From: Candidatus Roizmanbacteria bacterium | GTDB taxonomy: Bacteria > Patescibacteriota > Microgenomatia > UBA1406 > GWC2-37-13 | DNA: 49,224 bases | Assembly (NCBI GenBank): GCA_016181725.1 | Contig: JACOYT010000020.1 | Span: 1 to 49,224, forward strand | Direction: 5' to 3' | In this document: positions 1-49,224 of the stretch, one piece after another | Numbering within the stretch: the stretch's first letter is position 1 | Layout of the letters: every line of letters starts with the position of its first letter | The notes under the pieces: generated by a model | Databases searched by the model: none | Seen by the model: only the letters and a program-made list of their open reading frames with translations | What the model was told of the DNA's origin: nothing | Made by a program: the position numbers and the translations under genes

Positions 1-2
1 GC

Positions 3-74
3 AAAAAATTGGTATCTTCGCTTTCTGACATTATTGGTTTGGATCCGTACTCTTCGAATCTCTTACTTTTTTAA
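3..74 (+). CDS. C-terminal end of a CDS truncated by the window start (…KKLVSSLSDIIGLDPYSSNLLLF*)
   Basis: Open frame from base 3 to TAA at 72-74; no family recognised. Confidence 0.35.
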   Translation, partial: KKLVSSLSDIIGLDPYSSNLLLF

Positions 75-125
75 TATTGAATTTTGAGTATTGAATGAAA
101 ATTGGTACTTGAAAATTGAAAATTT

Positions 126-1448
126 CTAATATGTCGCTTGTATTGTGTACGTTAAGTCTTCTTTAACCACAAATGCTTTTTGAGGATAGAAGGGGAGGCG
201 TCTTGTTATCCTATCTTTTGGTATGAGAACCTTGCCGACAAATGCAGGAATCTCCTCATACGTTTTGTTGTATATATATACCTTATTTTCATCGAAGTAG
301 TATTGGGCTAGGAAGTAATCAAGCTCGGTTGATACATATACGAGGTCGTTTGGTCCTGAAAGATTCTTGATCTCGCCCATGAGATTTTTTACCGGAGCTT
401 TTTTACGATGTACCAGTTGAAGATTGGTATAGTGCAAGGCAAAAGCAACAAGAAGGACTACAAAGAGAATTTTCATATGCGTATCGAAATGTTTGAATAT
501 AAAGACAAGAAGCAGGAAGAAGCCGACTGAAGAGAAGATGAAATACCGGGGGAGAAAGAGCGGTTTTACAAAAGAGAGAAAATATGCGGCAAGTGGCGTA
601 AAAAATGACCATAAGAGAAGAAGATATAAAAGATCGTATTTTCTTTCCCGCTCTTTTATTATGAGATGAACTCCTTTTAAGATAAAAAGGTAAAGGATGA
701 TGGCGCCAGGGAGGAGAAATCGATCAAAAAAGGCAAAATCAAACTCATATCCCAAATACAGTATCGAAGGAAGATTCCAAATACTTTCGTTCTTAGCCGG
801 TAAAATCCAAAACCCTTGCGCAAAAAGGGCGTTATTGGTAAAGAGAAAGATGACCCAAGGGATAAAAATGAAAAAAGAAAACGCCATGGCTTTGAACTTT
901 GCTATCTTCAGTCTTTTTGAGTTTGAGTTGAGCGCTACGTAGAGCAGTTGGGACAGAAGAACAAACACCATAAAGTAGTGCGTATAGAGTCCAAGGATCG
1001 TTGTGAGAATATACCATCTCCTTTTTTCAGTCTGTAAGAAGTAAAACGACATCGTTGCAAAGCAAGCAAACATCGCATACATCCGAGCCTCAAATGCATA
1101 ATAATTTAGGAAAGGGGAAAGAAGAAAAAGGATAAGATAAAGTACCAGCCACCGTGTTTTTACTTTAAGCACGTTTCGTAAAAAAAGGTAAACAAAAAAG
1201 AAAGTCGCGGCATAGAAAAGAAGAGAGAGTGAGCGAATTGCTATTTCCGATGTACCAAACATCTTCATCCATATATTAAGGATGAGATAGTAGAGAGGTG
1301 GGCTGAAGTCTTTTGGACTCAAGGTTATAATCTCGGAAAGACCTCGTTTTGCAAAAAGATAGGTATATGCCTCATCCCGCCAAAAGTCCCACACAAAGTA
1401 GGCAAGAGGAGTTTTAGTAAAGAGAAAATTAAGCATATATGTCATCAT
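126..1448 (-). CDS. Multi-TM GT-C/PMT-like glycosyltransferase family membrane protein
   Basis: 440 aa ORF; N-terminal WRDEAYTY…SPPLYYLILN…FGTSEIAIRSLS motif typical of ArnT/PMT-like GT-C proteins, many TM segments. Confidence 0.75.
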   Translation of the reverse strand: MMTYMLNFLFTKTPLAYFVWDFWRDEAYTYLFAKRGLSEIITLSPKDFSPPLYYLILNIWMKMFGTSEIAIRSLSLLFYAATFFFVYLFLRNVLKVKTRWLVLYLILFLLSPFLNYYAFEARMYAMFACFATMSFYFLQTEKRRWYILTTILGLYTHYFMVFVLLSQLLYVALNSNSKRLKIAKFKAMAFSFFIFIPWVIFLFTNNALFAQGFWILPAKNESIWNLPSILYLGYEFDFAFFDRFLLPGAIILYLFILKGVHLIIKERERKYDLLYLLLLWSFFTPLAAYFLSFVKPLFLPRYFIFSSVGFFLLLVFIFKHFDTHMKILFVVLLVAFALHYTNLQLVHRKKAPVKNLMGEIKNLSGPNDLVYVSTELDYFLAQYYFDENKVYIYNKTYEEIPAFVGKVLIPKDRITRRLPFYPQKAFVVKEDLTYTIQATY

Positions 1449-1490
1449 GAATTCAATTCAGGATCTGCAGATCCCGAAACAAGTTCGGGA

Positions 1491-1527
1491 TGACAGAAAA
1501 AGTTTGATGCTCAAACTTTTTCTGTCA
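1491..1527. repeat. Perfect 17-bp-arm hairpin with TGC loop at the 3' end of the GT2 gene
   Basis: TGACAGAAAAAGTTTGA-TGC-TCAAACTTTTTCTGTCA. Confidence 0.85.
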
Positions 1528-2989
1528 CCTTATACTGAATTTTTTTCCCAAAGATAATGCGGGTGTGTGCTTCAAGAGCAGGAAGAGAGGAGAGGATGAA
1601 TGATACAACTGGCAGAAGATACCACTGCACGATAAGAAGGGGAAGGTTGGCAAGCCGAGTCTTTTGCGCAAGGCGCCGTCTCAGCTTTACATCAAGATAG
1701 GTATATACGAGAAGAAGCGCTGTTGAGACCGTTAAGATAAGACTTGAGAGCTGCGGCAAGAGAAAACCAAGAACCGTTCGTTTAAAAACAGGATTTATCA
1801 AAGGGGGGATGAGCGCGCTTACCGTGAGGACAAAAAATGAGGTTGGCCATAAAAGATGCGTTTCAGCAAGAAATACGATCTTCTTGAGTTTTACCCACGG
1901 CTTGATATGGGGCGTAAGAAAGGAGTGTTTAAGCGCATAGCCGATGTCTGAAACTCCCCATGCCCATCGCTTTTCTTGTTCGTATCTGTTCACAAGGGTT
2001 TTTATGAGTCCACCAGAGTATACCGCGTCGCCATTGACGATGGTATAAAGCGGCATGGTCCGTACTTTGTCTCCATATTTGAAAAAAGCCTGTAAGTAGA
2101 TATGCCAGTCCTCCGGGATAATATCCACATCCCAAAATCCTATCTTGTGAAGAAGCCAGAGACTTGTTGAGTAGGTTGAGATCTGGATGAGTTTATCTTT
2201 CCGTGACAAAAAGGCAAGTCGGAGAATTGACGAGAGCGTTGCTTGCATGCGCACAACAAAGGGGAGTTGTGGGAAGTTATTGTGAAGCATAACTGGACCC
2301 CAATAAAAATGATAGAGACGGCCACCATCTTTCAGATACTGGTAGGTAAGATATGAAAAATAATTTTTTGGAAGATGACTGTCTGCATCACAGATTGTTA
2401 TTAAAATATTCTCTCGGGAGACTTTCTTTCTTTCAAGCTCCGAATCTATAATTTTCGCGGCATAGGTCTGGTTGCTTGCTTTTCCTGCAGCTTCCCCTTC
2501 TTGGAGCTTGTGATAGGTTACTTTTACTTCGTTAAAATGTTTTTTGAACTTAGCAACGAGCGCTTTTGATTTCTTTTGTGCTTCTTTTTCGCGATCCTCA
2601 AATGCAAGGATAAGATGGAGGTTGTCGTAAGGGTAATCATTTTGCGCGAGGGCATTTATAGTTGACTCAAGCTTATGGAGCGGTTCCTGGTACGTTGGGA
2701 TTATGATGTAATGTTGGATTATTTTTGCTTTACTTTGAGATGTCACTTTTTTCCGAAAGGGGATTCGTTGGTAGATAAGGATCATCTTGTACGAGAGCGA
2801 TGCAAAATAGACTGTTTGGGTAGCTTTATAGAAAAAGTAGAGATCAAACGCAATAATAAAGTAGGCAACGACAGCCGGATGAAACGGTGAAAGCCATAGA
2901 GGGAGCGTTATAACGAGCCAAGTAGTGGTTGGAATGAGGACGTCGAAGAAGCGACTTAAGAATCTTGATCTTGCGATCCGCTCCGCCAT
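1511..2989 (-). CDS. Membrane-associated family 2 glycosyltransferase (cellulose-synthase-like architecture)
   Basis: 492 aa; TM helices, IIPTYQEP…CDADSHLP…EDWHIYLQ…EQEKRWAWG (QxxRW-like) motifs, C-terminal TM block. Confidence 0.8.
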   Translation of the reverse strand: MAERIARSRFLSRFFDVLIPTTTWLVITLPLWLSPFHPAVVAYFIIAFDLYFFYKATQTVYFASLSYKMILIYQRIPFRKKVTSQSKAKIIQHYIIIPTYQEPLHKLESTINALAQNDYPYDNLHLILAFEDREKEAQKKSKALVAKFKKHFNEVKVTYHKLQEGEAAGKASNQTYAAKIIDSELERKKVSRENILITICDADSHLPKNYFSYLTYQYLKDGGRLYHFYWGPVMLHNNFPQLPFVVRMQATLSSILRLAFLSRKDKLIQISTYSTSLWLLHKIGFWDVDIIPEDWHIYLQAFFKYGDKVRTMPLYTIVNGDAVYSGGLIKTLVNRYEQEKRWAWGVSDIGYALKHSFLTPHIKPWVKLKKIVFLAETHLLWPTSFFVLTVSALIPPLINPVFKRTVLGFLLPQLSSLILTVSTALLLVYTYLDVKLRRRLAQKTRLANLPLLIVQWYLLPVVSFILSSLPALEAHTRIIFGKKIQYKVTEKV

Positions 2990-3025
2990 AAGGATATTAT
3001 AATGTATAGCGAGTAAGGTTGTCTA

Positions 3026-3055
3026 TTGACATCTACCCCATAGTCATGATATACT
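3026..3055 (+). promoter_or_regulatory. sigma70-like promoter, TTGACA-18-TATACT
   Basis: -35 TTGACA 3026-3031, -10 TATACT 3050-3055, ATG at 3066. Confidence 0.65.
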
Positions 3056-3065
3056 TCTTTCTTAT

Positions 3066-3764
3066 ATGGCAATAGAACTTGCACGCTACTTAAGCGATCA
3101 ATTAGCCCGGCTCCCTAAGGATCACCCTGATAGGAAACTATTTGAGACTGATCTTGCTCGGGTCGCCAAATATAATGAACGAAAGAATCGATCAAGATCA
3201 ACCGAGACTCCATCAACTGAGGCGCCTGTCTTCACAGAGCGCACACGTGAAACACTCGAAGCTGCTGGTGCACTCATCTATGATAAAAAAGGTGAATCCA
3301 TTGAAGACCAACTCCAAGCCGGAAGGAACTTCTGGCATGTTGTTGATGTTGATCGAGTGAGAAAGACACCCTCTACCTTCGGTCAAGTTGCTATCTTTCC
3401 TACACGACATGAGTTTTTTCTACAAGGTAGCTTTAATCGATCATTGCCCAAGCAACTGATGCTTGCTGAAGCCGATGCAGTAGATCTTCGAGAACGCTTG
3501 GGAGATGAGCGTGTTGACATAGTTATCCCAAAAGTAGCAGCTGATATAACTGATGTTACCTTTCAACATCTTGATGCAACTGGTCAGCGACTTTTTGGCA
3601 ATGAGTTTGACCTTCTGTATGGTCGAACCCAAATGCCAACCACTGGTTCCGTCGTTGCCTCTGTTGGCTACTTCGGTGCTGATGACGGTCCGAGCGTCCA
3701 CGACTGGTTTGCTGGCTCTGGCTCTCCGCGTGTTGGAGCGGTGCGCTGGGTAGTGCCTAAGTAA
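3066..3764 (+). CDS. Hypothetical protein, no family recognised
   Basis: 232 aa ORF with its own consensus-like promoter, opposite strand to both neighbours. Confidence 0.65.
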   Translation: MAIELARYLSDQLARLPKDHPDRKLFETDLARVAKYNERKNRSRSTETPSTEAPVFTERTRETLEAAGALIYDKKGESIEDQLQAGRNFWHVVDVDRVRKTPSTFGQVAIFPTRHEFFLQGSFNRSLPKQLMLAEADAVDLRERLGDERVDIVIPKVAADITDVTFQHLDATGQRLFGNEFDLLYGRTQMPTTGSVVASVGYFGADDGPSVHDWFAGSGSPRVGAVRWVVPK

Positions 3765-3822
3765 GTCTTGAACATTGGATTCTTGATATTTTTGCTTTTT
3801 GTTTCTTTGAGCTTCCAGTTTT

Positions 3823-6774
3823 TTACTGCCAGGCTTCGCAGATCATGCGGAAGGGGCAGAAATCGCACCACGGGCCAACATGGGGCGGGTAATCTCCCTT
3901 TTTGATCTCACGTACGGTTTGTTTGACCGTGTCTTTTACCTTTACAATATCTTCTTCGGTTTTTTTCATTGAGAATTTCTCAAGATTCTGAAGATAGTAA
4001 AAAGAGAGCGTCACCTCGTCAAAAGGTTTGTTGTAGAGTCCTTTATCGGTTGCAGCAAGAAGGTAGATAGAAAGCTGCAAGTTTTCTTTGAGCTCCTTCT
4101 CTTTGGGTATTTTACCTGTTTTGTAATCAATAATCTCGATTCCGCCCCTTTTCATATTGTCAACTCGATCAATTTTTCCCGAAATCGTAATATCTCCAAC
4201 TTTGATCTTAAAGACTTTTTCCAAATCGATAATCTTAAGATCGGGATTGTGGAAGGTCTTAAAGTATCGCGTGAGCATACGTTCTCCCTCCTTCTTCATG
4301 CGGTTCTCGTGGGTTTTTGAAGCGTAACCGATAGGAACCCATGATGCCTTGTATGACTGAAGGAGCTGCTCAAGACCTATTTTTCTGTCTCGTAAAAATT
4401 CTTGGTAAAAAAGCTGGAGTGCCTTGTGGATGGTGGTTCCAAACGAGGCGGCAGAGGTTGGTATCGTGGGGATCTTCAAGATATATTGATATTTATAACG
4501 AAGTGGACACAAGAGGTATGTTTCAAGCTGTGAGAATGAGAAGGCCTCCGGCAGCTCACCTTTTTTTATCGAAGCCTCTTGTGTTTTTTTAAAGTCAAGC
4601 ATCGCAAAGGCTTTTCTTTCCTCTTTCTTTTCAGCAAGCTTTTCCTCAACGAAATCTACTCCAAGTGTCTCAAAGACAAAGGGGGAGAGTTTTCGCTCTC
4701 GTATCCCTGCGCCGTAAAACTGCGAAGCGGTAAGATACGCGCTATCCATGGCCCGCGTCAACCCCACATAAAACAGTCGCCTTTCCTCAAGAATATGGTA
4801 GTTCCCGATCGGCAAGATTTCCTTAATGAGCTCTTGAGGGATTGGGATTTTTTCTCTTCTCTCGCGGGTTGGGAAACGTCCAGTTGTCAAGTTCGCAAGA
4901 AACACAACCGGAAACTCAAGTCCTTTTGCCGAATGGGCGGTAAGGAGATTCACGGCATCGTAGGTAGTCGTCTCATCTTGCATGGCAAACGGTGATTCCC
5001 CAAGCTCCATACTCATTTTTATGAAATCAACCACGGTAGGTACTGAAGCGTCTTCGTGTTCTACCTCATATTTCTTCAACTTATCAAAGAAGCGTGAGAT
5101 ATTTACTGCAATTGTCTCCTCCTTAACGGTTTTGTAGTGGGTCAGACGACGCAAATATCCGGTATCCTCAAGAAAATAATAGAGGACTTGTCCTGCGGTA
5201 TCTTTCTTGACACGGGTAAGATGGCGAAGGATCATTGTGTAGATCTTATAGAGCTTTTCCTTGGACTCAGTTTTCAAAAGAGGCAGATGATCTTTATAGA
5301 TCCCAAACTCCTCCCGCGCCAATTCCTTCATGTGGAGCCCCAAGTAGATTTCTATCGCATGAAACAGGGAAAGGGAAGTCTTTTTTGAAAAAGAAAGAAG
5401 CAGCGCAACATCTTTTTTATCCAACTTGAAAATTTCCATATCCAAGACACGATACAAGGAAACAGAATCTTCAAGATCAGATAAAAAGGTGAGATATGCG
5501 ATAAGGTCTTTGACTTCCGGTTGCTTAAAAAGCATGCCAGGTCCCAAAAATTGAGAGGGGATTCCACGCCGGGCTAACGCTCGGTAGAAAGGATCGGCAT
5601 GGTTGTTTGCCCGAACAAGAATTGCAAAATCAGAGAAGGCGTATTTTTTTTTAAGTCGCAGGACTTCCTTTGCGATAAACTCTGCTTCTTCCTCGACACG
5701 ATCAGCAAGAAAGAAGCCTACTTCACTTGTCTGATTATTTCGTACAGAAATCAGGTTTTTCGAGATACCAAGGTGCGCCTCAAGGGTGTCGGGATCATTG
5801 TGTCTTATCAGTTTATATGCGGCATCGAGAAGCGTTTGACTTGAGCGATAATTTTTCTTAAGGGTCACCTGTTTTGCAGTCTTATAATCCTTCATAAAGG
5901 TAAGGATGTTTGAGACCGAGGCTCCTCGAAATTTGTAGATTGCTTGCGAGTCGTCGCCAACCACCGTAAGCTGGGGATTAGTCTTTGGGGGACAAAGCAA
6001 TTTTATAAGATCGTATTGAGCTATGTTTGTGTCTTGAAACTCATCGACAAGCACATATCGGAATTGCTCTTGATATTTAAGAAGGATATTTTTTCGTTTT
6101 CGAAAAAGGACAAGAAGATAGTATAAGAGGTCTGAAAAATCAAGACAGCCTTCTTTTATCTTGATTTTTTGATACGCGTCGTAAGCATGTGCTAATTCTA
6201 AATTTTTTTCTCGCTCTTGTTGCGGGATGTCAGATCGCTTTCGCTTTGCCCAGGTAAGGTATTCTTCTGGACTGATATCTTCATCTCGCAAACGGGAGAA
6301 GTGTGCAAGCAGCGCCTCAAGAAACTTATTGGGGTTTCCCAAAGGGCGAAAGTACTTGAGATTGAAGAGAAAGAGACGGTTTCTTAAGAAAATAACTGAC
6401 TCGGCTTGAGTTAAGAGCTTATAGGTTGGGGTTAAGCCGATATGCGCTATCTCCTCGCGAAGGATCTGATCGGCGAAGGAGTGAAAGGTTGAGATCCACA
6501 TCTGAAAATAGCCGTAAGGGAGAGTTTTATCTACGCGATCTTCCATCTCAAACGCTGCCTTCTCGGTAAACGTCAAAGCAAGGATTTCCTCAGGTTTTGC
6601 TTTCTTTTTTTCAATAAGGTGTTTTACTTTTTCTGCGATGACGTAAGTTTTTCCGGTTCCTGCGCCGGCAATGATAAGAAGAGGCCCTTTATCATAAAAA
6701 ACTGCCTTTTTTTGCTCTTCATTCAAAGAAACTCCGTTGCCCAAAGCCGCCATACCTTCCCCATTGTAGCACAA
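3823..6774 (-). CDS. UvrD/PcrA-type superfamily 1 helicase fused to C-terminal Cas4/AddB-like PD-(D/E)XK nuclease (start may be 6753)
   Basis: Walker A GAGTGKTYV, VDEFQDTN, VVGDDSQAIYKFRGA, VGLTRAM; C-terminal FSFSQLETYLLCPLRYKY…EIIDYKTGK…CDFCPFRMIC Fe-S-type cysteines. Confidence 0.9.
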   Translation of the reverse strand: MCYNGEGMAALGNGVSLNEEQKKAVFYDKGPLLIIAGAGTGKTYVIAEKVKHLIEKKKAKPEEILALTFTEKAAFEMEDRVDKTLPYGYFQMWISTFHSFADQILREEIAHIGLTPTYKLLTQAESVIFLRNRLFLFNLKYFRPLGNPNKFLEALLAHFSRLRDEDISPEEYLTWAKRKRSDIPQQEREKNLELAHAYDAYQKIKIKEGCLDFSDLLYYLLVLFRKRKNILLKYQEQFRYVLVDEFQDTNIAQYDLIKLLCPPKTNPQLTVVGDDSQAIYKFRGASVSNILTFMKDYKTAKQVTLKKNYRSSQTLLDAAYKLIRHNDPDTLEAHLGISKNLISVRNNQTSEVGFFLADRVEEEAEFIAKEVLRLKKKYAFSDFAILVRANNHADPFYRALARRGIPSQFLGPGMLFKQPEVKDLIAYLTFLSDLEDSVSLYRVLDMEIFKLDKKDVALLLSFSKKTSLSLFHAIEIYLGLHMKELAREEFGIYKDHLPLLKTESKEKLYKIYTMILRHLTRVKKDTAGQVLYYFLEDTGYLRRLTHYKTVKEETIAVNISRFFDKLKKYEVEHEDASVPTVVDFIKMSMELGESPFAMQDETTTYDAVNLLTAHSAKGLEFPVVFLANLTTGRFPTRERREKIPIPQELIKEILPIGNYHILEERRLFYVGLTRAMDSAYLTASQFYGAGIRERKLSPFVFETLGVDFVEEKLAEKKEERKAFAMLDFKKTQEASIKKGELPEAFSFSQLETYLLCPLRYKYQYILKIPTIPTSAASFGTTIHKALQLFYQEFLRDRKIGLEQLLQSYKASWVPIGYASKTHENRMKKEGERMLTRYFKTFHNPDLKIIDLEKVFKIKVGDITISGKIDRVDNMKRGGIEIIDYKTGKIPKEKELKENLQLSIYLLAATDKGLYNKPFDEVTLSFYYLQNLEKFSMKKTEEDIVKVKDTVKQTVREIKKGDYPPHVGPWCDFCPFRMICEAWQ

Positions 6775-6782
6775 GAGCTAAA

Positions 6783-6803
6783 GTTACACCTCGGAGGTGT
6801 AAC
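6783..6803. repeat. Perfect palindrome between convergently transcribed/adjacent genes, possible terminator element
   Basis: GTTACACCTC-G-GAGGTGTAAC. Confidence 0.7.
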
Positions 6804-6813
6804 GATTTGCGGA

Positions 6814-7650
6814 TTATTTTTTTGGTTTGTCAAGGTATGCCTCGTAGAGACCGGAGACAACGAATACAACAACAAGGATGAAAAAGAGGGGAGGAGCGAT
6901 CACCATATTAAAACCCGGATAGTTTAGGAGGTGGCTAAAAACAAACGGAAGAGAGACCGCGTGAAACGAGAGCTGATATGTTTTTGCAAAGCTATGTTTT
7001 TTAGTAAAGAGGCGAAATACCAGATAGCATACCGCACTAACCACAAGAAGATATACCAGGTAACCTAACGTGATAAATACGGGAACGGCAAAGACGGAAA
7101 CAACCAAAAGAGCCAGAACAAACCAGATTGCAACCGCCTCAATCACCGATACAAACCGGTCAACATTCTTTTTTTCAAGAACAAATTTTCCATCTTGTGG
7201 ATAGGGGAATATGCGTTCTTCAATTTGAAGTTTTTTATTCAGCACGATGTGTTTATTAGTAAAGAGAATATACGATTGATACTCATTGATTTTTTCAGCC
7301 GCTGCGCCTTCATCAACTACTGCAACAAGCACATTTTTCTCATCTTGTTTCACCCTGAAAAAGTAGGGCCTCTGGTAGTTTGAGAGCAATCTGCCGCCGC
7401 CTAAAGCTATCTTAAGATCTTTTGGATACGATTTGAGGCTTTGTAAAAGCGCGTTGAAATCTGATGCGACATTACTTTGATAGGCGCGTATCGCAACGGA
7501 AAGCACAAGGACGAGATTGGTAAAAAAGACAAGGACAAAGAAGTATTTAAACGTAAATGAAAAAGGGATCTTAAGAAGTTTTCGGTAGTAGACAGGTTGC
7601 GGGATGAGACTGTTTTTAAGAACATGAAAAAAGGTCTTGACTTTTCGCAT
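6814..7650 (-). CDS. DUF1189-like membrane protein
   Basis: 278 aa; N-terminal FFHVLKNSLIPQPVYYRKLLKIPFSFTFKYFF, C-terminal multi-TM domain. Confidence 0.65.
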   Translation of the reverse strand: MRKVKTFFHVLKNSLIPQPVYYRKLLKIPFSFTFKYFFVLVFFTNLVLVLSVAIRAYQSNVASDFNALLQSLKSYPKDLKIALGGGRLLSNYQRPYFFRVKQDEKNVLVAVVDEGAAAEKINEYQSYILFTNKHIVLNKKLQIEERIFPYPQDGKFVLEKKNVDRFVSVIEAVAIWFVLALLVVSVFAVPVFITLGYLVYLLVVSAVCYLVFRLFTKKHSFAKTYQLSFHAVSLPFVFSHLLNYPGFNMVIAPPLFFILVVVFVVSGLYEAYLDKPKK

Positions 7651-7695
7651 CGTGGACTTTATGATAGATTTTTAAAGAGAAAAAATCAACTCCGT

Positions 7696-7724
7696 TTGCA
7701 AATTTCTCTGTTCGGAGATATAAT
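7696..7724 (+). promoter_or_regulatory. Promoter of tuf, TTGCAA-17-TATAAT
   Basis: -35 at 7696-7701, -10 at 7719-7724, ATG 7743. Confidence 0.65.
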
Positions 7725-7742
7725 TAATCTCATTATTTTTTT

Positions 7743-8927
7743 ATGGCAGAAGGTGTATTTCAAAGAACAAAGCCGCATTTGAATGTTGGGACGATCGGTC
7801 ATGTCGATCATGGGAAAACCACATTGACATCTGCAATCCATACGGTACTTGCAAAAAAAGGCATGGCAAAAGCCCTCAAGTACGAGGATATTGACAAAGC
7901 TCCTGAGGAAAAAGCAAGAGGATTGACCATCAACATCCACCACTCCGAATATGAGACAGAGAAAAGACATTACGCGCATATCGATGCGCCAGGACATGCG
8001 GATTATATTAAAAACATGATTACCGGTGCTGCACAGATGGACGGAGCAATCCTTGTTGTATCAGCTCCTGATGGTCCGATGCCTCAGACAAGAGAGCATA
8101 TCCTTCTTGCAAAACAGGTAAATGTGCCTGCGATTGTTGTTTTCTTAAATAAAACAGACATGGTGCAAGATAAAGAGATTTTGGATCTTGTTGAGATGGA
8201 GGTAAGAGACTTACTTAAGAAATATGGGTATCCGGGAGACAAAGCTCCTATTATTAAAGGCTCTGCTTTAAAAGCTACGCAGGGTGATGCCGAAGCAGAA
8301 AAAGCGATCGAGGAATTGATGAAGGCGGTTGATGAGCATATTCCTGAACCTACCCGGGATGTTGATAAGCCCTTTTTGATGCCGGTTGAGGATGTCTTTA
8401 CCATTCAGGGCCGAGGAACGGTTGTAACCGGCCGTGTTGAACGCGGTATTTTGAAGCTCAATGAAGAGATTGAGATCGTTGGATTAAAAGCAAGTAAAAA
8501 GACGGTTGTGACCGGAATCGAGATGTTCAGAAAGTCGCTTGATGAAGCTCGCGCAGGTGATAATACCGGACTTTTGCTTCGTGGAGTTGAGAAGACCGAC
8601 GTGCAGCGAGGCCAGGTAATTGCAAAGCCAGGATCAGTCACTCCTCATACCGAGTTTGAGGCAGAGATTTATGTTTTGACAAAGGAGGAGGGCGGCCGCC
8701 ACACGCCATTTTTCAAAGGATATCGGCCGCAGTTTTACATAAGAACAACCGATGTAACAGGCGAGGTGACTCTCCCATCTGGCGTTGAGATGGTTATGCC
8801 AGGCGACAATGTAAAAGTAAGCGCGAAATTAATTTATCCCGTTGCGATGGAGGATGGACTCCGATTTGCCATTCGCGAGGGAGGACACACGGTTGGCGCA
8901 GGGGTGGTAACGAAAGTACTGAAATAA
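7743..8927 (+). CDS. tuf: Elongation factor Tu
   Basis: [42 protein letters not shown], full-length 394 aa. Confidence 0.99.
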
Positions 8928-8962
8928 ATCCGACTTAATTCACATAAAGCACATTTAAAACT

Positions 8963-9271
8963 ATGCCGAAGGGTAGAATAAGAATCAAATTAAAAGCTTA
9001 TGATCATAGGCTCATTGATGATACTTGTCAGAAGATTGTTGATGTTGCGATAAAGACTGGCGCTTCTGTCGTTGGTCCGGTTCCCTTACCTACAAAAAAA
9101 GAAGTCTTCATCGTTAATAAATCTCCCTTCACGGACAAAGATGCGCGCGAACACTTCGGCTTAAAAATCCACAAAAGACTTCTGGATCTCGTAAACCCCA
9201 CAAACCAAACCATAGATTCCCTTCGCCACATCGAACTCCCAGCCGGCGTCGAAGTAGACTTAAAGATGTAG
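8963..9271 (+). CDS. rpsJ: 30S ribosomal protein S10
   Basis: RIRIKLKAYDHRLIDDTCQKIV…GPVPLPTKKEVFIVNKSPF. Confidence 0.98.
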   Translation: MPKGRIRIKLKAYDHRLIDDTCQKIVDVAIKTGASVVGPVPLPTKKEVFIVNKSPFTDKDAREHFGLKIHKRLLDLVNPTNQTIDSLRHIELPAGVEVDLKM

Positions 9272-9327
9272 CGCTGTCTTTTACCCACTTTATCTACACC
9301 CAGCACTCCCATACTTTCGATAACCCT

Positions 9328-9344
9328 TACCACTTTTCTGCTAT
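9328..9344 (+). repeat. Left 17-bp inverted repeat flanking the PaaX/Cas2-like gene
   Basis: TACCACTTTTCTGCTAT, exact reverse complement of 10003-10019. Confidence 0.95.
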
Positions 9345-9375
9345 AGCATGAAAGCTGTAGTATATAATTGCTATA

Positions 9376-9972
9376 ATGTCCGAATTGAAACAAGCAGATA
9401 AAAAAATACGGTCCTGGGAATTACGCGATGCAGTTCTTGCCGCCATTGGGATAAGCCTTGTACTTGGCGGATCGATTATGATTTCTCCAAATTTTCCTAT
9501 ATTAGTAGGAATTATTATACGGGTGATCGAAGAGGTAAAAGGGATAAAATTTCCTAAAACAAAAATAAACAGAGTTCTTAAAAATCTTGAGAAGCAAGAA
9601 ATTTTATCGATAACAAGAGAAGACGATAAAGTGTATGTGCGTATTAAAAATAAATATGATGGGAGAGTTCTAAAATATTCTATTAAAAAATTACTTGATT
9701 TAAAAAGAGAGAAGAAAAAATGGACAGGGAAATGGTACTTAGTCACATTTGATGTTCCAGAAGATCAAAAGAACAAGAGAGAATACTTACGCGGATTCTT
9801 AAAAGAGATCGGCTTCTATCCATATCAAAAAAGCGTATATATTTTTCCTTATGAGTGTGAAGAGGAAGTAGAGCTTGTTAAAAAGGTTGTGGAAGGAAAT
9901 AAATATATAAACTACATTATTGCGGAGAAGATTGAGCGTGAAGTTGAGATTCGTAGATTTTTTAAGGTATAG
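9376..9972 (+). CDS. PaaX-C/Cas2-like ferredoxin-fold protein with N-terminal winged-helix-like region
   Basis: 198 aa; C-terminal KWYLVTFDVPEDQKNKREYLRGFLKEIGFYPYQKSVYIFPYECEEEV matches PaaX-C/Cas2-type motif; N-terminal VIEEVKGIKFPKTKINRVLKNLEKQEILSI. Confidence 0.8.
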   Translation: MSELKQADKKIRSWELRDAVLAAIGISLVLGGSIMISPNFPILVGIIIRVIEEVKGIKFPKTKINRVLKNLEKQEILSITREDDKVYVRIKNKYDGRVLKYSIKKLLDLKREKKKWTGKWYLVTFDVPEDQKNKREYLRGFLKEIGFYPYQKSVYIFPYECEEEVELVKKVVEGNKYINYIIAEKIEREVEIRRFFKV

Positions 9973-10002
9973 GAGTTATGGTTTAGTAACCACTTCAAAG
10001 CG

Positions 10003-10019
10003 ATAGCAGAAAAGTGGTA
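10003..10019 (-). repeat. Right 17-bp inverted repeat flanking the PaaX/Cas2-like gene
   Basis: ATAGCAGAAAAGTGGTA. Confidence 0.95.
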
Positions 10020-10071
10020 GAAGTAATAACAAAAGACGACTTATCCGTTTTCTTAAGCCCCATATCTCTTC

Positions 10072-10100
10072 TTGACCTGGTTGTGATCTTCATATATAAT
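10072..10100 (+). promoter_or_regulatory. Strong sigma70-like promoter upstream of rplC, TTGACC-17-TATAAT
   Basis: -35 10072-10077, -10 10095-10100, 17-bp spacer. Confidence 0.8.
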
Positions 10101-10109
10101 TTACTTCGC

Positions 10110-10145
10110 ATGACATTTTTCCTTGCGGGAAAAATCAGTGTTTAA
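10110..10145 (+). CDS. Putative 11-aa upstream ORF (MTFFLAGKISV) in rplC leader
   Basis: ATG 10 nt after -10 box, ends TAA; contains ATTTTTCC/GGAAAAAT hairpin. Confidence 0.35.
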   Translation: MTFFLAGKISV

Positions 10146-10171
10146 ATTTTGCCGGATTGGAAGTTATTCGG

Positions 10172-10200
10172 GAGCCCCAATCTGGGGCTTTTTTTATTTT
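10172..10200 (+). terminator. Terminator-like hairpin in rplC 5' leader (possible attenuator)
   Basis: AGCCCC-AATCT-GGGGCT followed by TTTTTTATTTT directly before ATG. Confidence 0.7.
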
Positions 10201-10881
10201 ATGTACGGCTTTATCTTGGGAGAAAAGAAAGAACAATCACAGAGATTTACTGAAGGAGGAGAGAGTGTTCCGGTCACACTCATTAAAACCTCTTCATGTT
10301 ATCTGGTTGATATTAAGCGTCCAGAGAAACATGGATATTTTTCTCTCAAGCTTGGATTCGGCGCAACCAAAAATATCAAAAAGCCACAAGAAGGAGAATT
10401 AAAAAAAGCGGGGATAAAAACCCCGCTTCATTTTTTCCGCGAGATAAGACTGGATAGATATAAACAGAATATTGAAGCTATTGAAGAGAATGGAAAAAAA
10501 GGTCTCAAGCTGGGTGAACTCAAGATCTTTCAAGGCGATGAGTTAAAGGCGACGGCGCTTTTTAAAAAAGGAGATGTGGTTGAGGTTTCTGGTACATCAA
10601 AGGGGAAAGGCTTCCAGGGCGTCGTGAAGCGTCACGGCTTTGCTGGAGGTCCACGTACCCATGGGCAATCTGACCGAGAACGCGCACCAGGCTCAATCGG
10701 ACAGACTACAACTCCAGGCCGTGTGTATAAAGGGAAGAGAATGGCTGGTCACATGGGACACAAGAGAGTGACTGTGAAGGGGCTTACGATCATTGAGGTT
10801 ACTGACGATGGCTTATGTATTGGGGGATTGGTGCCTGGTTCGAAAAGGGGGTTACTTGAGATAAGAAGTTCTGTGAAGTAG
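10201..10881 (+). CDS. rplC: 50S ribosomal protein L3
   Basis: MYGFILGEKKEQSQRF…VKRHGFAGGPRTHGQSDRERAPGSIGQTTTPGRVYKGKRMAGHMG; start reassigned to 10201, downstream of the leader hairpin. Confidence 0.95.
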   Translation: MYGFILGEKKEQSQRFTEGGESVPVTLIKTSSCYLVDIKRPEKHGYFSLKLGFGATKNIKKPQEGELKKAGIKTPLHFFREIRLDRYKQNIEAIEENGKKGLKLGELKIFQGDELKATALFKKGDVVEVSGTSKGKGFQGVVKRHGFAGGPRTHGQSDRERAPGSIGQTTTPGRVYKGKRMAGHMGHKRVTVKGLTIIEVTDDGLCIGGLVPGSKRGLLEIRSSVK

Positions 10882-10887
10882 AAGATT

Positions 10888-11604
10888 ATGAAAAAGAAAA
10901 TAGCAAAGCAAAAAAAGGAAACCGTAAAGAGGAAGTCAACCAAAACCGCAAAGCAAGGTCCAACGATTCCTGTTTTTGACCTTGCAGGAAAACGAAAAAA
11001 GGAGATGACTCTTCCCAAAGAGGTTTTTTCGTCAAAGATAAACGAGAAGCTTCTTGCACGATACGTATACGTATATTTAGCAAATCAGCGCCAAGGGACA
11101 GCCTCAACAAAAAAAAGAGGAGAAATCGTAGGATCCAAACGAAAAATCTGGCGACAAAAAGGAACTGGAAGAGCGCGGCACGGGGCAAGAAGCGCTCCGA
11201 TTTTTGTCGGTGGAGGGGTAGCATTTGGACCAAAGCCGAAAAGCTTTTCCCTTAGGATGAACAAAAAACAAAAGCGAAAGGCTCTTTTTGACGCACTGAC
11301 GAAAGCGTGGGTACAAAAAAATATTCTTGGTTTATCGAAAGAGAGTGTAGATATGGAGCCAAAGACGAAAGTATTTGCAAAATTTCTCAACCGATTAGAT
11401 CTGCGCGATAAAAAAGTTCTCATAGTTTTGCCGCGCCTTGAAAAAAATAATCTCGTTTTAGCTGCACGAAATATTCCGCAGCTTGATCTTGTTGACACAA
11501 AGACACTAAACGCCTATGAAATACTTTCAAAAGAAAAAATTATTTTTGTAGATGGCGCTTTGGAAGTTTTAGAAAAGCATTTCTTAAAAAAACATGAAAA
11601 TTGA
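10888..11604 (+). CDS. rplD: 50S ribosomal protein L4
   Basis: RQGTASTKKRGEIVGSKRKIWRQKGTGRARHGARSAPIFVGGGVAFGPKP. Confidence 0.98.
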   Translation: MKKKIAKQKKETVKRKSTKTAKQGPTIPVFDLAGKRKKEMTLPKEVFSSKINEKLLARYVYVYLANQRQGTASTKKRGEIVGSKRKIWRQKGTGRARHGARSAPIFVGGGVAFGPKPKSFSLRMNKKQKRKALFDALTKAWVQKNILGLSKESVDMEPKTKVFAKFLNRLDLRDKKVLIVLPRLEKNNLVLAARNIPQLDLVDTKTLNAYEILSKEKIIFVDGALEVLEKHFLKKHEN

Positions 11605-11881
11605 GGACATTATTAAAGGCCCGGTATTGACCGAAAAAGCAACGAGTTTAGCCGCACGAAAGGTATATATGTTTGAGGTCGAGAAAAAAGCAAACAAAAA
11701 TCAGATTAAAGAAGCATTGGAGAAGATCTATCCTCTGAAAATTGAGAAGGTAACCGTGGTCCAACGCAAAGGCAAGATGAAGCGCCCAGGAAAAAGAATG
11801 AGACCAAAAACTTTGCCAGACAGAAAAATTGCATATGTAAAAGTTTTAGAGGGAAAGATTGATCTTTTTCCCCAGGCATAA
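11594..11881 (+). CDS. rplW: 50S ribosomal protein L23
   Basis: IIKGPVLTEKATSLAARKVYMFEVEKKANKNQIKEALEKIY. Confidence 0.97.
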   Translation: MKIEDIIKGPVLTEKATSLAARKVYMFEVEKKANKNQIKEALEKIYPLKIEKVTVVQRKGKMKRPGKRMRPKTLPDRKIAYVKVLEGKIDLFPQA

Positions 11882-11884
11882 TTT

Positions 11885-12655
11885 ATGAAAATACGTACGG
11901 TATCGAAAACGAGCGAACCAGAAAAAAAACTCATCACGATACTAAAGAAACATTCCGGACGTGACAATACTGGCCAGATTTCGGTGCGTCATCAAGGGAG
12001 GCGTCAGAAGAGATACTACCGATTCATCGATTTCAAGCGTGACAAGCGAGGAGTAAAAGGTGTTGTAAAGCACATTGAATACGATCCCAATAGAAATGCG
12101 CATATCGCCCTTATCGAATATGCCGATGGTGAAAGGCGGTATATCCTTCATCCGCAGGATTTAAAAATTGGTGACAAAATTCTTTCTGATGAAGAGATAG
12201 AGATTAAGACGGGAAACGCGCTTCCTTTAAAAAATATTCCAATCGGAATACAAGTCCACAATGTTGAGCTTTATCCGAATCAGGGAGGAAAAATTGTGCG
12301 CGGTGCTGGAACATTTGCCACCGTGATTGCAAAAGAGGATAAGTATGTTCATCTCAAACTTCCCTCAGGAGAGGTACGAAAATTTCTCAGGGACTGTTAC
12401 GCAACGGTGGGTACGGTGGGGAATGTAGCTCATAAGGAGGAGATTATTGGAAAAGCAGGGAGAAAAATTCTCATGGGTATCCGACCTACCGTTCGAGGCA
12501 CCGCGCAGAATCCTCGAAGCCATCCTCACGGAGGCGGTGAAGGGCGGGTTGGTGAAGGGATGCACCCCAAGACCCCCTGGGGTAAACCAGCTCGAGGAAA
12601 GAAAACAAGAAAAAAGAAGAAGTGGAGCAATAAACTAATTGTAAAAAGAAAATAA
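11885..12655 (+). CDS. rplB: 50S ribosomal protein L2
   Basis: KKLITILKKHSGRDNTGQISVRHQGGRRQK-like N-term and GIRPTVRGTAQNPRSHPHGGGEGR. Confidence 0.99.
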   Translation: MKIRTVSKTSEPEKKLITILKKHSGRDNTGQISVRHQGRRQKRYYRFIDFKRDKRGVKGVVKHIEYDPNRNAHIALIEYADGERRYILHPQDLKIGDKILSDEEIEIKTGNALPLKNIPIGIQVHNVELYPNQGGKIVRGAGTFATVIAKEDKYVHLKLPSGEVRKFLRDCYATVGTVGNVAHKEEIIGKAGRKILMGIRPTVRGTAQNPRSHPHGGGEGRVGEGMHPKTPWGKPARGKKTRKKKKWSNKLIVKRK

Positions 12656-12656
12656 T

Positions 12657-13088
12657 ATGGAAGCCCGGGCTTATATCAAAAACGTAAAAATATCGCCAAA
12701 GAAATTGCGATTCTTATTGCCGGAACTCAAAAAGAGGCAGCCATCCGAGGCTTTGCACTATTTGTTTTACACACCGAAGAAACCAGCAAGGATTTTTTAC
12801 AAGGCAATAAAATCCGCCCTTGATAATGCAAAAAGCACGCTTGGAGTAGGCGAAGATACGCTCATTTTTAAAACGTTAACCGTTGAAGAAGGGCAAAAAC
12901 TTAAGCGATTTAAAGCAGGAGGAAGAGGAAGAGCGAAACCCTTTACGCGAAGACATGCCCATATAAAGGTGGTTTTGAAGGCGAAAGAGACGGTTAAAGC
13001 AAAGCAGGCAGAAGAGAAGGTAAGGGAAGAAAAAAAGACAAAGCTAATCGAAGCAAGCGCAAAACCAAAGCGTAAAACTAAAAAATAG
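12657..13088 (+). CDS. rplV: 50S ribosomal protein L22 with basic/charged C-terminal extension
   Basis: AYIKNVKISPKKLRFLLPELKKRQPSEALHYL…GRGRAKPFTRRHAHIKVVL. Confidence 0.96.
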   Translation: MEARAYIKNVKISPKKLRFLLPELKKRQPSEALHYLFYTPKKPARIFYKAIKSALDNAKSTLGVGEDTLIFKTLTVEEGQKLKRFKAGGRGRAKPFTRRHAHIKVVLKAKETVKAKQAEEKVREEKKTKLIEASAKPKRKTKK

Positions 13089-13090
13089 TT

Positions 13091-13729
13091 ATGGGACAGA
13101 AAGTGCATCCAAAAGGATTACGACTCGGAGTTCTCTACAACTGGAATTCACGGTGGTTTTTTTCTGATAAGAAGAAATATCGCCAGACGCTTCTTTCAGA
13201 TACCGTGATCCGGAAAAAACTTATGGAAAAGTTCCGATTCGCCTCGGTGACGCAAGTTGATATTGAGCGGGCAATTAACAAAATTACCGTCATCATATAT
13301 TCGGTAAAACCAGGGATGATCATAGGAAGAGGAGGAAGGGGACTTGAGGAGGTTAAAAAATCTATCCTTGAGGATCTCAAGCTGGACCCGGGTGCAAAAG
13401 ATATTAAGGTAGATCTTCGGATTGAACCTGTCAAAAAGCCCTATACGAACGCTTACTTTACGGCCCAGTCAATAGCTGAAAAGCTTGTGAGAGGATTTTC
13501 GCACCGTTCGGTTATTCACAGTATGATGAACAGGGTTATAGAGGCGGGCGCAAAAGGGGTAAAAGTTCAACTTGGAGGGCGAATCGCAGGAGCAGAGATT
13601 TCTCGACGGGAAAAATATTTTCAAGGAACCGTACCCACCTCAACCATACGAGAAGACGTAGATTTTGCCACGTATCCTGCGCTTACAAAATCGGGATACA
13701 TTGGAGTAAAAGTTTGGATATGCAGATAG
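13091..13729 (+). CDS. rpsC: 30S ribosomal protein S3
   Basis: MGQKVHPKGLRLGVLYNWNSRWF…GMIIGRGGRGLEEVKK. Confidence 0.99.
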   Translation: MGQKVHPKGLRLGVLYNWNSRWFFSDKKKYRQTLLSDTVIRKKLMEKFRFASVTQVDIERAINKITVIIYSVKPGMIIGRGGRGLEEVKKSILEDLKLDPGAKDIKVDLRIEPVKKPYTNAYFTAQSIAEKLVRGFSHRSVIHSMMNRVIEAGAKGVKVQLGGRIAGAEISRREKYFQGTVPTSTIREDVDFATYPALTKSGYIGVKVWICR

Positions 13730-13730
13730 T

Positions 13731-14135
13731 ATGTTAGCACCAAAAAGGCAAAAATATCGTAAACAATTTAGAGGGTCATGGCGAGCATTAGCAATAAAGG
13801 GTGATAAACTTAATTTCGGGAGTTTTGGATTAAAAGCAGCGACAACAGGGTGGATAAAAGACCGAGAAATTGAGGCGTCTCGTGTGGTCCTTGCACGCGC
13901 GACAAGAAAGTACGGGAAGTACTGGATACGAATTTTTCCAGACAAACCATATACCAAAAAGCCGCCCGAGGTGACCATGGGATCGGGAAAAGGCGAAGTT
14001 TCACATTTTGTTGCTTCTGTGTCACCAGGACGCATGCTTTTTGAATTGGATGGTTTGGATCAAAAGCGCGCCCGAGAAGTTTTTAAGGTGGTGTCATCGA
14101 AACTTTCGGTCAAGACAAAAGTTATTTCTAAGTAG
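13731..14135 (+). CDS. rplP: 50S ribosomal protein L16
   Basis: MLAPKRQKYRKQFRG…IRIFPDKPYTKKPPEVTMGSGKGEV. Confidence 0.98.
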   Translation: MLAPKRQKYRKQFRGSWRALAIKGDKLNFGSFGLKAATTGWIKDREIEASRVVLARATRKYGKYWIRIFPDKPYTKKPPEVTMGSGKGEVSHFVASVSPGRMLFELDGLDQKRAREVFKVVSSKLSVKTKVISK

Positions 14136-14137
14136 CT

Positions 14138-14356
14138 ATGAAAAAATTAACGAAGGCGTTACGTGGGAAAACGATTGAAGAGCTGAAGGAAGAAGAGCGC
14201 GCCGTAAGAGAAGAGGTGGCGAAACTAAAACTCAAGCAGCGTGTCAGTCCAGAAAAAGATACCAATATACTCATGAAGAAGAGAAAAAAGCTTGCAGTTA
14301 TCCTTACGGTTTTGAGTGAGAAGAAGGAACTTGAACAGTTAAAAGCCCAAAAATAA
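14138..14356 (+). CDS. rpmC: 50S ribosomal protein L29
   Basis: Position between rplP and rpsQ; MKKLTKALRGKTIEELKEEERAVREEVAKLKLKQ. Confidence 0.93.
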   Translation: MKKLTKALRGKTIEELKEEERAVREEVAKLKLKQRVSPEKDTNILMKKRKKLAVILTVLSEKKELEQLKAQK

Positions 14357-14359
14357 GCT

Positions 14360-14620
14360 ATGCCCAAAATTTTTATCGGAAAAGTAGTATCGACAAAAAT
14401 GAAGGACACCGTCGTTGTTTTGGTTGAGCGGAAGCTGCGGCATCCCCTCTATCGGAAGGTGATTGCTCGTCGAAAAAAATATAAAGCCCATGTTGATGGT
14501 TTGGAACTTGAGGTGGGAGATGCCGTCCGCATAAGAGAGACGCGGCCGATCTCAAAAGACAAACACTTTATCGTTATGGAGAAACTAGAAAAGAAGATAA
14601 GCTCAAAGCGCAAAACTTAA
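14360..14620 (+). CDS. rpsQ: 30S ribosomal protein S17
   Basis: GKVVSTKMKDTVVVLVERKLRHPLYRKVIARRKKYKAH…VRIRETRPISKDKHFIV. Confidence 0.97.
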   Translation: MPKIFIGKVVSTKMKDTVVVLVERKLRHPLYRKVIARRKKYKAHVDGLELEVGDAVRIRETRPISKDKHFIVMEKLEKKISSKRKT

Positions 14621-14626
14621 AACGTC

Positions 14627-14724
14627 AAAAATAAACGGGTGACGCGGTCGGAAGGGTTCCCGACAGCGCGCAGCGTAGCGAGCACTGGCGGGAAGGAGAC
14701 CGCGGCAGGACCCGTTTATTTTTT
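14627..14724 (+). ncRNA. Large GC-rich nested hairpin element between rpsQ and rplN (structured RNA, terminator-like or MITE-like)
   Basis: Outer AAAAATAAACGGGT/ACCCGTTTATTTTT (14 bp), CGCGGTC/GACCGCG (7 bp), TTCCCG/CGGGAA (6 bp), CAG/CTG, then T-run. Confidence 0.6.
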
Positions 14725-14761
14725 ACTAGATTATAGCTTTGAGTTTTGAGTTTTTATTCCT

Positions 14762-15136
14762 ATGTTACAGCAGAGATCGATTCTTAGCGTGGCAGATAAT
14801 ACAGGCGCAAAAAAAGTAATGGTGATCGGAATTCCCAAGAAGGGAAATCGTACCTATGCATATCTTGGTGATGTGGTTGTGGGAACCATCAAAGAAGCCA
14901 TACCATATGCCCAGGTAAAGAAAGGCGAGATTGTTCCGGCGCTTATTGTTCGAACAAAAAAAGAAAAGAGGAGAAAGGACGGAAGTTATATTCGATTTGA
15001 CGATAATGCATGTGTCATCCTTCAATCAAAGGACGCAAAAGAGCCTCGTGGAACAAGAATTTTTGGACCGATAGCAAAAGAGGTCAAAGACCTCGGATTC
15101 AATAAAATTGCAAGTTTGGCAGAGGAAATCTATTAA
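14762..15136 (+). CDS. rplN: 50S ribosomal protein L14
   Basis: MLQQRSILSVADNTGAKKVMVIG…RGTRIFGPIAKEVKDLGFNKIASLAEEIY. Confidence 0.98.
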   Translation: MLQQRSILSVADNTGAKKVMVIGIPKKGNRTYAYLGDVVVGTIKEAIPYAQVKKGEIVPALIVRTKKEKRRKDGSYIRFDDNACVILQSKDAKEPRGTRIFGPIAKEVKDLGFNKIASLAEEIY

Positions 15137-15138
15137 CT

Positions 15139-15444
15139 ATGCGGATACGAAAAGGAGATAAGGTAAGGGTTATTACGGGAAAAGATAGAGGAAGAGAAGG
15201 GGTTGTTGAGAGAGTGTATGCAAAACAACAGCGGATATTTTTACCCGGAATAAATCTCTTTAAGAAGCATATAAAAAAAAGCGAACAAACGCCCCAAGGC
15301 GGAGTTGTTGAGCTTCCTCGCCCCGTCCCCGTATCAAACGTTATGTTGATTTGTCCCAAGTGCAAAAAGACTACAAGAGTGGCATACCGCGTAGAAAGCG
15401 GAAAGAAGTTTCGGATGTGCAAGAGGTGCAAAAGTAAAATATGA
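15139..15444 (+). CDS. rplX: 50S ribosomal protein L24
   Basis: MRIRKGDKVRVITGKDRGREGVVERV…CPKCKKTTRVAYRVESGKKFRMCKRC. Confidence 0.97.
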   Translation: MRIRKGDKVRVITGKDRGREGVVERVYAKQQRIFLPGINLFKKHIKKSEQTPQGGVVELPRPVPVSNVMLICPKCKKTTRVAYRVESGKKFRMCKRCKSKI

Positions 15445-15977
15445 CAAGTTTTAAGGATCATTACAATCAAGAGGTGAGGAAGCGGCTTATGGAGAAACTC
15501 CATATCAAAAATCCGATGGCAGTACCTAAAGTTGAAAAAGTGGTAATCAATGTGGGGGCAGGGGAGGCAGTTTCGAATAAGCAGGCTCTTGAAAAGATAC
15601 AGGAGCAGTTGGGATGGATAGCAGGACAAAAACCGATTGTTACCAAGGCAAGAAAATCAGTCTCAGCCTTTAAGATACGAAAAGGTGTCCCAATCGGTGT
15701 GAAAGTTACTCTTCGAGGGCGAAACATGTATCACTTTTTGGAGAAATTAATAAAGATTGTTATTCCCCGGATGAGAGATTTTCGCGGAGTTGCCGAAACA
15801 AGCCTTGATGCACATGGCAACTTAAATCTTGGACTTATAGAACAGACGATTTTTCCAGAAGTAGACTTTGACAAAGTTGATAAAATAAGAGGTTTGCAGA
15901 TTACGATTGTCACAAACGCCGGCGATAAGGCTCTTGGGAAAAAGCTGTTCGAGGAGTTAGGAATACCATTCAAGTAA
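15441..15977 (+). CDS. rplE: 50S ribosomal protein L5
   Basis: [16 protein letters not shown]…[31 protein letters not shown]. Confidence 0.98.
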
Positions 15978-15978
15978 T

Positions 15979-16164
15979 ATGGCAAAAACATCAGATGAGG
16001 TTAAATTCCACAAAAAACAGAAGTATAAAATTCGAGTGAGAAATCGGTGTGCGCTTTGTGGAAGAGCTCGGGCGTATATGCGCAGGTTCGGATTATGCCG
16101 TATATGCTTTCGCGAAAAAGCATTGAAAGGAGAGATTCCAGGCGTAAAAAAAGTTTCATGGTAA
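15979..16164 (+). CDS. rpsZ: 30S ribosomal protein S14 type Z (zinc-binding)
   Basis: 61 aa; [41 protein letters not shown]. Confidence 0.97.
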
Positions 16165-16171
16165 AGATTCT

Positions 16172-16456
16172 ATGGGAAGATCATTGAAGAAGGGTCCTTA
16201 TATCGATCCTAAGCTTTTAAAAAAAGTTTTGAAACAAAAAGAGACAGGAGAAAGAAACCCTCTAAAGACATGGGCAAGAGATTGTCAGATTCCTCCCGAG
16301 TTTGTTGGCCATAAATTTCAGGTACATAATGGAAGGAAGTTTATTGATGTTGCGGTAAGTGAGGCAATGGTAGGACATCGCCTTGGAGAATTTGCCCCAA
16401 CAAGAACATTCAGAGGGCATGGGAAAGTAACAAAGCGGGTAGTTACACCAACCTAA
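16172..16456 (+). CDS. rpsS: 30S ribosomal protein S19 (displaced from usual rplB-rpsS-rplV position)
   Basis: [19 protein letters not shown]…[41 protein letters not shown]. Confidence 0.98.
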
Positions 16457-16464
16457 GCATATCT

Positions 16465-16857
16465 ATGGGAAACGCATGTATCGATCTTTTAATTCGGATT
16501 AAAAATGGGTATTTGGCGCGCAAAGAGAGGGTAAAATCACCACATTCTCGATTCAAGGAAGAGGTGGTAAAGAAGCTGATTCAGCTTGGCTATGCCAAAT
16601 CCCATAAAATCAGTCAGGAAGGTGGTAAAAAGAATTTGGAGATAGAGCTCTTGTATCTTGATGGTAAACCATCGTTTACTGATGTGAAGTTTTTTTCAAA
16701 ACCAGGCAGGAGATGGTATGTATCTTACAAAGAGATCCCGCAGAAAGTACGCGGTGGATTCGGATCACTGGTTCTTTCTACGCCTTATGGAGTTTTAACG
16801 AACATCGAGGCAAAGAAAGGAAAAGCTGGCGGAGAATTGTTATTTGAGATCTGGTAG
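16465..16857 (+). CDS. rpsH: 30S ribosomal protein S8
   Basis: DLLIRIKNGYLARKE…KVRGGFGSLVLSTPYGVLTNIEAKKGKAGGELLFEIW. Confidence 0.97.
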   Translation: MGNACIDLLIRIKNGYLARKERVKSPHSRFKEEVVKKLIQLGYAKSHKISQEGGKKNLEIELLYLDGKPSFTDVKFFSKPGRRWYVSYKEIPQKVRGGFGSLVLSTPYGVLTNIEAKKGKAGGELLFEIW

Positions 16858-16876
16858 TAGTTTAAACAAGCTCACT

Positions 16877-17425
16877 ATGTCAAAAATAGGCGAAAAAATT
16901 ATAGAGTTTCCTCAAGAAGTACAGATTGATCAAACTGGAGAACTCCTCCATGTGCGAGGAAAAGCCGGAGAGTTTCGACTCAAGCTGCCAAAAGAACTGC
17001 AGCTTGAATTGGACCAAAGCAAAGTTAAGATAAAGCGATTAAGAGACGACAAAAAAACAAGAGCGCTACATGGTTTATATAGAAGCCTTATCGCAAATGC
17101 GGTTTCCGGTGTACAGAAGCCGTGGGAAAAACGTCTGGAGGTTGTTGGCACAGGATATAATGTAAGATTACAAGGCGAGGATCTGGTTTTTAAGATTGGA
17201 TATTCCCATCCAGTAACCTTTAAAAAGGTCCCAGGAATTCTGTTTCAGATTGAAGGAAATAACAGAGTGGTAGTCTCGGGGACAGATCGACAACTTGTTG
17301 GACAGGTCGCATATCAGATAAAAAAGATTCGAAAACCAGATGTGTACAAAGGGAAAGGGGTAAAGTATGAGGGAGAGGTGCTGCGGATTAAGCCGGGCAA
17401 AAAAGCAAAAGCTCAAGAAGCATAA
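16877..17425 (+). CDS. rplF: 50S ribosomal protein L6
   Basis: MSKIGEKIIEFPQEVQI…VRKPDVYKGKGVKYEGEVLRIKPGKKAKA; start set at internal Met of the listed ORF. Confidence 0.96.
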   Translation: MSKIGEKIIEFPQEVQIDQTGELLHVRGKAGEFRLKLPKELQLELDQSKVKIKRLRDDKKTRALHGLYRSLIANAVSGVQKPWEKRLEVVGTGYNVRLQGEDLVFKIGYSHPVTFKKVPGILFQIEGNNRVVVSGTDRQLVGQVAYQIKKIRKPDVYKGKGVKYEGEVLRIKPGKKAKAQEA

Positions 17426-17437
17426 ATTATAAAATAT

Positions 17438-17752
17438 ATGAAAAAGATCCAAGGATCAAAAGACCGACCCAGGATATCGGTCTTTCGATCGAATCAATAT
17501 GTATATACTCAAGCTATTGACGATGAGAACCGAGTCACTCTTGTTTCTGCCTCAAGTCTAACTTTAAACGGGAGAAAAGAGAGACAGAAGATAAAAAAGA
17601 GCGAGGAGGCACGGGTTGTTGGGAATGAGTTGGCGAAAAAACTTAAAAAAAAGGGCATAAAAGCCGCAGTTTTTGATAGAGGTTCCTATAGCTATTTAGG
17701 GAGGGTAAAGTCATTGGCTGAAGGGCTGCGAGAAGGAGGAATAGAGATTTAA
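17438..17752 (+). CDS. rplR: 50S ribosomal protein L18
   Basis: RPRISVFRSNQYVYTQAIDDE…AAVFDRGSYSYLGRVKSLAEGLREGGIEI. Confidence 0.96.
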   Translation: MKKIQGSKDRPRISVFRSNQYVYTQAIDDENRVTLVSASSLTLNGRKERQKIKKSEEARVVGNELAKKLKKKGIKAAVFDRGSYSYLGRVKSLAEGLREGGIEI

Positions 17753-17786
17753 TTTTCAATTTTCAAGGACCAATTTACAAACACAT

Positions 17787-18242
17787 ATGGCAGAAGAAAT
17801 AAAGGAAGAACCAAAACTCGAGGAGCGGGTGCTTTTGATCCGGAGGGTTTCAAAAAAGACACCCGGTGGAAACTATATCACGTTTTCTGCTCTTGTTGCG
17901 GTTGGCGACCGAAAAGGACGCTTGGGTATTGGTCTGGGTCGCTCACAGGAGGTTCCACCCGCCATCAAAAAAGCAATTGCATATGCGAAGAAACATATGA
18001 TTACCGTCGCGCTTTATAAATCTACCATACCGCATGAGATTTCGATAAAATATAAAGCATCAAAGGTTCTTTTGAAGCCTGCACCGGAGGGAACAGGGCT
18101 AAAAGTGGGAAGTGTTGCCCGCGCATTGCTTGAGGTTGCAGGCGTCAAAGATGTTTCTGGTAAAATCATCCGATCAAGAAATCAGATTTCAAATACGTAT
18201 GCAATTTTAAAAGCCTTAGAGGAATTAAAGGCGAAGAAATGA
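17787..18242 (+). CDS. rpsE: 30S ribosomal protein S5
   Basis: LEERVLLIRRVSKKTPGGNYITFSALVAVGDRKGRLGIGLGRSQEVPPAIKKA. Confidence 0.98.
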   Translation: MAEEIKEEPKLEERVLLIRRVSKKTPGGNYITFSALVAVGDRKGRLGIGLGRSQEVPPAIKKAIAYAKKHMITVALYKSTIPHEISIKYKASKVLLKPAPEGTGLKVGSVARALLEVAGVKDVSGKIIRSRNQISNTYAILKALEELKAKK

Positions 18243-18688
18243 CTATGTTTTTGTCACAGCTTCCCAAGACTGTCGCCTCAAAAAAGAAACGCGTTGGCAG
18301 GGGTTTAGGGAGCGCAAAAGGAGCAAAATCAGGACGCGGAACAACGCGCCATCAGAAAGCGCGGGAATCAATCCCTTTGTATTTTGAAGGAGGTCAGGCA
18401 AAACTCACGAAGAAATACCCACTTCTTCGTGGGAAAGGAAAAAACAAGTCTTACCGTCCAAAACCCGTTGTTGTTCATCTTGATGTATTAAATATATTCA
18501 AGGCAGGAGAGACGGTAGATCTTGCGAAGCTTGTTGAAAAAAGAATTGTAAAGAAGGCTGTGAAGGGGACCAGAGTAAAGATTGTTGCAAACGGAAAACT
18601 TGAAAAGAAACTTATCATCAAGCTTCCTGTCTCACACCAGGTTAAAGAACTAATCGTAAAGGCAGGAGGAAAAGTAGAACTTCTATGA
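18239..18688 (+). CDS. rplO: 50S ribosomal protein L15
   Basis: [28 protein letters not shown]…[19 protein letters not shown]. Confidence 0.97.
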
Positions 18689-19971
18689 ATAGCATCTTAG
18701 AGAAAATACGACTTTTTCTTTCGGATCCGGAATTAAAAAGAAAGTCACTCTTCACACTCTTTATTATCCTGATATTTCGAGTGTTTGCGTTTTTGCCCGT
18801 TCCAGCAATCGATATTGCACGTTTACGGGTGTTGTTTGCACAAAATCAATTCTTGTCTCTTCTTGACATATTTTCAGGAGGGACTTTGATAAATTTTTCG
18901 GTGATGGCGTTGGGTTTAAATCCATACATCAACGCCTCAATCATATTTCAGCTTTTGACTATGGTAGTTCCTCAGCTTGAAGAACTTACAAAAGAAGGAG
19001 AATACGGCAGATTTAAAATAAATCAATATACCCGTTTCTTGACGGTTCCTTTGACCGTTCTTCAAGCGATCGGTATTTATTTTCTCTTGAGGAATCAGCG
19101 CGTCATAGGAGCGTTAAATCCTATTGAATTCTTTTCATTTATCGTTACACTCGTTGCGGGCACTTTTATTCTTATTTGGTTTGGAGAGTTGATTTCTGAA
19201 TTTGGTTTAGGGAATGGCATCTCGCTTCTTATTTTTGCAGGGATCGTGGGGAGGATTCCTGTAGTTTTGACTCAGACACTTACTACGGTTAATCAGGAGT
19301 TGCTACTGAACGTTGTAATATTTGTTGTTTTGGCATTATTTGTTATTGCAGCGGTGGTATTTATCAATGAAGCAATACGGAAAATTCCGGTATATTATGC
19401 CAAAAGAATCCGGGGACATCGGATGTATCAGGCACAAACAAACTACCTTCCGTTGAAATTAAATCAAGCAGGCGTCATCCCAATAATTTTTGCGGTTTCC
19501 TTTGTTTTGTTTCCTCAGCTTATCGGAAACTTCTTTCTCCAGGCAAAAAACCAGCTTGTCTCCTCTTCGGCTTCGTTCATCGTAGGTCTTTTCAATCCGC
19601 AAGGATTCTTTTATAATTTCTTTTACTTTTTCTTGGTTGTCGGTTTTACTTTTTTCTATACCATCGTAGTTTTTAATCCTCAAAAAATATCGGAAGAGAT
19701 ACAGAAACATGGGGGTTTTATTCCTGGGATACGACCCGGACTCTCAACGAAACAGTATTTAGAAAAAATACTTTATCGGATAACAACCGTTGGGGCGGTA
19801 TTTTTGGGTATAATAGCAATTCTTCCTGCAATTTTATCGCGCGCGACCGGAATGGCAAATTTGGTGATCGGTGGAACAGGGATTCTTATTGTGGTTTCGG
19901 TGATCCTTGAGACTTTTAAAATGATTGAGGCGCAGCTTGTTATGAAGAGTTATGAAAAATTTTCCTATTAA
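18685..19971 (+). CDS. secY: Preprotein translocase subunit SecY
   Basis: 428 aa, [33 protein letters not shown]…[20 protein letters not shown]. Confidence 0.99.
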
Positions 19972-19974
19972 CCT

Positions 19975-20148
19975 ATGCCCAAGAAAGGATCGCGGATGTT
20001 AGTTGGTCTCGTCTGTGAAGTTTGCAACAGGCAAAATTACGTAACTGAGAAAAATAGACTAACCGCCCAAAGCGCTCTACGGCTGAAGAAATACTGCGGT
20101 AGATGTAAAAAACACACCACGCATAAGGAAAAAAAGAAATTGGGGTAA
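19975..20148 (+). CDS. rpmG: 50S ribosomal protein L33
   Basis: Own translation (not in ORF track): MPKKGSRMLVGLVCEVCNRQNYVTEKNRLTAQSALRLKKYCGRCKKHTTHKEKKKLG. Confidence 0.9.
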   Translation: MPKKGSRMLVGLVCEVCNRQNYVTEKNRLTAQSALRLKKYCGRCKKHTTHKEKKKLG

Positions 20149-20152
20149 TACT

Positions 20153-21283
20153 ATGAAACTTGTTTTAGCTGGAATTCAAGGAGCAGGAAAATCAACTCAA
20201 GGAAATTTATTATCAAATCAGCTTAAGCTTCCATATCTTTCAACCGGTCATATCTTCCGGCAGATTGCAAAGGAAAAGACCACGCTTGGGCGATATGTAA
20301 AGGCTGTCATGAATGCGGGTATTTTAATTCCGGATGATAAGACGATTGAGATTGTCAACAAGTACCTATCGCGCAATGAGTATCGGAAAGGATACCTACT
20401 GGACGGATACCCAAGGACGCTTCGGCAAGCGCAGGAATTCAAAAATGACGTTGATAAATTCATATATATCGAAATACCCGATAAAGAAGCGCTCTGGAGA
20501 ATCTCACACAGAAATGATACGGCCCGAGATGACGAGACGCTTGAGGCAATAAGAAAACGGCTTGAGCTTTTTCATAAATATACCGAACCAGTTTTAGAAT
20601 ATTATGAAAAGCAGAGAAAACTGGTTACGGTTGATGGGACCCAGAGCGTTGAGGAGGTAAATGAAGAGATTTTAAAAAGTCTTGGAAAGCAGTTGATAAA
20701 AGATCAGGTAATTGCCTGGGAGAAAAAACATAAATCAATTATCGCAATCGTGGGTCTTGCCGGATCAGGAAAAACAGAGGCGGCGAAGTTTTTCAAAAAA
20801 GAGAAAAATCTGCCGGTCATAACATTTGGAGATGTTATAAACGAGTATGTTGATAAGCATGGCTTGAAACACGATGAAGAAACACACCACAAATTACGAT
20901 TGGAACTTCGAAAGAAGTACGGGATGGAGGCAATGGTGGTTTTGAATGAGAAAAAAATTCAAGATGCGCTCCGAGACAATATGATTATTGTTATAGACGG
21001 CCTTTATTCATGGGAAGAATTTGCGCATCTTAAGAAAACATTCCCTGAGGTTAAGATATATTTACTCGGGCTCTATGCGGATAAGGCGCTTCGATATCAG
21101 AGGATATCGAAGAGGAAGTATCGTGCAGGACTATTCGGAGAGGAAAGAGATGTAAACGAACTTATGGAGACAAATAAGGGTCCTGCAATTGCGTTTGCCG
21201 ATTTTCTTATAAAGAATAATTTTACGTTGCAGGATTTTCATGACAAGTTGGAAGATGTGTATCGCGAAGTGTATTTTGCCTAA
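20153..21283 (+). CDS. adk: Adenylate kinase (N-term) fused to a UPF0200/dephospho-CoA-kinase-like P-loop kinase (C-term)
   Basis: N-term GIQGAGKSTQGNLLSNQLKLPYLSTGHIFRQ…LLDGYPRT; second P-loop IAIVGLAGSGKTEAAKFF…HKLRLELRKKYGMEAMVVLN…VIDGLYSWEEF. Confidence 0.85.
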   Translation: MKLVLAGIQGAGKSTQGNLLSNQLKLPYLSTGHIFRQIAKEKTTLGRYVKAVMNAGILIPDDKTIEIVNKYLSRNEYRKGYLLDGYPRTLRQAQEFKNDVDKFIYIEIPDKEALWRISHRNDTARDDETLEAIRKRLELFHKYTEPVLEYYEKQRKLVTVDGTQSVEEVNEEILKSLGKQLIKDQVIAWEKKHKSIIAIVGLAGSGKTEAAKFFKKEKNLPVITFGDVINEYVDKHGLKHDEETHHKLRLELRKKYGMEAMVVLNEKKIQDALRDNMIIVIDGLYSWEEFAHLKKTFPEVKIYLLGLYADKALRYQRISKRKYRAGLFGEERDVNELMETNKGPAIAFADFLIKNNFTLQDFHDKLEDVYREVYFA

Positions 21284-21284
21284 G

Positions 21285-22037
21285 ATGGTAAAGCTAAAAA
21301 CCGAAGAAGAGATTGATATCATGGTTCAAGGAGGCAAGAAGTTACGGATAGTAGTTGCCAAATTAATTCCATCCGTAAAGCCGGGAGTTTCCACAGAGGA
21401 GATAGATAAGAAAGCAGAGGAGCTAATAAAAAAACAGGGTGCTGAACCGTCTTTTCAAAAGGTGAGGGGTTATTTTTGGAGCACCTGCCTTTCTATAAAC
21501 GAACAGGTTGTCCACACCCCGCCTTCAAAACGAATCATAAAAGAAGGCGATGTTTTCACGCTTGATATAGGGGTATATTTTCGAGGCTTTCATACGGATT
21601 TTGCAACAACGTTTATTGTTGGTAAAAAAAAGGACAAGGAGACTGAGAAGTTTCTGGATGTTGGAAGACAAACCCTGAAAAAAGCGCTTGAGAAGGTGAA
21701 GATGGGTAATTTCTTGGGGGAAGTTTCAGAAACGATAGAATCAGAGATAACGAAGCACGGCCTTTTTGTTTTAAAAGAGCTTACTGGTCACGGGATAGGA
21801 AGAGAACTTCATGAAGATCCTACCATCCCCGGATTTTTACCTAGACCAAAGGAGAAAACAGTTAAGGTGCGACCCGGTTTGGTGGTAGCGATTGAGGTGA
21901 TTTATTCAAAGGGAACAGATGCTATCGTATATGAAAAAGACAGCGATTGGTCACTGGTTACGGACGATCAAAGTCTTTCCGCATGTTTTGAACACACCAT
22001 TGCAATAAGAGGGAGAAATAGTATCATTTTGACCTGA
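21285..22037 (+). CDS. map: Methionine aminopeptidase type I
   Basis: MVKLKTEEEIDIMVQGGK…LDIGVYFRGFHTDFATTF…LTGHGIGRELHEDPTIPGF; start set at internal Met. Confidence 0.97.
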   Translation: MVKLKTEEEIDIMVQGGKKLRIVVAKLIPSVKPGVSTEEIDKKAEELIKKQGAEPSFQKVRGYFWSTCLSINEQVVHTPPSKRIIKEGDVFTLDIGVYFRGFHTDFATTFIVGKKKDKETEKFLDVGRQTLKKALEKVKMGNFLGEVSETIESEITKHGLFVLKELTGHGIGRELHEDPTIPGFLPRPKEKTVKVRPGLVVAIEVIYSKGTDAIVYEKDSDWSLVTDDQSLSACFEHTIAIRGRNSIILT

Positions 22038-22056
22038 TTTTGTGATACAATATATT
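22029..22056 (+). promoter_or_regulatory. Possible infA promoter TTGACC-16-TATATT, essentially leaderless
   Basis: -10 at 22051-22056, ATG at 22061. Confidence 0.45.
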
Positions 22057-22060
22057 CTTT

Positions 22061-22282
22061 ATGAAGGCGAAAGACGACGTGATCGTTGTTGAAGGAGAAG
22101 TGATAGAAAACTTACCAAATACCCTTTTTCGCGTACGCGTGTCAGATTCAGAACAAGTACTGTTATGTTATCTATCAGGCAAAATGAGGAAAAACTATAT
22201 AAAGATTTTGCCAGGGGATAGGGTTAGAGTTGAGTTGACGCCTTATGATTTAGCTCGCGGGCGGATTGTTTATCGAATGTAA
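22061..22282 (+). CDS. infA: Translation initiation factor IF-1
   Basis: [24 protein letters not shown]…[33 protein letters not shown]. Confidence 0.98.
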
Positions 22283-22286
22283 AAAC

Positions 22287-22400
22287 ATGCATGTTAGATC
22301 GTCGGTTAAAAAAATTTGCGCAAATTGCAAGCTGGTTAAGCGGAAGGGAAGACTGTACGTCATCTGTACAAACCCCAAGCACAAGCAGCGACAAGGATAG
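22287..22400 (+). CDS. rpmJ: 50S ribosomal protein L36
   Basis: Own translation: [37 protein letters not shown]. Confidence 0.96.
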
Positions 22401-22439
22401 AAATTCAATGTTCAAAGTTCCAAATTCAAAGTTCTAAAT

Positions 22440-22865
22440 ATGGTAAGGCTTTTGGGTGTGAATTTGCCAGACGATAGAAAGGTCGCGTATGCGTTGACTC
22501 TTCTGTACGGAATCGGACAGAAAAGCTCCTCAACGATTCTTGCAAATATTGGTATTGACAGACAGAAACAAGTCAATCAACTGAGTGAAGATGAACTTAA
22601 GAAAATAAGCTCATATATTGAGAAGAATTTTAAAATAGAAGGTGATCTGAGAGAAGATATCACCGATCACATAAAAAGATTAAGGGAGATCGGGACCTAC
22701 CGAGGGTTACGGCATGTGCGCGGACTACCGGTTCGCGGGCAAAGAACCAGATCGAATGCCCGCACCAAAAGGGGCAAGAGAAAGACCGTCGGCGCACTAA
22801 AAAAAGAAGCGTGGGCAAAACTTGGCCAACAACAACAAAGAGAACAAGTTAAGCCGCGATCATAA
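22440..22865 (+). CDS. rpsM: 30S ribosomal protein S13
   Basis: MVRLLGVNLPDDRKVAYALTLLYGIG…RHVRGLPVRGQRTRSNARTKRGKRKTV. Confidence 0.98.
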   Translation: MVRLLGVNLPDDRKVAYALTLLYGIGQKSSSTILANIGIDRQKQVNQLSEDELKKISSYIEKNFKIEGDLREDITDHIKRLREIGTYRGLRHVRGLPVRGQRTRSNARTKRGKRKTVGALKKEAWAKLGQQQQREQVKPRS

Positions 22866-22867
22866 TT

Positions 22868-23242
22868 ATGAAAAAGAAAAAACCAACAAAAGTTCTTGAT
22901 AGGGGAAGAATCTATATAACCGCAACCTTCAACAACACCCTGATTACGGTTACTGATGGAAAAGGCAACCCTGTTGTAGCCGGCTCATGTGGGATGTACG
23001 GATTTTCTGGAACGCGAAAATCGACACCATATGCCGCAACAATTACGACAGAGGCAACCTTAAAAAAAGCAACGAACGAGCTTGGTCTGAGAGAAGCAAC
23101 AGTATTTGTAAAAGGGATCGGTCCTGGGCGCGAAGCTGCGCTTCGCGTCATCAAGGGGTTAAACATTGAGATAGGTAAAATTATCGATATTACACCGATT
23201 CCACATAATGGTGTTCGACCACCTAAGATTAGGCGGGTCTAA
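22868..23242 (+). CDS. rpsK: 30S ribosomal protein S11
   Basis: YITATFNNTLITVTDGKGNPV…VKGIGPGREAALRVI…DITPIPHNGVRPPKIRRV. Confidence 0.98.
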   Translation: MKKKKPTKVLDRGRIYITATFNNTLITVTDGKGNPVVAGSCGMYGFSGTRKSTPYAATITTEATLKKATNELGLREATVFVKGIGPGREAALRVIKGLNIEIGKIIDITPIPHNGVRPPKIRRV

Positions 23243-23246
23243 ATCT

Positions 23247-23867
23247 ATGCGCTATACAGGACCTAAGAACAAACTTGCACGACGAGAAGGTGCTGATCTG
23301 GGATTAAAAACGCCAGGATCAAAAAGCCACGCGTCACTTTTAAGGCGATTAAATGTCTTACCAGGACAGCACGGAATACGAAAAAGGAGAAAGCTGACAG
23401 AGCGGAGCCGGCAACTTAGGGAAAAGCAGAAATTACGTTTTCTTTTTGGAATTACCGAATCACAGTTAAAGAAATATTTCAAACGAGCAGTTAAAATGAA
23501 AGGAAACACCGGAGACAATCTTTGCCAATTATTAGAAAAACGACTTGATAACGTGGTGTACCGGTTGGGATTTGCTCCAACCAGAACCGCGGCTCGTCAA
23601 TTGGTTGGTCATCAACACGTTGCCGTAAACGGGAAGACAATTAATATCCCCTCATACAAGGTTTCGGTAAAGCAACAAGTTGCCTTTGCAAAAGAAAAGA
23701 CGATGAAAATTCCTCAAGTTGAATCAATCCTTGCGAATAAGACAATTATCATCCCAACATGGCTTGAGCGAAAAGGCGCGATTGGCATACTAAAAGCCGA
23801 GCCAACAAGCGAAGAGGTTGAAAAACAGATTAATTTAAGACCGGTGATCGAGTTTTATTCTCGATAA
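23247..23867 (+). CDS. rpsD: 30S ribosomal protein S4
   Basis: MRYTGPKNKLARREGADLGL…VYRLGFAPTRTAARQLVGHQHVAVNGKTINIPSY. Confidence 0.97.
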   Translation: MRYTGPKNKLARREGADLGLKTPGSKSHASLLRRLNVLPGQHGIRKRRKLTERSRQLREKQKLRFLFGITESQLKKYFKRAVKMKGNTGDNLCQLLEKRLDNVVYRLGFAPTRTAARQLVGHQHVAVNGKTINIPSYKVSVKQQVAFAKEKTMKIPQVESILANKTIIIPTWLERKGAIGILKAEPTSEEVEKQINLRPVIEFYSR

Positions 23868-23882
23868 GAGACATTAATAACT

Positions 23883-24809
23883 ATGATTGGTCCGCAATTC
23901 TTTACAAAAAAACTTGAAGAAACACCGACATACGGGAAGTTTGTGTTGGATCCTCTTCCATTGAGTTTTGGGAATAGTCTGGGAAATGCATTACGAAGAA
24001 CGCTTCTTTCTTCTTTAAAAGGAGCGGCAATTACCCAGGTTAAGGTAAATAACGCAGCGCACCTTTTCAGCACAGTAAAAGGAGTAAAAGAATCTGTTTT
24101 AGAGCTCGTACTTAATTTAAAACAGCTCCGCTTCCAAACATCAGGCGATGGGGCTTTCAAAGTAAGCGTGGATCTTAAAGGGAAAAAGAAGATCTTTGGA
24201 AAAGATGTAAAAGGTGAGGCAAAAGTTGTCAACGGTGATCTTTATTTGGCAGAGATAACAGACGACAAAGGAAAAGTTGATATTGAGGCAATTGTTGAAA
24301 CAGGGGTGGGGCTTCTTCCTGAAGATAGCGTAGAGAAAAAAGAAGCAGGTTACATAGCATTGGACGTATATTTCTCGCCGGTAAAAAAGGTAAGTTTTGC
24401 CGTTGAAGAGGCTCGTGTGGGAAGAAAGACAAATTTTGACCGATTGATTCTTGAGGTTTGGACCGATGGAACAATTACACCAGAGGAAGGCGTGAAACAA
24501 GCAGCTGAAATTTTAAAAGAACATTTCGCGCACATACTATCAGGAAAAGACAGTCCAAAAACGGGGGAAGAAGATCAAGAGGTTGAGGGAGAAAAGAAAG
24601 AAATCGATCACCGATTAAAAGACGTTATTATAGACGAGTTGAATCTTCCTTCCCGTGTCATAAACGCACTACTTCGGGAAAATATTGAGACGGTTTCGGA
24701 TTTGGTTAGGGTAGGAAAGGAGAAACTTATAGGGGTAAAGGGACTTGGAAAAAAGTCCTTTGTCTTGATTGAAGACGAGCTGAAGAAAATGGGCATTGAT
24801 CTTGAGTAG
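23883..24809 (+). CDS. rpoA: DNA-directed RNA polymerase subunit alpha
   Basis: FVLDPLPLSFGNSLGNALRRTLLSSLKGAAITQVKV; C-terminal helix-hairpin domain LPSRVINALLRENIETVSDLV. Confidence 0.98.
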   Translation: MIGPQFFTKKLEETPTYGKFVLDPLPLSFGNSLGNALRRTLLSSLKGAAITQVKVNNAAHLFSTVKGVKESVLELVLNLKQLRFQTSGDGAFKVSVDLKGKKKIFGKDVKGEAKVVNGDLYLAEITDDKGKVDIEAIVETGVGLLPEDSVEKKEAGYIALDVYFSPVKKVSFAVEEARVGRKTNFDRLILEVWTDGTITPEEGVKQAAEILKEHFAHILSGKDSPKTGEEDQEVEGEKKEIDHRLKDVIIDELNLPSRVINALLRENIETVSDLVRVGKEKLIGVKGLGKKSFVLIEDELKKMGIDLE

Positions 24810-24816
24810 TATTTTT

Positions 24817-25248
24817 ATGAGGCATAGGAGAAAGGTGAAAAAATTTAAGTCAGGAAAAGATGCGAATAAAATGCTTTTTCGGAAATTAACACGAAACTTT
24901 CTTTCGCGCGGCACGATAGTTACCTCCCTGAAGAAAGCAAAGGTTCTTAAGTCTGAGATCGAAAAATCGGTTCAAAAAGCGAAGAAAAACACGCAAGCGT
25001 CAAGAAATGTATTGCTTAAAAAGATTGCAGATAAGCGGATTATCGATATCCTTTCCAAACAGGTAGTTCCTGTTTTTACCGACGTATCAAGTGGATTTGT
25101 TCGGCTTATTAAACTGGGTCAGAGAGCTTCAGACGGAACCGAGATGGTAAAAGTGGAGTGGACGAAGCCAGTCGTTTTAAACGGAAAGAAACCTGAAAAG
25201 AAAAGTGATACTAGTGATACTGAGGTAAAAAAATCCAAATCAAAATGA
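24817..25248 (+). CDS. rplQ: 50S ribosomal protein L17
   Basis: MRHRRKVKKFKSGKDANKMLFRKLTRNFLSRGTIVTSLKKAK. Confidence 0.96.
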   Translation: MRHRRKVKKFKSGKDANKMLFRKLTRNFLSRGTIVTSLKKAKVLKSEIEKSVQKAKKNTQASRNVLLKKIADKRIIDILSKQVVPVFTDVSSGFVRLIKLGQRASDGTEMVKVEWTKPVVLNGKKPEKKSDTSDTEVKKSKSK

Positions 25249-25721
25249 CCACACCTATGGTAACCTTAACGAAATCAACGAAACCACAAAGAGAAATCAA
25301 TGTTCAAAGAGAGTGGCATATGGTTGATATGAAAGATCAGGTTTTAGGGAGGATTGCTGGAAAGATAGCTGCCTATCTTCAGGGAAAACATAAACGAAAT
25401 TACGTCCCATATCTTGATATGGGAGACTATGTGGTTATCATAAATGCAAGAAAGACACTTCTTACAGGGAAAAAACTTCAGTCAAAATACTACACTCGTT
25501 ATTCAGGTTATCCAGGCGGGCTTAAAAAGATTTCCGTCTCAAACCTCATGGAGAACAAACCGGAGGAGGTCATCCGACATGCGATATCTGGAATGCTGCC
25601 AAAGAATAAGCTTAGATCAAGACGCCTTAAGAGACTGTATGTATTTTCCGATGAGAGGCACCCATATGGAGACAAACTCAAAGCGCAAAACTCAAATCGC
25701 AAAACAAAATCTCAAAACTAA
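25245..25721 (+). CDS. rplM: 50S ribosomal protein L13
   Basis: REWHMVDMKDQVLGRIAGKIAAYLQGKHKRNYVPYLDMGDYVVIINA. Confidence 0.97.
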   Translation: MTTPMVTLTKSTKPQREINVQREWHMVDMKDQVLGRIAGKIAAYLQGKHKRNYVPYLDMGDYVVIINARKTLLTGKKLQSKYYTRYSGYPGGLKKISVSNLMENKPEEVIRHAISGMLPKNKLRSRRLKRLYVFSDERHPYGDKLKAQNSNRKTKSQN

Positions 25722-25726
25722 AAACT

Positions 25727-26185
25727 ATGGCGAGGAAACCAAAAGCATTGCAATATTACGAGGCGGTTGGAAGAAGGAAATCCGCAAGAGCCCGCGTAAG
25801 GCTTTATCTTGTTGAGGGAAAGGAGAAAGTTGCCAATATTGCCGGATTGAAGATTAAACAAGGTGAGATATTCATAAATAAAAAGCCAATAGAGGTCGTT
25901 TTTTCAAAGGAAGAAAATAAAGTGCGATATCTTCGGCCGCTTGCACTTACAGAAAGCGTAAATCGTTTTGCAATTTCCGCGCTTATAAAAGGTGGGGGAA
26001 GAAGCGGTTGGCTTGATGCGTTTATCCATGGACTCTCTCGCGCATTAGAAAAAACCGACAGAGAGGGGATGCGACCGATCCTTAAAAAAGAAGGTTACTT
26101 AACCAGAGATCCTCGCGTAAAAGAACGAAGAAAAGTAGGTACCGGAGGAAAAGCGCGAAGAAAGAAACAATCTCCAAAGCGATAA
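25727..26185 (+). CDS. rpsI: 30S ribosomal protein S9
   Basis: YYEAVGRRKSARARVRLY…IKGGGRSGWLDAFIHGLSRAL…TRDPRVKERRKVGTGGKARRKKQSPKR. Confidence 0.98.
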   Translation: MARKPKALQYYEAVGRRKSARARVRLYLVEGKEKVANIAGLKIKQGEIFINKKPIEVVFSKEENKVRYLRPLALTESVNRFAISALIKGGGRSGWLDAFIHGLSRALEKTDREGMRPILKKEGYLTRDPRVKERRKVGTGGKARRKKQSPKR

Positions 26186-26204
26186 ATCATACTCTATACT
26201 ATGT

Positions 26205-27122
26205 ATGATGGTAGATCTTTCTATAATTATTGTCTCCTATAACACAAAAGACGTCACGGAAAAATGCCTTCTGACATTAAAAGATACAATAAGAAAACAA
26301 AACAAGAGCACTACCTTTGAGATTATCGTTGTTGATAACGCTTCAGAAGATCAAACTGAGGAAATGCTTCAAAAGGTACAAGAGGTTTTTAGAAAAACAA
26401 AGATCTCCTTAAAGACGCTCTTAAATTCCCGAAATCTTGGATACGCGAAGGCAAACAACCAAGGTGCCGCTTTAGCAGAAGGCCGTTACCTACTGTTTCT
26501 TAATTCCGATGTCATTGTCGGCGATATTAATTTTTCAGAAATTCTCTCATTCATGGATGGTAACACTGATGTAGGCGTGTTAACCGTTCGGCTTGATCTT
26601 TTGGATGGAGGGATCGATCCTGCAAGCCATAGAGGGTTTCCGACGTTATGGCGCTCGTTTTGCTATTTCTTTGGGCTGGAGAGATTATTTGGAAAAATTC
26701 CCATCATAAATAGAGTCTTTGGCGGATACCATCTAACCTATACGGATCTTAACAAAACCCACGAGATTGATTCACCAACAGGAGCCTTTTATCTTATACG
26801 AAAAGGACTCTTTACCGAAGTAGGCAGGTTCAATGAATCTTTTTTTATGTATGGTGAAGATCTTGATCTTTCGTACCGAATTAAACAACTTGGAAAGCGA
26901 ATTATATACTTTCCAAAATACCGCGTCATCCATCTTAAATATCAAAGTGGCCTAAGAAGCAAGGATGACACGACACAAAAAGAAACGAGAAAGCACTTTT
27001 ACGACGCAATGAGGATCTTTTACGACAAACATTATGCAAAAAAGAAACCGCAATTCGTAAATGCACTCGTTTACTTTCTGATTACTAAAATGGAAAATGC
27101 CCATGAAAAGAATAGGAATTGA
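26205..27122 (+). CDS. Family 2 glycosyltransferase (rhamnosyltransferase-like)
   Basis: LSIIIVSYNTKDVTEKCL…NSRNLGYAKANNQGA…LFLNSDV…SPTGAFYLIRK. Confidence 0.92.
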   Translation: MMVDLSIIIVSYNTKDVTEKCLLTLKDTIRKQNKSTTFEIIVVDNASEDQTEEMLQKVQEVFRKTKISLKTLLNSRNLGYAKANNQGAALAEGRYLLFLNSDVIVGDINFSEILSFMDGNTDVGVLTVRLDLLDGGIDPASHRGFPTLWRSFCYFFGLERLFGKIPIINRVFGGYHLTYTDLNKTHEIDSPTGAFYLIRKGLFTEVGRFNESFFMYGEDLDLSYRIKQLGKRIIYFPKYRVIHLKYQSGLRSKDDTTQKETRKHFYDAMRIFYDKHYAKKKPQFVNALVYFLITKMENAHEKNRN

Positions 27123-28203
27123 CGCCCGCTTGATCCGACAGACCGGGGTTGGCGTGTACCTTAGGAATCTACTTTTTTTTCTTGAAAAAGATATTCCTCC
27201 CTCCTGGATGGTATTTGTATATTTGTTGAAAGAGGATCTTCACTCGGTCACCTTTCAAAATAGACAGTTTGTCAAGAGAGAGGCAAGCTACCGGTGGCAT
27301 AGCCTGGCTGAACAAGTTTTTTATCCGAGGCGCTTGTATAGAGATAAGCTTGACCTTATGCATTTTACGTACTTTAGCTACCCTATCTCCTACAGGGGGA
27401 AATTTATCTCAACGATCCACGATCTCACCCCTCTTCTTTTTGCAACCGGCAAAGCATCAACGAAAAACAAACTCGTTTACCAGCTCAAACATTTCTTTTT
27501 AAAAATAGTCTTACATTCCCAGATGCGAAACTCCAGGACCATAATAACACCAACGAAAAGTGTGAAAAAGCAACTCGTTCAAGTATTTGGTAAAAGATAT
27601 CAAAGGAAGATTCATCCAATTTATGAAGGAGTAAATAAAGAATTAATAGGGATAAGAGAAAATGCAGTCCTTAAAAAAAGCATGCCGAAGGAGTTCTTAC
27701 TGTACATCGGGAATTTCTATCCGCACAAAAATGTTGAGCGTTTGATTTCCGCATTCACCAAAGTAAAAACTTCGGCAAAACTTGTTCTTGTTGGACCGGA
27801 TGATTTTTTTGCAAAGAGCATGACTCAATTGATTAATCGATTGGACCAAATTCATCGAGTTCTATTATTCAAAAATCCAAAACTTGCAGATCTCATCTTC
27901 TTTTACAAAAACGCAATCGCGCTTATCAATCCAACGCTCTCTGAAGGCTTTGGGTTGCCGATGATTGAGGCAGCTTATTTTGGCTGCCCTATTGTCGGTT
28001 CAGATATCGAGGTGTTTGACGAGGTGCTTGGCAGTTCATTCATTCGATTTGATCCATATGATATTTCAGATATTGCAAAGAAGATAAGCCATGTTCTTGT
28101 TCGGAGACCACGATTTGATGGAAAGCGATTGGTAGAGAAGTATTCATTTGAAAAGATGGCAAGAGAAACAATGGCCCTATATCAAAAAGCGTTGAAGATG
28201 TAA
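27097..28203 (+). CDS. Family 4 glycosyltransferase (start probably 27103)
   Basis: IGIDARLIRQTGVGVYLRNLL…LYIGNFYPHKNVERLI…PTLSEGFGLPMIEAAYFGCPIVGSDI. Confidence 0.93.
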   Translation: MPMKRIGIDARLIRQTGVGVYLRNLLFFLEKDIPPSWMVFVYLLKEDLHSVTFQNRQFVKREASYRWHSLAEQVFYPRRLYRDKLDLMHFTYFSYPISYRGKFISTIHDLTPLLFATGKASTKNKLVYQLKHFFLKIVLHSQMRNSRTIITPTKSVKKQLVQVFGKRYQRKIHPIYEGVNKELIGIRENAVLKKSMPKEFLLYIGNFYPHKNVERLISAFTKVKTSAKLVLVGPDDFFAKSMTQLINRLDQIHRVLLFKNPKLADLIFFYKNAIALINPTLSEGFGLPMIEAAYFGCPIVGSDIEVFDEVLGSSFIRFDPYDISDIAKKISHVLVRRPRFDGKRLVEKYSFEKMARETMALYQKALKM

Positions 28204-28232
28204 GGGGTAACGTGTAACATGTAACTTGAAAC

Positions 28233-28829
28233 ATGATTAAAGACAAAACAGGAAAAGAACTTACGAAAAATGAGGCTGCCAAAAAAGTTGTCAATCGGAT
28301 TGGGGCGATTCTTCTTGAGACGAGAGTTGCAGTTTTTCATCTTGTGGGGTATATTCCATTCCATACTCTTCGTACTGTTTTATATCGATTAGGTGGTATA
28401 ACGATTGGTCATGGATCAACGATCCATATGGGCGCGCGATTCTACGATCCAAGAAATATTGTAATAGGCGAGGATACGATTATCGGTGAGGGGGCGGTTT
28501 TAGATGGGCGCGATAAACTGGTGATTGGTAATCATGTTGCCTTTGCAAGCGAGGTTGCGGTGTACAACTCAAAGCACGACATTGACGATGAAGATTTTTC
28601 TCCAGTTGATGCGCCTGTTGCTATCAAAGACTATGTATTTATTGGGCCACGCGCGATTATTCTCCCCGGCGTTACGATAGGGGAGGGGGCTATCGTTGCG
28701 GCAGCTGCTGTTGTCACAAAAGATGTCGCCCCCTACACAGTTGTTGCGGGAATTCCAGCAAAGCAGATAGGGGAGAGGAAGCTAAAAGATCTTCACTACC
28801 GCCTCGGCCGCCCCCGCCTCTTCAGGTAA
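28233..28829 (+). CDS. Left-handed beta-helix hexapeptide acyltransferase
   Basis: GSTIHMGARFYDPRNIVIGEDTIIGEGAVLDGRDKLVIGNHVAFASEV…GPRAIILPGVTIGEGAIVAAAAVVTKDVAPYTVVAGIPAK. Confidence 0.93.
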   Translation: MIKDKTGKELTKNEAAKKVVNRIGAILLETRVAVFHLVGYIPFHTLRTVLYRLGGITIGHGSTIHMGARFYDPRNIVIGEDTIIGEGAVLDGRDKLVIGNHVAFASEVAVYNSKHDIDDEDFSPVDAPVAIKDYVFIGPRAIILPGVTIGEGAIVAAAAVVTKDVAPYTVVAGIPAKQIGERKLKDLHYRLGRPRLFR

Positions 28830-28847
28830 AAAAATTGCTGTTCGCAC

Positions 28848-28937
28848 CTCGTGTATGCACCTTGGAGGTGCAACTTCAGATTTATCCAATAAATTGGCCA
28901 ACCAACACGAGGACTACAATTTATTAATAAATTGTAG
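28848..28937. repeat. Cluster of nested palindromes (probable bidirectional terminator region)
   Basis: CCTCGTGT…ACACGAGG enclosing TGCACCT-TGG-AGGTGCA and CCAAT-AA-ATTGG; then CTACAATT-ATTAATA-AATTGTAG. Confidence 0.65.
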
Positions 28938-28950
28938 TGAAAAGGGGGTG

Positions 28951-28976
28951 CTTCAATTATTTAAATAATTGAGGCA
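28951..28976. repeat. Palindromic repeat copy A flanking MFS unit
   Basis: CTTCAATTATTTAAATAATTGAGGCA; 24/26 identical to 30351-30376. Confidence 0.85.
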
Positions 28977-29011
28977 AAGATTATGAGTCTTAACTGAGAG
29001 CTATGGTGTGG

Positions 29012-30112
29012 TCATTCGCTTTTTTCCTCCAGCATTGATTTCTCAACTGGAGAAAAAAAGAATACTAGAAGGGGGAGGAGTCCAGCAAAAAGGAGAGCAA
29101 AACCCAGAGATTTGTCGGATAGTATTCCAACAATTGGGTTTAAAAGAGCGATAGTAAATCTTCTAAACATTGATACGAAGACAATAGTTGTCATTCCTTG
29201 AAAAAATGAAACCATGATAAAGGCTATAGAAGTTATAAGGGCGCTGAAGCTCAAATAATTTCTCGCAGACCCAAATATTTTTTCAAGACCAATAAAATTT
29301 AATACTACTGCAATTTCTGAAGCAATCATTATCACATGAAATGATCCAAAGTAAAATATTGGAATTCCCAATTTCAAGAGGAGGGGCTGATAAAGCCATA
29401 TGACATAATAAGCCGCTGCAGATACTATAATGGCATCAAGAGCAATTAAACGCAACGTCTTATGTTGATAAAAAAACTTAAATCCCTTATTCACAATATC
29501 TATATAACGCTTGCTTTCAGAAGGTCCTTCGTGTACCTTCGGTTCTTTTATTGAAAGTGCGAGAATGGCTGCAATAAACATCGGAATTGCTGTAAATAAC
29601 ATTGGAAAATTTACATCAAAACTAGAAGCGATAAAGCTTCCTATAGGAGCGGATATAAGAAAACCAAGGAGAGTAAGTGAATGAGCCCTCCCAAATATTT
29701 TTTTACTTTCGTCTTCCCGGCCTGCTTCTTTTAGCGCGTCGTATAAAAGCGCATCATTTGCTCCAGATACCAGTGCAAACGAGAGCGCAAACAAAAACTC
29801 TCCCAAAAGAAAAATCTCGAACCTTGGGATACTTCCATATACGAGCGTCGCAAGAACCAAACATAAAGCTCCTAAAGTTAATGAAACTTTTCTTCCAAGA
29901 TAATCTGCAACTGCTCCTGTTGGGACTTCGAGTAGGAATATCCAGATAAGAAACCAAGATTGTAAAAGGAACATCTGTGTTTTTGTTATTCCTCCCCATT
30001 GAGTAAAAAAGGGCACAAGTACTGCCGAAAAAAAATGCAGGCTCCAGAAAAAGGTAAAGGCGTAGTAACGCCAAATTGTACTTTTGATTGTAGTTTTTAT
30101 ACTGTTAATCAT
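29012..30112 (-). CDS. Major facilitator superfamily transporter (possible drug efflux)
   Basis: 366 aa, ~12 TM; GAVADYLGRKVSLTLGALC MFS loop motif, second half fold. Confidence 0.85.
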   Translation of the reverse strand: MINSIKTTIKSTIWRYYAFTFFWSLHFFSAVLVPFFTQWGGITKTQMFLLQSWFLIWIFLLEVPTGAVADYLGRKVSLTLGALCLVLATLVYGSIPRFEIFLLGEFLFALSFALVSGANDALLYDALKEAGREDESKKIFGRAHSLTLLGFLISAPIGSFIASSFDVNFPMLFTAIPMFIAAILALSIKEPKVHEGPSESKRYIDIVNKGFKFFYQHKTLRLIALDAIIVSAAAYYVIWLYQPLLLKLGIPIFYFGSFHVIMIASEIAVVLNFIGLEKIFGSARNYLSFSALITSIAFIMVSFFQGMTTIVFVSMFRRFTIALLNPIVGILSDKSLGFALLFAGLLPLLVFFFSPVEKSMLEEKSE

Positions 30113-30124
30113 AGCGTTTTTATA

Positions 30125-30156
30125 AATAAAAAAACCAGCCGTTTTTTGACTGGTTT
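30125..30156 (-). terminator. Intrinsic-terminator-like hairpin immediately upstream of MFS start (attenuator segments 3:4)
   Basis: Minus strand AAACCAG-TCAAAAAACGG-CTGGTTT followed by T-run TTTTATTTATA. Confidence 0.8.
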
Positions 30157-30187
30157 CTAAATGAGAACTTGAACTCTTTTTAATAGA

Positions 30188-30268
30188 TTACGTTTCTGCT
30201 CCAAAGAAACCAGCGCAATAGTCCCCCGCATATGGTACGAGGTCTGCTGGTTTGACTCCGGTTGTCAT
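30188..30268 (-). CDS. Putative 26-aa leader peptide MTTGVKPADLVPYAGDYCAGFFGAET
   Basis: ATG 30268-30266 to TAA 30190-30188; lies between promoter and terminator and encodes attenuator segments 1 and 2. Confidence 0.65.
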   Translation of the reverse strand: MTTGVKPADLVPYAGDYCAGFFGAET

Positions 30269-30296
30269 GAAGCAGAAACTTATCATATAAGAATGG

Positions 30297-30325
30297 ATTA
30301 TACTGCAAACTTTATTGTTTATCAA
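30297..30325 (-). promoter_or_regulatory. sigma70-like promoter TTGATA-17-TATAAT for leader-MFS transcript
   Basis: -35 at 30325-30320, -10 at 30302-30297, 17-bp spacer. Confidence 0.75.
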
Positions 30326-30347
30326 ACTTCCATGCAAAACTTCCTTT

Positions 30348-30377
30348 CTGCCTCAATTATTTAAATAAATGAGGCAG
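30348..30377. repeat. 30-bp near-perfect palindrome, copy B flanking MFS unit
   Basis: CTGCCTCAATTATTT|AAATAAATGAGGCAG, one mismatch. Confidence 0.85.
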
Positions 30378-30384
30378 ACAGCTT

Positions 30385-31797
30385 TCAGTCGGATTGGCCG
30401 ACTAAAAAGACAGCTTGCCAGGGGCGGTACGAGGAGAAAAAGTTTTTTTCAAAAATTGTCCCGTCAGGCTTTGTTACTTTATAGTTAAAGTTTGACTTTC
30501 CCCCCCATGCCGCAAAATCAACCTGCTTCGTTGTCCCTTTTTTCAAAGTTGGGTCATCTTGATAGAGCGGATCCGGTGGGGGTTGCACATCGTAGAGCGT
30601 TGGAATTGAGATCTCTATATCTCTTCCATCCTTTTTCCCAAAGATACGAAATGCAAGATCTCCAGTTGCCGTATTATATTCTGTCTGAATGAGAATATGT
30701 CCTGGCGTATCGTTTTTTATCTTAAGGTCCACAGGAGGCGCATAGACCGTTGCGTCAAACCCCGGTTTTGAATCGTTTTCGTAGTAGCCCACCCGATACG
30801 CATGTGCGACGCGCTCTACAATTGGAAGGCCAGAGTTTAAAGCTGCCCGAAAGAGCGTTGTTGAAACCTGGCATACGCCCCCACCATCACCAAGAACTGT
30901 CTTTCCGCTTTTTATGATATAGGCAGGCTTGAATCCGGTTGATGAGGAGATATCGCCAACCGTTTCATTAAAGGAGAAGATACTTTTCGGTGGAACAAGA
31001 ACTCCATTGAATTTTGATGAGGCAAGGATGATGTTGTGGATACGCTCTGGTATCGAGCCTGCGAAGTTTGATCTTCCTTCGGCAATAAGTTCCTCTATTC
31101 CAAATTGGTTTGATTTGGCAAGCGTAATCTCTGGCAGTATGATTTCTTCTTCCAGACCCACCGCTTTCACCGAGGGTTTCTTTTTCCAGCTTTCTACAAT
31201 TTTTTCAATATCCGCGTGAAACTTATCTGATTTTATTTTTGCCCCTTTTTCCTCTTGACGAAAGCTCACTACCCTGTTGTTTTCAAACTGAAACAGGGCA
31301 TTTTTTGCCGGTTTGTTATATCGTTGTTCCTTGTCGGTAACAAATTCGTTTATAACCCTTTTATCGTATGAGATGGTCGTTGTAAAAGAGAACTTGTCGG
31401 TGTTAAAGAGCGTTGAAAACTTCTGATAGGCTCTTGATGGGAGATAGGATACCCGGCCAATAAGATACGCCCGATCTATCATGTCGACAACATTGCTTTT
31501 TACCCCAAGCGCCTTTGCAGAGAGAGTTGCTACTGCTTGATCCTTGTACAAGACGGTGATTGATGAACTTTGCAATTTTTTTTCTCTTTCCAAAAACATC
31601 TTAATCGCCTCACTTTTCGTTTTTCTTCCAACATGAACATTGTCGATATATACGTTTGGATAAATACGGATTTGAAGCTTTTGTTCTTCTTTCGTAATGT
31701 AGGAGGCGGTAAAAACTCCGGAAACAAGAAGCAGGGCTAAGATACCAAGGAGAATTTGAAAAAAGACAAGGTTCTTATTTAGCCGATTTGGTATCAT
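30385..31797 (-). CDS. VanW-domain protein with N-terminal membrane anchor and G5/PG-binding-like repeats
   Basis: FNGVLVPPKSIFSFNETVGDISSSTGFKPAYIIKSGKTVLGDGGGVCQVSTTLFRAALNSGLPIVERVAHAYRVGYYE; start set at MIPNRLNKNLVFFQ. Confidence 0.9.
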   Translation of the reverse strand: MIPNRLNKNLVFFQILLGILALLLVSGVFTASYITKEEQKLQIRIYPNVYIDNVHVGRKTKSEAIKMFLEREKKLQSSSITVLYKDQAVATLSAKALGVKSNVVDMIDRAYLIGRVSYLPSRAYQKFSTLFNTDKFSFTTTISYDKRVINEFVTDKEQRYNKPAKNALFQFENNRVVSFRQEEKGAKIKSDKFHADIEKIVESWKKKPSVKAVGLEEEIILPEITLAKSNQFGIEELIAEGRSNFAGSIPERIHNIILASSKFNGVLVPPKSIFSFNETVGDISSSTGFKPAYIIKSGKTVLGDGGGVCQVSTTLFRAALNSGLPIVERVAHAYRVGYYENDSKPGFDATVYAPPVDLKIKNDTPGHILIQTEYNTATGDLAFRIFGKKDGRDIEISIPTLYDVQPPPDPLYQDDPTLKKGTTKQVDFAAWGGKSNFNYKVTKPDGTIFEKNFFSSYRPWQAVFLVGQSD

Positions 31798-31804
31798 AAG
31801 AGTT

Positions 31805-33310
31805 ATGGATGATGATAAAATAAATCCCGAGGAAAAGCAACCAAGCGCACAAGAACCAAGGCCAATATTTGAGACAGTCCCCAAGGAAGAGCAACCACAC
31901 GAAGTACAATCGTCGCCTCAAGAACCGCCCCAGCCGCAACCTCAAGAACCTCCATTTGAACTTCAACCCGAAGAGGCGCCACCTGAGCTTGAGACACCGC
32001 AAGAGGCGCCAAGCAACCTTGATGAGAACAGGACAAAGTATTTCATCATAGGCGCAGGCGCATTATTTTTTATTATCATCTTGATCCTTATCTTGCGGAT
32101 ACTTCTTGGTGCTGGGAAGAAAGAGCCGGTGAGACTTACCTACTGGGGTCTTTGGGAGGATAAAGAGGTTATCCAGCCCCTCATCAATGCATATCAGGAA
32201 AAAAACAAAAGCATTACTATTGAATATCAAAAGATGTCACCGAGGGATTATAAAGACAAACTTATTGCACGAAGCAAAAACAATCAGGGCCCAGATATCT
32301 TTCGCTTTCACAATACCTGGATTCCAGAGATCAAAGAGGTTGTCGCGTCACTTCCTCAGTCAGTTATGTCCAATACAGAGTTTGAGAGAACCTTCTATCC
32401 TATACATCAAAAAAATTTGAAAGTAGGCGATCAGTATTACGGAATTCCCTTAATGATAGACGGATTGGTACTTTTATACAATGACAGTCTTTTTAAAAAA
32501 GCAGGGATAAGCACCGCCCCCTCAAGCTGGGAAGATGTGATAGATTACGTAGGAAAGCTTACGGTAAAAACCCAGGAAAATCAAATCGTTACTGCAGGGA
32601 TCGCGCTTGGTACTGCTGAAAATATTGAACATTTCCAGGATATTTTCGCATTGTTTTTGATGCAAAATGGAGGAGATATCCGAAAACTTGATCAAGCAGA
32701 AGCTGTCGGAGCACTCGAAAGTTATCGAAAATTTGCTGAGCAACCGAATAACTTTTGGGACGAGACAATGCCAAACTCGATAGACGCATTTATCCAGGAG
32801 AAGGTAGCAATGATCATCGTTCCTTCCTGGCAGATCCTAACAATTAAAAAGGCGAATCCGGAACTTGATTTGCGCGTTGTTCCGGTTCCAGCAATCCCAG
32901 GCGGAAAGCCGGTATCAATAGCGACATATTGGGTTGAGGGAGTTTCAAAATTTAGCAAAAATCAGAAAGAGGCGTGGAAATTTTTGCGGTATCTTGCAGA
33001 AAGGGAAAATATGACAAGGCTTTACGAGCTTCAAGCCAAGACGAGACCGTTTGGTGCGGCATATTCTCGAGTTGATTTAGGACAACTTTTAGCACAAAAT
33101 GAATATCTAGGAGCAGTGATCAAACAGGCAGACTCATATGTCTCGGTGCCGGCGATTGCACGAACCTATGATAATGGTTTAAATGACGATATAGGGCAGT
33201 ATATCAAAAACGCTATCAATGCGACAACCCAAGATGTATCATATGCAGAGGCCATGAGAACCGCAAAGCAGGGAGTAGACCAAATCTTCTCCAGATATCA
33301 AATCGAGTGA
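31805..33310 (+). CDS. TM-anchored extracellular solute-binding protein (sugar ABC SBP family) with Pro/Gln/Glu-rich cytoplasmic N-term
   Basis: EPVRLTYWGLWEDKEVIQPLINAYQEKNKSITIEYQKMSPRDYKDKLIA…; TM FIIGAGALFFIIILILILRILL after acidic/PQ-rich tail. Confidence 0.88.
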   Translation: MDDDKINPEEKQPSAQEPRPIFETVPKEEQPHEVQSSPQEPPQPQPQEPPFELQPEEAPPELETPQEAPSNLDENRTKYFIIGAGALFFIIILILILRILLGAGKKEPVRLTYWGLWEDKEVIQPLINAYQEKNKSITIEYQKMSPRDYKDKLIARSKNNQGPDIFRFHNTWIPEIKEVVASLPQSVMSNTEFERTFYPIHQKNLKVGDQYYGIPLMIDGLVLLYNDSLFKKAGISTAPSSWEDVIDYVGKLTVKTQENQIVTAGIALGTAENIEHFQDIFALFLMQNGGDIRKLDQAEAVGALESYRKFAEQPNNFWDETMPNSIDAFIQEKVAMIIVPSWQILTIKKANPELDLRVVPVPAIPGGKPVSIATYWVEGVSKFSKNQKEAWKFLRYLAERENMTRLYELQAKTRPFGAAYSRVDLGQLLAQNEYLGAVIKQADSYVSVPAIARTYDNGLNDDIGQYIKNAINATTQDVSYAEAMRTAKQGVDQIFSRYQIE

Positions 33311-33314
33311 GATT

Positions 33315-35396
33315 ATGGCGATCAAATTTCCCGTTAATTTTTTTCAAACCCGAGGCGATACGGAGGAACTGTATCTTGGCTTATTTCTCAAAGAACAAGA
33401 GGGAGCCGTTTTTTATATCGAGGAAAAAGGCGGATCGTTACACATCATCGCAAATGAGAGATTCGCCTACACAAACGGCTGGGACAATCTTGTTGAGGAT
33501 ATTGATGAAGCACTGTATAAGCTTGAGACAGAGACGCGGAAATCTCCCGAGAAAACGATTTTCTTTCTTTACGCACACGTTATCGATGCACATGCCAAAG
33601 AGATTAAGAAACCGTATCTTCACAAAATTAAAGAACTGACAAAAAATTTGGAACTAAAGCCTCTTGGATATATCGAGTGTCATGAGGGTATCGTTGAATA
33701 TCTGGAGAAGAAGGAGGGGCTTTCACTTACGGCAACACTCATTGAATTTGATAAGGCGACTTTGGGTATCTTTGTGTATAAAGGGGGCAAGATAATTTTC
33801 CAAGAGGCTGTTCCTCGTTCGCTCAACTTAATTGATGATCTTACTCCAATTTTTGAGAAAATAAAAACCATAAGTGTCCTTCCTGCGCGTATAATCCTCT
33901 ACGATTCAAAGGATCTTGATGTTGAATCGGGACAGCTTCTCACCCGCGGTTGGGAGCAAGAATTTTTCCCACAACCACCGAAAGTAGAAATAGTGAGAGA
34001 AGAACAGCTTATTGAGGGTTTGCTTAAGATTTTTGTAAGTCAAATTATGCCCGAGAAAAAGGAAGAGCCAAAAGAAAAGGAAGTGATGGGATTTGTGATC
34101 GGGGCAGATGTAGCACCGAAGAAAGAAGCAGATCTTCCCAAGCAGGAACAACCTATGGTAAGTAAGCCGGCATTCAATTACGACGTAACATTCGCAAAAG
34201 GTATTCTATCAAACTTCATCTCGTGGTTTAAGCAACTCGGATCGCTCTTTTCAAAAACGAGAAATATATCAGTTCCACTTTTGGCCGTAATTGGCAGCCT
34301 TTTTATCATTCTTGCAGTTTTTCTCATGGAGTATTATTTTCATACGGCGGAAGTTACGGTATTTTTTCCGTCTCAACGACTGGTAAAAGATGTTGTTGTT
34401 TCTGGTAATTCAAGTAGCAACGCAGGAAAAAATGATCTGCGCGTGCATATTGGGACAACGCAGCAACAATTTAACGAGACAAAACCCAGTTTGGGAAAAA
34501 GAGATGTCGGTGAAAAAGCCAAAGGAGACGTTACAATCCACAATTTTGATGATAGAGAGCGAGTTTTTGAGAAAGGAACAACACTTGCCGCACAGGGAAT
34601 TAAGTTTGTTTTGGAAGACGACGTTAAGGTTGCCTCATCGTCATTGGCATCCGATGGCTCCGCAAAGCTGCCAGGGAAGGGGAAGGGCGGCATTGAGGCG
34701 GTGGAGATTGGAAGCGAAGCAAATCTTTCAAAAAATCAACGATTTCAGATTGCAGATCTCTCAGCGAGTTTATATTTCGCACTCAATGAAGCCAATCTGT
34801 CAGGTGGATCTAAAAAAAGTATAAAAACCGTATCGAAGGACGACCATGAAGCGTTGCGAAAGAAAATCCTTGAGAAGGCAGGAGAGTTTGGTAAGAAGAA
34901 TATTGAGCCGAAACTTCAGAAAGATTCAAAGCTTTTGCAACAACTGACAGGCATTGAGTTGAGAAATCTTCAATATTCAAAAGAGGTGGGTGAAGAGGCA
35001 GATGAGGTAGCCCTAAAAGCTACGGCGAAAATTACGCACCACTCATATAAGGATAGGGAACTTCGCAATCGTTTCGCAGAAGCCCTTTCGCGCGAGATTA
35101 AGAAGAGTTTCCAACTTGATGTTGATGGAATATCATATGTAATACGAAAAGTCCAGAAGGATAAAGAGGACTACAAGATACAAGCAAACGTGAAAGCAAA
35201 GCAAGTTCGAAAAGTTTCCAAAGACGAGATAGTTTCCAATCTTTCCAATAAAAAGAGCGATGACGTTGAAAAGCTTGTCCGCGAAAAATATAAGGCATCT
35301 GGCTTGGAGCTTAAGGTAAACCACCCCTTACCATTTCTTCGAAACAGACTTCCACTTTTCAAAAAAAACGTTGATCTTGAAATTTCTTACCTATAA
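33315..35396 (+). CDS. Large membrane protein with baseplate-J-like C-terminal domain
   Basis: 693 aa; single central TM; GDVTIHNFDDRERVFEKGTTLAAQGIKFVLEDDVKV…AVEIGSEANLSKNQRFQIADL similar to baseplate J-like region. Confidence 0.65.
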   Translation: MAIKFPVNFFQTRGDTEELYLGLFLKEQEGAVFYIEEKGGSLHIIANERFAYTNGWDNLVEDIDEALYKLETETRKSPEKTIFFLYAHVIDAHAKEIKKPYLHKIKELTKNLELKPLGYIECHEGIVEYLEKKEGLSLTATLIEFDKATLGIFVYKGGKIIFQEAVPRSLNLIDDLTPIFEKIKTISVLPARIILYDSKDLDVESGQLLTRGWEQEFFPQPPKVEIVREEQLIEGLLKIFVSQIMPEKKEEPKEKEVMGFVIGADVAPKKEADLPKQEQPMVSKPAFNYDVTFAKGILSNFISWFKQLGSLFSKTRNISVPLLAVIGSLFIILAVFLMEYYFHTAEVTVFFPSQRLVKDVVVSGNSSSNAGKNDLRVHIGTTQQQFNETKPSLGKRDVGEKAKGDVTIHNFDDRERVFEKGTTLAAQGIKFVLEDDVKVASSSLASDGSAKLPGKGKGGIEAVEIGSEANLSKNQRFQIADLSASLYFALNEANLSGGSKKSIKTVSKDDHEALRKKILEKAGEFGKKNIEPKLQKDSKLLQQLTGIELRNLQYSKEVGEEADEVALKATAKITHHSYKDRELRNRFAEALSREIKKSFQLDVDGISYVIRKVQKDKEDYKIQANVKAKQVRKVSKDEIVSNLSNKKSDDVEKLVREKYKASGLELKVNHPLPFLRNRLPLFKKNVDLEISYL

Positions 35397-35415
35397 TACT
35401 ACGCTAATAATAGAC

Positions 35416-36165
35416 ATGTCTTTGTATAGGTACGTAAAAGAAGAGAAGACCATTAGGCGGAAAGTTGTCAATTATTTTTCTTACGTTACTCTTACTTTGG
35501 GAGCACTCCTTTTATTCTGGGCTTTTTATCCGGTTATTTCATTTGAGGTATACTCTCGCTTTTTCTTTCAGCAAAAACTAAATAGTCCCGTTCCTAACCA
35601 GATCGCCTCATCAATTACCCTGGCAAATTCAGTTTTAGGAACAAGCACGGAGCTCTTTTCAAACAACCTGCGTGACTTTACCCAGGCAAGTCTCTGGTTT
35701 CCAACAAAAACAAAGGTGAGTAGCCAGCGAAAACTGGATATTAAAGAGTATGCGCTTTCTATCCCAAAACTAAATATTCAAAATGCAAAGGTTATCGTTG
35801 GCGGCGAAAATCTTACGAAGGGACTTATCCAGTACCTGCCAACAACTCTGCCAGGAGAGTATGGAAACGCGGTGGTTTTCGGACACTCAACGCTTCCCCA
35901 ACTATATAATACGAAGGATTACAAAACGATATTCACGTACCTTCCCTCTTTGGAAAAAGGAGATAAGGTGATGGTTAGAATAAAAGATGTGGATTATGAG
36001 TACGAGGTCTATGAGATGTTTGTTGTCAAGCCGGACCAGATCTCTGTTCTTGAACAGCGATATGACGGTCCTTATCTCACCCTTATAACCTGCGTTCCTC
36101 CAGGAACATATTGGAATAGACTGGTAGTTCGTGCAAAGCTTACCAAGTTGCCGGCTCAATTATAA
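35416..36165 (+). CDS. Sortase family protein
   Basis: ALSIPKLNIQNAKVIVGGENLTKGLIQYLPTTLPGEYGNAVVFGHS…LTLITCVPPGTYWNRLVVRAKL (TLxTC…R). Confidence 0.9.
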   Translation: MSLYRYVKEEKTIRRKVVNYFSYVTLTLGALLLFWAFYPVISFEVYSRFFFQQKLNSPVPNQIASSITLANSVLGTSTELFSNNLRDFTQASLWFPTKTKVSSQRKLDIKEYALSIPKLNIQNAKVIVGGENLTKGLIQYLPTTLPGEYGNAVVFGHSTLPQLYNTKDYKTIFTYLPSLEKGDKVMVRIKDVDYEYEVYEMFVVKPDQISVLEQRYDGPYLTLITCVPPGTYWNRLVVRAKLTKLPAQL

Positions 36166-36201
36166 TTGCAAGTACCCCATAATATATGCTAAAATAGCGG
36201 G

Positions 36202-38529
36202 ATGCCAAAGCGGAAGATTGAGAAAACGCTATACCAGCTTCTTTATCCCCTCGTCAATTTTTTTATCGCCGTAGGAGAGCTCGCAAAAGATATTATCATG
36301 CTGCCGTTTCGGCTACTTCTTTTTTTTGTAAGAAAAGCTTCAGCAGCCCTTATTTTATTTGGAAAAACAACAGATCAAGGATTGACTGCATTTCGAAAAT
36401 GGATTAAGAACATTAGGAAAAAGCCTTTACCGAAGCTCAAAATCCACTTTCCAAAGCTTCCAAAGATAGTAATCCCGAGAATAAAAAAGCCAAAATTCAG
36501 ATTGAGAAAACCGCGTTTTCTCAAATTTCCAAAACTCCCAAAACTCCCGGCCATTTTAAAAGGGCGAAAAGCTTTAAGAATAAAATATTTTTTTATAGGA
36601 TTTATAGTAGCAGCGCTTATAAGTTTTGCAAGCCAAGCATACCAATTTGTCACATCGCTTCCCTCACCAAGAAGTATAGGGAAGGTGAATTATCCTCTTT
36701 CAACGCATATCTATGATCGCAAAGGAAGACTGTTGTACGAAGTTTACCGTGAGCAAAACAGGACTCCTGTCAGAGTGGAAAGTCTCCCTCCGTATGTCAC
36801 GCAGGCAACCATAGCGATAGAGGATAAAGATTTTTTTCGGCATAACGGCGTATCACTTTTTGGAGGTATTTTTCGCGCAACAAAGGAGACGCTTGTAACG
36901 AAAAAACTTCAAGGAGGATCAACTATCACGCAGCAACTGGTGAAGTCTGCGCTACTTACGCCGGAGCGAACTATCCAGCGAAAACTCAAAGAAATTGTTC
37001 TTGCTTTGTGGACTGAACGAATTTATACAAAGAACCAAATTCTTGAGATGTATCTCAATCAGGTTCCCTATGGGGGATCTGCGTACGGGATAGAGGAGGC
37101 AGCAAAAGCTTATTTCAATAAGCACGCGAAAGACCTAACCTTAGATCAGGCAGCTTTTCTTGCCGGACTGCCACAAGCTCCCACCTTATATTCATCGTAT
37201 CTAAATCCACAGCTTGCACTCGCTCGAAGAAACGATGTATTGAAAAATATGATCGAACAGAAATTCATTTCTCAAGAAAGGTACGAGGAGGAAGTCCGAA
37301 AACCCCTCGGTGTTGTTCCACCAAAAACCACAATCAAAGCCCCTCACTTTGTTTTCTATGTAAAAAGTGAACTTGAAAAGCAGTTTGGCATACGTTCGGT
37401 TGAGGAAGGGGGCTTACGGGTAACTACATCACTTGACCTTGATATCCAGGAGAAAGCACAAGAAATTTTGAGTGAGGAGATAGATAAGATACGAAATTTA
37501 AATGTCACAAACGGCGCGATTTTAATCATAAGGCCTTCAACCGGGGAGATATTGGCAATGGTCGGCTCCACAGATTATTTTGCCACCCCATCGGGAGCTT
37601 TCAATGTTACAACGGCACTTCGACAACCAGGTTCAGCAATAAAACCGATTATGTACTCATTGGCACTCAAAGGGGGTTTTACCCCGGCAACGATCTTAAA
37701 TGATTCTCCGGTCGTATATGCTCTACCTGGTGAGATATACCGTCCGGTTAATTACGATGGTCGTTTTCATGGAAGGATGCCTCTTCGATATGCACTTGCT
37801 AATTCATACAATGTTCCCGCTGTTAAGACATTGAGTCAAATCGGAGTTTCCGATTTTGTGGAGCATGCACGTCAGATGGGTATTTCAACATGGAAAGACT
37901 CTTCACAGTATGGCTTATCTCTTACGCTCGGGGGGGGCGACGTTAAGATGCTTGATATGGCAAAAGCATTTGGAGTTTTTGCAAATAACGGAGAGAGAAT
38001 CGAAACAGCTCCAGCAATCCGAGTTGATAATTTTTCTGGCGATACGATTTTTGAACACAAGCCAAAAGCAAAAAAAGCGTTGGATCCTGGAATAAGTTAT
38101 ATCATATCTGACATATTATCAGACAATGTTGCGAGGCAGCAGGCTTTCGGGGTACGATCTGCCTTGGAGATCCCCGGATATAAAGTTGCGGTAAAGACCG
38201 GCACGACAAATGATAAGAGAGATAACTGGACGATAGGGTACACCCCTGAGTTTCTCGTTGTGGTGTGGGTGGGAAACAATAACAATAGTCCCATGCATCC
38301 ACAGCTTACGTCGGGCATAACGGGAGCTGCGCCAATCTGGAACAAAGTTATGTCTTATCTTCTTACAACCTACAGCAACAAAAATACCTGGTTTAACAAA
38401 CCTGAAGATGTGGTCTCAAAAAGTTGCTATGGCGGCAGAGTTGAGTATTTTCTCGTTGGAACGGAAGGGACTTATTGTCAGTTGCCGAAACCAGTTACCC
38501 CAACTCCAGAGAAAGAAGACGAAGACTAA
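36202..38529 (+). CDS. Class A penicillin-binding protein (PBP1A-type transglycosylase/transpeptidase)
   Basis: AIEDKDFFRHNGVS…GGSTITQQLVKSALL…RQPGSAIKPIMYSLAL…KTGTTNDKRDNW. Confidence 0.96.
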   Translation: MPKRKIEKTLYQLLYPLVNFFIAVGELAKDIIMLPFRLLLFFVRKASAALILFGKTTDQGLTAFRKWIKNIRKKPLPKLKIHFPKLPKIVIPRIKKPKFRLRKPRFLKFPKLPKLPAILKGRKALRIKYFFIGFIVAALISFASQAYQFVTSLPSPRSIGKVNYPLSTHIYDRKGRLLYEVYREQNRTPVRVESLPPYVTQATIAIEDKDFFRHNGVSLFGGIFRATKETLVTKKLQGGSTITQQLVKSALLTPERTIQRKLKEIVLALWTERIYTKNQILEMYLNQVPYGGSAYGIEEAAKAYFNKHAKDLTLDQAAFLAGLPQAPTLYSSYLNPQLALARRNDVLKNMIEQKFISQERYEEEVRKPLGVVPPKTTIKAPHFVFYVKSELEKQFGIRSVEEGGLRVTTSLDLDIQEKAQEILSEEIDKIRNLNVTNGAILIIRPSTGEILAMVGSTDYFATPSGAFNVTTALRQPGSAIKPIMYSLALKGGFTPATILNDSPVVYALPGEIYRPVNYDGRFHGRMPLRYALANSYNVPAVKTLSQIGVSDFVEHARQMGISTWKDSSQYGLSLTLGGGDVKMLDMAKAFGVFANNGERIETAPAIRVDNFSGDTIFEHKPKAKKALDPGISYIISDILSDNVARQQAFGVRSALEIPGYKVAVKTGTTNDKRDNWTIGYTPEFLVVVWVGNNNNSPMHPQLTSGITGAAPIWNKVMSYLLTTYSNKNTWFNKPEDVVSKSCYGGRVEYFLVGTEGTYCQLPKPVTPTPEKEDED

Positions 38530-38530
38530 G

Positions 38531-39763
38531 CTACTTTTTTTGTATAACCTCAAATCCTACAAGGGGTTGGAGAACCTTTGGAACAAGCACAGACCCATCT
38601 TTTTGCTGGTAGTTCTCAAGGATTGCAATCAAAGTTCTTCCTATGGCAAAAGCCGTACCATTTAAGATATGGACGAATTTCTTTTCACCATCCTCTTGAT
38701 ATTTAATATGGAGTCTCCTTGCTTGAAAATCAGTTGTCGTTGAAGCAGAGGTTACCTCTCTGTATCTGTTCTGTGATGGAAACCATACTTCGATATCATA
38801 TTTTTTTGCGGTTGGAAAGCCTAACTCACCGGTGCAGACGTTTACAACTCTATATGATAGATCAAGTGCCTGAAACAGTTTTTCCTGAAGAGAGAGAAGA
38901 TACTCATGTTCCTTATCATCGTCTTCCTCTTTCGTAAAAGAAACCATTTCAACTTTATCGAATTGATGAACACGAAATATGCCTCTCGTGTCTTTTCCAT
39001 ACGATCCTGCTTCGCGCCTGAAAGAGGAAGAAAACCCAACATAGCGTTTTGGGAGGGCTTGCTTGCTTAAAGTTTCGTCCTTATGCATGGGAACGATAGA
39101 ATGTTCTGCTGTCCCAATAAAAAATAAACGATCTTTGCCAGCGACAAACATATCATCTTCTCCACCCTGTTCCATATAACCAAGACCTCTCATCACTTCA
39201 TCCTTCACCAAGGCAGGTGGTACAACAGGGATGAAACCTTCTTTGGTAAGGGTTTGAAATGCGAAGTGGACAAGGGCAAACTCAAGAAGAGCCGCCTCAT
39301 TTTTGAGGTACCCAAAACGGGAGCCCGAAACCTTTGCTGCGCGTTGGATATCGAAAAGATCAAGCTTTTGTCCAAGTTTGATATGGTCAAGGGGAGCAAA
39401 GTCAAGTTTTGGCGGCTCTTTATGTATGCGAACCACAACGTTTTTTGCTTCGTCGCCTCCAATAGGAACGTCTTCTTTTGGCAGATTTGGCAACGTTAAA
39501 AGAAGTTCGTCATATTGTTTTTTGAGATTAGCAAGTTTCGTCTCTTTCTCTCTTAATTGTTTCTTTAGTTTCTCGCCTTCTTCTCTATTTTTTTCTTTTG
39601 CCAGACGATTTCTCTTCTCATGAAGTTTTTGAACTTCTTGGAAAAGCTTTCTATGTTCCTCATCGGTTTTTAGGAGCTTTGAGACATCAACTTTATATCC
39701 TTTATTCACTGCTGCCTGTTGAACAAGCTTTGGGTTCTTTCGTACAAGTTTAATGTCAAGCAT
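38531..39763 (-). CDS. serS: Seryl-tRNA synthetase
   Basis: MLDIKLVRKNPKLVQQAAVNKG…GTAEHSIVPMHKDETL…FRREAGSYGKDTRGIFRVHQFDKVEM…LNGTAFAIGRTLIAILENYQ. Confidence 0.98.
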   Translation of the reverse strand: MLDIKLVRKNPKLVQQAAVNKGYKVDVSKLLKTDEEHRKLFQEVQKLHEKRNRLAKEKNREEGEKLKKQLREKETKLANLKKQYDELLLTLPNLPKEDVPIGGDEAKNVVVRIHKEPPKLDFAPLDHIKLGQKLDLFDIQRAAKVSGSRFGYLKNEAALLEFALVHFAFQTLTKEGFIPVVPPALVKDEVMRGLGYMEQGGEDDMFVAGKDRLFFIGTAEHSIVPMHKDETLSKQALPKRYVGFSSSFRREAGSYGKDTRGIFRVHQFDKVEMVSFTKEEDDDKEHEYLLSLQEKLFQALDLSYRVVNVCTGELGFPTAKKYDIEVWFPSQNRYREVTSASTTTDFQARRLHIKYQEDGEKKFVHILNGTAFAIGRTLIAILENYQQKDGSVLVPKVLQPLVGFEVIQKK

Positions 39764-39771
39764 GGGTTGCT

Positions 39772-40389
39772 TTATTCTTTTAATCCTAACGTTTTTATTA
39801 TGATCGGTTTTAGCTTTCGGATTGCCTTATATCTGTGATTATACAATTTTTGCTCGTCTTCTGTTAACTCGTTTTCATGGTAGTATTTCCCAATTTTGGG
39901 AAGATAAAAAAAAGATCGGTAGGGATATCCTCTTAAAAGCTTAAGATACGGTTTTTCCGGAACGATTCCCTCGATTTTCCCCTCGCGGCTCCACACTTTT
40001 CCATCAGGCAGAGCAAAAGAGATAACCGCACGAAAGTAAGCCTTCCGATTTGAATATGGCAATTTTTTTGCTACGGTTTTCATGTGATTAATTATTTCCT
40101 CATCCCGCGCTTCATATCCGAGCCATCTTCTACTTTTTATCCCCGGTTCGCCTTTTAATGCGTCAATCTCGATTCCTCCATCATCAGCGATCGCAGGAAA
40201 TCCGGTCTTTTTGGCATAAAATCTTGCTTTTTTTTGAGAATTCTTTTGATAGGTGTTTTCGGTTTCCGCAACTTCATCTTTGATACCAAGATCAGGAAGT
40301 GAAATAAGCCCGATGGGGAGATCTGATAGAAAGCTTGCGAGCTCTTTGATTTTTCCTTGATTCATCGACGCAATAAGCAGTTTCTTCAT
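39772..40389 (-). CDS. RdgB/HAM1 family non-canonical purine NTP pyrophosphatase
   Basis: KKLLIASMNQGKIKELASFL…ENTYQKNSQKKARFYAKKTGFPAIADDGGIEIDALKGEPGIKSRRW. Confidence 0.92.
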   Translation of the reverse strand: MKKLLIASMNQGKIKELASFLSDLPIGLISLPDLGIKDEVAETENTYQKNSQKKARFYAKKTGFPAIADDGGIEIDALKGEPGIKSRRWLGYEARDEEIINHMKTVAKKLPYSNRKAYFRAVISFALPDGKVWSREGKIEGIVPEKPYLKLLRGYPYRSFFYLPKIGKYYHENELTEDEQKLYNHRYKAIRKLKPIIIKTLGLKE

Positions 40390-40420
40390 AAAACTTCTTA
40401 TTATATAATACTTTTACCGC

Positions 40421-41251
40421 ATGAATTTTATCGGTCTATTCAATAAAGCAGTTGGGACAACTCATTCTCGATTGTGCATCGGTCTTGACCCCGAAGTTAA
40501 TCTGCTCCCTCTTAGCGTAAAAAACAAGAAGCGCTCACTCTTTTTGTTTAATAAGACAATCATCGACGCGACCCATGATCTCGTATGTGCATATAAACCA
40601 AACTCTGCTTTTTATGAAAGTTCTGGTGCCGGGGGAATTTTGGAGTTGAAGATGACGTGTGATTATATCAAAAAGAATTATCCCAAAATTCTTATCTTCT
40701 TGGATGCAAAGCGCGCAGACATCGGAAATACAAACAGACATTACGTTGAGTATGCATTTGGGTATCTTGGAGTCGATGCCATAACCCTTCATCCGTATCT
40801 TGGAGAAGAGGGGATTGCGCCGTTTCTTGAGCGTAGTAATAAAGGTTGCATAATCCTATGTAGAACTTCAAATCCTGGCGCAAGAGAATTTCAAAATTTA
40901 AAAGTTGATGGAACACTGCTTTATCAAACCGTAGCAAAACAGGTTGCGCAAAAATGGAATAGCCGTAAGAATTGTATGCTTGTTGTAGGTGCGACGTATC
41001 CGTCTGAAATGAAGGAAATACGAAAGTTGGCACCTAATGTGCCGTTTCTTATACCAGGAATTGGGGCGCAAGGCGGGGATCTTGAGGCAAGCATTACGGC
41101 CGGTATCGATTCAAGAGGCGGCGGAATAGTTATTGCAGTATCACGGACCGTATTGTATACATCAGGCAGTGGTGATTTTGCACTTGCAGCAAGAAAAAAA
41201 GCAAAAGAGTTACGAGACCAGATCGATGAAATAATCCAAAGACTTTCGTGA
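40421..41251 (+). CDS. pyrF: Orotidine 5'-phosphate decarboxylase (type 2)
   Basis: RLCIGLDPEVNLLP…ACAYKPNSAFYE-type; FLDAKRADIGNTNRHYVEYAF…GAQGGDLEASITAG. Confidence 0.93.
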   Translation: MNFIGLFNKAVGTTHSRLCIGLDPEVNLLPLSVKNKKRSLFLFNKTIIDATHDLVCAYKPNSAFYESSGAGGILELKMTCDYIKKNYPKILIFLDAKRADIGNTNRHYVEYAFGYLGVDAITLHPYLGEEGIAPFLERSNKGCIILCRTSNPGAREFQNLKVDGTLLYQTVAKQVAQKWNSRKNCMLVVGATYPSEMKEIRKLAPNVPFLIPGIGAQGGDLEASITAGIDSRGGGIVIAVSRTVLYTSGSGDFALAARKKAKELRDQIDEIIQRLS

Positions 41252-41252
41252 T

Positions 41253-42776
41253 CTACTCCCACTCCATGGTGGCAGGTGGTTTATTGGTTACATCGTATAC
41301 GACGCGGTTTACCTCTTTTATCTCGTTTACAATTCGAGAAGAAATGGTATTTAAGAGCTTATAGGGAAGATGTACCCAATGAGCGGACATGGCGTCTTTT
41401 GCCTGAATAACTCGCAGTGCTATGGTATTGCCGTAGGCTCGATTGTCGCCTCGTACTCCTGTCGTTTGTATTCCAGTGTGTACGGCAAACGCCTGCCAAA
41501 CATTATTTGTCAATCCTGCCTTTTTCATCTCCTCCTGAAGAATTGCATCAGCCTTGCGTACCATTTGCAGTTTCTTATCAGTCACCGATCCGACAATCCG
41601 AACCGCAAGGCCGGGACCAGGGAAAGGTTGTCTCTGGGTTATTTCATCCGGCAGCTTGAGAAACTTTGCAATTTTTCTAACCTCGTCTTTATAAAAGTTC
41701 CTTAATGGTTCGATAAGAATCAAGCGCATTTTTTTAGGAAGACCAGCAACATTGTGATGAGTTTTTATCTTCTTGCTATGTTTTGTCCCTGCACTTTCTA
41801 TGACATCAGGATAGATGGTTCCTTGTATGAGAAATTTTGCGCCCATTTTTTTTGCCTGCTTTTCCAAAACCTCAATAAAGGTATTTCCAATGATTTTTCT
41901 TTTTTCTTCTGGGTCAACCACTTTGGAAAGTTTTTTTAAGAAATCCTTCTTGGCATTAATTATCCGAACTTTCATCTTAAGGTATTTTCGAAAGGTTTGA
42001 GAGAGGAGTTTGGTTTCATCTTTTCGCATAAGACCCGAATCAATATAGATCGGTGTGAGGTTTGTACCAAGCGCTTTGTGCGTGAGCATAGCGGCAACCG
42101 ACGAATCAACTCCGCCAGACAATGCGCAGATTGCTTTTTCGCTACCGACTGATTCTTTAATATCTAAGACAATCTTTTTTATATACGATCGGCTAATCGC
42201 TTGTTTTTGAGGTTTTAATCCGCAGATCTTAAGAAAGTTTTTGAGAATCTGATCGCCGAATTGAGTGTGTACAACTTCTGGGTGAAACTGGATCCCAAAG
42301 ACATTTTGTTTTTTATTAGCTATTGCCGCATATGGGATGGTATCTGTTCTTGCAAGAATTACGAATCCCTTCGGAGCGGTTACCACTTCATCTCCATGTG
42401 ACATCCATACAGTAAACAAGGGGGGAGTGTTTTTAAAAAGAGAAGAGGAATGTGTTATGGTAAGTTTGGCTGGACCAAATTCTTGTTTTTTACCACGGGT
42501 AACTTTGCCACCGAGTAAATGCGTAGTAAGTTGTAAACCATAACAGATACCGAGTATCGGGATACTTTTTTTAAATATTGAAGAAGCGAAAGATAAGGCA
42601 TTTTTCTCATACACCGATGCCGGACCACCGGACAGAATGATTCCTTGGACTTTCGTCTTATACAAAAAGGAGGGAAGCGCTTTTGGGAGAACAATTTTTG
42701 CCAAGACGCCCCACTCGCCGATGCGTCGCGCAATAAGGTGGGTGGTTTGGGAGCCGAAATCGACAACAACTACCAT
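41253..42776 (-). CDS. guaA: GMP synthase (glutamine-hydrolysing)
   Basis: VVDFGSQTTHLIARRI…GICYGLQL…FHPEVVHT…ALSGGVDSSVAAML…QPFPGPGLAVRI. Confidence 0.98.
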   Translation of the reverse strand: MVVVVDFGSQTTHLIARRIGEWGVLAKIVLPKALPSFLYKTKVQGIILSGGPASVYEKNALSFASSIFKKSIPILGICYGLQLTTHLLGGKVTRGKKQEFGPAKLTITHSSSLFKNTPPLFTVWMSHGDEVVTAPKGFVILARTDTIPYAAIANKKQNVFGIQFHPEVVHTQFGDQILKNFLKICGLKPQKQAISRSYIKKIVLDIKESVGSEKAICALSGGVDSSVAAMLTHKALGTNLTPIYIDSGLMRKDETKLLSQTFRKYLKMKVRIINAKKDFLKKLSKVVDPEEKRKIIGNTFIEVLEKQAKKMGAKFLIQGTIYPDVIESAGTKHSKKIKTHHNVAGLPKKMRLILIEPLRNFYKDEVRKIAKFLKLPDEITQRQPFPGPGLAVRIVGSVTDKKLQMVRKADAILQEEMKKAGLTNNVWQAFAVHTGIQTTGVRGDNRAYGNTIALRVIQAKDAMSAHWVHLPYKLLNTISSRIVNEIKEVNRVVYDVTNKPPATMEWE

Positions 42777-42784
42777 ACGGTGAT

Positions 42785-43888
42785 CTACGTTAGGTAATTT
42801 TCACCAGATTCAACAATTTTTATAGCCTGTGGATGTCCTTCGGTGTAACCGGCAGGACTTGTTTTTATAAATTTTGATTTCTTGAAAAGCTCGGCAAGAT
42901 TTCTTGCGCCAAGGTAATAGAGGGATGTTCGCAAACTCCCATCGATTTGATAAAGGAAGTGAGAGGCCTCTCCTTTGTAAGGAACGAGTCCTTCAACGCC
43001 TTCTGCAATAAGCCTTTTTTTATTGGTTTCTCTCAGTTGTCCATATCGCTCTGCGGATCCTCTAATCATTGAGGTGGCAGAGCCCATACCTCGATACTCT
43101 TTATATTTCTTTCCACCCCTTACTATAGTTTTCCCTGCTGATTCTGTAAAGTGCGCAAGAAGCGAGCCAAGCATCACCGCTCGTGCGCCAAACGCAAGCG
43201 CTTTTGCCATGTCTCCTATCTGGCGAATTCCACCATCGGCAACGACGGGGATATTGCTTGCGTTTGCCGCTCTCACAGTCTCCGTTATGGCTGTGATTTG
43301 CGGTGTTCCCATACCGCTTATGACGCGGGTCGTACAGATGCTTCCTGGACCCATGCCAACCCGAAGGATATCTGCGCCTTTTTTTATAAGCAACCGTGCA
43401 CCTTCATAAGTTGATACGTTTCCTGCCATAACAACAGCTTTTGGAAAAAGTTTCTTAATATACAAGAGAGCATCGATGACAAATTTCGAATGACCATGGC
43501 CGGAATCAATCGCGATTATATCGCTTTGAGCCTTCATAAGTTCTCTTGTTCGTTCTTCAAGATCTGCTCCTGTACCGACTGCGGCCCCAACTAAAAGTTT
43601 CTTCTTTTTTATCTCAGCAACCATTCCCGCTTGCTTTTTGACATTAAGATTTCTGTGGATTACGCCAAGTCCCCCGTGTTTCGCCATGACAATAGCCATA
43701 TCAGTCTCTGTGACCGTATCCATGGGTGAGGAGATGAGGGGAAGCTTTAATACGATATTTTTATGGAGTTTTGTGGTAAGATTGACATCTTTTCTCTTAA
43801 AATCGGTGTAGCTTGGAAGGAGCAAAACATCATCAAAGCTCAATCCAACATGGGAGGCGATTTTATGTTGAAGAATCTTTACGGTGTC
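42785..43888 (-). CDS. guaB: IMP dehydrogenase lacking the CBS domain pair
   Basis: LSFDDVLLLPSYTDF…SSPMDTVTETDMAI…GMGPGSICTTRVISGMGTPQ…EYRGMGSATSM; no CBS insertion between helix after MDTVTE and IAIDSGHG. Confidence 0.95.
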   Translation of the reverse strand, partial: DTVKILQHKIASHVGLSFDDVLLLPSYTDFKRKDVNLTTKLHKNIVLKLPLISSPMDTVTETDMAIVMAKHGGLGVIHRNLNVKKQAGMVAEIKKKKLLVGAAVGTGADLEERTRELMKAQSDIIAIDSGHGHSKFVIDALLYIKKLFPKAVVMAGNVSTYEGARLLIKKGADILRVGMGPGSICTTRVISGMGTPQITAITETVRAANASNIPVVADGGIRQIGDMAKALAFGARAVMLGSLLAHFTESAGKTIVRGGKKYKEYRGMGSATSMIRGSAERYGQLRETNKKRLIAEGVEGLVPYKGEASHFLYQIDGSLRTSLYYLGARNLAELFKKSKFIKTSPAGYTEGHPQAIKIVESGENYLT

Positions 43889-43946
43889 CATAAATAATTG
43901 TAGGAGAAACAAAAACGATTTGCAACTGAAAAATTAGTGGGGACAA

Positions 43947-45536
43947 TTATAACAGGTCTTTTAGACGTTGGGAGACTTTCTTTATACCAAACTCAAGAAT
44001 AAGGTCGGCTGCTTTTGGACCGTAATCGCGGCCAAGAAGCACTTGATACAATCCACGAAAAGCTTCTTTTGCCTGAAAACCATTTTTATTTAATAATTCA
44101 AAGATCGCCTCTTGCAGTTTTTCGCGGTTGCGTGTTTTCAACGTAGAAAGTTCATTGTTCAACTTTCTTAAAAACTCTTTTTGTTCCCTTGTAAGGCGAT
44201 GTCTTTTCGGTGATTTTTCTGTAAGTTGAATTTTTATATCATCCCTCGCATATTCTTTTAAATATACCTGTGTATAGACAACTCTTTCCTCAAGCATCTC
44301 TTTCTCTCCGCTTGTTAAAGATGAGCCTTTTTGTTCTTCAAAGAACTTCAATATATGAGTTTTTGTTTTCGACAAGTTTACAATCGTTCTGAAGCGTGGA
44401 AGAAACATTCGTGCTTGAGGAAGCGGTCGGACCGCAGAAAGTTCGATGATCCTTGCAAAATCTGATAGCACTTCGCCTTGTTTTCCCTCCGGAAGCTTTT
44501 TCTCAAGCTTGTCAAAATATGCGCTCATACAGCGGTCGTAATCGTCGAAAAGATTTAGGATGGCATCGCCATATGGATCAAAATCAAGAGTCCGTTCAAT
44601 CGGTGTTCTTACCAGTAGAAAGCGAAGTATATCAGGAGGAAGAATCTCGGATACTTCCTTTGCTGAAGCTCCCACACCTTTGGATGATGACATTTTTCTC
44701 CCTCCGATGATGAAAAATTCATATCCAACAGGATAGGGGACCGCATACCGGAACACCTTTTTTACAACCTCACTTGCTATATCATGGGAGCCTCCGGCAG
44801 ACATGTGGTCTTTTCCCGCCCCCTCAACAGTTACCCCAATAACCTTCCACTTTGCCGCCCAATCAATCTTCCATGACATTTTTCCTTTGCCATTGAAGGG
44901 CGAGATCTTTCCTTCATTACCGCATCCACGCGCCCACGCAACCATCTGCGGCTTACAGCGATAATATACGTATCTGCCATCCCATTTGTAGACTGATGTC
45001 GTTCCTATTTTTTTACATTTTGTACAGACAACATTGAAAGGATGCCAGTCTCTTGGCTGTTTTACCTTTAGGACTTTTCGGTAGATGCTTCGGATTTTAT
45101 CGGCATTGTCAAGGACCTCCCTAATGACTCCGTTCATCTTTCCCAAATTGTAAAGGTCAGATGCCCAGATGATCTGTGGATGGCAGTTTATGGATTCAAA
45201 CACATCCTGAAACTCTTTTGCATAGTATTGGGCGAAGCTTTTATATCCTTTGACAGGTGAGGGAATTTTATAAAGCTGCATGCCAGCATATTTCTCCCAT
45301 TTCTCATAATCAAGGTAAGAGGGGATGCTATCCATTGGATCATGGTCGTCAAATACATAGGTGTACTTTGTCTTCACTCCATTTTCTAAAAGAACTTTGT
45401 AGACGAGATCATGAATAACCACCCCACGGAGCGACCCAACATGGATACGACCGGAGGGTGTTTTCATATCGTCGACCCACTCTAGTGGAAGCTCGCGTTT
45501 TTTAATATTTTTTACTTCGCGGTCAACCCAGATCAT
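43947..45536 (-). CDS. lysS: Class I lysyl-tRNA synthetase
   Basis: SGRIHVGSLRGVVIHDLVYKVL…DPMDS…KMSSSKG; Zn-finger cysteines; class I LysRS architecture. Confidence 0.93.
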   Translation of the reverse strand: MIWVDREVKNIKKRELPLEWVDDMKTPSGRIHVGSLRGVVIHDLVYKVLLENGVKTKYTYVFDDHDPMDSIPSYLDYEKWEKYAGMQLYKIPSPVKGYKSFAQYYAKEFQDVFESINCHPQIIWASDLYNLGKMNGVIREVLDNADKIRSIYRKVLKVKQPRDWHPFNVVCTKCKKIGTTSVYKWDGRYVYYRCKPQMVAWARGCGNEGKISPFNGKGKMSWKIDWAAKWKVIGVTVEGAGKDHMSAGGSHDIASEVVKKVFRYAVPYPVGYEFFIIGGRKMSSSKGVGASAKEVSEILPPDILRFLLVRTPIERTLDFDPYGDAILNLFDDYDRCMSAYFDKLEKKLPEGKQGEVLSDFARIIELSAVRPLPQARMFLPRFRTIVNLSKTKTHILKFFEEQKGSSLTSGEKEMLEERVVYTQVYLKEYARDDIKIQLTEKSPKRHRLTREQKEFLRKLNNELSTLKTRNREKLQEAIFELLNKNGFQAKEAFRGLYQVLLGRDYGPKAADLILEFGIKKVSQRLKDLL

Positions 45537-45544
45537 ACCTTCTC

Positions 45545-45610
45545 GTCATTCCGAGCGAAGCGAGGAATCTAAAAGCTTCGCAGATCCTTCACTATCGTTC
45601 AGGATGACAT
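45545..45610. repeat. Intergenic dispersed-type repeat with inverted halves
   Basis: GTCATTCCGAGCGAAGCGAGGAATCT … AGATCCTTCACTATCGTTCAGGATGACA. Confidence 0.75.
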
Positions 45611-45657
45611 AGTACCAGATATTGTAATACAATCCTACCTTTATTGTTGAAGAAGAG

Positions 45658-46116
45658 TTATTGTATTTTTAGGATTTTGTGGAGTGCTTTTCCCGATGGT
45701 GTTTCAACCTCTACCGTATCGTTTGTCTTTTTGCCAAGCAGAGCTTTCCCCAAAGGAGAGGTGTGGGAGAGCTTTTTTACCAAAGGGTCTGCCTCAAACT
45801 CGCCGACAATCGCAAAGGTATCGGTGTTTCCTTCAGAGGCAATTGTGACGGTTGAACCAATAGCGACCTGTGAACCGGTTTTTGCGTTTTCAACAACTTC
45901 GGCGTGCTTGAGGATTTCCTCTATCTCATGGATTCGTTCCTCAACAAGGTCAAGACCTTCTCGTGCTGCAGAATATTCTCCGTTTTCAGCAAGATCGCCC
46001 ATCCCTCTGGCTTTCCGGAGCCGTTCCACAACTTCAGGACGCTTTATTTCTTGGAGTTCTCGCAACTCGTCCTCAAGTTTTTTTCGACCTTCCTGGGTGA
46101 GTTGTACTTTGTTCAT
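45658..46116 (-). CDS. greA: Transcription elongation factor GreA
   Basis: VQLTQEGRKKLEDELRELQEIKRPEVVERLRKARGMGDLAENGEYSAAREG…PLGKALLGKKTNDTVEVETP. Confidence 0.98.
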   Translation of the reverse strand: MNKVQLTQEGRKKLEDELRELQEIKRPEVVERLRKARGMGDLAENGEYSAAREGLDLVEERIHEIEEILKHAEVVENAKTGSQVAIGSTVTIASEGNTDTFAIVGEFEADPLVKKLSHTSPLGKALLGKKTNDTVEVETPSGKALHKILKIQ

Positions 46117-46214
46117 GGTAAATAAAAAATCCCCTTACATGCCGCCATCCTTATTTCGGGGATCTGGTACAATACTACTATATTTTAACCTCAAAGTCAA
46201 CATTGGTTCATCTT

Positions 46215-46287
46215 GGCCCCGTCGTCTAGTGGCTTAGGACGCTAGGTTCTCATCCTAGTAACACGGGTTCGACTCCCGTCGGGGTCA
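46215..46287 (+). tRNA. tRNA-Glu (CTC)
   Basis: Cloverleaf by eye: GGCCCCG acceptor / CGGGGTC-A, anticodon arm CTAGG-TTCTCAT-CCTAG, T arm ACGGG-TTCGACT-CCCGT. Confidence 0.95.
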
Positions 46288-46418
46288 CCGCGCATAGAAC
46301 GAGGAACATTGAACAGAGAACATGGAATTGTTTCCCGATATTCTGTATTCGGTATTCAACGTTCCCCGTTCTCTGTTCTAAATTCTTCAGAATCATCATT
46401 AACTGTCTTTTTTAATTT

Positions 46419-46446
46419 AGGGTTCGAATCCTTCCCCCTGGACCCA
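46419..46446 (+). pseudogene. tRNA 3'-end-like remnant (T arm + acceptor-like), also first cassette boundary
   Basis: GGGTTCGAATCCTTCCCCCTGGACCCA; no upstream cloverleaf halves. Confidence 0.45.
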
Positions 46447-46480
46447 GTATTTTAGTCACATAAATCTCCTTGCGCAAAGA

Positions 46481-46503
46481 GACGTTCGAACCTTTTTGAT
46501 ATA
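46481..46503 (+). repeat. Cassette 5' repeat copy 1 (includes -10-like TATAAT overlap)
   Basis: GACGTTCGAACCTTTTTGATATA, identical to 47077-47099. Confidence 0.95.
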
Positions 46504-46511
46504 ATTTCTCC

Positions 46512-46985
46512 ATGAAAATAAGAAGGGCTGATTTAAATGACAAAAATCAACTCAAATACCTACTCCAAGGTTTTTATCTAGACGATAAAAAAAGATTTTC
46601 AAAACAGCTTCAAAAATGGGAAAAATATAAGAACGACCAAGATGTTATTGAAGCTACTTCAACTAATTATTTAAACGATCAAAAATATATTGTTTACGTT
46701 GCAGAAAAAGATAATAACTTAATAGGTTATATCGTAGGAGAAGTAAAAGACAAACCTCATAAAGTATACGATAAGGAAGGATATGTCCAAGATTGGTTTG
46801 TTCAAGAAGAATATAGAGAACAAAATATAGGAAAACTCCTATTCGATATTTTAATAAAAGAGTTCAAAAGATTGAACTGTACACATATTGCCCTTGATTC
46901 TTTTGTTGAAAATAAAAGAGCAATTGATATTTACCATAAAATGGGATTCAAGAACAGACTTTTAGTATTAAGAAAAGAGATGTAA
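46512..46985 (+). CDS. GNAT family N-acetyltransferase
   Basis: 157 aa; IGYIVGEVKDKP…VQEEYREQNIGKLLFDILIKEFKRLNCTHIALDSFVENKRAIDIYHKMGFK. Confidence 0.93.
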   Translation: MKIRRADLNDKNQLKYLLQGFYLDDKKRFSKQLQKWEKYKNDQDVIEATSTNYLNDQKYIVYVAEKDNNLIGYIVGEVKDKPHKVYDKEGYVQDWFVQEEYREQNIGKLLFDILIKEFKRLNCTHIALDSFVENKRAIDIYHKMGFKNRLLVLRKEM

Positions 46986-47095
46986 AAAGTTCTAACGTCC
47001 CTTCGGTAAACTCAGGACAAGCCTCCACGTGCCTGGACCCGCTCTTTTTAGCCTCAAAAATACAGCCTGGGACGTGGACGTTCGAACCTTTTTGA
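46986..47095. repeat. attC-like imperfect palindromic inter-cassette element with 5' repeat copy 2 (47077-47099)
   Basis: GTTCTAACGTCC…CTCCACGTGCCTGGACCC … CAGCCTGGGACGTGGACGTTCGAAC. Confidence 0.7.
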
Positions 47096-47107
47096 TATAC
47101 TTTTACT

Positions 47108-47875
47108 ATGGATTTAGAGCCAAAGCCGAGGGATATTATCACTGTAATAGATGAATTAACAGAGAAAGCAATAAAGAGTGGTGAGTTAGTTGAGACACCA
47201 TTTGCAACATTTCGATTCCCATATCTTTCTGATCCGAGATTTCTGAAATCCCCCTTTAGAGATGAAATTTTAAAGATAGGAGTACCAGAAATGACTGTCG
47301 GGGCTACCAAAAAAGCAGTTGAAGAATTGACGATAAAAGACAAATTAGAAATAACCACACTTATACCTGAGTTCGATCCTAATGGTAACTATAAAGGAGG
47401 ACAGGCCATCTTCCCTTCACGTGTAGAGATTTATTTCTATCCATATAGTACAAATCTCGTAGAAGGAATGAGGCTAACAGCAAGAACAGTGGGTCACGAG
47501 CTTAACCATTGCGCACGACTCAAAAAAAGAGGACATGGGACAACATTACTTGATGATATTGTGTCCGAAGGATTAGCGGTATATTATGAGGAACACTGGG
47601 GTGGTGAATATTTACGAACTGTCCAAGGACACAATCTTACTGAGGAGCAGATTGTAGAGGAATTTGAAAAAGCAAAACCGTTAATCGATTCTGAAGATTA
47701 TGACGCTGACTCGTGGAGATGGGGAACTGGGGGCGCACACCCAAAGCAAACCATCTATTCCTTAGGGACTAGGTTAGTAGAGCGATTCTTTCAAAATAAC
47801 CCTAAAACAACGATGCGTGAGGCTGTTAGAATGAAAAGTAAAAGAATTCTAAAAGGGAGCGGACTTCAACTTTGA
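47108..47875 (+). CDS. Putative Zn-dependent protease, DUF2268-like (HELNH motif)
   Basis: 255 aa; ARTVGHELNHCARLKKRGHGTTLLDDIVSEGLAVYYEE. Confidence 0.75.
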   Translation: MDLEPKPRDIITVIDELTEKAIKSGELVETPFATFRFPYLSDPRFLKSPFRDEILKIGVPEMTVGATKKAVEELTIKDKLEITTLIPEFDPNGNYKGGQAIFPSRVEIYFYPYSTNLVEGMRLTARTVGHELNHCARLKKRGHGTTLLDDIVSEGLAVYYEEHWGGEYLRTVQGHNLTEEQIVEEFEKAKPLIDSEDYDADSWRWGTGGAHPKQTIYSLGTRLVERFFQNNPKTTMREAVRMKSKRILKGSGLQL

Positions 47876-47879
47876 GCCT

Positions 47880-47913
47880 AAAAAGTTCGAACGTTCTCCA
47901 CGTGTCTGGACCA
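47880..47913 (+). repeat. Terminal cassette boundary half-site
   Basis: AAAAAGTTCGAACGTTCTCCACGTGTCTGGACC, similar to left half of 46986-47040. Confidence 0.7.
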
Positions 47914-47931
47914 TCTTTATCAACACCTACA

Positions 47932-49224
47932 TTAATCGCTAGATACTTTGCTTAGGATCTTTTCAAAGACGTTCGTGTAGGTAGAACTAACAGGACCTTT
48001 AATTAGTAATGAAAGATTCGCACCCTTAAGATATTTTCTTGCAACTTTTTGAACATCGTTACTGGTAACTTTGTCAATCTTATCTGAGATTTGAGCGGGC
48101 GATAGAATTCGTCTTTCAAGGAATTGTTGACTGGCATAAAAATTCGCTAATGCGTCGGGAGATTCCAAAGAAAAAATTAAATCTGCCTGTCCTTTTATTT
48201 TTGCCTCGCTTAGTTCTTTATTAGTTACTTTTTCTCTTTTAAGAGAATTCAATTCGAAAATAATTATCTCTAATGCTTTCTCTATGTTTTCTGTTGAAAA
48301 TCCTCCTTGAATATAAAACAATCCGGTGTCTGAGAATGACCAATTATCCGTCCATACAGAGTAGGCAATTCCTAAGTCATAAACAAGTTTATGAATGAGT
48401 CTCGAACTTACCCCTCTGCTTAATATATCAGCGAGAAGCAAAGTTGGAAAATAATCTACATGCTTATAGGATACACCCGTAACAAAACCCAGAATTAGTT
48501 GATTCTGTTTTGATTTGGATGGAATAATTCTTACTCGCGTTTTTTTTTGTTTGAAGACCGGTTTCTTAACTATTAAGATTTTTGGATTACTCTGAATCTT
48601 TCCAATGCTCTTCAAAACCTGTTCTTTTACTTTTATGGAAGAAAGATTACCGATAACCGAAATTACCATATTTTCCGGTGTGTATAAATTTTTCATGTAC
48701 TCTTGCAATTTAACTTTAGAAATTGTGTCTATTGTTTTTCTCTCACCGAGCGTAGACCGTCCAGGCCATTGACTCTTACCCCACACCCATTCCATCCATA
48801 AGTCCATAATTTCTACCTCTGGATTATCTTCCTTACGTTTTAATTCCTCCAGTACAATCATTTTCTCTTTTTCGATAGCCTTATTTTCGAGTATGGAATG
48901 AAATAGTATCTCGGTGAGATAATCAAATGCAACTTGGGGCTGTTTGTCGGGAACTTTTGTGTAATATACAACATACTCCTTATCAGTCCGCGCTCCACTT
49001 CGTCCACCAAATTTCTCTATGTATTCCACCAGTTTTTTTGATGATGGAAATCGCTTAGTTCCTTCAAACAACATGTGTTCTAAAAAATGAGCTAATCCCG
49101 CTGTATTCTCTGTCTCATATCGTGATCCAGCTCCAACATAAAAATATACGCAAAGAGATTTCACCCATGAAATATGCTGGACAATAACTGTAACTTTATT
49201 GGTTAGTGTAAATTTCTTAAAGTT
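47932..49224 (-). CDS. M16 family zinc peptidase (pitrilysin/processing-peptidase-like), 5' end truncated by window
   Basis: Inverted Zn motif HFLEH; reading frame continues past listed start as NFKKFTLTNKVTVIVQHISWVKSLCVYFYVGAGSRYE to window edge. Confidence 0.93.
   Translation of the reverse strand, partial: NFKKFTLTNKVTVIVQHISWVKSLCVYFYVGAGSRYETENTAGLAHFLEHMLFEGTKRFPSSKKLVEYIEKFGGRSGARTDKEYVVYYTKVPDKQPQVAFDYLTEILFHSILENKAIEKEKMIVLEELKRKEDNPEVEIMDLWMEWVWGKSQWPGRSTLGERKTIDTISKVKLQEYMKNLYTPENMVISVIGNLSSIKVKEQVLKSIGKIQSNPKILIVKKPVFKQKKTRVRIIPSKSKQNQLILGFVTGVSYKHVDYFPTLLLADILSRGVSSRLIHKLVYDLGIAYSVWTDNWSFSDTGLFYIQGGFSTENIEKALEIIIFELNSLKREKVTNKELSEAKIKGQADLIFSLESPDALANFYASQQFLERRILSPAQISDKIDKVTSNDVQKVARKYLKGANLSLLIKGPVSSTYTNVFEKILSKVSSD

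Follow-up and report, generated by a model that had tools for sequence, protein, structure and literature searches.

In streptococci, the macrolide attenuators mefA and msrD have the leader peptides MefAL and MsrDL (PMC10314930, PMC4335068); on the hydrophobic chain of the latter, MYLIFM, the drug-bound ribosome stops (PMC10314930). In attenuators of the ermK type, a translated leader results in termination, and an antibiotic-stalled ribosome in formation of the antiterminator (reviewed in PMC5418344). A leaderless attenuator has been described in Sinorhizobium meliloti, where trpL encodes a leader peptide of 14 residues (PMC7298713).

Bacteria of the candidate phyla radiation (CPR) are mostly uncultured, and little is known of their gene regulation. 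Our literature search found no report of leader-peptide attenuation in Patescibacteria, nor of a riboswitch in Roizmanbacteria, and for CPR attenuators it turned up only a paper on the structure of the E. coli ribosome. We analysed a 49,224-nt stretch from the genome of an ultra-small, uncultured Candidatus Roizmanbacteria bacterium (hereafter the window; contig JACOYT010000020.1), for which a first-pass annotation had proposed a leader-peptide transcription attenuator, with terminator/antiterminator logic, in front of an MFS transporter gene. The layout was found in five genomes, and folding models make attenuation of transcription by a ribosome on a leaderless leader ORF a likely mechanism.

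Architecture of the leader

Direct reading of the minus strand placed the promoter, leader ORF, stems, terminator and MFS start at the coordinates of the first-pass annotation. The −35 box TTGATA (30320–30325) is separated by 17 nt from the −10 box TATAAT (30297–30302), and transcription is predicted to start at about 30290. The 26-codon ORF initially proposed (30268–30188) is present, but the start that recurs in relatives is an upstream, leaderless AUG. Here it corresponds to ATG 30286, six codons upstream of 30268, with the same stop and 16 bases downstream of the first T of TATAAT. It is very probably the true start, and would very probably coincide with the transcription start or be no more than ~4 nt away, which would make the ORF (near-)leaderless. 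The resulting 32-codon ORF (30188–30286) encodes MISFCFMTTGVKPADLVPYAGDYCAGFFGAET.

The stem P1, described earlier as an extra 9-bp stem closing the ORF, does exist, but by sequence it has 12 bp, including one G.U pair. Its 5′ arm GUUUCUGCUUCA (30268–30279) spans codons 3–6/7, which an early-stalled ribosome is predicted to cover, and its 3′ arm is UGGAGCAGAAAC (30192–30203); AUG 30286 is just outside. Segment 1, AAACCAGC (30246–30253), is predicted from sequence and folding to sequester segment 2, GCUGGUUUCU (30205–30214), the antiterminator 5′ strand according to both simulation and scan (see below). An apical hairpin, CCUCG...CGGGG, forms at codons 15–21 (30224–30242) in the folding, and the other leaders have a hairpin at the same place. 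Segment 3, AGAAACCAG (30150–30158), is at once the 3′ strand of the antiterminator and the 5′ arm of the intrinsic terminator, AGAAACCAGUC-AAAAAAC-GGCUGGUUU followed by seven T (30128–30158), in which segment 4 (30138–30132) adjoins the T-run. The MFS gene (29012–30112, ATG at 30112, 366 aa) was assigned to MFS_1 by Pfam.

Folding of the leader, the check suggested by the annotation, showed it to be more stable than shuffled sequences (z = −3.95). For the ORF alone, z was −4.5 and 0/300 shuffles were as stable. A stable three-way junction right after the start site and linked to a terminator might also be the aptamer of a metabolite riboswitch, the ORF then being there by chance. Against this, the leader matched none of the Rfam covariance models, and an ORF of 30–32 codons with an AUG near +1 recurs in 5/5 leaders. 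Moreover, orthologues keep the architecture of the junction and not its sequence, whereas aptamers retain their binding core. A riboswitch is therefore highly improbable.

Upstream on the same strand, a VanW-family gene ends at 30385, so that the terminator could in principle be that of VanW, accompanied by a chance ORF and a constitutive promoter, with no regulation at all. We find this very improbable. A separate inverted repeat, TGCCTCATTTATTT/AAATAATTGAGGCA (about 30376–30349), follows the VanW stop, the promoter sits between this repeat and the leader, and the orthologues keep the leader in varying upstream surroundings.

The specificity of the attenuator layout was estimated by a blind, rule-based scan for a −10 box, an ATG 11–17 bases on, an ORF of 8–50 codons, a terminator, a downstream ORF of 100 aa or more, and an antiterminator that has 7 bp or more and overlaps the terminator arm. 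In nearly the whole assembly, which has 94 terminator-like sites, only the window site was returned; omission of the antiterminator condition added three mini-ORFs. The same scan over 96 fetched loci gave six distinct loci, namely the five core leaders described below and one in genome G205.

Counterparts and simulated switching

The exact leader DNA had no match elsewhere in the sequences searched, low E-values being due to short AT-rich stretches. The order −10 box, predicted leaderless ORF of 30–32 codons, terminator and MFS start nevertheless recurs at MFS orthologues of four more genomes, of which two are Roizmanbacteria, one is Woesebacteria and one belongs to a further family. Three emerged from comparing the 400 bases upstream of the three best orthologues, in Roizmanbacteria RIFCSPLOWO2_02_FULL_40_13 (G022, 32 codons), Roizmanbacteria RIFOXYA2_FULL_38_14 (G007, 30 codons) and Woesebacteria Gw_Eff_bin_35 (G068, 31 codons). 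The fourth, G339, was added when 373 genomes of the class were searched, and has TTGACA-17-TATAAT, a 31-codon ORF and a terminator. The AUG is 12, 12, 12 and 13 nt from the first −10 base in G022, G007, G068 and G339, respectively, compared with 16 in the window, and in these four leaders the stop codon precedes the terminator arm by 22–31 nt. That AUG position and ORF length recur in five genomes is indirect evidence that the leader may be translated.

The leader peptides of G022 (MLFLYFNISERPMTLVTKGAHYAGFCRGEAKM), G007 (MFYLCITTLLRMDTLVENEAKHGGCGNSGR), G068 (MFTFGFNHCMPTIFLVADEKSCGGSVVVSRK) and G339 (MFWHFGITKNQYNLAVCGAIFAGLKQFEIII) have in common with that of the window their length, a hydrophobic/aromatic start, a central (L)V and little more. 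The motif PADLVxYAGDYCAGFFG, for which the annotation suggested a search, is not kept upstream of the MFS orthologues and was dropped as a signal; ORF length, N-terminus and (L)V are what recurs. As to conservation of the stems, they are rebuilt in the related loci, the antiterminators only in part, and the leader sequence is barely alignable. Antiterminator sequences differ, from GCUGGUUUCU/AGAAACCAG in the window to GGCUGUG.GUAAUA/UAUUAC.GCACAGCC in G007 and GGCUCGGUGGUU/AACCAACGAGCC in G068.

No such leader was seen at the Shapirobacteria locus (L064), at G023 or at most other MFS homologues, archaeal ones included. In the MFS tree the genes with a leader are not grouped in a single clade of their own, which indicates a patchy leader, either often lost or moved along with the gene. 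Three further loci were not retained as core members: G205 (L089), where modelling of a leaderless 34-codon ORF and an antiterminator gave no switch dependent on the ribosome; G342 (L093), which is truncated at the contig end and failed to switch in the model; and G370 (L088), whose antiterminator is weak.

The effect of a ribosome was simulated codon by codon, by masking the first P-site base together with 12 nt on its 5′ side and 15 nt on its 3′ side. Pairing of segments 2 and 3 was computed in RNA ending before the 3′ arm of the terminator, and both structures in the full RNA. Without a ribosome, the window leader gave 0.00 for the antiterminator and 0.99 for the terminator. With the P-site at codons 5–7, the antiterminator reached 0.96–0.98 and won in the full RNA as well, whereas at codons 11–31 it reached at most 0.18, with the terminator at 0.99.

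A block at codons 5–7 favoured the antiterminator in 5/5 leaders, strongly beyond shuffles in three. The terminator stayed when the ribosome was absent or past about codon 20, except that blocking the last codons of the ORF freed segment 2 again in some leaders. The range of antitermination was codons 2–5 for G339 in the full RNA (up to 8 in truncated RNA), 3–15 for G068, and 1 to about 13–15 for G007 and G022, the latter declining gradually until codon 19. ORF shuffles reached the switch score in 0/600 cases for the window (also 0/250 in a first shuffle set), 1/600 for G068, 1/600 for G339, 29/600 for G022 and 96/600 for G007. This single statistic is not equally fair to all leaders, the G007 antiterminator being mostly outside the terminator arm, with an outcome that varies with the definition of segment 3.

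Terminator and antiterminator are clearly mutually exclusive in the window, G068 and G339. In G022 the equilibrium favours the terminator, so that antitermination would have to be kinetic. In G007 exclusion is weak: the antiterminator competes for no more than the base of the terminator stem, and the full-length fold accommodates the two together. Switching is thus clear in three leaders, marginal in one, and seen in G007, where the score is not significant against shuffles, only with segment 3 defined differently; G007 is a weaker case.

The stall had been placed at PADLVPYAGDYCAGFF. In the simulation, blocks there (codons 13–28) led to termination and blocks at codons 5–9 to antitermination, so that a stall is rather expected at the hydrophobic/aromatic N-terminus. 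We thus propose that transcription from this promoter begins with the AUG of the 32-codon ORF or slightly upstream of it. With no ribosome, the ORF would fold into nested stems holding segment 2; with a ribosome running past about codon 20, segment 2 would be held in these stems or covered. In either case segment 3 would join the terminator, and RNA polymerase would stop before the MFS gene. A ribosome stalled at about codons 5–8 would instead cover the P1 5′ arm and release segment 2, which would pair with the emerging segment 3, preventing the terminator and letting the transporter be transcribed. Of the signals considered, the most likely is a compound in whose presence ribosomes making hydrophobic/aromatic peptides would slow down or halt within the first codons, in which case the putative exporter would be switched on when translation is inhibited.

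Nature of the signal and other leaders of the genome

Codons 2–6 contain at least two aromatic residues in 5/5 leaders versus 5.3% of 525 ORFs in the genome; U-rich early codons alone would raise the aromatic content. Such an N-terminus fits either sensing of Phe or aromatic tRNA, or, by analogy with MsrDL, a hydrophobic nascent chain stopping a drug-bound ribosome. In the former case, scarcity of charged Phe (or Tyr/Trp) tRNA would stall the ribosome at codons 2–6, and the transporter would import aromatic amino acids or peptides. Of the 25 codons at these positions in the five leaders, 10 are Phe and 13 aromatic, and hungry codons there would place the ribosome in or beside the simulated range. 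However, each leader has 2–3 aromatic codons with no run of one amino acid as in phe, trp and his leaders, and G007 has only F2 and Y3.

The same genome offers a point of comparison upstream of a DAHP synthase gene (L140, contig G000:C44, 2358–3164, minus strand), identified by NCBIfam PRK08673 (2e-74, short of the curated cut-off). Its leaderless ORF MKLVLQKFWFSYFYPARNGRSVM contains FWFSYFY, and 1:2, 2:3 and 3:4 stems can be drawn, with the terminator ACCCGCC/GGCGGGT and the antiterminator GGGCGG:CCGCCC. This leader was used as a positive control for the ribosome-block method, and simulated antitermination occurred with the P-site at codons 5–14, on the aromatic codons. A counterpart in G046 (L168), MKNKEFLIKQTSFYFYQLLYRREIF, contains FYFY. 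The modelled behaviour is that of a textbook leaderless aromatic amino-acid attenuator, for which the locus is a candidate, and the switch over aromatic codons is evidence for ribosome-mediated attenuation in the lineage. This leader, and the lack of a detectable prephenate dehydratase gene in the window's genome, which may make Phe import necessary, speak for an amino-acid signal at the MFS gene too.

Beside the DAHP synthase gene lies a gene for a YcaO/SagD-family component of a thiazole/oxazole-forming maturase (L140, 453–1775, minus strand; NCBIfam TIGR03604, above cut-off), hinting at a modified-peptide gene cluster in a CPR genome.

A further leader precedes rplC, encoding ribosomal protein L3 (at 10201). 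In the window (10073–10200, plus strand) it comprises TTGACC-17-TATAAT, a near-leaderless mini-ORF MTFFLAGKISV, then CCRGAUUGG and the terminator GCCCCAAUCUGGGGC with its T-run. The leader was found in 26/30 genomes of the order examined (L172–L200), with a −10 box and, 13–18 bases on, a short ORF mostly of 11 codons. The peptides often start with MLIILC or MLLFLV (for instance MLIILCSGTKD and MLLFLVRETGS). A CCRGAUUGG-like segment begins 5–15 bases past the stop and pairs with CCAAUCUGG of the terminator over 8–9 of 9 positions, with some compensatory changes; from the sequence, this pairing would be a candidate L3 antiterminator. Given the position of the segment, termination would often be the favoured outcome with a ribosome at the stop codon. 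The L3 leader matched no Rfam model, and ribosome-level feedback or r-protein binding are possible modes of action.

The L3 leaders start with a hydrophobic stretch (MLIILC) similar to that of the MFS leaders and have no tie to amino-acid supply. The nearest curated models of the MFS protein are drug pumps, namely TetA(P) and Tet(40) for tetracycline, HP1165, and LmrA for lincomycin, all far below cut-offs. For these two reasons we slightly favour a ribosome-stalling compound over Phe or aromatic-tRNA shortage, although we rate even the compound at somewhat under an even chance and the shortage as rather unlikely.

Any slow ribosome near the start could also give read-through with no stall motif, the leader then sensing directly the level of translation (free ribosomes or initiation capacity). 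The leaderless start, the leader of similar type before L3, and the preference for the antiterminator under blocks at codons 1–4 in truncated RNA of several leaders would all agree with this. In the window leader, however, blocks at codons 3–4 leave segment 2 unreleased (0.10), and we hold this reading, too, to be not very probable. These estimates are not exclusive of our confidence in the attenuator, since sensing of amino acids or of translation level would be alternative signals within it. More speculatively, and probably less likely still, leaderless mini-ORFs with a hydrophobic start and a terminator/antiterminator could be, in Roizmanbacteria and relatives, a general ribosome-stress sensor for the efflux pump and the L3 operon.

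An efflux role of the MFS protein is plausible from the models above. It shares about 27% identity with plasmid proteins annotated just as MFS transporter. Relative to three aligned orthologues, the window protein (29012–30112, minus strand) lacks about 35 aa in frame between TIVF and VSMFRRF; the gap may reflect a damaged copy, a strain variant or an assembly error. Relatives with 39–45% identity (L066–L076, L078) occur in Pacearchaeota, Nanoarchaeota, Aenigmatarchaeota, Bathyarchaeota and Lokiarchaeota bins and in Cloacimonadota, a distribution in DPANN, other archaeal bins and Cloacimonadota that suggests wide transfer.

Comparison with known attenuators

Ribosome-mediated transcription attenuation is a known kind of mechanism; new, within the literature searched, is its leaderless, MFS-linked form in a CPR group. 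A conserved leader-peptide attenuator would show that CPR bacteria sense translation through the ribosome, and would provide a testable sensor for a compound met by CPR cells. Leaderless leader ORFs would, moreover, be a regulatory style overlooked by Rfam and the usual annotation.

The proposed attenuator resembles mefA and msrD in its short leader ORF, its intrinsic terminator and the read-through caused by a stalled ribosome, and mefA also has a downstream MFS efflux gene. MsrDL (MYLIFM) is a short peptide whose hydrophobic character recalls the N-termini of the window-type leaders. In contrast to mefA and msrD, the window-type ORF is longer (30–32 codons), predicted to be leaderless, devoid of the +x+ arrest motif and found in a CPR host; and whereas MsrDL stalls at its own stop codon, the window-type stall is predicted at codons 5–8. 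The predicted termination/antiterminator logic is that of ermK, as far as the description in the review allows comparison (PMC5418344), but the downstream gene encodes a transporter here and a methylase in ermK. With S. meliloti trpL it would share a transcript beginning at the AUG of the leader ORF and a terminator/antiterminator switch; the Trp codons of trpL, however, sense an amino acid, and the gene controlled is biosynthetic. Finally, the proposed attenuator resembles Bacillus bmrB-bmrCD and vmlR, in which a ribosome-dependent terminator precedes the gene for a resistance transporter or factor (PMC5418344, PMC9226507), but leader type, protein families and hosts all differ.
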